A program made the translations under genes and the position numbers. Source: Candidatus Niyogiibacteriota bacterium (GTDB taxonomy: Bacteria; Patescibacteriota; Minisyncoccia; JACROR01). From it: 37,878 nt of DNA. Numbering within the stretch: position 1 is the stretch's first letter; each line of letters starts with the position of its first letter. Shown here piece by piece: positions 1 to 37,878 of this stretch. The stretch is taken from positions 1 to 37,878 of the forward strand of contig JACROR010000016.1 in NCBI GenBank assembly GCA_016214345.1. The letters are read 5' to 3'. Below the pieces are notes generated by a model. It ran no database searches. It worked only from the letters and a program-made list of their open reading frames with translations, and was not told where the DNA came from.

Positions 1-114
1 CAGGGATTGTGCATTTACTATCCAGAACATATGGCGCGGTATTTGACACACTACAATACAATCCGTCCGCACATGGGAATTCAATACAAAACACCACATG
101 AAATGCTTCGCTAA
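1..114 (+). CDS. C-terminal fragment of an integrase/transposase (rve-type), truncated by window start
   Basis: Frame 1 reads ...YPEHMARYLTHYNTIRPHMGIQYKTPHEMLR* ; the 'HYNTIRPHMGIQYKTPHE' ending is typical of integrase-core transposases. Confidence 0.75.
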   Translation, partial: QGLCIYYPEHMARYLTHYNTIRPHMGIQYKTPHEMLR

Positions 115-160
115 TTATTCCAAGGTGTTGATTCTTTTACATGACACAAAAATCGTATTT

Positions 161-1576
161 CTATTCGCTTTTTTCTATTTTTATACCTAATTCAATTAAT
201 TGTTCTTTTTCCACTTCGCTTGGCGCGCTCATCATAAAATCTCGGCCATCGCCGGTTTTGGGAAACGCCATCACTTCCCTGATACTCCCCTCGCCTTCCA
301 ATAACATGATCAGTCGATCCAACCCGAAAGCGATACCACCGTGCGGAGGAGTGCCGTATTTAAAAGCTTGGAGCATATGTCCAAAATTTTTTTCTATTCT
401 ATCTTCACTGTAACCCAGGATCTCAAATACTTTTTTTAGCGCTTCGGGTTTGTGATTTCTTATACTGCCACCGCCTATCTCGTAACCGTTCAACGCCACA
501 TCGTATTGCGTGGTAATGATACTGCCGATATCGCGCTTCTCCATCAGATCGTCCATAAATTCCGGTTTAGGCGCGGAAAAAGGATTGTGAGTAAAAGTCC
601 AACCGCCAGTTTCCGTCTTTTCTCCGCCCAGGGCGGAAAAGAATGGAAAATCCACCACCCAGCAAAAAGCGAGCAGATCAGGATCATTTATATCTTTTCT
701 CAAATCAGGCCGATCAGTGCCATATTTATTCATTACCTCTTTATAACTTAATCGCGGAAACGGGATCTCTTGGATCTTCTTATTCGGATAAGCCTCTTTT
801 ATCATATTGATGACCATTTTTTCGTTCAAAGACATGACGGCATCCATATCCACGAAACTCATCTCCAAGTCCATCTGCGTAAACTCCGGCTGGCGATCAC
901 CGCGCGTATCCTCGTCACGGAAACAGCGCGCCATCTGGAAATAACGCTCAAAGCCAGCGGCCATCAAAAGCTGTTTATATTGCTGCGGCGATTGCGGGAG
1001 CGCGTAAAAAGTCCCCAAATGCAACCGAGACGGTACGATATAATCGCGCGCGCCCTCGGGCGTTGACTTGGTGAGTATCGGTGTTTCTATCTCCACAAAT
1101 CCGCTTTCCGCCAAAAAATCGCGCATAAGTTTCGTAGCCTTATGACGATTTCGCAAATTTTTCTGTAAACGCGCGCGTTTCAGATCCACATAGCGGTACT
1201 GCAAGCGTGTATCCTCGCCTATATCATAGCCATCGCCCGACACATCAATAGGCGGAGTTTCCGCTTCGGCCAAAACTTTTATTTTTCCCACCTGCATTTC
1301 CACGCCGCCCGTAGCCAATTCCGGATTTTTCATTTTTTCCGGCCTTGCACTAACCAGACCTTCAATTTCAACCACCCACTCCGGACGTAAAGTTGTGGCA
1401 ATTTTATAAGTTTCTTCATCCTTAGGCGTCACCACCATCTGCACTTTGCCGGACATATCCCGCAGATCCAAAAAAATTATTTTGCCGTGATCGCGCCTTA
1501 CATCCACCCAGCCGGAAAGCACAACTTTCTCGCCTATTTTATTTATAATTTCTTTAATTAAAATTCTAGACGGCAT
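161..1576 (-). CDS. aspS: Aspartyl-tRNA synthetase, bacterial type but lacking the GAD insertion
   Basis: Class II motifs: FRDEDTRGDRQPEFTQMDLEMSF, PPHGGIAFGLDRLIMLL; 471 aa. Confidence 0.95.
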   Translation of the reverse strand: MPSRILIKEIINKIGEKVVLSGWVDVRRDHGKIIFLDLRDMSGKVQMVVTPKDEETYKIATTLRPEWVVEIEGLVSARPEKMKNPELATGGVEMQVGKIKVLAEAETPPIDVSGDGYDIGEDTRLQYRYVDLKRARLQKNLRNRHKATKLMRDFLAESGFVEIETPILTKSTPEGARDYIVPSRLHLGTFYALPQSPQQYKQLLMAAGFERYFQMARCFRDEDTRGDRQPEFTQMDLEMSFVDMDAVMSLNEKMVINMIKEAYPNKKIQEIPFPRLSYKEVMNKYGTDRPDLRKDINDPDLLAFCWVVDFPFFSALGGEKTETGGWTFTHNPFSAPKPEFMDDLMEKRDIGSIITTQYDVALNGYEIGGGSIRNHKPEALKKVFEILGYSEDRIEKNFGHMLQAFKYGTPPHGGIAFGLDRLIMLLEGEGSIREVMAFPKTGDGRDFMMSAPSEVEKEQLIELGIKIEKSE

Positions 1577-1617
1577 AATTTTAATATTAACACTACCGCC
1601 GATTATTGTGAAATTTT

Positions 1618-1647
1618 AAAACCTCCGGGCTATTAATCCGGAGGTTT
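1618..1647 (-). terminator. Hairpin AAACCTCCGG/CCGGAGGTTT at the 3' end of the acyltransferase gene
   Basis: 10-bp inverted repeat followed on the minus strand by TTTTAAAATTT; overlaps the stop codon. Confidence 0.6.
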
Positions 1648-2324
1648 CATTTATTTAAATCAGTATTTGTTTCTGCCAAAGATCGTATTTTATCCATAAT
1701 AATGGCAGAACCTTCTTCTAACGAGATGCCAACCGGCAAACACATTGGTCTGCCAATATTAACACGTACTTTAACGCCTAATTTATAAATATGCCGTTCC
1801 GACAAAACATCAAAATGCCCACTAATACCCACAGGCACTATAAAAGCGCCGGTTTCCCTATGTAAATACGGAGCTCCGCGCTTGCCACGGCCGATTTTGC
1901 CATCAAGCGTAAACTTGCCCTCCGGAAACATCCATACCTTGGCTCCGGAACGCAACACCTCAACCGCTTCTCGCATAGCCAAAGCAACATCTCCGCCCGC
2001 CCGGCGCACCTTGATGGAAGCATTAAGATGCGTAAAAATCGCGACGGGCATCCTTATATCCCACAACCGCATAAATCTGTTTGTTACCAAAAATCTAAGC
2101 GGATAAAATTTGCGGGGAACTAACCCGTTTCTAGGCATGGCCATGGCGCACAGGAAACCATCTAACCATGAAGCATGATTGGAGACAAATATAACAGGTC
2201 TATTTTCCAATCCACACAAATTTTCTTGCCCCTCAACACGATAATTCACTAAACATTTCAACAATAGATAAATTGGCCAATAGCAAAGCATCTGAAAGAC
2301 CTTAGCCGTCATAACTTTTACCAT
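1647..2324 (-). CDS. plsC: PlsC-like 1-acylglycerol-3-phosphate acyltransferase
   Basis: NHASWLDG (HX4D) and FPEGKFT motifs. Confidence 0.8.
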   Translation of the reverse strand: MVKVMTAKVFQMLCYWPIYLLLKCLVNYRVEGQENLCGLENRPVIFVSNHASWLDGFLCAMAMPRNGLVPRKFYPLRFLVTNRFMRLWDIRMPVAIFTHLNASIKVRRAGGDVALAMREAVEVLRSGAKVWMFPEGKFTLDGKIGRGKRGAPYLHRETGAFIVPVGISGHFDVLSERHIYKLGVKVRVNIGRPMCLPVGISLEEGSAIIMDKIRSLAETNTDLNK

Positions 2325-2403
2325 AAATAGCTCCCTTCACTGAATATTTTATTTTTAAAAAACTAACCATTTGCCTGCTCCGGCCGCCCTTCATTTTATT
2401 CAG

Positions 2404-2476
2404 TCCGCCCAGTAGGACTCGAACCTACGACCATCAGCTTAAAAGGCTGTTGCTCTACCAGCTGAGCTATGGGCGG
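2404..2476 (-). tRNA. tRNA-Lys (anticodon TTT)
   Basis: Acceptor CCGCCCA/TGGGCGG; D-arm GCTCAGCTGGTAGAGC; anticodon loop CTTTTAA; T-arm GTAGGTTCGAGTCCTAC. Confidence 0.95.
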
Positions 2477-2512
2477 GAACAATATTGCTATTCTTAAAGT
2501 CTACCCGTTGTG

Positions 2513-2557
2513 GCTCTACCAGCTGACCTGCCTGCCGGCAGGCAGGGCTATGGGCGG
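2513..2557 (-). pseudogene. Partial tRNA-Lys 5' copy with a 20-bp palindrome inserted in the D-arm
   Basis: gctctaccagctga | CCTGCCTGCCGGCAGGCAGG | gctatgggcgg; flanks match the intact tRNA-Lys exactly. Confidence 0.85.
2527..2546. repeat. Palindrome family A, copy 1 (CCTGCCTGCCGGCAGGCAGG)
   Basis: Perfect 20-bp self-reverse-complement; identical copy at 28049-28068. Confidence 0.9.
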
Positions 2558-2563
2558 AAATCA

Positions 2564-3067
2564 CTACCTCCGCATTATAATGAATAATGCGGCCAATGGC
2601 AATACCAGCCACCACAGAAACGCGTCCGGCGACGCGAAAACATATTTAACTACCGGAGAAAACGTAAAAAGTTCCACGGCCGGCAATAGCGTAAAAATAG
2701 ACGCCATAAGCAGCCCTACCTCCAAAAAACTAAGCACAAAAACTTTCCACCAAATCCTCGGCTCTTCAGAAATACTTCGTAAAAAAGTTTTATAAAATAA
2801 ATGCGATAAAACGATCACTAAAACTGAAAATACCGAGATTCTCATCAAAAAAGTTTCCAAAAGCGTTCTTCCGGCGATAAAAAAATTCAGAAAATGCATG
2901 TTTACGAACAAAATTTGCGCGATGTAAATACTTAACAGCACGGAAAGCAGTCTGGCCTTACCGGACAACCAACCGTAAAAAAATCCCGCCACAATGAATA
3001 AAAATATGGCGATAAGATCCCAGGTGGGGTGGGAAAGTATGGATGACATATAAGAAATATTCAACAT
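2564..3067 (-). CDS. Hypothetical membrane protein
   Basis: 167-aa ORF with several hydrophobic segments, 2 bp from the dnaJ start. Confidence 0.55.
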   Translation of the reverse strand: MLNISYMSSILSHPTWDLIAIFLFIVAGFFYGWLSGKARLLSVLLSIYIAQILFVNMHFLNFFIAGRTLLETFLMRISVFSVLVIVLSHLFYKTFLRSISEEPRIWWKVFVLSFLEVGLLMASIFTLLPAVELFTFSPVVKYVFASPDAFLWWLVLPLAALFIIMRR

Positions 3068-3068
3068 A

Positions 3069-4127
3069 TTAAAAACCTTCTTCCTTTAATTCTTCCATTA
3101 ATTTTTTGGCGCGCCGCGACAAGCGCTTCGGAGTTTTAACTTTTATATTTATAAGCAAATCGCCGCGTCCACGCTCGGAAGGCACGCCCTTGCCGCGTAC
3201 CCGCAATACCTCTCCGCTGTCTACGCCGTTGGGAATTATAACTTTTATCACGCCGTCCAAAATATTAATATTCTTCTCGTTGCCCAACACTGCTTCGGAA
3301 AAAGGAATTTCCAGATCCATCAACAAATTACGCCCCTCGCGCTTAAATATCGCGTGAGCCCTGACATGGAGCTTTATATACAAATCACCGGAAACGCCAC
3401 CGGCAATCGCCTCACCGCCGCCGGACATTTTTATCATCTCACCGTTATTCACTCCAGCAGGAATACGGATCACGGCCTCTTCATCGGACTTCACAATCCC
3501 AAGTCCCGCGCACTCTTTGCACGGTTTCTCCGGAATCTCGCCGCGGCCGTGACAACTATCGCATTCCTTTAAATTGGAAAAAACTCCTATAAATGAACGC
3601 CGCATCTCTTTTATGGTGCCTGAACCGTGGCAAGCGCCGCAACGCGTTTTTTTGGAACCTTCATCCACTCCTTCACCGCCGCACCGGCTGCATTTATTCA
3701 ATTTATTCAACAATACGCGCCTTTCGGCTCCAAAAATCGCCTCTTCAAACGACAACTCCACATCAATGGATATATCACGCCCTCTCCGGCCGTAATGCCT
3801 TCCGCCAAACCCCCCAAAAACTCCTTCAAAGATTTCGTCAAAATTAACTCCCATGTCTCCGGAAGAAAAACCTTGCGAGAAATTGCCGAAATCCCAACCA
3901 GGAGCATTTCCGCCGCCCTCATCAAAAACCTGGCCGTACATGTCGTATTCTTTGCGCTTTCTGTCATTACCCAAAACCTGATAAGCCTCGTTCACTTCTT
4001 TAAAGCGTTGCCCATCGCCGCCCGTTTTATCCGGGTGGTGTTCATGGGCGAGCTTTCTGTACGCCTTCTTGATCTCTTCTTTATTGGCGCTTTTGGTAAT
4101 GCCCAATATTTTATAATAATCTTTCAT
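3069..4127 (-). CDS. dnaJ: Chaperone DnaJ
   Basis: J domain with HPD; four CxxCxGxG-type zinc repeats; C-terminal domain. Confidence 0.95.
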   Translation of the reverse strand: MKDYYKILGITKSANKEEIKKAYRKLAHEHHPDKTGGDGQRFKEVNEAYQVLGNDRKRKEYDMYGQVFDEGGGNAPGWDFGNFSQGFSSGDMGVNFDEIFEGVFGGFGGRHYGRRGRDISIDVELSFEEAIFGAERRVLLNKLNKCSRCGGEGVDEGSKKTRCGACHGSGTIKEMRRSFIGVFSNLKECDSCHGRGEIPEKPCKECAGLGIVKSDEEAVIRIPAGVNNGEMIKMSGGGEAIAGGVSGDLYIKLHVRAHAIFKREGRNLLMDLEIPFSEAVLGNEKNINILDGVIKVIIPNGVDSGEVLRVRGKGVPSERGRGDLLINIKVKTPKRLSRRAKKLMEELKEEGF

Positions 4128-4157
4128 GAAAATCGATAAAATCCTTTACTCCGTGAA

Positions 4158-6086
4158 TCACTTTTTTCCGTCCTCATCCTTTACTTCTTTATACTCGGCG
4201 TCACGCGTTCCTTGCGGGGCGTCCGCCTCTTTTTTATTATCTCCGGAATCAGGTTTTTTGTATAGTATCTCTCCTATTTTCTGTACTGAACGGGAAAGAT
4301 CTTCTTGCGCCGCTCTCAAAGTTTCCGCGTCTTTGGCCTCGTCCTTTGATTTCTTCAGCGCCGCGATCTTACCTTCGATCTCTTGTTTGATATCAACGGA
4401 AACTTTGTCCCCCGCGTCACGAAGCGCTTTCTCCGAAGAATAGATCAAAGTGTCTGCCATATTTCTTGCCTCGGCCAATTGTTTCTTTTTTTCATCATCC
4501 GCGGCATACAGATCGGCTTCTTTTTTCATTTTCGCGATATCGTCCGAAGATAAACCGCTTGACGCCTCTATCCTAATGGATTGTTCTTTGCCCGTGCCTT
4601 TATCTTTCGCGGAAACCTTCAAAATGCCGTTCGCGTCAATGTCAAAAACCACTTCAACCTGCGGCAAACCCCTGGGAGCCGGAGGAATTCCATCTAACAT
4701 AAACCGCCCCAGTGTTTTATTGTCTCCCGCCATAGGCCTTTCGCCCTGCAAAATATGGATTTCCACGGAAGGCTGATTGTCCGCCGCCGTTGAAAACACC
4801 TGAGTTTTAGAAGCCGGAATAGTGGTATTTCTCTCAATCAATTTAGTAAAAACTCCGCCCAAAGTTTCCAATCCTAAAGACAACGGTATTACATCCAAAA
4901 GCAACACATCTTTTACCTCGCCCTGCATGATGCCCGCTTGCACGGCGGCCCCCATAGCCACCACTTCGTCAGGATTGATGGACTTATTCGGCTCTTTGCC
5001 AAAAAGATTTTTTACGGCCTCCTGCATGGCTGGCATCCGTGTCTGGCCACCAACCAAAATAATCTCATCCATATCACCCAAAGCGAAACCCGCGACTTCC
5101 ACCGCTCTTTTTGTTATGGCAACCGAACGATCAATATATTCGCGCACCAGCCCTTCCAATTGCGCGCGGGATATTTTCATCAATAAATGCCTGGGACCTG
5201 ACGCATCGGAAGTTATAAACGGGATATTGATCTCCGTGTCAACGGTGCTGGATAATTCATGTTTGGCCTTTTCCGCCGCCTCTTTCAAGCGCTGGATGGC
5301 CAACTTGTCCTTGGAAATATCTATGCCGGATTCTTTTATGTACTCCGCCACTATCCAATCCATTATTTTTTGGTCGAAATCGTCTCCGCCCAAATGCGTA
5401 TCCCCATCCGTGGATTTCACCTCGATGGTATCGTCTCCTATTTCCAAAACGGAAACATCAAAAGTACCGCCGCCGAAATCATACACCACGATCTGTTCGT
5501 TCTTTTTTTTGTTGAATCCGTAAGCTAACGCGGCCGCCGTGGGTTCGTTCAATATCCTTTTTACTTTAAGTCCCGCGATCTCTCCCGCGTCTTTGGTGGC
5601 CTTTCTCTGAGAGTCGTCAAAATAAGCCGGCACGGTGATAATCGCCTCTTCTATCTTTTCTCCGGTTTTCTTTTCCGCGTCCGCCTTTAATTTTTGCAAA
5701 ATCATCGCGGAAATCTCTTCCGGCCGGTACCAACGATCGCCTCCGCCCGAGGCGGATCCGCCTTGGGAGGACATTTTTACTTCAACTCCACCATTGGCAG
5801 ATTCGCGTATTTCATACGGAAGCAACTTTCTATCTTTTATCACTGCCGGATCAGAAAACTTGCGACCAATAAGTCTTTTCACCGAAAAAATGGTATTTTG
5901 CGGATTGGTCACCGCCTGCCGTTTGGCTATCAATCCCGCCAGACGATCACCGGATTTTGACATGCCAATAATGGAAGGAGTGGTTCGCACCCCCTCGCTG
6001 TTTTCCAAAATTTTGGGTTCTCCGGCCTCCACCATAGCCATAGCCGAATTAGTTGTTCCCAAATCAATTCCTAATATTTTTGACAT
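4158..6086 (-). CDS. dnaK: Chaperone DnaK (Hsp70)
   Basis: [41 protein letters not shown] motifs. Confidence 0.97.
5740..5770. repeat. Palindrome family D inside dnaK
   Basis: CCTCCGCCCGAGGCGGATCCGCCTTGGGAGG; contains TCCGCCCGAGGCGGA, shared with alaS, and the perfect palindrome GGCGGATCCGCC. Confidence 0.75.
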
Positions 6087-6127
6087 AATTATTTATATAT
6101 TGAATTAATTAATAATTTTAAAAAAAT

Positions 6128-6679
6128 TTAATTTTGCAATTTATGAACTCCCACTTTGACCATCGCGGGCCGCAATATTTTATCGTGTAATTTATATCCT
6201 CGCTTGACCACCTCAATTATAGTCCCGTCTTTCGTCATGTCTTCCACGTCTATCTTTTCAATGGCTTCATGTATCACCGGATCAAATTTCTGCCCAACAT
6301 CCGCGTCCAACGGCACTACGCCATGATTTTCCAAAAGTTTAGCCAGCTGAACATGAATGCCTTTTATGCCCTCTATCCAATTTTTATCTCCTTCAGGCAA
6401 TGCCAGGCCATGGACGAACGCCATATCAAAATTATCCACCACATCTATCAATTCCCGCAACATATTCTTTTCCGCGAATTTCAAAAACTCCTCCCTCGCT
6501 TTCTCCTCATCCTTTTTCATGTTTATGAAATCCGCTCTTGCTCTCTGCCAGCCCGCCAGATACTCGTCCCGTTCGGATTGGCATTTTTTTATTCGCTCAC
6601 GAAGTTTTTGCACCGCCGCTTCACCCTCCTCATTTTCCGAGACTATTTCCAATTCACCGGCATCATCTTCATTATCCAT
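6128..6679 (-). CDS. grpE: Nucleotide exchange factor GrpE
   Basis: GrpE-like sequence; position in the hrcA-grpE-dnaK-dnaJ operon. Confidence 0.92.
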   Translation of the reverse strand: MDNEDDAGELEIVSENEEGEAAVQKLRERIKKCQSERDEYLAGWQRARADFINMKKDEEKAREEFLKFAEKNMLRELIDVVDNFDMAFVHGLALPEGDKNWIEGIKGIHVQLAKLLENHGVVPLDADVGQKFDPVIHEAIEKIDVEDMTKDGTIIEVVKRGYKLHDKILRPAMVKVGVHKLQN

Positions 6680-7391
6680 GATACTTTTGATTATCTGCTA
6701 AAAAATAACGAATGACCGAATAACCGTATTCGTAATCCATGCGCTTGGGTCCTACGGCAAGCATCACCGTTTCCTCGTCTCCATTTTGCCAACGCGCGCT
6801 AAGCACACTGAAATTTTCCACCTCTTGAACCGGATTTTCCTTTCCTATAAAAACTTCCTCCGCGTCATCCATCTCTTGCCTATAAATATCCGCCGCCTCA
6901 TAAGCGCCGTCCATCAAACGCGCGAAGTCACGCAAAATATGCCTATCGTCAAATTCTGGTTCAGCTAAAAATCCTTCAGCCCCGTAATAATCCAAATGTT
7001 TTTTGCTCCCGAAAGAAGCAATGATGGTAAAAAGATTGGTCGCCTCGGAAATCACTTTGCCCATCTGATAATTTATATCGCGCGAAGGCCTCGCGGAACG
7101 AACCATCCCTTCCAACGCTTCCTGATCGCGGCGTTTGGGAATTTTTACGTCCATCAAGCTGTCCACAAAATAACGATAAGCTTTGTCGGTCGGCACTCTG
7201 CCGCCGGAAGTATGCAATTGTTCCAAAAAACCGGACTCATCCAACTCGCCCATGATGTTCCGAATGGTCGCCGGAGCGGCGTTTATTACGGCATTGTCAT
7301 AAACATGGCCGGAAGCTACGGGTTCGCCCCGTTTTATGTAATCACGCACGATAAAATCCAAGATGCGGGTTTTTCTCTCGTCCAAAATCAT
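6672..7391 (-). CDS. hrcA: Heat-inducible transcription repressor HrcA (short form)
   Basis: N-terminal wHTH 'PATIRNIMGELDESGFLEQLHTSGGRVPTDKAYRYFVD'. Confidence 0.9.
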   Translation of the reverse strand: MILDERKTRILDFIVRDYIKRGEPVASGHVYDNAVINAAPATIRNIMGELDESGFLEQLHTSGGRVPTDKAYRYFVDSLMDVKIPKRRDQEALEGMVRSARPSRDINYQMGKVISEATNLFTIIASFGSKKHLDYYGAEGFLAEPEFDDRHILRDFARLMDGAYEAADIYRQEMDDAEEVFIGKENPVQEVENFSVLSARWQNGDEETVMLAVGPKRMDYEYGYSVIRYFLADNQKYHG

Positions 7392-7410
7392 GATAATAAA
7401 CAGTATATAA

Positions 7411-7443
7411 AAATTAGCAGTCTTGTGTCAAGACTGCTAATTT
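7411..7443 (-). promoter_or_regulatory. CIRCE-like operator upstream of hrcA
   Basis: TTAGCAGTC-N9-GACTGCTAA (7414-7440), inside a perfect 15-bp inverted repeat; classical CIRCE is TTAGCACTC-N9-GAGTGCTAA. Confidence 0.88.
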
Positions 7444-7450
7444 AAGCAAA

Positions 7451-7804
7451 CTATTTCTTTTTCATCTTGGAGAGCTGCCTTAACGGCACTTCAAATCTTG
7501 CCTTGCTAGGCAATGACCGTTTTGTCCTGCAATTCACGGCAGTGTACTCCACCACCGCCTTGCCTTCCCCGCATTTTACTTCCAGGACTTTTAAAAATCC
7601 CATTTCTTCGACCGAACCCCAGTCTCCGAATTTGAACTTTCTTCCAAGATCATTTTCTATAGGAGCGACATTTCTTATCTTATCCACCTTAAACCCGCCA
7701 TGTACAATAAACATGTCGCCCAAGCTAACCTTGATCGAAAATAGACCCAATAGCCAGCTAAAACTTTTGGGCCTCTTTGCCTCTTCTACCTTAACTACCT
7801 TCAT
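7451..7804 (-). CDS. Hypothetical protein
   Basis: 117-aa ORF upstream of hrcA; no recognised family. Confidence 0.55.
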   Translation of the reverse strand: MKVVKVEEAKRPKSFSWLLGLFSIKVSLGDMFIVHGGFKVDKIRNVAPIENDLGRKFKFGDWGSVEEMGFLKVLEVKCGEGKAVVEYTAVNCRTKRSLPSKARFEVPLRQLSKMKKK

Positions 7805-7877
7805 CGTTCCTCCTATAAAGTTAAATTAAAGAACCAACAACTTAACTTCAATATATAGCATAATCCCTATAAAATGT

Positions 7878-7909
7878 AAAGACCCCGGAGCCTAACTCGT
7901 GGGGCCTTT
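7878..7909 (-). terminator. Hairpin downstream of rpsI
   Basis: taaagaCCCC...GGGGcctttacg followed on minus by a T-rich stretch. Confidence 0.45.
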
Positions 7910-7914
7910 ACGTT

Positions 7915-8430
7915 TTATCTCTTAGACCATTGTGGAGCCTTCCTGGCCTTCTTCAAACCGAATTTACGGCGTTCTTTCATACGGGGATCGCGCTTCAAAT
8001 ATCCGGCTTTTTTCAAGCGTTTTCTGAATTCGGCGTTAAACATAACCAACGCGCGAGCCATGCCATGCCGCAAAGCTTCCGCCTGCGAATGTATGCCTCC
8101 GCCGGAAATTTTAACTTCCACGCCAAACTTGCCATCCATATTCATCTCACGCAACGCGCCCTCTACGATCTTTTGCATTTCCAAAGTAGGAAAATACACG
8201 CTGTAATCTTTGCCGTTCACCCCAATGCCACGCCCGCCCTCAAAAATGCGCACGCGCGCGGTGGAAGTTTTGCGCCTACCAATCCCTTCAATATATTTTT
8301 TCTTAGATATAACGGCGCTCTCCGTCACCTCGATTTTTTTAACTTTGACCGCGGTCTTCTTAACAGCGCGGGGTTTAACCTCTTTTTTTACCATTTTGCT
8401 TTTTACCGTTTTGGGTGATTTGGGTGGCAT
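7915..8430 (-). CDS. rpsI: 30S ribosomal protein S9 with Lys-rich N-terminal extension
   Basis: GIGRRKTSTARVRI ... KRDPRMKERRKFGLKKARKAPQWSKR. Confidence 0.95.
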   Translation of the reverse strand: MPPKSPKTVKSKMVKKEVKPRAVKKTAVKVKKIEVTESAVISKKKYIEGIGRRKTSTARVRIFEGGRGIGVNGKDYSVYFPTLEMQKIVEGALREMNMDGKFGVEVKISGGGIHSQAEALRHGMARALVMFNAEFRKRLKKAGYLKRDPRMKERRKFGLKKARKAPQWSKR

Positions 8431-8431
8431 T

Positions 8432-8773
8432 TTATTTTTCTATAATAAGATTTTTGATAAGGCGCGATCTCAATTTATTTTTAGGCAACATACCCCACAC
8501 CGCTTTGCGGAAAGCCTCGCGTTCATCTTTGGCCATCAATTCTTTCATGCTGGTTTTTTTCAAACCTCCCGGATAACCGGAATATCTGGTATAAATTTTG
8601 CCTTCCTTTTTCTTGTCTTTAATATCCAATTTGGCCGCGTTGATCGCTTTTAATTTTATATCCGGCACCAAATTAGGGGTAAAGTCCGCGTTTCTTTTGC
8701 CGCGCAAGATTATCACCGCCTCAGTGGCGGATCGTCCCAAACTTTTTCCTTTTAGATCCAATACGTAATCCAT
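8432..8773 (-). CDS. rplM: 50S ribosomal protein L13
   Basis: KIYTRYSGYPGGLK, AVWGMLPKNKL motifs. Confidence 0.93.
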   Translation of the reverse strand: MDYVLDLKGKSLGRSATEAVIILRGKRNADFTPNLVPDIKLKAINAAKLDIKDKKKEGKIYTRYSGYPGGLKKTSMKELMAKDEREAFRKAVWGMLPKNKLRSRLIKNLIIEK

Positions 8774-8801
8774 AAATTTATTTTATCAGCCGTAATAAAA
8801 T

Positions 8802-9146
8802 TTATACCAATTCCAGCATTACCATTTGCGCGTTGTCAGTTCGCTTGTTAAGGCGAGTTATCCTCGCGTAACCGCCGCGCCGCTCCGCGTATTTCGGCCC
8901 AATCTCCGTAAACATTTTATTTACCGTCTTTTTATCAAACAAGCGGGCAATCAATCTGCGATTGGCGATCGTATCGTGTTTGGATCGAGTGATCAGCTTT
9001 TCCACGAACGGTCTCGTTTCCTTGGCTTTGGCTTCGGTCGTTTTTATATGCCCGTGCAATACCAAAGATCGCGCCAGCCCTTTCAAAAGCGCGCGCCTGA
9101 CTTTTCTCACCATTCCAAATTTTCTTCCCTTTTTTCTGTGGCGCAT
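8802..9146 (-). CDS. rplQ: 50S ribosomal protein L17
   Basis: MRHRKKGRKFGM..., GGYARITRLNKRTDNAQMVMLELV. Confidence 0.95.
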   Translation of the reverse strand: MRHRKKGRKFGMVRKVRRALLKGLARSLVLHGHIKTTEAKAKETRPFVEKLITRSKHDTIANRRLIARLFDKKTVNKMFTEIGPKYAERRGGYARITRLNKRTDNAQMVMLELV

Positions 9147-9147
9147 T

Positions 9148-10092
9148 TTATTCTTTAAGCTTTAATCCCAAATTGGTCAGCGCTTCCTTTATTTCCTCAA
9201 TGGCCTTATTACCCAATCCCGGCATTGCAAGCAACGCCTCTTCTTTCTTTTTCGTCAAACCGCCGACGGTTTTTATACCAACATCGCGCAACGCGCTTAT
9301 TATTCTGGAAGACAAATTAATATCATCTATTTTTATTTTTTCCGGGGCAGTCGCTTTTTCCGCGGTCTCTCCCAAAACCGCCTCTTTTTCTTTCTCCGCA
9401 GATACCTCTTCTTCAAAACCGGAAATAGCGTGCAATTGCTTGATCATAATATCAACGGAACGCTCCAGCGCTTCTCTGGGAGAAATAGTTCCGTCAGTCT
9501 GAATGCTGATCCGCAATCTGTTAAAATCAGTGCGGCCACCAATGCGCATATTCTCCACATCATAACTAGCGCGCCTTACCGGAGTAAAAATAGCGTCTAT
9601 AGCCAAAATACCAACTTCCACCTTGTCTTTCACGCCAACTTCACGGGGAACATAACCTATGCCCCTCTCCGCGGTAAGTTCAACGTTAAGCTTGCCGTCT
9701 TTCGCGATCAACGTAGCTATGGGCCAGTCTTTATTTATGATTTCCACCTGCGACGGAGTCTTGATGTCTTTAGCCGTAATTTTTTTCTGACCATTGACTT
9801 TCAAAGTCAACATCTGAGGACCATCGGCATGAATCTTCAAACGTATGCCTTTTAAATTCAAAAGTATGTTTATCACATCTTCCTTAACGCCGTGAATAGT
9901 GGAAAATTCGTGATCCACCCCTTCAATTTTAACCGTAGTAATGGCAGCGCCGGGCAAAGAAGAAAGCAATATTCTCCTTAAGCTATTGCCTAAAGTATGA
10001 CCATAACCGGGATACAAGCCGTCTATTTCATAAACGCCCTTTTCTTCGGTTTCCGATATGATTCTCGGCTTGGATGGCAAAACAATGTCCAT
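9148..10092 (-). CDS. rpoA: DNA-directed RNA polymerase subunit alpha
   Basis: YPGYGHTLGNSLRRILLSSLPGAAIT; C-terminal alphaCTD. Confidence 0.97.
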   Translation of the reverse strand: MDIVLPSKPRIISETEEKGVYEIDGLYPGYGHTLGNSLRRILLSSLPGAAITTVKIEGVDHEFSTIHGVKEDVINILLNLKGIRLKIHADGPQMLTLKVNGQKKITAKDIKTPSQVEIINKDWPIATLIAKDGKLNVELTAERGIGYVPREVGVKDKVEVGILAIDAIFTPVRRASYDVENMRIGGRTDFNRLRISIQTDGTISPREALERSVDIMIKQLHAISGFEEEVSAEKEKEAVLGETAEKATAPEKIKIDDINLSSRIISALRDVGIKTVGGLTKKKEEALLAMPGLGNKAIEEIKEALTNLGLKLKE

Positions 10093-10113
10093 GTTTTATT
10101 ATTAATTATTAAA

Positions 10114-10725
10114 TTAGCGCGAATAATATTCTATTATGGAATTAACATTAATTCCCAAATCCGGTTCGTCCACCGGCCTATTTAAAACTTTACATTCTTT
10201 TTTTGATTTGTCAAGGGAAAGCCAGGCCGGAGGATTATACTTCTGAAGAACGGTATCCAAATTGGCAAAAACTCCTTTGTTTTCGCTTTGAGGACGGATT
10301 TTCACCACATCTCCCGCTTTTACGCTATATGACGAAACATTTACTTTTCTTCCGTTGACCAAAACATGTCCGTGGCTCACGATCTGCCTGGATGCTTTTC
10401 TCGGCATGGCAAACGCCCGGCTGAAAACACTGTCTAGTCGCGACTCTAAAAGTTCTATTAATTTTTTGCCGCTGTGGGTTTTTTGTCTGATGGCGCTTTC
10501 CGCGTAATTCCTGAATTGCTTCTCACGCAGACCGTACATTTCACGCATCTTTTGTTTTTCTTTCAATTGCGCGCCGAATTCCGACAATCTCTTGCCGCGC
10601 TTTTTGCCATGCATGCCTGGCGCGTAAGGTTTCCGTGTGAGGGCGCATTTGGGACTAAAACAACGCTCTCCTTTTAAAAAGAGCTTTTCTCCGGCGCGCC
10701 TGCAAATTTTACATTTAACGTCCAT
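10114..10725 (-). CDS. rpsD: 30S ribosomal protein S4
   Basis: CKICRRAGEKLFLKGERC; S4 domain ARQIVSHGHVLVNGRKVNVSSY. Confidence 0.97.
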   Translation of the reverse strand: MDVKCKICRRAGEKLFLKGERCFSPKCALTRKPYAPGMHGKKRGKRLSEFGAQLKEKQKMREMYGLREKQFRNYAESAIRQKTHSGKKLIELLESRLDSVFSRAFAMPRKASRQIVSHGHVLVNGRKVNVSSYSVKAGDVVKIRPQSENKGVFANLDTVLQKYNPPAWLSLDKSKKECKVLNRPVDEPDLGINVNSIIEYYSR

Positions 10726-10732
10726 AAAAAAA

Positions 10733-11164
10733 TTAAACTCTTCGTGGCTTAGATGGCTTGGGGCCGTTATGCGGTAATGGAGTCATGTCTTTTATGTATG
10801 GAATATCAAACCCCTTGCCGGCAAAAGATCTTATAGCCGACTCCCTCCCCGACCCTATACCCTTAACCATTATACCCACTTTCTGCATTTTAACGATTTT
10901 GGCCTGTTCCGCTATAAATTCCGCCACCTTGGAAGCGGCATAAGGCGTACTCTTTCGCGTACCCTTAAAACCTAAAGAACCGGCCGTAGACCAAGCTAAA
11001 ACATTACCGGCCGTATCAGCCAAAGTAATGATGGTATTGTTGTAGGTTGCCTGAATATAAAGCACGCCCTCATCCACTCTCTTCTTGGCTAAACTGACGG
11101 CGCCGCGTGATTTTGCCTCCTCTGCGCCGCTCCCTGATTTTTTAATAATACGTTTTTTCCCCAT
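10733..11164 (-). CDS. rpsK: 30S ribosomal protein S11
   Basis: IQATYNNTIITLADTAGNVLAWSTAGSLGFKGTRKSTPYAA; NGPKPSKPRRV. Confidence 0.97.
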   Translation of the reverse strand: MGKKRIIKKSGSGAEEAKSRGAVSLAKKRVDEGVLYIQATYNNTIITLADTAGNVLAWSTAGSLGFKGTRKSTPYAASKVAEFIAEQAKIVKMQKVGIMVKGIGSGRESAIRSFAGKGFDIPYIKDMTPLPHNGPKPSKPRRV

Positions 11165-11170
11165 GTTATT

Positions 11171-11554
11171 TTATTTCTTCTCCATCTTGCGTTTACCGCT
11201 ACCCATGGTATGTCTTACATTTCCACGACGAGTGCGCGAATTAGTTTTTGTTCTCTGGCCTCTCACCGGCAAACCTTTCATGTGGCGGGTCCCCCGATAA
11301 CATCCGATGTCGCGAAGCCGCTTGATATTCATGGTAATGACGCGATTCAAACTGCCGTCAACTAACGGATCATCTTCTATTAATTTTCGCAAAGCGCCGA
11401 CTTCTGCCGTTGAAAGATCCACGGATTTTTTATCCGGTGCGATGCCCGCCTTATCCAATATATGCATGGCTTTAACGCGCCCCACGCCATATACATAAGT
11501 GAGCGCTATCGCTAATTTCTTTTTTTCCGGAATTTCCGTTCCTGCTATTCTCAT
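11171..11554 (-). CDS. rpsM: 30S ribosomal protein S13
   Basis: [48 protein letters not shown]. Confidence 0.97.
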
Positions 11555-11588
11555 TTTAGGTTTTAGGTTTTAGGTTTTAGGTTTTAGG
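11554..11588. repeat. Heptanucleotide tandem repeat (TTTTAGG)5 abutting the rpsM start codon
   Basis: Five uninterrupted 7-bp units; minus-strand reading (CCTAAAA)n runs into ATG. Confidence 0.92.
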
Positions 11589-11644
11589 TTGCGGTAAGTT
11601 TTAAAACAACCTATCATCTATCACCTATAACCTTATTTAATATT

Positions 11645-11758
11645 TTACCCTTGCCGTTGCTTATGCTTGGGATTTTTACATATAACACAAACTCGGCCTT
11701 TACGCCGAATCACTTTGCAATCTTTGCAAATTTTCTTTACCGAAGCTCGTACTTTCAC
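11645..11758 (-). CDS. rpmJ: 50S ribosomal protein L36 (GTG start)
   Basis: Minus translation [37 protein letters not shown]; too short for the supplied ORF track. Confidence 0.93.
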
Positions 11759-11812
11759 TTTTAAAATTTATTTTTAATTATATTCGTAAAACGATTTTAT
11801 TACAATACTGCG

Positions 11813-12061
11813 CTATAACCTCTGAATAATGCGCCCCTTGGTTTCGTCATACGGCGTCATTTCTAATTTTACATTGTCACCTAACAGCACCCGTATGTAA
11901 TTCTTACGCATTTTTCCGGACAAATGCGCCCAGACCACGCGCTCATCCTCAATTTGTACCTTAAAAGTGGCATTGGGTAACGCCTCAATTACCGTACCTA
12001 TTTTGATAATTTTCTCTTTGTTGTCCGCAATCATTAATAAATCCCGTAAAATACAGGACAA
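11813..12061 (-). CDS. infA: Translation initiation factor IF-1 (true start probably an internal Met)
   Basis: [61 protein letters not shown]. Confidence 0.93.
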
Positions 12062-12089
12062 ATATACTCCTCATACTAACGCATTAATT

Positions 12090-13610
12090 TTAAGGCGTCA
12101 ATGCTCTAAGTATCTTTATTTTATCCGCCTTAGTGGGCATAAATTTCCACCAAGACGGCCAAAATGCCATTTCAGCGCGCTCTATACCATTATATGAATC
12201 AAATATCTCATTCATAGATTTATCCCCTGCCAAAAAATCCTTCCTTATGCCGGCTTCATCAAAAGGCCACGCAAAACGCGCCATTCCTTTTATGCGCACG
12301 GATATTTCACCCTTACCAAAATCCTTACTCACCACATCCTTGGCCAAATCTTGGAAATTAACTATTTCTATGTTTTTTTCGGCATCCTTGCCCAAATAAG
12401 CGGTCGCGACAACTGAAGCAATGTCCGATTCTTTAACAATAATTCCTTGAAACGTGCTAGCCAATTTCACCGATACAGAATCTCCCACCGCGGTAACCGA
12501 AGGACTAACCACCGGAGCATCATAAGAAACCTCTCTGGCTCCGTCTAAAATCACAAATCCATCTGTAATTTGCCTGTCGTATTCCTGATAAATATCTTCG
12601 TCTAATTGTTTTTTAAGCGTAGCGGTCATACTGTCCACGTCTTCTTTCGCCACTATGCGCGCCGTTCCGACAAAACCACCCTCCATTGGCTTAACGGATC
12701 TTCCATAAAACTTCGTAAATCTGGCGGTCCCCTTAAAACCGGGAATCGTAAAATCCGTTAAACCAATATTATATTTTTCACCCGGCTGATCCGCCAAAAC
12801 CTCCGCCTCAATAGAACTCGGCGCAATTTGGCCGTTTTTAATCTCAGCTCCCGGCACGGTAAGTACTTCCGCCGTTCTAAAAATTTTGCCATCCGGCGTT
12901 TCAAATCTGGTACGCCGAGATAATACTTGCGGCTCCGAACTATAAGCGTTATATATCATGATCTTGCCGTGAGCGCGCGCGTTAACATCGCTTAACCCAG
13001 TAGTTTCACCTGATATTTCTTTCATCCGCTTAAAACTAACCACCTCCAAAGGAAAATCAGCCGCGCTATTTTTAGATCCCTTAAAAACCATGTCAACGCT
13101 CATGACTCTTTGGCGTGGAGTTATTTTAATGGTCACATAAGCGAAGAATTTAAGAAATAACCATCCTCCCGCGACAATGATCAAAAACACGCCCAATAAA
13201 ATAGCCTGGCGCGCCCTTGTTTTTTTAACTAAAACGCGATCCGCGTCTCCGCTCATCCCATCGGAAAAATTAGTTTTAACCGTGTCTGCCGTCTTTTTAT
13301 CAGATCGCCGTAACGCAATTCGTTTAAATGCCGACGTCATAAGCTCGCCCATCCTACGAAACGCGGCCTCTAAAATTTTACGCGCGCCATGCGAAAATTT
13401 CGTTAAAACAACGCGATCAGATGGCCGCTTTTCCAAAAGCTTTTTTTCCGTATCTTGGCGTGGCGCGCCACTGGAAGACCCGCCTACCGAGTGGGCAGGC
13501 CTGCCTGCCGGATAAGCAGGCAAGATATCTTGCACCACCCTGCGGCGCGGCAACGCAGCCGCTAATTCTTTACGCGAAATTTGACTCGGGCGTTTGCCAA
13601 ACATGTTCAT
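12090..13610 (-). CDS. Membrane-anchored protein resembling CPR 'baseplate J-like' proteins
   Basis: 506 aa; one TM (AILLGVFLIIVAGGWLFLKFF) then an extended extracytoplasmic beta-rich region. Confidence 0.55.
   Translation of the reverse strand: MNMFGKRPSQISRKELAAALPRRRVVQDILPAYPAGRPAHSVGGSSSGAPRQDTEKKLLEKRPSDRVVLTKFSHGARKILEAAFRRMGELMTSAFKRIALRRSDKKTADTVKTNFSDGMSGDADRVLVKKTRARQAILLGVFLIIVAGGWLFLKFFAYVTIKITPRQRVMSVDMVFKGSKNSAADFPLEVVSFKRMKEISGETTGLSDVNARAHGKIMIYNAYSSEPQVLSRRTRFETPDGKIFRTAEVLTVPGAEIKNGQIAPSSIEAEVLADQPGEKYNIGLTDFTIPGFKGTARFTKFYGRSVKPMEGGFVGTARIVAKEDVDSMTATLKKQLDEDIYQEYDRQITDGFVILDGAREVSYDAPVVSPSVTAVGDSVSVKLASTFQGIIVKESDIASVVATAYLGKDAEKNIEIVNFQDLAKDVVSKDFGKGEISVRIKGMARFAWPFDEAGIRKDFLAGDKSMNEIFDSYNGIERAEMAFWPSWWKFMPTKADKIKILRALTP
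13460..13524. repeat. Composite palindromic insert (family A-related) in the 5' part of the baseplate-J-like gene
   Basis: GTGGCGCGCCAC perfect palindrome; CCTGCCTGCCGGataaGCAGGCAAG; encodes LPAYPAGRPAHSVGGSSSGAP. Confidence 0.6.
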
Positions 13611-14766
13611 TATAAAATAATATTAAAAATGAAATAATCGTTTCCTCATGAGTTTTTAATCCGTAACCGCGGAAAAATTCCTCCTTAACCGTTTCCGGTT
13701 TTAATTGTTCAACCCGGGCAAGGTCTGCGAAAACAAATCTGGCAAGATCCCGGGAAGACGCGGCATCCGCGAAATATTTCAACATAACTGAAGGTCCGAA
13801 AATAAAAACTTTTTCCGGCACGAAAGATGTCTCATAAAATCCGCCTACAACCTGCTCAAAAAAATTCTTCCACTCCCGCAAACCCTCTTCTATTATATTC
13901 CGCGTCTTTAACGCCGCCTTGGCTTCCAAATGGCCGGCACTGTACATATTAATGTAAGAAACGGCCTCTTCCAGCGGAATTTTAAAATATGAAGCCACAT
14001 GGCGCGTCAAAAAATTGCTACCTCGCGCGAAAGACGCGATTTCTTGTATCACGCCACCGCGCACTAAGCTCACGTCCGTCACCTCTTCCCCAACCTCCAC
14101 GATCATAAACGCTTCTTCTTTGAAGTTATCCCGTATTTTATTGAATAAAATGAAAGGCGCGGTATGAAAATGCACATCTGCCGTTCCAAACACTCCAAAA
14201 ATTTTTCTTTTTATATCTTCGGTCATCTCCTGAAAAACCGCGCTTACATAAACATACATGGAAGCGCTGTTCGCCTTTTTCCCGTAGATATCTTTCACTC
14301 CGTAACCGTTCAAGAAAGATCGCATAAGCGAGGCCTCCAGCACCAACAGATCCTTTTCCGTCACCTTAAATCTTTGGGCCAATTCTTTTTTCATAAGCTC
14401 TTTTTCAGAACGTAATTTCTCTTCTATTAATTTTTCTGTAAGCTCAAATGTCTCTTCTTGTTTACCGATCTCTATGATTCGCGGCGCGGCAAAATACCAT
14501 GGTGAAGAAAAAGATATCAACACGCCTTCAATTTTACGCGGAGAAGATTCTTTGTGAATTCTCTTTAATAACTCGTCCAAAGCGCCGTATATGCCGCGGC
14601 GCAATTCCGTAAAACCGCCTTTTTCCAAAAATTTAGCGTTACTTTTAAATACTTTGACAACTTCCGGTTTAGCGCCTTTGTGCGCCCAAAAAACGGCCGC
14701 GCGCGCGCTGGAAGTATTAATATCAAGCGCTAATAATAATTTTGGTTTTGGTTTAAAAAATTGCAT
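13570..14766 (-). CDS. Actin-like ATPase domain protein (FtsA/PilM-like fold)
   Basis: LLLALDINTSSARAAVF, MIVEVGEEVTDVSLVRGGVIQEIASFARGSNFLTRHVA. Confidence 0.6.
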   Translation of the reverse strand: MQFFKPKPKLLLALDINTSSARAAVFWAHKGAKPEVVKVFKSNAKFLEKGGFTELRRGIYGALDELLKRIHKESSPRKIEGVLISFSSPWYFAAPRIIEIGKQEETFELTEKLIEEKLRSEKELMKKELAQRFKVTEKDLLVLEASLMRSFLNGYGVKDIYGKKANSASMYVYVSAVFQEMTEDIKRKIFGVFGTADVHFHTAPFILFNKIRDNFKEEAFMIVEVGEEVTDVSLVRGGVIQEIASFARGSNFLTRHVASYFKIPLEEAVSYINMYSAGHLEAKAALKTRNIIEEGLREWKNFFEQVVGGFYETSFVPEKVFIFGPSVMLKYFADAASSRDLARFVFADLARVEQLKPETVKEEFFRGYGLKTHEETIISFLILFYNEHVWQTPESNFA

Positions 14767-16508
14767 TACTTAATGGCAGCTCTGATGCGGCGCACGCCGT
14801 TGGATATGGCTTCTTCTTTCAAAATTTTGAATTTTCCTATCTCACCGGTATGTTCCACGTGCGGTCCGCCGCACAATTCACGCGATACGCCCGCTATACT
14901 ATAGACTTTAACGCGCTGGGGATATTTGGCTTTAAAAAATGCCAACGCGCCGCTTTTCATCGCCTCATCATAATCCATCTCTTTCATTATAACAGGAATA
15001 TCGGATGCAATCACGGCATTAACTTCGTTTTCCACCGCGTTTATTTCCTCAGGCGTAAGTTTTCTCGGGAAACTCAGATCAAAGCGCGCGCGCTCGGCGG
15101 TAATGTCCGAACCCATCTGCTTAACTTCATTGCCCAATACTTTTCGCAAAGCATACTGCAACAAGTGCGTCGCAGTGTGGAGACGCGTCACTTTTGCCAC
15201 CTCTTCCGGCGTTCCAGCTTTGAGTTCTCCGGTATCAAGCAACAATCCATGCCCGCCGAATTTTTTCTCCACTCCCGCGCGCGAGATTTCCTGATGTTTT
15301 TTAAATTCTGCGTCAAACTCCTCTCTGACCAAGCGACCGGCTTTCGTACCCGCAACTTCTTTTATAATTTCATAAGGCAAGCCGTAACTTTCATACAATC
15401 TAAAAGCGGATGCTGCGTCCACCGATGTTAATTTTTCCAACTCTTTCAATCCCACGCCCACAGATTTAATGAATTTTGCGTATTCCTGCGCGTAAACTTC
15501 TTCAATGGCCAATGCGTCCAAATTAGAATACATGCCATGATATTCACTAACTATCGTGCGCATTATTTCTTCGGGCGAGTTTTTCAGATTTTCCCTGTAA
15601 GCGTAAGTTATGACACGACGCATTAATCGGCGCAGGATATAACCCTGTTCTTTGTTAGAAGGCCTGACGCCGTCACCCACAAGAAAAACCACTCCTCGCA
15701 AATGATCGGCGACTATTCTCTTGATCTTATCCGGCAAATCAGAATTCAATTTATCAAAAATCGGCGCAAACAGATCCGTCTCAAAAATATTTTTTACACC
15801 CTGCGAGATCATGGCAAGCCGCTCCAGCCCCATTCCGGTATCTACGCCCGGAGTTTTCGCCCGCGTAAGTTTTTTGTCCTTATCGCAATAAAATTCGTTG
15901 AAAACTATGTTCCAAATTTCCACCGCCTGCCCATTGGCGTTTTTTAAATAGATCTCCGTGGTCGGTCCGCACGGGCCTTCATTGCCGGTCGGCCCCCAAA
16001 AAACATCAATTCCTTCGCGAACGATCTTTTCCTCCGGCATGCCGATATTTTTCCAGATCTCGTAAGATTCGCGGTCAAAAGGCACGCCATTTTTCCGCCA
16101 GTCGCCCGCCGGAACTTTTTCCGGGTCAAAAACCGTCACGTACTCAATATCCAACCCCATCTCTTTCGTTATAAAATCATAACCGTATTGGATGGCTTCT
16201 TTCTTCCAATATCCGCCGAAAGAAAAATTTCCCATCATTTCAAAAAATGTGAGATGCGTTTCATCGCCCACCTCGTCAATATCCGAAGTGCGAAAACATT
16301 TCTGAATGGAAACCGTATTTTTCGCGCTAAAATCCGCCATCGCGTCCGCCTCGCCCGTATAATACGGCTTGAACTGCTGCATTCCGGCGGTGGTCAAAAG
16401 CACCGAGGGATCGCTGGGAATGAGCGACGAAGAAGGCACTACCGCGTGCGCTCCGCCTCGGGCGGAAAAAAAATCCAAAAATTTCTTGCGAATATCTTCG
16501 TGGCTCAT
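14766..16508 (-). CDS. alaS: Alanyl-tRNA synthetase, short form lacking the C-Ala region
   Basis: FRTSDIDEVGDETHLTFFEMMGNFSFGGYWKKEAI; editing-domain motifs HTATHLL and RELCGGPHVEHTGEIGKFKI; 580 aa. Confidence 0.95.
   Translation of the reverse strand: MSHEDIRKKFLDFFSARGGAHAVVPSSSLIPSDPSVLLTTAGMQQFKPYYTGEADAMADFSAKNTVSIQKCFRTSDIDEVGDETHLTFFEMMGNFSFGGYWKKEAIQYGYDFITKEMGLDIEYVTVFDPEKVPAGDWRKNGVPFDRESYEIWKNIGMPEEKIVREGIDVFWGPTGNEGPCGPTTEIYLKNANGQAVEIWNIVFNEFYCDKDKKLTRAKTPGVDTGMGLERLAMISQGVKNIFETDLFAPIFDKLNSDLPDKIKRIVADHLRGVVFLVGDGVRPSNKEQGYILRRLMRRVITYAYRENLKNSPEEIMRTIVSEYHGMYSNLDALAIEEVYAQEYAKFIKSVGVGLKELEKLTSVDAASAFRLYESYGLPYEIIKEVAGTKAGRLVREEFDAEFKKHQEISRAGVEKKFGGHGLLLDTGELKAGTPEEVAKVTRLHTATHLLQYALRKVLGNEVKQMGSDITAERARFDLSFPRKLTPEEINAVENEVNAVIASDIPVIMKEMDYDEAMKSGALAFFKAKYPQRVKVYSIAGVSRELCGGPHVEHTGEIGKFKILKEEAISNGVRRIRAAIK
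16452..16466. repeat. Palindrome family D inside alaS
   Basis: TCCGCCTCGGGCGGA, reverse complement of dnaK 15-mer TCCGCCCGAGGCGGA. Confidence 0.75.
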
Positions 16509-16526
16509 TTAGAAATGATAACAAAA

Positions 16527-16554
16527 AGTCCCGATACTTGCGAGTATCGGGACT
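16527..16554 (-). terminator. Intrinsic terminator after S41 protease gene
   Basis: AGTCCCGATACT-TGCG-AGTATCGGGACT, followed on minus by TTTTTG. Confidence 0.85.
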
Positions 16555-16563
16555 CATTTATCT

Positions 16564-17835
16564 TTACTTACCGTTCAAGACCTCAAGCGCCGCGCGCAAT
16601 TGCGCGTCACGCGAAAGATCCACGAGCGGTTTCTTCTTGCCGCGCAAGGTTTTAGCCTCATCGCCGCAAAGCAAAGCGTTCTCCACAAAGACGTCCGGCA
16701 TAATACCGATGCCATTCACCTTGACGCGCTTCTCGCCAACCAGATATTCGGCGATCGTAATATGCAAACCGTCACCACTCCGAAGAGAAATGGTAACCTG
16801 TACAGAGCCCTTGCCATAAGTTCTCACTCCGACAACTTTGGCCCTGCCCCATTGCTGGAGTATTCCGGAAAAGATCTCCGAAGCCGAAGCGGAGTGTTCG
16901 TTCACTAAAACGACCGTGCGCGTTTGCGCGAAGACACCTCCGGCCGTGTTCAAAAATGACACATCCTCGGAATTTTCAATATCACCAACTCGTACAATGC
17001 TCTCACTGTTGCGTTTCTTTTCTACCAAAACGATGCCATCGGACGAAGAAGCGAACATAGCCGCCATCAGTTGGACCGTTTTAAGCAATCCGCCCGGATT
17101 ATCGCGCAGATCGATCACAAAACGCTTGGAGGGATCGATATTGTCCCTTTCATCGCTTACCGCATCGAATACCGCCTTGGCAAAAGCAAGATGCGTCTTT
17201 TGCTCGAAAGCATTGACCTTGATAAGCATTGTGCGTTCGTCTATCTTCGCGGTCTCAACCGACGGCAATTCAATTTTGGCGCGCTTCAATACGATCGGAG
17301 CAAGCAGTTTACCACCTCTTTTGAACGTGACCGCCACGTTCGTGCCTTCAGTTCCGCGTATCTTGCTGACTATATAGGTAATGGTCTTTTCATGCACATC
17401 CTCGCCGTCAACAGCCATGATGATGTCGCCGGATTCTATTTTGCCAGACAATGCCGCGGGGGAACCATCCATCAGATAATCGATCGCGACTTGTCCGGAA
17501 TAAAGCGTAAGTGTGGCGCCAATGCCGGAAAACTGGCCGTTCGTTCTTTCATCTTCATTCCGCATGTCTTCCGCCGAATAATAAACGGAATGCCGGTCAT
17601 CAAGACACATGGAGATGCCGCCGCGCAAAACTTTTTCAAAACATTCGCGCTTCGCCTCCGGCGTGTCGGGAATTTCCCGCACAGAATACTTTTGAATTAC
17701 CCGCCACTGCTCATTGAACTTCGCCTCCACAATAGTCGCGGCCCGCGCTATACCAAATTGCGCCAAAAAAGTGGCCGTAAATACAACAAACGCGACTTTC
17801 ACTGCCGGCTTCCAGAACTTCATTTGAACCTCCAA
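16564..17835 (-). CDS. S41 family C-terminal processing peptidase with PDZ domain
   Basis: GIGATLTLYSGQVAIDYLMDGSPAALSGKIESGDIIMAVDG; VNEHSASASEIFSGILQQWGRAKVVGVRTYGKGSVQ. Confidence 0.92.
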   Translation of the reverse strand: MEVQMKFWKPAVKVAFVVFTATFLAQFGIARAATIVEAKFNEQWRVIQKYSVREIPDTPEAKRECFEKVLRGGISMCLDDRHSVYYSAEDMRNEDERTNGQFSGIGATLTLYSGQVAIDYLMDGSPAALSGKIESGDIIMAVDGEDVHEKTITYIVSKIRGTEGTNVAVTFKRGGKLLAPIVLKRAKIELPSVETAKIDERTMLIKVNAFEQKTHLAFAKAVFDAVSDERDNIDPSKRFVIDLRDNPGGLLKTVQLMAAMFASSSDGIVLVEKKRNSESIVRVGDIENSEDVSFLNTAGGVFAQTRTVVLVNEHSASASEIFSGILQQWGRAKVVGVRTYGKGSVQVTISLRSGDGLHITIAEYLVGEKRVKVNGIGIMPDVFVENALLCGDEAKTLRGKKKPLVDLSRDAQLRAALEVLNGK

Positions 17836-17930
17836 TTTCTATCTTTGGTTGTTAAAGAAACAATTCACTAATTACTTCATATAAACATAACATATAAATA
17901 TTATTTTGTCCAGGACATTTCTAGTTGTTA

Positions 17931-18011
17931 ATCCGCCGACTGGCGGATAGATTTTAGGAGTGTTTCCAAGGCGCCACCTTGGAAACCAAATACATAGGTG
18001 GCACCTATGTA
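17931..18011. repeat. Three consecutive hairpins in the divergent intergenic region
   Basis: ATCCGCC-gact-GGCGGAT; GTTTCCAAGG-cgcca-CCTTGGAAAC; TACATAGGTG-g-CACCTATGTA. Confidence 0.75.
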
Positions 18012-18162
18012 AATAAGTATTTACTTGCTTGAGAAACCACCTTGACTAACCGTTTATCAAAAATATCACGCAATCTTTACAATTTTACGAATTAATGCAT
18101 ACTATTAATGGAACGATCAAGTCCTTTATCAACCTTAAATTGCCAAACCAAGGAGGTGCGCG

Positions 18163-18692
18163 ATGATAACAGCTTTTCTGTTCATAGGTCTACTGATCTA
18201 TTGGAGAACCAAACTACATCTTTTAATGACCACGCCCGCTTACGGAAATAAAATGAACAAACGCCTTATCGGACTTGAAATAGCGGCAATAATCACGGCG
18301 CTCGCCCAGCTTACGGGATGGATGCGGCCGGAAATCTCACCGATTTGGGCAGAAATCATTGGCGGCATCATATTCAGCTTGGGCATTTTGATCGCTACGA
18401 CGGGACGGATATGGCTCGCTGAAAACTACGCTCCGGCATGCAATATGGCGCCGCCCACGCGCGTCATAACGAGCGGCCCTTACAAAACAGGCATCCCGTG
18501 TACTCCGGCACCATACTGATGGGTCTGGGATTTGAACTGGCTTTATACAGCCCTCTCATAATACTAGTGGCGCTGTTAATTCCCATATTGGCGCGCCAAG
18601 CCAACACAGAAGAATCCATTATGCGGTATTTTTCGGAATGGCAATATTACGCGCGAAGTACGCGGTATAAATTTATGCCGCTGATATATTAA
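18163..18692 (+). pseudogene. Isoprenylcysteine carboxyl methyltransferase-like membrane protein, frameshifted
   Basis: ORF 18163-18519 ends RVITSGPYKT..., continuation RHPVYSGTILMGLGFEL...EWQYYARSTRYKFMPLIY is in another frame (18438-18692); strong SD aaggaggtg upstream. Confidence 0.65.
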
Positions 18693-18727
18693 AATTAAAA
18701 AAAAGGAGGCGTTGAATACGCCCCCTT

Positions 18728-19552
18728 TTATTTTTTCAATGCTTCCGCGTACGCGAGAATGGTTTCAGCGTATGCCGAGTCATGATTGTATTTCAAAATG
18801 GCTTCGCGATGGTTTTGCTTCCAGCCATGTATGGACAAATAATTCGCCGCGCTAAAAATAGCATCCGGATGACTCACGAATAAATTCACCTTGCCGTCGC
18901 CGTCTCCATCCGCCGCGTAATGCCACCATGCCACGGGCATGAATTGAGGGATGCCCAAAGCTCCAGTGCTTGAACCCAAAATTTTTTTAGGATTCCATTT
19001 TTCTTTTTTACATAATGCCAAGAAATAAGCAGTCTGTCTTATAAACTCTTTGGAACGCGCGGATTTTCCCGACACTATACTGTTCACATAAGTCGCGTAA
19101 AGCGCGGTCAACGTATCTTTATCACCTAAATTGCGCGCAAACCCGGACTCTAGCCACAGTATGGAAACTATAACTTCTTTGGGAACCCCGTAACGCTGTT
19201 CTGCCAATAGCAACTTATTCGCGTGCGCGCGCCCATATACGCGCCCCATGGCAATAGCGCCCGGATTCAAGAAAATTTTACGGTATATTTCCATTCTCTT
19301 CGCCAAATTGGGCGATCCGATCTTTGTACCGGAAGATTTCATTTCCGCGTTCACTCCGGCAAATAACGCTTCCAATTCTTGGCGATTATAACTATAAGGC
19401 CGCAATGCTTCATCGGTCGCGAATTCATGCGCAATGCCGCTGACGAATGTTTTACGAGTTTCCTCTTTCTTATCAAAACTTTTCGCAGCCGCGAGAGAGG
19501 CGGCCGCTGCTAAGATCAAAAGCAGCAAAAACAGCCATCCTCTTTTTCTCAT
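18728..19552 (-). CDS. Lytic murein transglycosylase, MltB/GH103-like
   Basis: YGVPKEVIVSILWLESGF; GALGIPQFMPVAWWHYAADGDGDGKVNLFVSHPDAIFSAANYL. Confidence 0.85.
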   Translation of the reverse strand: MRKRGWLFLLLLILAAAASLAAAKSFDKKEETRKTFVSGIAHEFATDEALRPYSYNRQELEALFAGVNAEMKSSGTKIGSPNLAKRMEIYRKIFLNPGAIAMGRVYGRAHANKLLLAEQRYGVPKEVIVSILWLESGFARNLGDKDTLTALYATYVNSIVSGKSARSKEFIRQTAYFLALCKKEKWNPKKILGSSTGALGIPQFMPVAWWHYAADGDGDGKVNLFVSHPDAIFSAANYLSIHGWKQNHREAILKYNHDSAYAETILAYAEALKK

Positions 19553-19629
19553 GGTCCGCTCCTTTTTTTATGATTTTAAACAGCAAGTATCCTAATTTCA
19601 AAGTACCATTTAACGCGATGGTTTTCAAT

Positions 19630-20733
19630 TCACGCTATAACGCCGCCGCCTAACATTTCTTCTCCGCGATAAAACACCGCGGACTGGCCTGCCGCCACGC
19701 CTTTTTGCAGTTTTTCAAACAAAATTTTAAGCCTGCCATTATCGCCGCTTGCCTCTCGCTCGATCACACAATTGGAGAGCGGTTGGCGATATCGGATGCG
19801 CACAGAACAAGCAAGTGGCAACTTCGGCGCTACTCCCGAGATCCAATTCACATTGGCAATTTCCGCTTCGCTTTTATAGAGCGCCTCGTCTGCCTCCCCT
19901 TCTGCCACGATCAAAATATTTTTTTCAAAATCTTTTTTCGCAACGTAATAAATCGTGCCGCCGCCGATACCCAATCCGTGCCGCTGGCCTATGGTGTAAA
20001 ATTCCACTCCGTCATGGCGTCCGATAATTTTGCCGTCCGAAGTTTGGATGATGCCCTCGTGCGCGGGAATCAAGGTCCGCAAAAATTTCGCAAAATCCAC
20101 CTGCCCCACGAAACAAAGCCCTTGCGAATCTTTTTTCTCTGCCGTGGGAAGTCCGAATTTTCGCGCCAACTCGCGCACTTCGCCTTTTTGAAGCTCGCCT
20201 ATGGGAAAAAGCGCGTGGCGCAATTCCTCTTGCCCCAGCATCCACAAAAAATAAGATTGGTCTTTATTTTTATCCGTTGCCGCCAACAACTCAAAAGTTT
20301 TTAGTTTTTCGTTTTTAGTTTTTAATTCGCGCTTTCGCGCATAATGTCCGGTTGCGATGTATTCGGCACCGAGCGACAGCGCCTTTTTCAAAAACAAACC
20401 GAATTTTATTTCCTTGTTGCAGAGCACATCGGGATTGGGCGTCCTCCCCGCCCTGTATTCCGCGACCATATAATCAAAAACCGCGGCTTTGTACTCCTTG
20501 GTAAAATCCATGGCGTAAAAAGGAATGCCCAATTTATCCGCTACGCGCCGCGCATCCTCGGCATCTTTTTCAGCCGAACATTCAAAATTAGGTATATCCA
20601 AATCTTCTTTCCAGCAGATCATATGCGCCCCCACGACATCATATTCGCCACTTTTTTGCAGCAACGCGGCGGACACGGAGCTGTCTACTCCGCCAGACAT
20701 GGCAACAAAGACTTTTTTCTTATCTTTTACCAT
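19630..20733 (-). CDS. mnmA: tRNA 2-thiouridylase MnmA
   Basis: VAMSGGVDSSVSAALLQ; GRTPNPDVLCNKEIKFG; ATGHYAR; KDQSYFLW. Confidence 0.96.
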   Translation of the reverse strand: MVKDKKKVFVAMSGGVDSSVSAALLQKSGEYDVVGAHMICWKEDLDIPNFECSAEKDAEDARRVADKLGIPFYAMDFTKEYKAAVFDYMVAEYRAGRTPNPDVLCNKEIKFGLFLKKALSLGAEYIATGHYARKRELKTKNEKLKTFELLAATDKNKDQSYFLWMLGQEELRHALFPIGELQKGEVRELARKFGLPTAEKKDSQGLCFVGQVDFAKFLRTLIPAHEGIIQTSDGKIIGRHDGVEFYTIGQRHGLGIGGGTIYYVAKKDFEKNILIVAEGEADEALYKSEAEIANVNWISGVAPKLPLACSVRIRYRQPLSNCVIEREASGDNGRLKILFEKLQKGVAAGQSAVFYRGEEMLGGGVIA

Positions 20734-20760
20734 GCGAATAGTATAGCGTAATTTCTTATT

Positions 20761-20788
20761 TTGACTAAAATGCCGCGAATGATATACT
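20761..20788 (+). promoter_or_regulatory. Sigma70-like promoter of the plus-strand island
   Basis: TTGACT-16 nt-TATACT. Confidence 0.65.
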
Positions 20789-20802
20789 AAATATTACAAA
20801 AT

Positions 20803-21198
20803 ATGAAACAACCCTTGTCGGCCATCTTAATTATTGTTTTCGGAAGTATCGCGCTGTTCAGTCTGTCCGCCATTTCTCACGTGTACGCCGACGGCCATCA
20901 CAACTGCATTGCCGCCACATTCGGAGACGCTATGTGCCCTGACGGAGCGGACACGATGAATTTTATTGGTTTTCATTTCAATGCTTTTAAAATTTTCTCC
21001 AGCGCGGTTTTTAACTCCGGATTATCGGCCTTGCTTCTCGTATGCGCTGCGCTTCTCACTTTGGCATCCCTCAAAAATCCCGCGGCAACTTGCGCCGTCA
21101 TCCGCTCTGCTTCGCTCCGGCAAAATACGAAACAAACACCACAGGATCAAATAAGGCACTGGCTATCGCTTCACGAAAACAGTCCGGCCATTCTCTAA
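20803..21198 (+). CDS. Small membrane protein with Cys/His-containing extracytoplasmic segment
   Basis: 131 aa; signal/TM then HVYADGHHNCIAATFGDAMCPDGADTMNFIGFHFNAFKIFSSAVFN. Confidence 0.6.
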   Translation: MKQPLSAILIIVFGSIALFSLSAISHVYADGHHNCIAATFGDAMCPDGADTMNFIGFHFNAFKIFSSAVFNSGLSALLLVCAALLTLASLKNPAATCAVIRSASLRQNTKQTPQDQIRHWLSLHENSPAIL

Positions 21199-21252
21199 AT
21201 TAAAGCGTTCTGACCAAACCGCCAATAAAGTGGCGCGCGTTAAAACGCCTTT

Positions 21253-21783
21253 TTGAATTTATCAGAATTTATATTTTCATTGATCATGAATAAAAAAATC
21301 ATCCTAATGGCCGCTCTCTTGGTCCTCGCCATAAGCGCGTTGGCTTGGGTGGCCAGGCCAACGGGTACGAACAACACGGCTAACGTAAAATCCGTCTCCA
21401 ACGGCGTTCTCGCCACGGAAGAAAACGCTTTTGATTTCGGCGATATTTCCATGGCTGCGGGAAAAGTAAACCACAGCTTCAAAATAAAAAACACGGGGCT
21501 GGAAAAGATCTCCATTGAAAAAATCTACACCTCCTGCATGTGCACGGAAGCAACGCTTACTGCCAACAGCAAGGAATACGGGCCTTACGGCATGGCGGGA
21601 CACGGCTTCATTCCTAAAATAAACGCGGAGCTCGCGCCGGGCGAAGAAGCCAGCATCAGCGTGATCTTTGATCCGGCGGCGCACGGTCCCGCGGGAGTCG
21701 GCAAAATACAAAGGTCAATTTATCTGGAAAATAACGCGGGAACACCGCTGGAACTTCATTTCAGCGCGACCGTAACTCCGTAA
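21253..21783 (+). CDS. DUF1573-type secreted protein
   Basis: FDFGDISMAAGKVNHSFKIKNTGLEKISIEKIYTSCMCTEATL; N-terminal hydrophobic signal. Confidence 0.8.
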   Translation: MNLSEFIFSLIMNKKIILMAALLVLAISALAWVARPTGTNNTANVKSVSNGVLATEENAFDFGDISMAAGKVNHSFKIKNTGLEKISIEKIYTSCMCTEATLTANSKEYGPYGMAGHGFIPKINAELAPGEEASISVIFDPAAHGPAGVGKIQRSIYLENNAGTPLELHFSATVTP

Positions 21784-21785
21784 AT

Positions 21786-22568
21786 ATGAACAAAAAAATG
21801 ATCGCGCTCGCGATGATCGGAGGAATATTGCTCGCGGCGATACTATTTTTCAAAGGAAGCGCCATGGGAACCGCCGCCCTTTGGAATTGGTCTAACGGCG
21901 GCACCTGGCTTCTTCCCCTCGTGTTAGTGGCCGCGCTGATGGACAGCATCAATCCTTGCGCCTTCTCCATCCTCGTACTCACCGTCGCCTTTCTTTTCAG
22001 CGTTGGAAAATTGAGATCGGACATCTTAAAGATCGGGGGCGTGTATATTCTCGGAATTTTCTTGGTATATTTGGCAATCGGCCTGGGCATCCTGCAAACT
22101 CTTCACCTGTTCAACACTCCGCACTTTATGGCCAAAGTCGGAGCGACGCTTCTCGTGGCTATGGGACTTTTGAGCGTCATCAATCATCTTTTCCCGCGAT
22201 TCCCCATTAAACTAAAAATCCCGCACGCTTCACACGAAAAAATAGCCCAACTGATGGAAAAAGCATCCATGCCCGCCGCGTTTCTCTTGGGCGCGTTGGT
22301 GGGACTCTGCGAATTCCCCTGCACCGGCGGCCCGTATCTTTTGGTCTTAGGATTACTTCACGACCAAGCCACCTACTTGAAAGGATTGGGATATCTTATT
22401 CTTTACAACGCCATCTTCGTATTGCCGCTGATGGTCATCCTCTTGATGTCCAGTGACGCGGCGCTCTTGGATAAAGTTAAAACCTGGAAACAAGAAAACA
22501 CGGGCGCGATGCGTTTGTGGGGCGGAGTTGCTATGATATTATTAGGATTGATTATTTTTATTATTTAA
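21786..22568 (+). CDS. CcdA/DsbD-like transmembrane thiol-disulfide protein
   Basis: MDSINPCAFSILVLTVAFLFS and GALVGLCEFPCTGGPYLLVLGLL; multiple TM segments. Confidence 0.82.
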   Translation: MNKKMIALAMIGGILLAAILFFKGSAMGTAALWNWSNGGTWLLPLVLVAALMDSINPCAFSILVLTVAFLFSVGKLRSDILKIGGVYILGIFLVYLAIGLGILQTLHLFNTPHFMAKVGATLLVAMGLLSVINHLFPRFPIKLKIPHASHEKIAQLMEKASMPAAFLLGALVGLCEFPCTGGPYLLVLGLLHDQATYLKGLGYLILYNAIFVLPLMVILLMSSDAALLDKVKTWKQENTGAMRLWGGVAMILLGLIIFII

Positions 22569-22572
22569 TAAC

Positions 22573-23073
22573 ATGGACAATACGCAACCAAACTTTGAAG
22601 CGCTCATCAAAAAAATGGAAGAAATGAAAAAAACCGGAACCGTGGACCTCTCCACCAAAGAAGATCTGAGCATTGCCGTAATGAATCTGATCAGCCTGGA
22701 AGAACATTTCTTTTTTACGGGCGCCAAGACCGGCAAAGCGGACTATTTTGACCTGCTAAATGAAGTCCGGTCCATGCGAAAAGACCTGCTGGGCAAAATA
22801 ATAGACCACCACGAAGGCGAAACCTGGTGCATAAGCAAACACCTTTTGGCGACCACCATGCGACTTATGGAAGTTGGCACCAAACTGCAGTCCGACGGCA
22901 AAAAAGACGAAGCCAAAGAAATGTTTGAACGCGCGCATAAAGCGTACGCGCTATTTTGGGGGCTGCAATTAAAATTGATAGATACGGCGGGATTCAAGGC
23001 CGTGGCCGCGAGCGAAAAGCCGTGGACGCTCCAGGATATAGTCAATAAATTGGTAAATTGTTGCGATGAATAA
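22573..23073 (+). CDS. Conserved-looking protein of unknown function with His/Cys clusters
   Basis: 166 aa; SLEEHFFFTGAKTGK, DHHEGETWCISKHLLATTMRLMEVGTKL, C-terminal NCCDE. Confidence 0.6.
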   Translation: MDNTQPNFEALIKKMEEMKKTGTVDLSTKEDLSIAVMNLISLEEHFFFTGAKTGKADYFDLLNEVRSMRKDLLGKIIDHHEGETWCISKHLLATTMRLMEVGTKLQSDGKKDEAKEMFERAHKAYALFWGLQLKLIDTAGFKAVAASEKPWTLQDIVNKLVNCCDE

Positions 23074-23099
23074 ATTTAAATCTAATTAAACTTTAAAAT

Positions 23100-24035
23100 A
23101 TGGAAGATCAAATTGAACAAGAAATAAAACCGATAGACAACCCACCGAAAAAATCAGACCGCACCATGGCCGCAAGCATCCTATTGTCGGCAATCATACT
23201 TTCCGGAACATGGATATATGTTTCAGGACCAAAACTTACAACAAAAAATTCCGAAGTTGGCATCTCTACGAACGCGGGAGATAAATTACGAGAGACGGTA
23301 CTGCCCTCCGAGGGCGTGATATTACCGGCGCGCTTAGGCGACATCGGCATCAAAATGCTTAGCGTGGGCGTTATTGACGAAGGAAAAATCGCGTCCCTTT
23401 ACGCCGGACGCGGAGGATTCAAAAAAGAATACGAAAATTTCCTAAAAACCAACAATGAAGAAAATATAAAAATGAGTCCTGAAAACGCCGGATTTCTGCT
23501 AAATCTGTTCTGGGCGCTGGGACTCGGTAATAAAAACGCCATATTGGATAATGGTCCCATGTCAGACCCCAAATACGGCGGCGCGGGAAATTTCGCGTCA
23601 ACCGGCGGCTGGACATTGGCCACGGGTGACGCCATGGATCATTACAGCCGGCATCCGTTTATTTTACTCACTCCGGAACAACAAATATTGGTAGAAAAAG
23701 TGAGCAAAAATATTTATCGCCCCTGCTGCAATAATTCCGTATTTTTTCCAGATTGCAATCACGGCATGGCCATGTTAGGACTTTTAGAGCTTATGGCGTC
23801 ACAAGGCGCGTCCGAAGACGAAATGTACCGCATCGCGCTTCAAGTGAATGCCTATTGGTTTCCGGACATGTATCTCACAATGGCGCAATTTCTTGCCGTT
23901 CGCGACATAAGCTGGCAAAATACCGATGCTAAAGACCTTTTGGGAGCGAATTTCTCAAGCGCTGCAGGATATAGTAAAATTAAAGCAGAGGTCGCAACAC
24001 CGATTAAAAACACGGGCGGAAGCTGCGGCGCGTAA
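23100..24035 (+). CDS. Membrane-anchored unknown with PCC...PDCNHG motif and C-terminal GGSCGA
   Basis: 311 aa; N-terminal TM; RPCCNNSVFFPDCNHGMAMLGLLELMASQG. Confidence 0.65.
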   Translation: MEDQIEQEIKPIDNPPKKSDRTMAASILLSAIILSGTWIYVSGPKLTTKNSEVGISTNAGDKLRETVLPSEGVILPARLGDIGIKMLSVGVIDEGKIASLYAGRGGFKKEYENFLKTNNEENIKMSPENAGFLLNLFWALGLGNKNAILDNGPMSDPKYGGAGNFASTGGWTLATGDAMDHYSRHPFILLTPEQQILVEKVSKNIYRPCCNNSVFFPDCNHGMAMLGLLELMASQGASEDEMYRIALQVNAYWFPDMYLTMAQFLAVRDISWQNTDAKDLLGANFSSAAGYSKIKAEVATPIKNTGGSCGA

Positions 24036-24046
24036 TAAATTTTTGC

Positions 24047-25057
24047 TTATCTTAAATATTTAAATTTATTCTGCACATGCTCGTCAAAAGTGCGGGCAAA
24101 ATAAATGTGGCCGTTTTTATCCGAAAGATAATAAAGATAAGGACTATCTTCCGGATAAATGGCGGCCATTATAGAGTCCAAGCCCGGATTGGATATAGCA
24201 CCCGGAGGCAGGCCGTAATGAGCGTAAGTATTATAGGGCGAGTCTATTTTTAAATCGGCATCCGTAAGTTGAAAGGTGTTTTTTCCAATCGCGTAAGTAA
24301 GCGACGCGTCCACCTGAAGCGGCATTCCGATCTCGATCCTTTTCCATAAAATGCCGGATACGATCTTTCTATCATTGAGGTCCGCGGCTTCTTTTTCAAT
24401 AAGTGACGCCATAATTATTATTTGTGAGAGCGTTTTTCCCTGACTTTTTATTTCCGCCATCATCTCCGGCGTAATCTTGGATTCAAAATTAGCCCGCATG
24501 GTCTGCGCCACAACCTCCGGCGTTATATTGTCCGCGTCAAAAAAATAAGTGTCCGGGAAAAGCCACCCCTCCAAATCAGCGTAAGACAGATAAAATTCCT
24601 CCGCCTTAAAAATACCCAAATTTTTAAAATAAAAACCTATTTCTTTCACCGTCCACCCCTCCGGAATGGTCGCCCGTAGGGGCGCGATGCCGTAGATCCC
24701 TTCCGCCAAACGCTTTTTTAACTCCCACAAAGACAACGGCTTATCAAAAACATAATCCCCCGCCTTGACGCTCGCCCCTCCGGAAAACAACGAAAAAAAT
24801 AATTTGAACACCGAAGCGTTCTTGATAAAATGCTCGTCTTGCAGTTGTTTTGAAATTTCACCCAAAGTCTCGCCGTTTTTTATACGCAAAACGGAGCCGA
24901 CCGAAAAATCAGCCGGCACGGCAAAAAATAAATAATAAAATGTTCCCAAAATAAAAATCGCGAAGCTAAGAAAAAACCATAATCGCCTCTTTCCCCTTAA
25001 AGGCGGTATTTCTGTATTTTTATCAAATTGATCCGCTAATTCGTCCATAAATTTCAT
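24047..25057 (-). CDS. mltG: Endolytic transglycosylase MltG/YceG-like
   Basis: IIMASLIEKEAADLNDRKIVSGILWKRIEIGMPLQVDASLTYA; DSPYNTYAHYGLPPGAISNPG. Confidence 0.93.
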   Translation of the reverse strand: MKFMDELADQFDKNTEIPPLRGKRRLWFFLSFAIFILGTFYYLFFAVPADFSVGSVLRIKNGETLGEISKQLQDEHFIKNASVFKLFFSLFSGGASVKAGDYVFDKPLSLWELKKRLAEGIYGIAPLRATIPEGWTVKEIGFYFKNLGIFKAEEFYLSYADLEGWLFPDTYFFDADNITPEVVAQTMRANFESKITPEMMAEIKSQGKTLSQIIIMASLIEKEAADLNDRKIVSGILWKRIEIGMPLQVDASLTYAIGKNTFQLTDADLKIDSPYNTYAHYGLPPGAISNPGLDSIMAAIYPEDSPYLYYLSDKNGHIYFARTFDEHVQNKFKYLR

Positions 25058-25084
25058 TATACCCGCGAATCGCCAAAGAAAAAA

Positions 25085-25105
25085 CCGAGCGCGTTATGCG
25101 CTCGG
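25085..25105 (-). terminator. Intrinsic terminator after the 705-aa ORF
   Basis: CCGAGCGC-GTTAT-GCGCTCGG followed on minus by TTTTTTC. Confidence 0.85.
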
Positions 25106-25121
25106 CTACTTTTAAATTGGC

Positions 25122-27239
25122 TTAGATAGCCAATATTCCCAACCGTTTCCGGAGATCATCCGGATCGGTGGATTTTTTGATCGCCTCTTTAAGCAGAGGT
25201 TCATTGAAATAGGCGCTTTCGGTCGCCACAATTCTCTGACCGTGCGAAAGCACGCGGAGAAATATGGGGCCGAAGTCCACTCCCGATTTCATTTTACGCC
25301 GCTCAAAGCGGGTATAGAGCACCTCGGTGCCGGCTTGCACCACCACCTGCTGTCCCAAACCGGGCCACCATTCACGCACCACCGCGGCCGCGTGAAAATT
25401 GGCAATACCGGTGATCTGGCAACCGTCCAATCCCATAGCCACTTGCGCTTTGGACGTGGTTTGCCCTCTGCCCATATGCGGATGCATCATTCCTAACCGC
25501 AACCCTGACGGCAAAACATACGATGCTTTGTAATCCGGGAAGCTGTTTATCTTGCTCTCCAATATCTTATGCAAAGATATGGCCGGCAAGCGCATATCTA
25601 TCAGCGACTTGCTGATATGATGCGTGAGATTCTGGATCAACCGATAACGGAAGATCGCGAGCGGCGTGCTGCCATCCTTCTCCTGCCACAAGTCATGGTT
25701 ACCGCATATATAGACGAACAAGATCAAACATTCGCCCACTACGCGTTCCAATTCTTCGCGGGAGATCTTCGTGGCATTTTTGCCGATCTTTTCCGCGAAT
25801 CTTTTTTCAAAGACACGGAACATTATGGTCGCCAAAATATCCGCCGCCAATTGCTCCTGCTCGGTATTGTTCAGCTGTCCGAAAGTTTCGCCCGAACACA
25901 TGAAGTCGTGATGCAGTCCGGCGATGAAATCGCCAAGTCCGCAAAGCACTCTCACGTCATGTTTCAACATTATTTCCGGAAAATATTCCACCAAAAATTG
26001 GTAATCGGTCGTGGTGTATCCGGCATGCATGCATCCGAAGAAAAGGATCCGATCCTCCACCAACGGAACGCAATCAATGCACGGATATTTGATCATTTCC
26101 TGGATCCACGGAAGATGGAAATCGTACCTTTGTGAAGCCTGATTGTAGTGCAATCCCGGCCAAGTGGTGCGATCGGACATTTCATCGGTGACCAACAGCT
26201 TCATTGCTTTTTCTATCGTGCCGCGTTTGAGGCCGGTCTTATCAACCAACATCCCCAAAGTGAGCGGGCCGTAATTCTTGATGGCCGCTACGATCTTTTT
26301 ATGAGCTTCGTCCGCGCCGGTAGAAATGCCGGTTATGAATTCCCTTTCTTTCGCCACCAGATCTTTGTAGCTCCAGGACTCAAAAGAAAATTCACCCGCG
26401 GAACTGATGTCGATGATAACCGCGCCAACCTGGTTTTCCGCGGCTTCCACTTCTTCCAATCTCCGCAACGCGGGCAATGAACAATACGGTTCATGCCTGA
26501 TCCCCGAAGGAATATGCACCGCGGAAGCGAAACCGCCGACCACCCACAGATGCGGCATTTGCTGCGTGGTCTGCCGCCTCTTGTCGTCAATTTCTTTCTC
26601 GCAAGCGGTGCTGTAGATCTTGCTCGGCAAGCGGCTTTTCTTAGGGTTTAAAAACCACAAGACTTGCTCCACCTTGCCCTTAACTTCCAACTTATCACCG
26701 CCGGAATTGTACAGACGAATGTCATCCGGGCGCAAATCTTGCAATCTGCGCATAACGGCATCGCCTAACTTTCCGTCCAGCTTGGGACTGGTCATGATAT
26801 AAAGCCGAACCAATTCAGCCGCCTCACCCTTATCGTGGGGTTTTTCGATCTTTGGTATCAAAGCCGCCAAAGCCTTGGCCGCCTCTTCCAAAATATGATC
26901 GATCATCATCTGTTTCTCTTCGCCTTTTAAGCCGGCGGTTTTCTCTTTCATGATCACCTTTAACGCTTTCTCGTCCACGATATGGCCGTTCAATACGTTA
27001 AAGTGCGCCGCCTTATTGCGGAAAAGCTCAAAAGCTCCCTCAACCAGACCGGCCCGAAAGCCCTGACTGGAATAAGCGATACCCGAAATACAGCCGACTC
27101 GCGTGCCGGGCTTGTCCCAGTCCGCTTTTTTTATTTGGAAAATATGCGGCTCATCCCATTTGCGTTTCTTCAGAACATTGCATTGAGCGTGTTTGGAATC
27201 TTCAGACAAGTCCGCCTTCAACTCCGCTTTCTTCTTCAT
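25122..27239 (-). CDS. Large metallophosphoesterase-like protein with central wHTH-like segment
   Basis: C-terminal ILFFGCMHAGY / VLCGLGDFIAG / YICGNHDLW / MMHPHMG / GIANFH; central IKNYGPLTLGMLVDKTGLKRGTIEKAMKLLV. Confidence 0.65.
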   Translation of the reverse strand: MKKKAELKADLSEDSKHAQCNVLKKRKWDEPHIFQIKKADWDKPGTRVGCISGIAYSSQGFRAGLVEGAFELFRNKAAHFNVLNGHIVDEKALKVIMKEKTAGLKGEEKQMMIDHILEEAAKALAALIPKIEKPHDKGEAAELVRLYIMTSPKLDGKLGDAVMRRLQDLRPDDIRLYNSGGDKLEVKGKVEQVLWFLNPKKSRLPSKIYSTACEKEIDDKRRQTTQQMPHLWVVGGFASAVHIPSGIRHEPYCSLPALRRLEEVEAAENQVGAVIIDISSAGEFSFESWSYKDLVAKEREFITGISTGADEAHKKIVAAIKNYGPLTLGMLVDKTGLKRGTIEKAMKLLVTDEMSDRTTWPGLHYNQASQRYDFHLPWIQEMIKYPCIDCVPLVEDRILFFGCMHAGYTTTDYQFLVEYFPEIMLKHDVRVLCGLGDFIAGLHHDFMCSGETFGQLNNTEQEQLAADILATIMFRVFEKRFAEKIGKNATKISREELERVVGECLILFVYICGNHDLWQEKDGSTPLAIFRYRLIQNLTHHISKSLIDMRLPAISLHKILESKINSFPDYKASYVLPSGLRLGMMHPHMGRGQTTSKAQVAMGLDGCQITGIANFHAAAVVREWWPGLGQQVVVQAGTEVLYTRFERRKMKSGVDFGPIFLRVLSHGQRIVATESAYFNEPLLKEAIKKSTDPDDLRKRLGILAI

Positions 27240-27353
27240 GGCAGCCTCCTTTCACTTGTTGTGTTAGAGAAAAATTTATTTATATTATCAAAAAACCTTC
27301 TTTATCAAATAAAGCATAGCATATCCTCCCAAAAAATTGCAATAAAAAAAAAC

Positions 27354-27371
27354 AGGCCGTATTTATGGCCT
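27354..27371 (-). terminator. Intrinsic terminator downstream of the tRNA-Trp transcription unit
   Basis: AGGCC-gtatttat-GGCCT followed on minus by GTTTTTTTTT. Confidence 0.75.
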
Positions 27372-27568
27372 ATTTTATGGGCAAATTCCGCGGAGTGTCC
27401 CCGGCGTACCACAAGAGTACTTCCATTTTCATAGTCGCCTTGCGGCTCTTTGAAAATTAGGTCGCTCGTTCGATTCCTACTGCCATTTCAAATTGTTGAA
27501 ACTCATCTATGTTCTTGCAAGCCTTAACTAAACAAATCCCGCTTTCGCTCGCATTCTTGCGGGCTGTG

Positions 27569-27604
27569 CCCGCCGAAGCCGAGCTCCAGCGAGGCGAAGG
27601 CGGG
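27569..27604. repeat. Imperfect palindrome family E abutting the tRNA-Trp 3' end
   Basis: CCCGCCGAAGCCGAGCTCCAGCGAGGCGAAGGCGGG; right arm overlaps the tRNA acceptor. Confidence 0.65.
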
Positions 27605-27671
27605 GGTAGTAGGAATCGAACCCACATCAACTGTTTTGGAGACAGTTGTTCTGCCATTGAACTATACCCCC
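27601..27671 (-). tRNA. tRNA-Trp (anticodon CCA)
   Basis: Acceptor GGGGGTA/TACCCCC; anticodon loop CTCCAAA; T-loop TTCGATT. Confidence 0.95.
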
Positions 27672-27687
27672 AAATCCGCCCATCTGT

Positions 27688-27714
27688 CTACCTGGCTATC
27701 CGATAGCCAGGTAG
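27688..27714. repeat. Palindrome family B, copy 1
   Basis: CTACCTGGCTATCCGATAGCCAGGTAG: 13-bp arms around a 1-nt centre; core shared with sod insertion at 34434-34456. Confidence 0.9.
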
Positions 27715-27715
27715 C

Positions 27716-27874
27716 TTATTTCTTCCCTTCCTTGTGCGGAGTGGATTTCTTGCACCATTTGCAAAACTTCTTGAGCTCAATTTTTCGCTCAACAGTTTTC
27801 TTATTTTTGCGCGACCAGTAATTGACGCGCTTGCACGCGGTGCATTGCAATTTAATCAAATAGTCTTGGCTCAT
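27716..27874 (-). CDS. rpmG: 50S ribosomal protein L33
   Basis: Minus translation MSQDYLIKLQCTACKRVNYWSRKNKKTVERKIELKKFCKWCKKSTPHKEGKK*. Confidence 0.93.
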   Translation of the reverse strand: MSQDYLIKLQCTACKRVNYWSRKNKKTVERKIELKKFCKWCKKSTPHKEGKK

Positions 27875-27918
27875 ATCAATATAATATTACGGATAAAAAC
27901 AACATAAATCAAATGTTA

Positions 27919-27991
27919 AGCCGTTGATCGGAATCGAACCGATGACCTTCTCCTTACCATGGAGATGCTCTGCCGACTGAGCTACAACGGC
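27919..27991 (-). tRNA. tRNA-Thr (anticodon GGT)
   Basis: Acceptor GCCGTTG/CAACGGC; anticodon stem-loop TCTCC-ATGGTAA-GGAGA. Confidence 0.94.
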
Positions 27992-28036
27992 ATATTATTT
28001 TATGAATCGCAAACCCGACTTTCTCGTTCCGTAATA

Positions 28037-28075
28037 TGCGCAGGGAGGCCTGCCTGCCGGCAGGCAGGGATTCAA
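28037..28075 (-). pseudogene. tRNA-Tyr 3'-end fragment with family A palindrome inserted in the T-arm
   Basis: tgcgcagggagg | CCTGCCTGCCGGCAGGCAGG | gattcaa versus intact tgcgcagggagggattcgaa. Confidence 0.85.
28049..28068. repeat. Palindrome family A, copy 2
   Basis: Identical to 2527-2546. Confidence 0.92.
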
Positions 28076-28096
28076 TTTCCTCCTAGGGAAATTCCG

Positions 28097-28117
28097 CGGA
28101 GTGCCCCCGGCACTCCG
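28097..28117. repeat. Palindrome family C
   Basis: CGGAGTGCC-CCC-GGCACTCCG; related sequence AAATTCCGCGGAGTGtCCCCGGC at 27383-27405. Confidence 0.75.
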
Positions 28118-28188
28118 TTCGAATCCCTTCTATATATTACAAAGTCCGTGCAAAATCAATGCGCATGCGCCATTCTCGTTCCGCAATA

Positions 28189-28229
28189 TGCGCAGGGAGG
28201 TATTCGAACCCCCGTAGGCCGTAAGGCCG
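28189..28229 (-). pseudogene. tRNA-Tyr 3'-end fragment, second copy
   Basis: tgcgcagggaggtattcgaacccccgtaggccgtaaggccg, 40/41 identical to the intact tRNA-Tyr. Confidence 0.92.
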
Positions 28230-28285
28230 TCCCTCACCTTTCACAGATAAATTGCGTAGGAAAGCGAAGTAAACTTTCCTTCAAA

Positions 28286-28370
28286 TGCGCAGGGAGGGAT
28301 TCGAACCCCCGTAGGCCGTAAGGCCGCTTGGTTTACAGCCAAGTGCGATTGACCGCTCTGCCACCTGCGC
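28286..28370 (-). tRNA. tRNA-Tyr (anticodon GTA) with long variable arm
   Basis: Acceptor GCGCAGG/CCTGCGC; anticodon stem-loop CTTGG-CTGTAAA-CCAAG; T-loop TTCGAAT. Confidence 0.95.
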
Positions 28371-28427
28371 ATTTGAAGAAATCTTTCCACTAATCATTTT
28401 GATTTTCAATATATAAAGATGAGGGAT

Positions 28428-28473
28428 GCGATTGACCACCCCGCCCAAGGCGGGCAGGTCTGCCACCTACGCA
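28428..28473 (-). pseudogene. tRNA-Tyr 5' fragment interrupted by a GC palindrome
   Basis: gcgattgacc | accCCGCCCAAGGCGGGcagg | tctgccacctacgca versus intact gcgattgaccgctctgccacctgcgca. Confidence 0.85.
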
Positions 28474-28537
28474 TTCTACGACTGTGGTTAACTTAATATT
28501 TCTAAATCATATTATAAAATCACGGCTCTTGCAATCC

Positions 28538-28570
28538 AAAAAAGCACCCCATTAAACAGAGTGCTTTTTT
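28538..28570 (-). terminator. Intrinsic terminator downstream of clpB
   Basis: AAAAGCAC...GTGCTTTTTTT, T-run on both strands. Confidence 0.75.
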
Positions 28571-28654
28571 TAAATCCATGCTAGCTAATTGCGAGTCACG
28601 GCTCCCGTTTTGTTCAAGAGCGAAGCAATTGATTATAAAACGCAGTCCAGCGAA

Positions 28655-31330
28655 CTAATTGTGAGTCGCGGCTCCCGGACGAATCCTCATTCGCGCCGAC
28701 GCGCCGCTTTTTACTTCAATGGAAAACTCGCCATTTTTTACCCCGATGGAAACCGTACTGCCGTCTTTGATCGTCGCCCCCACGATCTGCTCGGACAGCG
28801 GATTTAAAATTTTGTTCTGGATCACGCGCTTTAACGGCCGCGCGCCATAATGCGGATCATTACCTAACTTGCCCAGCAAAGCCGCGGCCTCCCTGGAAAC
28901 ATGCAATTTAATGCCTTTTCTCGCCAAACGCTCGCTCACGCGCTCCAGTTGGATATTTACTATGCTGGCCAGCTCTTGCTCGCTTAAAGTATTGAAGATT
29001 ATGATCTCGTCCAATCTGTTCAAGAATTCCGGCCTGAACCGTTTTTCCAAAGATTTTCTTATCTTCCCTTTCAATTCCGACTGTTTCTTCTCCGCGTTCT
29101 TTTCTTCAACCGCGAATCCCAGAGTTTCCAATTCGCTTACGAATTCCGATCCCACATTGGAAGTCATAATAATAACTGCGTTCTTAAAATTGACATGCCT
29201 GCCTTTCGCGTCCGTCAATCTGCCGTTATCCAAGATTTGAAGCATAATATTAAACACGTCGGGATGCGCTTTTTCCATCTCATCAAACAAAAGCACGGAA
29301 TAAGGTCGGTGGCGAATAAGCTCCGTCAATTGCCCCCCCTCTTCATGCCCCACATAGCCGGGTGGAGATCCGATAAATTTGGAAACCGTGTGTTTTTCCA
29401 TATATTCGGACATGTCCACCCTGATAAGCGCTTTTTCATCGTTAAACAAAAATTCCGCCAGCGCGCGCGCCAGTTCAGTCTTACCCACCCCTGTTGGTCC
29501 CAAAAACATAAACGATCCTATGGGACGATCTTCTTCGGAAATGCCCGCGCGCGAACGCCTAATGGCATCGGAAATTTTTTTCAACGCCTCTTCCTGGCCG
29601 ACCACTCTTTGCCGCAGATCTTCTTCCATGCGCAGCAATTTTTTAGACTCCTCTTCCAATAATCCGCGGATGGGAATTCCGGTCCAGCGAGCCACCACCT
29701 CGGCAATATCTTCCTCAACAATATCTTCTTTCAGCATTCTCCTGGACGATTGCATCTTTTTTAATCTGTTGTCTTCCGCTTTTAACTTCTTGGACAATTC
29801 CGGAATACGCCCGTATCTGATCTCCGCGACACGCGAAAGATCAGCTTGCCGTTCGGCGCTTTCCGCTTCCAAACGCAACACATCCAAATCTTTTTTATAT
29901 TGGCGAATGGCGCTGATCGCTTCTTTTTCATTTTTCCATTTCAACTCCAATCCAGTGGTTTTTTCTTTAAGTTCATTGATCTGCTTATGGAGTTTTTTCT
30001 GGCGCGCGGCGTTATTTTCTCCCTTTTCGTTTTTAAGCGCCTCTTGCTCGATCTCCATGCGCCTGATCTCGTTATTCACCGCTTCCAGATCTTCCGGCAT
30101 GCTTTCCAATTTCAGGCGCAACGCGGACGCCGCTTCATCTATCAGATCTATCGCTTTATCCGGCAAAAAACGATCCGAAATATAACGGCTGGAAAGCTGC
30201 ACTGCCGCTTTTATGGCTTCATCTTGAATGTGCACGCCATGGTGCAATTCATATTTTTCTTTAAGGCCGCGCAAAATAGCTATGGTATCTTCAATGCCCG
30301 GTTCGTCCACGTAAACCGGCTGAAATCGGCGCGCCAAGGCGGCGTCTTTATCAATATGCCGCTGATATTCTTTGAGCGTAGTGGCGCCAATGGCCCTAAA
30401 TTCGCCCCGCGCCAATGCCGGCTTTAACATATTGGAGGCATCTATCGCGCCTTCGGCCGCGCCCGCCCCAACCAGCGCGTGTAACTCATCAATAAAAACT
30501 ATAATTTTGCCTTCGGCTTTCTTAATTTCTTTCATCACCGCCTTCAATCTTTCTTCAAATTCTCCGCGATATTTCGTGCCCGCGACCAAAGATCCCAAAT
30601 CAAGCGTTACCAATTCTTTATTTTTTAAAGATTCAGGAACGTCTCCGGTCGCTATACGTTGCGCCAAGCCCTCCACTATCGCGGTTTTGCCCACGCCCGC
30701 CTCTCCGATCAAAACCGGATTATTCTTGGTCCTGCGCGAAAGCACCTGCATCAATCGGCGAATCTGTTCATCTCTCCCTATCACGGGATCTAATTTATCC
30801 TGGCGCGCCATATCCGTTAAATTTCTGGTATAGCGTTCAAGCGAACGATACTTGGTTTCCGGCTCAACATCCGTCACGCGGCTTGACCCGCGCACGTCGG
30901 CAAGCGCGCGCAAAACTTCTTCTTTTTCTATTTTGTGTTTGATTAAAATGTTCGCTCCCTTGGACGGAACATCGGAAATAGCCGCGAACAAATGTTCCGT
31001 GGATATGAATTGATCATGCATGGCAGTGGCGACTTTGTACGCTTCTTCTATCACCTTGCCCAGATCTTGCGATAAATATACTTGTGGCGAAGCCATAGGC
31101 GCGCCGCTCTTGGCCATGCCGTCTATCTCCGCCAAAACATCGTCCAGCAAAGCATCGGGATCCACGCCCAACTTTTCCAAGAGCGCTATAACTATCCCCT
31201 CCTCCTGCAATATAAGCGCGGCCAACAAATGTTCCACGTCAATCTGGCTCTGCCTCCTTTCCATAGCAAGCTCATGGGCCCGCCTTATCGCTTCCTGCGC
31301 TTTATTCGTAAAATTTGAAAATGGTAACAT
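28655..31330 (-). CDS. clpB: ATP-dependent chaperone ClpB
   Basis: Clp N-domain; two Walker A motifs (GEAGVGKTAIVEG, GPTGVGKTELARA); GSPPGYVGHEEGGQL. Confidence 0.97.
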   Translation of the reverse strand: MLPFSNFTNKAQEAIRRAHELAMERRQSQIDVEHLLAALILQEEGIVIALLEKLGVDPDALLDDVLAEIDGMAKSGAPMASPQVYLSQDLGKVIEEAYKVATAMHDQFISTEHLFAAISDVPSKGANILIKHKIEKEEVLRALADVRGSSRVTDVEPETKYRSLERYTRNLTDMARQDKLDPVIGRDEQIRRLMQVLSRRTKNNPVLIGEAGVGKTAIVEGLAQRIATGDVPESLKNKELVTLDLGSLVAGTKYRGEFEERLKAVMKEIKKAEGKIIVFIDELHALVGAGAAEGAIDASNMLKPALARGEFRAIGATTLKEYQRHIDKDAALARRFQPVYVDEPGIEDTIAILRGLKEKYELHHGVHIQDEAIKAAVQLSSRYISDRFLPDKAIDLIDEAASALRLKLESMPEDLEAVNNEIRRMEIEQEALKNEKGENNAARQKKLHKQINELKEKTTGLELKWKNEKEAISAIRQYKKDLDVLRLEAESAERQADLSRVAEIRYGRIPELSKKLKAEDNRLKKMQSSRRMLKEDIVEEDIAEVVARWTGIPIRGLLEEESKKLLRMEEDLRQRVVGQEEALKKISDAIRRSRAGISEEDRPIGSFMFLGPTGVGKTELARALAEFLFNDEKALIRVDMSEYMEKHTVSKFIGSPPGYVGHEEGGQLTELIRHRPYSVLLFDEMEKAHPDVFNIMLQILDNGRLTDAKGRHVNFKNAVIIMTSNVGSEFVSELETLGFAVEEKNAEKKQSELKGKIRKSLEKRFRPEFLNRLDEIIIFNTLSEQELASIVNIQLERVSERLARKGIKLHVSREAAALLGKLGNDPHYGARPLKRVIQNKILNPLSEQIVGATIKDGSTVSIGVKNGEFSIEVKSGASARMRIRPGAATHN

Positions 31331-31345
31331 GTGTGTTTATATTTC

Positions 31346-32644
31346 TTATATTTTATCGGGTCTCTCGGCTAATTCCACCTCCACCACCGACTCTTTGTCT
31401 GCGCTGATAAATTTTATCTTTACTTTATCGCCCACCTTGCGCTGGCTTATAAGTTTTGCCAAAGTATTATTTTGATCAATTTTCACGCCGCCAAATTCCA
31501 AAATAATATCTCCGGCTTTAAAGCCGGCCTTGGCCGCCGGACTGTCCGACATAACCGCCGGCTCTCCTTTATCCCCATTCGTAATCAATACCCCGTAATC
31601 CACGGATAATTTTTTATCTTCTTTTACTTTTTCATTAATCATTAAATACCTCACGCCAAAAAACGCGTAACGGATACGGCCAAATTCTTTTATATCGCCA
31701 ATATCTTTCTTGGCTATGTTTATGGGCAAGGCAAAACCCACGCTCTGCGCGCCCTGCGCCATAGCCGTATTTATTCCTATAACGCGTCCCGACAGATCAA
31801 GAAGCGGCCCTCCGGAATTTCCGGGATTTATCGCCGCGTCAGTCTGAATAAGTTCTTGGAGCACTTCCGGACCGGCCGCGGATCCGTTTGCCACCAGCGA
31901 TCTCCGCAATCCTGATATGACGCCGGTAGAAACCGTATTTTGAAACTCGCCCAACACATTGCCTATAGCCACCACGGTCTGCCCCACGCTTAAATTATCC
32001 GACGCTCCAAGGGGTATAAATGTATATCCCTTGCCACCGGCCATTCCAGAACCTTCAGCCTGATCTACCTTAAGAACAGCGATGTCTTGCAAAGGGTCGC
32101 GCGCCAAAACTTTAGCTGACAATTTTCTGCCGTCATTGAATAAAATAGAATATGCCGCCTCCGTATCCTCCACGACATGTTTGTTAGTAACGATCATGCC
32201 GTCTGCTGATACGAAAAAACCCGTGCCGCTTGAAATTTGTTTTTCCGCCGTGCCATTTTGCCTGTATTGGGGAACCTGAAACTGCGGTAACATTTCAGGC
32301 GGGACCATCTGACGGAAAAATTCATCATTTTGAAACGGATTTATAAAATATTTTTCCACTACCGGCAAATCTTTGGTCGCTATAACGCTCACCACCGCGG
32401 CCGAAGATTCGCGCACAAGTTTAATTACTAAATCTTCTTGCGTTATGACGCTTATTTTTTCCGCGCTCTCTTTTGACGCGTTACCGCCTACCGTCGCCTT
32501 TTCAATTACCTTATAAATGGCTTGCGTCATGGCGGGCGGCGCCTGATTAACCAAAGTCACGGTAACAATACCCGTCACCAAAGAAGTGACAAAGCTCACC
32601 AAAAGCGCCAATAAAATAAGTTGTGTTTTTGTTAATCCTTCCAT
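31346..32644 (-). CDS. HtrA/DegP-like serine protease with PDZ domain
   Basis: GTGFFVSADGMIVTNKHVV, DIAVLKV, QTDAAINPGNSGGPLLDLSG; C-terminal PDZ. Confidence 0.95.
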   Translation of the reverse strand: MEGLTKTQLILLALLVSFVTSLVTGIVTVTLVNQAPPAMTQAIYKVIEKATVGGNASKESAEKISVITQEDLVIKLVRESSAAVVSVIATKDLPVVEKYFINPFQNDEFFRQMVPPEMLPQFQVPQYRQNGTAEKQISSGTGFFVSADGMIVTNKHVVEDTEAAYSILFNDGRKLSAKVLARDPLQDIAVLKVDQAEGSGMAGGKGYTFIPLGASDNLSVGQTVVAIGNVLGEFQNTVSTGVISGLRRSLVANGSAAGPEVLQELIQTDAAINPGNSGGPLLDLSGRVIGINTAMAQGAQSVGFALPINIAKKDIGDIKEFGRIRYAFFGVRYLMINEKVKEDKKLSVDYGVLITNGDKGEPAVMSDSPAAKAGFKAGDIILEFGGVKIDQNNTLAKLISQRKVGDKVKIKFISADKESVVEVELAERPDKI

Positions 32645-32654
32645 AGTGCCTATA

Positions 32655-33848
32655 TTATTTTAGCATATTCTGCAATATTTTATAAAAATCGTCCAACTCT
32701 TTTTCCGTCGTATATTTGCCGAGAGTTACGCGCAAAGAAGACCTCGCTCTTTTCTCATCACAACCCAAAGCCAATATGACATGGGACGGTTTCTGTCCTC
32801 TAGCGGCGCAGGCCGATCCTGAAGATACGCATACTCCGGCCTGTGACAGACCTATCATAATAGTATCAAAATCGCGGTTAGTCAAGGCTACATTGATATT
32901 ATTGGGCAAACGGCGCTCCCGCGAACCGTTTAAAGCAACGCCCGGGATCGTCAACAGTTTATCAAGCAAATGATCACGAGATTTCAACATATTTTTAATA
33001 TTATCCGCGCTGGATTTCCATTGTTCCGCCAATTCAACCGCCCTGCCAAGGCCCACGATGAGCGGCACCGGTTCCGTGCCCGCCCTCATGCCGTATTCCT
33101 GACCTCCGCCGCGCAACCAAGGATAAATATTAATGCCATCACGGACATAGAGCGCCCCAACGCCCTTCGGTCCGTAAATTTTGTGCCCCGAAATAGTCAG
33201 CAAATCTACTCCAAGTTTACGCGCGTCCATATTCAGAAAACCCGCCGCCTGCACTGCGTCGGTATGAATGAGCGGCCAATCCGAAACTATGCCAGAAAAT
33301 TTTTTCCATTGATGAATAATTTCCGCGATCTCCGCGATCGGCTGAATGGCGCCTATCTCATTATTGGCGTACATTATAGACACCAACGCGGTTTCCGGCG
33401 ACAACGCATTTTCCAAATCCGCGACATCCACTATGCCGTCTTTACCCGCCTTTAAATACGTAACCCTCGCCAGGCCGTTCTTTTCCAGATCACGGCAAGA
33501 CTCCAGCACCGCTTCGTGTTCTATAGCCGTAGTGATTATATGAGGCATTACCAGCCGATGGGAATTCGTAAAACCGCGCGCCGCTCCATACACGGCCATA
33601 TTGTCGGCTTCGGTGGCGGAACCGGTAAAAATAATATTTCTTAAAGAATCCGCGTTCACGAATTTTTTTATTTTTTCCCGCGCATCATCCACGACGCGCC
33701 GCGCCTCCTGTCCCATAAAGTGCAGAGATCCGGGATTGCCGAACTCTTCCGTCCAATAAGGCGCCATGGCCGAAACAACCTCCGCGTCAACCGGCGTGCT
33801 TGCCGCGTAATCAAGATATATGAGCTTTTGATTTTGATTATTTTTCAT
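32655..33848 (-). CDS. iscS: Cysteine desulfurase (IscS/NifS), intact copy
   Basis: SGHKIYGPKGVGALYV; catalytic loop VCVSSGSACAARGQKPSHVILALG. Confidence 0.95.
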   Translation of the reverse strand: MKNNQNQKLIYLDYAASTPVDAEVVSAMAPYWTEEFGNPGSLHFMGQEARRVVDDAREKIKKFVNADSLRNIIFTGSATEADNMAVYGAARGFTNSHRLVMPHIITTAIEHEAVLESCRDLEKNGLARVTYLKAGKDGIVDVADLENALSPETALVSIMYANNEIGAIQPIAEIAEIIHQWKKFSGIVSDWPLIHTDAVQAAGFLNMDARKLGVDLLTISGHKIYGPKGVGALYVRDGINIYPWLRGGGQEYGMRAGTEPVPLIVGLGRAVELAEQWKSSADNIKNMLKSRDHLLDKLLTIPGVALNGSRERRLPNNINVALTNRDFDTIMIGLSQAGVCVSSGSACAARGQKPSHVILALGCDEKRARSSLRVTLGKYTTEKELDDFYKILQNMLK

Positions 33849-33884
33849 TAATAACTAATCATTTTCAATAAAATATTTTATTTT

Positions 33885-34127
33885 TTATAATCCGACATTA
33901 TCAACTCTTTTAACGGAAGAAATTTTTAATTTGAGTATCCGTTCTATTCCTTCTTTTAGCGTCAGTTGAGAAAGAGCGCATCCGCTGCATGCCCCTTGTA
34001 GCGTCACCTCCACCACTCCTTCCCGAAAATCCACAAACTTAACGCGCCCTCCGTGCATGGCAAGCATGGGCGCAATCTCTTTTTCCAAAATTTTTTTTAT
34101 TTTATCTTTAACCGTTATTTTAATCAT
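33885..34127 (-). CDS. NifU C-terminal-domain (Nfu-like) protein
   Basis: MIKITVKDKIKKILEKEIAPMLAMHGGRVKFVDFREGVVEVTLQGACSGCALSQLTLKEGIERIL; ATG overlaps the preceding stop (TAATG). Confidence 0.92.
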   Translation of the reverse strand: MIKITVKDKIKKILEKEIAPMLAMHGGRVKFVDFREGVVEVTLQGACSGCALSQLTLKEGIERILKLKISSVKRVDNVGL

Positions 34128-34705
34128 TATTTTACAAAACGATTTTCCGCTTCTTTCCAATCAATATGACGAAAAAAAACATCTATATATTCACCGCGAT
34201 TCAAGCCGAAGTCCGTAATAAACGCGTGCTCAAACATATCCATCACCAAAATAACGCGGCTGCCAGCCAAATGCCCGACATCATGTTCATTTATCCAGAC
34301 ATTCATTAATTTGTCAGTTTCCGCATCATAAGCCAACGCCACCCAGCCAATGCCTCGCATCGCGCCCGCGGCTCTGAAATCTTTTTCCCATGCGTCATAG
34401 GATCCGAAATCTTTCGCTATCTTTTTATTTATCACCTGGCTATCCGATAGCCAGGTGGAAGACTTGCCGTCTTTCGCCAAATTACCAAAATAAAATTCGT
34501 GCAACCGCATGCCATTCCATTCCCATCCGAAACGGCGCCTCATTTCCGCATACTGCGGCGTGCCAACAGTCGCAACCCCCAACTGTTCTATTAATTTATT
34601 AATATTAGCCACATATCCTTCGTACAACTTAAAATGATTTTTGAGCAAAGTATCGCTCAAAGTTCGCATCCCCAGCAAATATTCATAATTTTTAACCGTA
34701 AACAT
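34127..34705 (-). CDS. Fe/Mn superoxide dismutase family protein with palindrome-encoded insertion
   Basis: LLKNHFKLYEGYV, RLHEFYFGNL, VLVMDMFEHAF; insertion TWLSDSQV. Confidence 0.88.
   Translation of the reverse strand: MFTVKNYEYLLGMRTLSDTLLKNHFKLYEGYVANINKLIEQLGVATVGTPQYAEMRRRFGWEWNGMRLHEFYFGNLAKDGKSSTWLSDSQVINKKIAKDFGSYDAWEKDFRAAGAMRGIGWVALAYDAETDKLMNVWINEHDVGHLAGSRVILVMDMFEHAFITDFGLNRGEYIDVFFRHIDWKEAENRFVK
34433..34457. repeat. Palindrome family B, copy 2 (inside sod)
   Basis: CACCTGGCTATCCGATAGCCAGGTG; 23-bp core identical to 27690-27712. Confidence 0.9.
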
Positions 34706-34739
34706 AATATATTAAGTTGCAAAAACAATTTTAAAAATA

Positions 34740-34961
34740 TTAAGGAAAAATTTTTTCGCCGTTTTCATTAAATAAATGGATGGCTTGCACCGGACAAGAT
34801 TTCGCCGCAAGCAAAATAATTTCATCGTCCGCTCCGTGTTCATCAATCACATAGGCTTTATTTTCTTCATCCAACGCGAAAACTCCGGGCGCCACGGCCA
34901 CGCAGGGCGCCGCGCCTATACAAACACTCCTATCCACATAAATTTTAGCGATTTTGGCCAT
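34740..34961 (-). CDS. Small ferredoxin, [3Fe-4S]-type Cys pattern
   Basis: VDRSVCIGAAPCVAVAPGVFALDEE...AAKSCPVQAIHL: C-x5-C...CP. Confidence 0.8.
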   Translation of the reverse strand: MAKIAKIYVDRSVCIGAAPCVAVAPGVFALDEENKAYVIDEHGADDEIILLAAKSCPVQAIHLFNENGEKIFP

Positions 34962-35635
34962 CAGCCGTAATATTTTTCTGAATAAAATCTTATTAATTGC
35001 TCAATGCTTGCCTTGGAATCCGAAGACATGCCAACGCCCACTTTAAGTTTTCTCTGCACCGCTTCCAAGTCGCGAGCCCCCTCCAATACCGCCTCTTCTA
35101 TATCTTTATCCGTAATATTTAATCTATCATCCACTATGTTAGCTCCGTCTGTAATGATTCTATCATATTGACGGGTTTTCCTGAAGTAATTATTAACGGT
35201 TTTCTGAAAGGCCTTATCGGCCAAAACCGAACAATGGATTTTTCTGTCCGGCAAGCCTTTCAAACGCCTTATGATGTCCTGCGGTTTAATTTTTAAAGCA
35301 TCAGCCAATTTCATGCCGCCTTTTTCCGTCACCATTACCGAAAACATGGATGTGACCGCTATGGCCGACGCGCATCCGAAAGTGCGCCATTAAAGTTTTT
35401 TTACCCGCTCCGTTTTGGAGTCAACGATAATCCACATCCGCATCATGTCTCCGCACGCGGGACTTCCCACCATCCCATCGGCGTCATATTCATTTACCTT
35501 TGGTTCTTTAAGCAAAATATTTTGCGGATGGAAAAAATGATCCTTTACCGTATCGGAATAATACCAAGTTTCACCGGTTTTGGAATTCACCACATTAACA
35601 TCTCTTTTTTTATTTTTTTTGGTTTTTGTTTTCAT
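34961..35635 (-). pseudogene. iscU: Fe-S scaffold IscU/NifU-like with in-frame TAA
   Basis: N part ...GSPACGDMMRMWIIVDSKTERVKKL, then TAA (35390-35392), then same-frame WRTFGCASAIAVTSMFSVMVTEKG...LPDRKIHCSVLADKAF. Confidence 0.85.
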
Positions 35636-35636
35636 A

Positions 35637-36895
35637 TTAACGATAACTATTTTTAGTAACGGTTCCGGTAAAGGCTTCGGGATGGGACACGCCCTTAGCG
35701 TTAACTTTTACTTTTAACGGCGAAATGCCGCGCAAAATTCTCACTATGTCCGGCAAAACAGAAAGCGCGTATTTGATGTCCGTCTTGGTATTTCGGCGCC
35801 CCAAAGTAAACCGTAATGACGCGTGCGCGAACTCATAAGGGCGCCCCAACGCCAAATCACATGCGAAGGTTCCAAGTATTCATCCAAATAAAGAATTATG
35901 CCCTCGCCCTCAATATCCAAAACGGAAACATTTATATTGTTGGGCAGTAGTTTGCTCGCATGACCATTCAGTACCACTTTCGGTATGCTTTTCAAAATCC
36001 CCGCTATAAACATATCGCGCAATTTGATGAGCCGCGCGGATTCTTTTGCGCGCTCTTTCTGCGCGATCTCACAGGCCTTAGCCAGTCCGATGATTGCCGG
36101 AACATTTTCCGTGCCGGAACGCAACCTCTTTTCCTGTCCGCCTCCGTATAAAATAGGAAATAGTCTTACACCGGTTCTTTTGTATAAAAATCCTACTCCT
36201 TTGGGCCCATACATTTTGGGACCGTTAACCGTCATCAAATCAACGCCCAAATTCTTCACATTCATGTCCAAATATCCCGCAGCCTGGCAAGCATCAGTAT
36301 GGAATAGTGGATACGATGATGCTGGATGCTTGGCTTTGAAATTTTTAATAACTTCCGCAATCTCCACAATCGGCTGAATGGTGCCAATTTCATTGTTAGC
36401 GTACATTATAGAGACCAAAATCGTATCCGAACGCAAAGTGTTTTTTATATCTTCCGGGCTTACAATTCCATCCTCGTAAACGTCCAAATAAGTTACATCT
36501 ACGCCGTCTTTTTCCAGCGCACGCAATGGCTCCGATACAGCATGATGCTCTATTTTAGTGGTTATCACATGGCCTCCGGTCTGCCCCCTCGCCCGCCTGT
36601 CCTGTAGGTATGCTCGCGCCGCGCCAAAAATAGCCATATTATCGCCCTCCGTGCCTCCTCCGGTAAAAATTATCTCGTCTGGTGTCGCCCCTGCCAAACA
36701 AGCTATGGAGGCGCGCGCGCCATCCAAGGCCTTCTTGGCGCGCCTGCCTTCGCGATACAAAGACGAAGCATTGCCAAATTCCTCATTCCAGTACGGCTCC
36801 ATAGCGGCCTTAACGCGCGGATCTAAATACGTGGTCGCCGCGTGATCCATGTAAATTCTTTTTTTGGATTTGTGATCAACCATCCTTTTTTTCAT
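35637..36895 (-). pseudogene. iscS: Cysteine desulfurase copy 1: catalytic-loop deletion and frameshift
   Basis: ORF 35744-36895 reads LYLDEY-LEPSHVIW then frameshift; 35637-35855 continues LALGRPYEFAHASLRFTLGRRNTKTDIKYALSVLPDIV; no STGSACSS. Confidence 0.85.
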
Positions 36896-36903
36896 AATTT
36901 AAA

Positions 36904-37383
36904 TCAAATCTCGGCCAAAGTAGTATGGCGCAGTACTTCCAATATTTTTTTATCCAAAACCTGCCAACGCTTCCTCGTTGGGCACACAGATAGAAGCAGA
37001 CACGATTCTTCCGCCTTGCCGGACTCTAAACAGCGCATCATCTTAGGTTGCTCAAAAGCGGCAAGCATTTCACGCATAGTAATCTGCTTGGGACTGCGCG
37101 CCAAAATATATCCGCCGCCCTTGCCCTTTTTGGAAACAATTATGCCCGCGGTTTTCAAATCCAACGCCACTTTTTCCAAAAAAGAATAAGGTACGCCGTA
37201 TTTTTCAGATACATCGCGCACTGTAACCACAGCGCCACGCTTGTAGGCGCGGCTCAAAATCTCCAAAAATATAAGGCCGTAATCAATTTTTCGGGAAAAT
37301 CGCATAACAAGCGCGTAAATAAAATAATATTGATAATCAGATACTTTTAGTCTGATAATACTAACGAATCCGACGCCTGTCAA
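36904..37383 (-). CDS. Rrf2/IscR-family transcriptional regulator (start probably the internal MRFSRKIDYG)
   Basis: MRFSRKIDYGLIFLEILSRA...VRDVSEKYGVPYSFLEKVALDLKTAGIIVSKKGKGGGYILARSPKQITM; Cys residues in the C-terminal half. Confidence 0.9.
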   Translation of the reverse strand: MTGVGFVSIIRLKVSDYQYYFIYALVMRFSRKIDYGLIFLEILSRAYKRGAVVTVRDVSEKYGVPYSFLEKVALDLKTAGIIVSKKGKGGGYILARSPKQITMREMLAAFEQPKMMRCLESGKAEESCLLLSVCPTRKRWQVLDKKILEVLRHTTLAEI

Positions 37384-37404
37384 GGAAAAAATCTGCCAAA
37401 AATA

Positions 37405-37436
37405 AAAGCCCCCAAGTCATACCTGGGAGCTTTAAA
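37405..37436 (-). terminator. Intrinsic terminator after the small membrane protein gene
   Basis: AAAGCCCCCAAGTCATACCTGGGAGCTTT; minus strand continues TTATTTTT. Confidence 0.75.
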
Positions 37437-37439
37437 ACT

Positions 37440-37700
37440 TTATGGCGTTAAGGCCAACGTCATGATCAACAAGATTAGAACCACGCTCACGGCTTGCAGC
37501 CCACGGTGGGCCACTTCCAGATAGGTTTTCGGTTTTGCGCCGTTGAATTTAATCAGCCCAACGAACACCAATAGTGTCATGCCGGACACCACCAAAAACC
37601 CTACGGGAATTCCTTGTGACGCTATAGCGAACAAAATATTGTCTGCTATAAATAAAATCGCAGTTATCAGCAAGACCAGCGCCATCTTAACCTGTTCCAT
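37440..37700 (-). CDS. Small hypothetical membrane protein
   Basis: 86 aa, three hydrophobic segments, SD-like GAGAGG upstream. Confidence 0.6.
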   Translation of the reverse strand: MEQVKMALVLLITAILFIADNILFAIASQGIPVGFLVVSGMTLLVFVGLIKFNGAKPKTYLEVAHRGLQAVSVVLILLIMTLALTP

Positions 37701-37745
37701 ATGTCAATCCTCTCTTTCTTTCGTATAAATTTAAATTTTTAGGGT

Positions 37746-37877
37746 TTAAAGAACAATTCTTTTATTAAATATTATCGTATCTTGAGAATGATCAAGCAAA
37801 TAACGAGCCACTACATATGCCTCAGGCAGATTGCCTGTTGTTATAATCAACCATTTATATGTGGCTGTTTTAACCAT
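37746..37877 (-). CDS. Short ORF or C-terminal fragment of unknown protein at window edge
   Basis: MVKTATYKWLIITTGNLPEAYVVARYLLDHSQDTIIFNKRIVL*; may extend beyond the window. Confidence 0.35.
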   Translation of the reverse strand: MVKTATYKWLIITTGNLPEAYVVARYLLDHSQDTIIFNKRIVL

Positions 37878-37878
37878 A

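Follow-up and report, generated by a model that had tools for sequence, protein, structure and literature searches.

A 20-bp palindrome that probably inserts as a very small unit, found in displaced tRNA ends of a Patescibacteria-like genome and in several other phyla

The window analyzed here, a contig of 37,878 nucleotides from a Candidatus Niyogiibacteriota bacterium, raises the question of how a perfect 20-bp palindrome came to lie in the D-arm of a partial tRNA-Lys gene beside an intact, uninterrupted one. The features are listed in Table 1. The stretch 2513–2557 consists of GCTCTACCAGCTGA, the palindrome CCTGCCTGCCGGCAGGCAGG (2527–2546, here called the 20-mer) and GCTATGGGCGG. In the tRNA sense, the displaced copy starts 81 nt upstream of the intact gene and runs from nt 1–11 through the 20-mer to nt 12–25. 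Both halves are identical to the intact tRNA, with no bases lost and no target-site duplication, so that the first-pass annotation, made from the sequence alone, was correct in describing a clean insertion into the D-arm of a duplicated tRNA-Lys 5′ end.

Table 1. Features of the window at the tRNA-Lys and tRNA-Tyr loci.
Feature	Position	Strand	Remark
Intact tRNA-Lys(TTT), the empty site	2403–2476	-	
Spacer, displaced 5′ end to intact tRNA-Lys	2477–2512	.	36 bp; without nuclease gene
Displaced tRNA-Lys 5′ end, nt 12–25 (D-arm)	2513–2526	-	TCAGCTGGTAGAGC, equal to intact nt 12–25
Perfect 20-bp palindrome CCTGCCTGCCGGCAGGCAGG (element)	2527–2546	.	Empty copy 61 bp away
Displaced tRNA-Lys 5′ end, nt 1–11	2547–2557	-	CCGCCCATAGC, equal to intact nt 1–11
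Palindrome CTACCTGGCTATCCGATAGCCAGGTAG	27688–27714	.	Of the family flanking the Y1 gene at C15 (L184)
Displaced tRNA-Tyr 3′ end, nt 75–87	28036–28048	-	Broken by second copy
Second exact 20-mer copy	28049–28068	.	
GATTC (tRNA sense GAATC)	28069–28073	-	T-arm remainder beyond second copy
Further displaced tRNA-Tyr 3′ end	28188–28229	-	Uninterrupted
Intact tRNA-Tyr(GTA)	28285–28371	-	
Displaced tRNA-Tyr 5′ end	28427–28474	-	D-arm split by a different palindrome, CCCGCCCAAGGCGGG (28440–28454)

The annotation had also reported the same 20-mer in a different tRNA fragment about 25 kb away. This copy is indeed present, and the fragment is a displaced tRNA-Tyr 3′ end: the 20-mer stands in the T-arm between GAATC and CCTCCCTGCGCAT, just before nt 75. 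The two copies lie in different tRNAs (Lys and Tyr), in different arms (D and T) and between unrelated flanks, and are therefore two separate insertions. Both do occur within tRNA remnants, as would be expected if one segment had been duplicated, but the differences in tRNA, arm and flanks refute a single duplicated segment as the source of both. Chance occurrence in GC-rich sequence fares no better, since 100 shuffles of the window gave no match, even at 3 mismatches, and a matched palindrome is missing from 384 genomes (below). We regard one duplication or chance, taken together, as a negligible prospect.

The annotation proposed several checks: counting the 20-mer in the genome and its relatives, comparison with composition-matched palindromes, comparison of filled and empty sites, enrichment at tRNA flanks, and a search for a Y1 transposase. 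The window's own genome (691 kb, Patescibacteria-like) contains 10 exact copies, against 7e-8 expected from a zero-order model, and 29 at up to 3 mismatches, a few of which are overlapping readings of one copy. Within the class, exact copies were found in 125 of 384 sampled genomes, with up to 22 per genome. The control palindrome, which is the 20-mer reversed and so has the same composition, has no copies in the own genome or in the 384 class genomes; since the 20-mer reversed is richer in CpG, this is a good control rather than a perfect one. Among the matches listed, contig labels indicate Omnitrophota, Bacteroidota (including several cultured isolates), Nitrospirota, Elusimicrobia, Planctomycetes, Verrucomicrobia and Chloroflexi, and the 20-mer also occurs in 33 viral stretches. 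Its variants, for example CCTGCCTGCCGGTAGGCAGG and ACTGCCTACCGGTAGGCAGG, keep the palindrome nearly intact, and the 20-mer itself has a predicted hairpin energy of -13.9 kcal/mol. A search of open-access full texts for the 20-mer, its 14-mer core and the peptide LPAGRQ (see below) found no paper, and an earlier description may exist elsewhere. We also note a relative of the 20-mer in a viral contig (L272, 3916–4140), which forms a tandem array of units of about 21 bp, CCATGCCTACCGGCAGGCAGG.

When the 20 bp were removed and the joined flanks compared with all available sequences, 67 of 265 distinct copies had an uninterrupted twin without any gap at the joint, although for a few of these empty sites the evidence is weaker because the sequence is simple or repetitive. 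The clearest pairs have identities of 97% over 119 bp (L172), 94% over 121 bp (L120), 94% over 102 bp (L080), 98% over 59 bp (L227), 98% over 50 bp (L091) and, in a viral contig, 100% over 34 bp (L270). Target-site duplications are absent at 20-mer insertions generally. The element is also found nested: in one case it lies in the palindrome GGCTATCCGATAGCC, splitting GGCTA/TCCGATAGCC, which belongs to the family that flanks a Y1 gene in the own genome (L007, L184); in another it splits a copy of itself (L048); and in a third it lies inside a related palindrome (L104).

The choice of site is only loosely constrained. At insertion sites T is disfavored at -1 and A favored at -1 and -3, but this bias is weak and nothing beyond it was found, so a target motif was rejected. 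Insertions are located in hairpin loops more often than expected (19% versus 10%, p 0.025), an excess too weak for strong hairpin-loop targeting. Pairs of 20-mers do not bracket an autonomous element: the pairs at L106 and L084 enclose, or sit within, ordinary genes.

The 20-mer thus occurs as dispersed identical copies with clean empty sites, in independent insertions, across phyla, nested in other palindromes and, as described below, in frame in housekeeping genes. We consider it probable that it is a non-autonomous and very small palindromic element, inserted as a unit with a net gain of 20 bp at clean sites. The original proposal of a miniature palindromic mobile unit tied to tRNA remnants was largely right; mobility is read here from fixed products only. 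Few known DNA elements that look mobile are as small as the 20-mer.

The first comparison to be made is with REP elements moved by a Y1 (TnpA_REP/RAYT) transposase. Single-strand transposition by HUH enzymes leaves no target duplication, which would suit the clean sites. The 20-mer resembles REPs and REPINs in being palindromic and present in many copies, and its size also fits, REPs being palindromes of 20–40 bp (PMC3733652, excerpt). Its own genome does contain RAYT-like genes: the Y1 search found six Y1_Tnp genes, and private palindromes stand on both sides of at least four. The 20-mer is not among these palindromes, however, and no Y1_Tnp gene is flanked by a 20-mer pair. The situation is similar for most of 20 Y1 genes from other Patescibacteria, which lie near paired palindromes of their own families. 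Over 26 Y1 loci, none is flanked by a 20-mer pair; at two of them a lone 20-mer lies about 1.5 kb away or nearer. Furthermore, 5 of 16 copy-rich genomes have no Y1_Tnp match; these genomes are 94–100% complete and carry 22 (G150), 21 (G348), 15 (G341), 14 (G239) and 11 (G123) copies.

The arrangement of the copies also differs from that of REPs. There is no GTAG/CGTC-type tag, and 163 copies have no conserved flank save the weak -1/-3 bias. The mobile unit of REPINs is a closely spaced inverted doublet (PMC3116915), whereas 20-mers are singlets, with a neighbor within 150 bp for 0 of 22, 0 of 15 and 2 of 26 copies. The suggestion of REP-like behavior therefore fails in the strict sense: the 20-mer has no tag, no doublets and no adjacent or required RAYT. 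We reject REP/RAYT as the sole origin and rate a REP identity for the 20-mer, with movement by a Y1 transposase, as very unlikely; the inserting enzyme need not be a Y1 transposase. As a separate observation, the Y1 (RAYT-like) genes in L180, L181, L182, L184 (own genome), L186, L189, L190, L192, L193, L195–L197 and L199–L203 are mostly bracketed by private palindromes of about 19–49 bp, with a different family for nearly each gene. These look like many independent RAYT-REP pairs.

Two other kinds of element are closer. The Nostoc SDRs described by Elhai and colleagues in 2008 are reportedly hairpin-forming sequences of about 21–27 bp, dispersed and nested, from a subgroup of cyanobacteria, and we know of no enzyme that moves them. 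The 20-mer shares with them the hairpin, the dispersed distribution, the nested insertions and the precision of insertion seen at its empty sites, and is one base shorter than their range. Precise insertion is described for SDR5, into HIP1 (PMC4390886, excerpt). Unlike SDRs, the 20-mer is a perfect palindrome, is letter-identical in several phyla, is tied to displaced tRNA ends and occurs in frame in protein genes. This last feature recalls the Rickettsia palindromic elements (RPEs), which are around 100 bp or more (about 100–150 bp) and confined to Rickettsia. Like RPEs the 20-mer is palindromic, dispersed and present in frame in RecG, LigA, chorismate synthase and others; the 20-bp unit falls short of RPE length, however, and adds only about 7 residues. 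The annotation's comparison with RPEs holds better than that with REP because of the in-frame copies, notwithstanding the greater length and restricted host of RPEs. By described features, our best reading is that the closest known kind is the cyanobacterial SDRs and, for the copies in protein genes, RPEs.

In-frame copies were found in RecG (L111, L177), the NAD-dependent DNA ligase LigA (L236), chorismate synthase (L094), phosphoglycerate kinase (L162), UvrC (L232) and a Mur ligase (L136), and a variant copy is in frame in DnaG of the own genome (L026). The insert translates as LPAGRQ or similar. It amounts to 7 residues in one RecG (L111) by comparison with the solved RecG structure 1gm5, and to 8 residues in LigA by comparison with 4glx; alignments of phosphoglycerate kinase and chorismate synthase isolated no clean 7-residue gap. 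An in-frame copy requires a net length divisible by 3; selection has thus preserved those copies that stay in frame, and not every insertion adds exactly 20 bp. It follows that LPAGRQ-like residues in Patescibacteria proteins can be palindrome insertions and not native sequence.

The proposed link to tRNA remnants is real. Of 26 copies in the own genome, 8 are no more than 100 bp from one of its 46 tRNAs, a zone that makes up 1.7% of the genome (p 8e-9). Most of these copies are in partial, apparently displaced tRNA ends adjoining intact tRNA genes, and the 20-mer or its variants occur in displaced ends of tRNA-Lys, -Tyr, -Ile, -Leu and -Ser. Over the wider set, matches to tRNA fragments (5–15 bits) run across the excision joint at 9 of 188 copies, compared with 1 of 5290 control sites. 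In 41 of 261 cases the 20-mer occupies one half of a local direct duplication and the other half is empty, compared with 22 of 2416 random sites; for non-coding sites only, the figures are 18 of 129 and 184 of 5975 (p 1.8e-7). This is a 4–5 fold excess over other non-coding DNA, for which neutrality alone falls short. The clear cases of duplication are mostly tRNA genes, with the 20-mer in the outer partial copy and the intact gene free of it.

Three further loci deserve mention. Two viral contigs (L263, L242) have similar tRNA sequences; in one the 20-mer precedes the T-arm and in the other it replaces part of it. At the extreme end of an Agriterribacter humi contig (L069), a near-complete tRNA-Arg(TCT) has the 20-mer in its D-arm; this may be either a fork in the assembly or a second copy that is interrupted.

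Displaced ends are common in the own genome: a survey around its 46 tRNAs found seven 5′ and eight 3′ ends, and the tRNA-Leu (C26) and tRNA-Ile (C17) loci add one of each. Other hairpins occur in or next to the D- or T-arm of displaced tRNA-Tyr, -Arg, -Cys, -Met, -Leu and -Ser, and a strong hairpin is present in 10 of 18 displaced ends compared with 15% of non-coding controls, a comparison biased by the choice of several ends for their 20-mer. In a sister genus (G001) the order dnaK, dnaJ, membrane protein, tRNA-Lys is conserved, and the segment between the membrane protein and tRNA-Lys contains CCGCCCATAG-TTCTCCACCAGCTGGCGGA-TGGTAGAC. This resembles, and is likely to be, the same displaced tRNA-Lys 5′ end, interrupted close to the same position by a different, imperfect palindrome; with only 10 + 7 nt matching, homology is likely rather than proven.

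The different palindrome in the G001 remnant and the unrelated ones in the own genome suggest that a hairpin may be favored in displaced ends; either that is so, or these ends are insertion hot spots. If selection favors hairpins there, the 20-mer would be one of several interchangeable hairpins that stop the leftover from folding, or from pairing or competing with the intact tRNA, or that act as a processing signal. Such selection leaves unexplained why identical copies also occur between genes, inside protein genes and within other palindromes, and some displaced ends are uninterrupted (the further tRNA-Tyr 3′ end of Table 1) or carry another insertion (Phe, Ala). We find this explanation unlikely.

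What displaced the tRNA ends is suggested by nuclease genes. A GIY-YIG ORF lies between a displaced end and the intact tRNA at L045, L160, L270, L091 and L233, of which Pfam confirms three, and of the 4 GIY-YIG genes of the own genome, 3 have a tRNA no more than 130 bp away (p 4e-5). At one locus (L329, C1), beside tRNA-Ala, the gene separates the displaced 5′ end from the intact one and is enclosed by inverted repeats CCCTCACCCAGAAAGCCTTT. The motif CCCTCACCCAGAAAGCCTTT recurs after a displaced tRNA-Phe 5′ end (L031). We infer that a small homing-type element brought the replacement tRNA end, and that at tRNA-Lys only the short spacer (2477–2512) is left. A possible analogue of the displacer is SegB of phage T4, a free-standing GIY-YIG homing endonuclease that targets a tRNA region, although the passages on SegB mention no partial tRNA duplications of the kind found here (PMC2988022, excerpt). 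A SegB-type system would account for the displaced ends, but not for the palindrome.

A repair process could in principle supply both. In this explanation a GIY-YIG nuclease cuts the D- or T-arm and a copied hairpin sometimes seals the break, so that cut, duplication and palindrome are one process. The position of the GIY-YIG ORFs, in several genomes and one viral contig, and the precedent of SegB favor it, as do insertion points that recur: TAGC/TCAG (window, L160), GGTAGA/GC (L045, L134, L163) and GGTA/GAGC (L159, L227, L270). However, a GIY-YIG ORF was detected no further than 400 bp from just 11 of 203 copies (5.4%, versus 2.3%), so that a general link between the nuclease and the 20-mer is moderate only, and the majority of copies are outside tRNA. 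We consider the 20-mer very unlikely indeed to be repair filler. It is also distinctly unlikely, though less so, that the 20-mer spreads between phyla by a non-Y1 pathway that produces no target duplication and is coupled to tRNA-invading GIY-YIG elements whose tRNA remnants bear hairpins, which would make it the smallest known mobile DNA, with a new mechanism of insertion.

For a palindrome inserted as a unit, the following sequence of events may be envisaged. Small insertions at tRNA genes, often with a GIY-YIG gene, would bring a replacement end and push the old end aside. The displaced ends, because they are dispensable, would tolerate palindromes, where insertion into a working tRNA would be lethal. 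The least certain step would be entry of the unit while replication or break repair is under way, in the form of a single-stranded hairpin with an 8-bp stem and a CCGG loop; such entry would account both for the lack of a target duplication and for the slight preference for insertion in hairpin loops.

These sites provide a dense natural series of filled and empty positions for one very small element that behaves as if mobile. Its carriers are a third of the sampled genomes in a major, mostly uncultured class, together with cultured Bacteroidota such as Winogradskyella echinorum and Maribacter halichondriae, so that what moves tiny palindromes (REP singlets, SDRs, RPEs) becomes testable in growing organisms. 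The partial tRNA copies beside intact genes in these small genomes may be footprints of tRNA-invading GIY-YIG elements.

Finally, we note a similar structure adjoining displaced 3′ ends of tRNA-Tyr, -Ser and -Asp (window 28069–28130, L023 and L282). The T-arm in reverse complement comes first, followed by two hairpins, one GC-rich (GGAGTGCC..GGCACTCC) and one AT-rich (AATTTTCC..GAAAATT), and then by the T-arm again; the structure is possibly another tRNA-targeting element.

Follow-up and report, generated by a model that had tools for sequence, protein, structure and literature searches.

The partial tRNA copies around the intact tRNA-Tyr gene of the window (the whole 37,878-nt stretch analysed here, contig C10 of G000, a 691-kb genome assembly in 32 contigs) are a real feature and one instance of a broad, largely undescribed class. 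With a probability of about 0.6, we read the locus as the outcome of small, folded, non-autonomous elements having inserted repeatedly into the tRNA gene. The evidence consists of a recurrent anatomy, a junction rule, arms specific to each tRNA, the dispersal of near-identical cores and an empty site.

The tRNA-Tyr locus and its nested copies

Two anatomies coexist at the window tRNA-Tyr, a T-loop module and nested copies, and all of their parts lie on the reverse strand. The intact tRNA-Tyr(GUA) gene (28285-28371; ARAGORN and Rfam) is the inner copy. An outer tRNA-Tyr is split around it into a 5′ part at 28427-28474, which holds tRNA positions 1-28 and is interrupted by a palindrome at 28440-28459, and a 3′ part at 28189-28229 comprising the variable arm, the T-arm and the acceptor 3′ strand. 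Further downstream, a third fragment (28037-28073) repeats the tRNA from position 57 to its end (17/17); it reads GAATC plus CCTCCCTGCGCA and is interrupted by the 20-nt palindrome CCTGCCTGCCGGCAGGCAGG at 28049-28068.

The first-pass annotation had placed three partial copies around the intact gene, and sequence inspection, ARAGORN, Rfam and self-matching confirm them. The near-identity to the tRNA 3′ end that it gave for the fragment at 28189-28229 is borne out (97.6% over tRNA positions 46-87), and the unit it saw in both 3′ fragments is a 28-nt direct repeat (28021-28048 and 28173-28200, 27/28 identical) that includes the trailer following the outer 3′ part (28173-28188, recurring at 28021-28036). 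Palindromes do interrupt two of the three fragments, and the same palindrome recurs elsewhere in the genome: CCTGCCTGCCGGCAGGCAGG is dispersed in G000, at 28049-28068 and 2527-2549 of the window and on contigs C5, C7, C17, C18 and C23, frequently inside tRNA copies.

Two further features were absent from that annotation. One, at 28074-28129, is a three-way-junction core together with an inverted T-arm, made up of the P1′ strand AAGGGATTCGAA (28118-28129, an exact inverted match), the P2 hairpin (28097-28117), a CGG junction (28094-28096) and the P3 hairpin (28074-28093); the fold has z = −4.6. This core is of type F4 and not F1. It falls outside covariance model R1, with which the Asp module of the same genome, also F4, scores only 16 bits. 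The other is a pair of complementary linkers that join the split ends of the outer gene. The outer tRNA-Tyr lacks an anticodon arm and has in its place TCCCTCATCTTT (28415-28426) and AAAGGTGAGGGA (28230-28241), complementary at 11 of 12 positions and enclosing the intact tRNA. The linker duplex reaches −30.8 against −15.1 ± 3.2 for shuffled sequences, none of 500 being as stable.

This nested anatomy, in which a second copy is split at its anticodon arm and encloses an intact tRNA with complementary flanks, is not confined to tRNA-Tyr. Paired-linker nesting is significant at Leu(CAG), Gln(UUG) and Arg(UCU) of G000 and at two Thr loci (L062, L065), and is not significant in the shuffle test at Val(UAC) or at the L067 tRNA-Tyr. 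The outer copy at Gln(UUG) has its own compensated acceptor stem (TTCCAGG/CCTGGAA). Archaeal-type introns were considered and provisionally rejected, their bulge-helix-bulge motif being missing by eye from the nested copies. As to the order of events in the window, the outer tRNA-Tyr would have gained the F4-type module, after which the intact tRNA-Tyr would have come to sit in the outer anticodon arm; the 16-nt trailer common to the outer 3′ part and the distal copy is expected if the module entered the outer gene first. Insertion into the T-loop leaves the nested form itself unexplained.

The source genome is in 32 contigs, which could raise the suspicion of an assembly artefact, but the chance of this is close to nil because like anatomy is found in the single-contig genome G422 and in complete E. 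coli K-12, as well as in the three-contig G040.

T-loop modules, their junction and their distribution

On the tRNA strand, a module begins after the tRNA with a spacer or trailer hairpin; the inverted T-arm (P1′) and the core (P2, P3 and junction) follow, and a direct repeat of the tRNA from 57 to the 3′ terminus closes it. Of 326 scanned tRNAs, 62 have a further exact copy of a 13-mer from the 57-to-end block downstream, starting exactly at 57 in 51 of the 62 and at 58 in nine, counts that take in loci fetched for having modules; the unbiased share of tRNAs with a repeat is 3-24% per genome. Most repeats end at the tRNA 3′ terminus or a few nt off, and they measure 20 nt where CCA is encoded and 17-18 nt where it is not. 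Single module examples fold with z-scores of −4.4 to −8.9 relative to shuffles. Units have a period of about 65-300 nt, hold no cargo and can form tandem arrays; trailers and even terminators are duplicated at some loci (Asp, 41 nt; L194; L054). Arrays of several units were seen at a tRNA-Tyr of G048 (L059) and at an Arg locus (L346), their period being about 118-144 nt. Another core family, F7, is longer; its direct copy starts at 58, and it lies behind Ala, Cys, Glu, Ile and Ser tRNAs of G422 (L219-L248).

Modules were rejected as degenerate second tRNAs, since P1′ has the reverse-complement sequence of the tRNA's 3′ side and not that of its own 5′ strand (at Tyr of G001, GAGGG and not GGGGG). 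A hammerhead-type ribozyme was dismissed by eye on account of a junction mismatch, and Rfam returned no known RNA family other than tRNAs and the RtT RNA of E. coli.

The F1 core family was followed through its 17-mer GCGAGGCGGGGTCGCGA, which is present in 13 of 285 genomes of the class, the reversed control giving none. Sixteen of its 17 copies directly follow a tRNA encoded on the same strand, and P1′ and the direct copy mostly match that tRNA. When 18 F1 copies are aligned, they fold as a three-way junction whose junction bases are invariant and whose P1 and P3 pairs covary. With covariance model R1, F1 was recovered in 53 of 379 Patescibacteria genomes, the highest count in one genome being at least 10 copies. 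Thirty R1 loci were fetched; 23 have an upstream tRNA or tmRNA, and most of the rest are next to a tRNA remnant or the end of a contig. A match to their own tRNA was found for the direct arms of 20/23 loci and the inverted arms of 15/23, versus 8.7% and 9.7%, respectively, for other tRNAs. Across GTDB species, a full core could be recognised at 54 exact 17-mers, of which 43 lie ≤300 nt downstream of a tRNA or tmRNA, and the matches include Saccharibacteria, Berkelbacteria, Falkowbacteria and several Elusimicrobia; as a control, none of about 40 17-mer matches in Streptomyces, Myxococcota and other phyla is near a tRNA. An Rfam search of the F1 loci returned no entry for F1. At four loci (L201, L215, L253, L309) F1 lies directly 3′ of a tmRNA gene, and the T-arm and 3′ end copied are those of the tmRNA.

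These arms bear on a suggestion of the first-pass annotation, namely that repeats are generated by a tRNA-templated process. It is partly right, in that the arms of each unit are complementary and identical to their own tRNA. The upstream 5′ copy is of a different kind, a nested copy split at the anticodon arm.

Self copies are enriched genome-wide. Each tRNA was matched to the ±400-500 nt around itself and, for comparison, to the DNA flanking other tRNAs, and self matches of at least 26 bits were found in 15 of 46 tRNAs in G000 (0.8 expected), 12 of 40 in G001 of the same family (1.0 expected), 6 of 39 in G040 (0.36 expected) and 2 of 37 (5%) in G029 (0.6 expected). A chance origin of the copies is excluded. 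Upstream of the tRNAs, self copies are 5′ parts that stop within the D-loop or at position 35/36 of the anticodon. Downstream, direct copies are 3′ parts whose first base is in the anticodon loop or at T-loop position 57, and inverted T-arms are found 20-130 nt away. G000 and G001 do not have the same tRNAs affected, and the pattern is therefore dynamic. Many tRNA-Tyr loci of relatives have such copies, with up to 100% match to their own tRNA; since the array varies among them, the invariance that the first-pass annotation named as grounds for refutation is not seen.

In the window, three of four tRNAs (Tyr, Trp and Lys) have self copies or modules. Upstream of the intact tRNA-Lys(UUU) gene (2403-2476) there is a copy of its 5′ part at 2509-2558, on the reverse strand, with a 20-nt palindrome in the D-arm. 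A decayed T-loop module lies 3′ of tRNA-Trp (27360-27490, reverse strand), with an inverted T-arm at 27468-27484 and an F4-like core remnant at 27380-27405; it contains the repeat CACAAGAGTACTTCC...AGGTCGC, also found beside tRNA-Arg(UCG) (L028).

Dispersal, proposed insertion and rival explanations

Near-identical cores sit behind different tRNAs of one genome. In G001 this applies to tRNA-Tyr and tRNA-Leu(GAG), with arms that differ and fit the respective tRNA, and in G430 the Arg, Gly and tmRNA cores are 97% identical. Since the same core is found on many tRNAs, the 3′ end that is restored would come from the target and not from the element, which would favour target duplication over integrase-borne attachment sites.

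One clear filled/empty pair is provided by tRNA-Leu(GAG), which has F1 in G430 and no module in G422, a genome of the same genus. Flank homology between the two resumes only past the displaced 3′ end; the element therefore separates position 56 of the ancestral gene from position 57, and it provides the working tRNA with its 3′ end. At tRNA-Ala(GGC), the G422 core is unlike that of G430 and G370 at the same site, the downstream terminator being common to them, and Gly(CCC) has two tandem units in G430, one in G590 and a truncated one in G422. Within the one genus tested, cores behind the same tRNA in different genomes are on average 0.91 similar (n = 6) versus 0.79 for different tRNAs of one genome (n = 40). 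Same-tRNA cores are thus as similar or more so across genomes, and vertical inheritance accounts for much of the pattern; in the same genus P1′ is imperfect. Two observations make the case for mobility, a single clear pair of filled and empty sites and the dispersal of cores, and gene conversion could produce the second of these too. We conclude that the elements are likely mobile or dispersed, possibly with a role as RNA, and that mobile DNA with target-site duplication likely accounts for them.

In the mechanism proposed here, an element composed of a spacer or hairpin, a P1′ strand complementary to the T-arm of the target tRNA and a P2 + P3 core would enter the T-loop at the 56|57 boundary or, in some types, at 57|58. 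Its entry would duplicate the 17-20 nt that run from 57 to the 3′ end, sometimes together with the trailer. The copy beside positions 1-56 would restore the tRNA and the native 3′ end would be displaced downstream, where P1′ would pair with it and close the three-way junction. As for a mobilising enzyme, mobilisation of the IS200/IS605 or RAYT type would call for a Y1/HUH transposase. Y1 transposases (PF01797) are present in G000 (six Y1_Tnp-like matches) and some other genomes, and none was found in the F1-bearing G422, G430, G001, G023 and G537. No reverse transcriptase (PF00078) was found in eight of ten F1-bearing genomes, including the near-complete G422, and G430 also has none. We speculate, tentatively, that these are a new kind of insertion element with flanking arms copied from the target, one that enters the T-loop of tRNA and tmRNA genes, duplicates the block from 57 to the 3′ end and gains its tRNA-complementary strand in a guide-like or Cas1-like manner, without a known transposase, reverse transcriptase or island integrase.

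The first-pass annotation had proposed scars of serial integration and excision at an attachment site. Serial insertion at the tRNA 3′ end is supported by the starts at 57 or 58, the usual end at the tRNA 3′ terminus, the tandem units and the empty site; the copies are not scars of excised islands or phages, as the units are small, folded and still present, with cores common to many different tRNAs. Islands or phages that integrated at tRNA 3′ ends and were later lost would account for the block from T-loop to 3′ end, which is what tRNA-specific integrases leave behind, and partial tRNAs left by such integrases are described (PMC9897764). Tyrosine recombinases would be in keeping with this origin, but they are uninformative because they are present in all 15 genomes tested. 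Moreover, 3′ ends borne by integrase elements would mismatch each new tRNA, and the F1 17-mer occurs in only three viral contigs. No phage match was found for the window tRNA-Tyr locus, and a phage origin was rejected for it. We regard attachment-site scars as very improbable.

Local tandem duplication combined with replication template switching at quasi-palindromic tRNA genes could act with no mobile element at all. It would generate perfect inverted arms, the duplicated trailers and terminators mentioned above agree with it, and nested copies with complementary linkers suit hairpin-driven events. Alone, however, it leaves unexplained a conserved core found at many tRNAs and genomes with a fixed start at 57, and it seems to us a highly improbable account of the locus as compared with the insertion of elements.

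Comparison with RtT and other known systems

In E. coli K-12, RtT units (RF00391) lie downstream of tyrT/tyrV, with four Rfam matches. The unit comprises a tRNA-complementary strand GGGGAAGGAT, a folded core and a direct copy from 58 to CCA, and the annotated RttR ends at the CCA of this copy. The lys and arg operons (lysV, L272; lysT-lysQ, L275; argQ-argV, L273) also contain modules; these have a related core (CGTTGC...GCAACGGCCCGAAGGGCGAG) and copy the 3′ ends of the respective tRNAs, and even the terminator is duplicated at lysV and lysQ. Generally, the repeat is seen in 3 of 26 distinct E. coli tRNAs sampled. Patescibacteria modules resemble RtT in their tandem units and in the succession of tRNA-complementary strand, folded core and direct copy of the adjacent tRNA's 3′ end. 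Unlike RtT, they occur at many tRNAs and at tmRNA, in several core families and with insertion polymorphism, and their core sequence is another one, Rfam holding RtT and no F1. The RtT covariance model gives four matches in E. coli and none in the window, the F1 loci, L048, L059, L002 or L077. What the E. coli and Patescibacteria modules have in common is the anatomy alone, and homology of their cores is not claimed.

The annotated status of rttR raises the question of function. The conserved junction and the tRNA-identical 3′ end suggest, from sequence, that the RNA itself may act, and modules might be kept for a predicted rtT-like small RNA with a tRNA-like 3′ end or for a switch in which P1′ would pair either with the T-arm of the tRNA itself or with the displaced copy. 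The invariant junction with its compensatory pairs in F1, the constant strand and distance relative to the tRNA, and the E. coli equivalent, an annotated ncRNA with its 3′ end at the CCA of the direct copy, would all agree with a functional RNA. Its patchy presence speaks against it, with different tRNAs affected in G000 and G001 and only 5% of tRNAs in G029, as does the position of some copies past the tRNA's own terminator (tRNA-Pro at L194; E. coli lysV/lysQ). We hold this explanation to be unlikely, though well within consideration; function and mobility are compatible readings.

Insertion of small elements, the reading we prefer, also invites comparison with other systems. Like the attL/attR sites of ICEs and P4-like islands, modules have a block of identity that runs from a loop of the tRNA to its 3′ end, and duplication of this block restores the tRNA. 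Unlike ICEs and P4-like islands, their units (period mostly about 65-215 nt) hold no cargo and no integrase of their own specific for one tRNA, and one core serves many tRNAs. REP/REPIN sequences and Rickettsia palindromic elements are short, structured, non-autonomous and dispersed, as tRNA modules are; they differ from modules, whose arms are identical or complementary to the target tRNA and which have one defined insertion position. Casposon and CRISPR Cas1 insertion duplicates a whole target block beside a fixed leader, as module insertion would, and casposons are known at tRNA 3′ ends; the tRNA modules, unlike casposons, lack any gene.

No paper on such elements in CPR bacteria or on rtT, and no description of the class, was found in the literature searched, a body that lies mostly outside subscription journals and older E. 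coli tRNA papers. Our results suggest that the tyrT/rtT repeats, an old curiosity of E. coli, belong to a broad class of tRNA-gene elements that is frequent in Patescibacteria, is also found in Elusimicrobia and obeys a simple, testable junction rule. If mobile, these elements would insert, without lethal effect, into genes that are among the most essential in streamlined genomes, reusing one core at many targets, and we know of no described element that does so. The similar anatomy of the lys, arg and tyr operons makes function and movement testable in E. coli K-12. In genome annotations, modules yield false tRNA calls and spurious ORFs.

Follow-up and report, generated by a model that had tools for sequence, protein, structure and literature searches.

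A 23-bp REP-like palindrome in a superoxide dismutase gene of a Candidatus Niyogiibacteriota bacterium and its probable RAYT-type transposase partner

Results

The SOD gene and an intergenic site share an exact palindrome

The window analyzed here, the 37,878 nucleotides of contig JACROR010000016.1 from a Candidatus Niyogiibacteriota bacterium (assembly GCA_016214345.1), carries on the minus strand at 34127–34705 a gene for a 192-aa Fe/Mn superoxide dismutase (SOD), identified by PF02777 (E = 3e-24) and by SODs of the PDB (E values to 2e-24). Within the part encoding the interdomain linker lies the 23-bp palindrome ACCTGGCTATCCGATAGCCAGGT (34434–34456). An exact second copy occupies 27690–27712 in an intergenic space, 3 nt from the stop codon of rpmG (ribosomal protein L33; 27716–27874, minus strand, read from the sequence) and 18 nt from tRNA-Trp on its other side (27599–27671, minus strand, predicted by ARAGORN). 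The identity of the two 23-bp cores, on which the initial annotation of this DNA was built, was thus confirmed and is far above chance; in 100 dinucleotide shuffles ACCTGGCTATCCGATAGCCAGGT never occurred even with 3 mismatches tolerated, which rules out a chance palindrome.

An inverted-repeat scan resolved ACCTGGCTATCCGATAGCCAGGT as an odd palindrome of 11-bp arms around a 1-nt center. With the flanking pairs, the arms reach 12 bp in the SOD copy (C-G, giving the bounds 34433–34457 of the initial annotation) and 13 bp at 27690 (CT/AG). Folding as single-stranded DNA predicts for both copies a hairpin with an energy near −12 kcal/mol and z values between about −6.3 and −6.8. The flanking change from T-A to C-G, previously read as base pairing being kept, is indeed seen, but it is weak evidence because pairing at this position is inconsistent over the 12 copies of the genome described below, with 8 Watson-Crick pairs, 2 T-G pairs, and 2 unpaired.

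The window holds a second perfect palindrome, CCTGCCTGCCGGCAGGCAGG, at 2527–2546 and 28049–28068. It has 19 copies in the same genome at ≤1 mismatch and is present in 24 of the 55 genomes searched; its peptides are PACRQAG- or LPAGR-like, and no transposase partner was found for it. An imperfect palindrome resembling this family occurs at 13479–13520, inside a long ORF (12090–13610), where it encodes LPAYPAGRPAHSVGG.

The palindrome is read in frame in the SOD linker

The SOD copy keeps the reading frame open and encodes TWLSDSQV on the minus strand. In agreement with the earlier claim, neither the frame nor the metal ligands are touched: the gene is open over 34127–34705, and the ligands expected at H24, H69, D156, and H160 are present and conserved. 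The AlphaFold model of the protein (mean pLDDT 88.6) places residues 81–90 (pLDDT 63), the loop position in question, in a low-confidence coil between helices 50–74 and 91–100, outside the ligand motifs.

That the palindrome simply adds its eight residues, however, is not what alignment with related SODs gives. Measured from the RLHE motif to FGS, the linker is the longest here, at 26 aa versus 21–25 aa in 26 measurable relatives, but with a mode of 23 among the latter the net gain is only about +3 aa rather than a clean +8. An 18-aa ancestral linker, as a clean 8-aa insertion would imply, occurs in no relative, suggesting that TWLSDSQV most likely took the place of some linker residues or that its arrival was followed by a loss. 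Some relatives have LSNDS-like residues at the same place (L146). The nearest SOD relative among 383 class genomes searched is 62% identical, too distant for an empty-site comparison.

The palindrome is a lineage-specific repeat

Pattern searches of the own genome (G000; 691,332 bases, a draft of 32 contigs) found 12 copies of the core at ≤3 mismatches, 8 of them exact. Nine of the 12 lie away from the transposase gene on contig C15, after which we call the family, and 8 are intergenic, leaving 4 in reading frames. When the loop length between the outer arms was allowed to vary, no further copies came up in the own genome, and the 12 are not arranged in close inverted pairs of the REPIN/BIME kind. 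With ≤2 mismatches tolerated, no copy was found in any of 54 relatives. Across 85k species genomes there were 2 single matches, roughly as many as an 18-letter pattern would give by chance. Given 12 own copies, none in 54 relatives, and matches elsewhere at about chance, the C15-family palindrome is a lineage-specific repeat. Single matches in Hymenobacter and Chitinophaga and one IMG/VR contig (L056) were taken as unrelated.

Pyrimidines precede and purines follow nearly each of the 12 copies (YY-element-RR). This flank bias is not present in the palindrome family of contig C2, and for that reason no target-site claim is made. Integration linked to tRNA genes was ruled out, only one copy lying near a tRNA.

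A RAYT-type transposase gene is bracketed by the same palindrome

On contig C15, copies at 7652, 8110, and 8311 flank and lie inside one 211-aa ORF, in frame, the downstream copy encoding the C terminus of the protein as TWLSDSQV-stop. The ORF matched NCBIfam REP_Tyr_transpos at E = 9.7e-7 (28.8 bits, under the curated cut-off of 80 bits) and Pfam Y1_Tnp at 18.8 (under the cut-off of 23); REP_Tyr_transpos was matched by 50 of the 53 members aligned with it. The best PDB match of its AlphaFold model (pLDDT 91) was 4er8, in which a REP-associated tyrosine transposase is in complex with a REP hairpin; the IS608 and ISDra2 transposases came next. Both HuH histidines and the catalytic tyrosine (Y133) are invariant in the 53-member alignment. 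By profile match and predicted fold, the ORF is an IS200-like Y1 (HuH) transposase related to REP-associated tyrosine transposases (RAYTs).

One frame of the C15-family palindrome contains TAG. Two copies are read in this frame, one in the transposase (C15:8110) and one in a long ORF (C15:12502); no other copy has a broken arm, and in each of these two TAG has become AAG, which fits selection keeping the frame open.

Most RAYT-type genes are accompanied by their own palindromes

The genome has six Y1 transposase ORFs, five of them with a nearby palindrome, and all five palindromes differ. Copy counts besides those of the C15 family cover two own palindromes, with the palindromes of C3 and C9 left out: ACTTGGAGGTTSAACCTCCAAGT has 8 copies, including 4 that lie within or at its transposase gene, and CTACATAAGTSNSACTTATGTAG has 4. 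Y1 transposases are present in 29 of the 54 relatives. Taking own and relatives' loci together, at least two copies of one palindrome within 300 bp were found at 41 of 56 RAYT loci versus 0 of 34 SOD control loci; the palindrome flanks the gene on both sides at 32 of the 41 qualifying loci and lies inside the ORF at 28 RAYT loci. With palindrome-coded residues masked, palindrome distance tracks RAYT protein distance in a Mantel test that leaves in the shared ancestry of the loci (r = 0.517, p ≤ 0.0002). The palindrome of transposases L127 and L134 occurs in only 6 of 55 genomes. Among the 19 Y1 loci omitted by the motif parser, mostly of NHVH/NHIH or IS200 types, pairing was seen in only 4, indicating that pairing belongs chiefly to the NH[FY]H type. 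In one transposase subclade, each member has its palindrome at the same internal place, downstream of the catalytic tyrosine and in the context VNLNxKVH-[palindrome]-SSW, but the sequence of the palindrome varies by member.

Palindromes occur in other host genes

A conserved own gene on contig C25 contains a dimer of the C2 family, 49 bp made of two palindromes 3 nt apart (L068, 1501–1549). Compared with the 78%-identical gene of a same-family genome (G001), whose site is empty (L186), the dimer adds 48 nt, or 16 codons, in frame, and it is missing from 20 further homologues. The C25 dimer is an additive, in-frame insertion. When palindromes in murD (G035 and G006) and fmt (G031) of relatives were compared with solved homologues, the net changes were 0 and −3 aa, respectively.

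The murD genes of two genomes of one genus (L167 and L180, 1501–1523) carry the same palindrome with a paired base change, read as VHHSVVH and VHHSVMH; the solved MurD 4buc has HSIV at this place. Palindromes of the L127/L134 type are in frame in fmt (G031; L172, 1501–1523) and uvrA (G026; L178, 1501–1523), the latter carrying the variant TGTGCAACAC.

Discussion

Most of what is known of RAYT/REP systems comes from other groups of bacteria, in which the REPs carry GTAG tags. The system described here shares with REPtrons a TnpA-REP-type Y1 HuH transposase with short palindromes on both sides, dispersed copies, and in-frame copies inside the transposase, the last of which Quentin et al. (2018) described for subclass 2.4 (RAYT group 4) transposase genes, with GT[AG]G feet (PMC6006769). 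It differs from subclass 2.4 in lacking this foot, which occurred at 3 of 214 palindrome ends against a background of 2.9%; in having odd palindromes of 23 bp that are near-perfect and have a center of 1 or 3 nt; in copy number and arrangement, with 4–12 copies in the families counted (12 in the C15 family) and a single dimer seen in the C2 family versus usually >100 copies and REPIN/BIME; and in the motifs NH[FY]H and FQ, as against NH[IFV]H, WQ, and YIxNNP listed for subclass 2.4 (PMC6006769). The CGTC tag was found at 0 of the 214 ends, and the two counts of ends together rule out canonical GTAG or CGTC repeats. The palindrome system thus looks and probably works like REP/RAYT, yet it departs from canonical REPs in foot and copy number.

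By motif comparison, the transposases resemble TnpA-Y1 subclass 2.1 (RAYT group 1), for which the motifs given are NHVH/NH[YF]H, W[EQ]/FQ, Y[IV]HLNP, and, downstream, SS (PMC6006769). Among our 53 members, NHFH was counted in 26, NHYH in 23, FQ in 42, and an SS-type motif in 36, and YIHLNP was the commonest tyrosine motif. Automatic and manual searches by Quentin et al. found no REP-like sequences near subclass 2.1 genes (PMC6006769), whereas palindromes accompany 41 of 56 loci here. REPs inside genes, uvrA included, were reported with GTAG or CGTC tags by Di Nocera et al. (2013; PMC3733652). The in-frame palindromes found here, including that in the uvrA of a relative, are similar, but they lack either tag and belong to another host group.

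We conclude that the palindrome is very probably a REP-like, non-autonomous element of the single RAYT-type Y1 transposase on contig C15, which would have mobilized it. The initial annotation had recognized a palindrome that looks mobile and sits in frame in a metabolic gene, and this part of its reading holds; its analogy to Rickettsia palindromic elements (RPEs), selfish inserts specialized for in-frame gene entry without a dedicated transposase, is not the best one. A metabolic gene is entered in frame here and the peptide sits in a loop, as with the in-frame peptides of RPEs in housekeeping genes. The unit, however, is 23 bp, and RPE-1 is longer; 8 of the 12 copies are intergenic; and a RAYT-like HuH gene of this genome has the palindrome both inside it and on either side, which argues for an REP-type rather than a Rickettsia-type element. 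The ends likewise lack CGTC, a tag that connects some RPEs with other repeats and has been reported from the RPE sequences of R. conorii (PMC3733652). An RPE-type origin is accordingly highly improbable. We consider it just as improbable that a regulatory hairpin, acting as terminator or mRNA stabilizer, was spread by functional selection and reached the SOD gene incidentally. The fold is strong and several copies stand a few nt past stop codons (rpmG and an rsmA-like gene), but the T run of an intrinsic terminator is generally missing after the copies inspected, 4 copies lie in reading frames, and the one-to-one pairing with RAYT genes would be left unexplained.

A different route to the same SOD sequence, unlikely but deserving more weight, is that gene conversion or template switching, and not transposition, overwrote native linker sequence, with another palindrome copy as the source. 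The small net gain in SOD, the LSNDS-like residues of some relatives, and the net changes of 0 and −3 aa in murD and fmt would all suit such overwriting. Against it, the 7 further exact copies at unrelated sites need a copying process anyway, and the dimer of the C2 family added 48 nt to its gene.

Under transposition by the RAYT-type protein, the enzyme would recognize the hairpin in single-stranded DNA, its catalytic tyrosine would nick or join the hairpin, and copies would be pasted at new sites. Those landing in genes would persist only where the frame is kept and the loop is flexible. The SOD copy would be such a survivor, acquired through RAYT-driven movement in the linker that joins the two domains of SOD, and it probably has no function for SOD.

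More tentatively, it is possible that in Patescibacteria-like genomes RAYTs are matched one-to-one with 23-bp palindromes in many private recognition pairs, in which the internal copy at its recurring position changes in concert with the flanking copies, and that gene entry often replaces sequence rather than adding it (net +3 aa in sod, 0 in murD, and −3 in fmt), thereby rewriting loops of housekeeping proteins. A literature search, with most subscription journals outside its reach, found no description of such pairs in these bacteria.

In many families of bacteria with small genomes, a transposase type that by its motifs resembles one reported to lack REPs (PMC6006769) has its own palindromes at most of the loci examined. 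In-frame entries occur in sod, uvrA, fmt, and murD as well as in the transposase genes. The dozens of natural transposase-hairpin pairs offer material for studying how specificity changes. For annotation, odd loop peptides such as TWLSDSQV, LGGSTSK, and VHHSVVH are a warning, being mobile-element text. In these very compact genomes, the palindromes are a source of new peptides, which short mobile DNA seems to write into ordinary genes.
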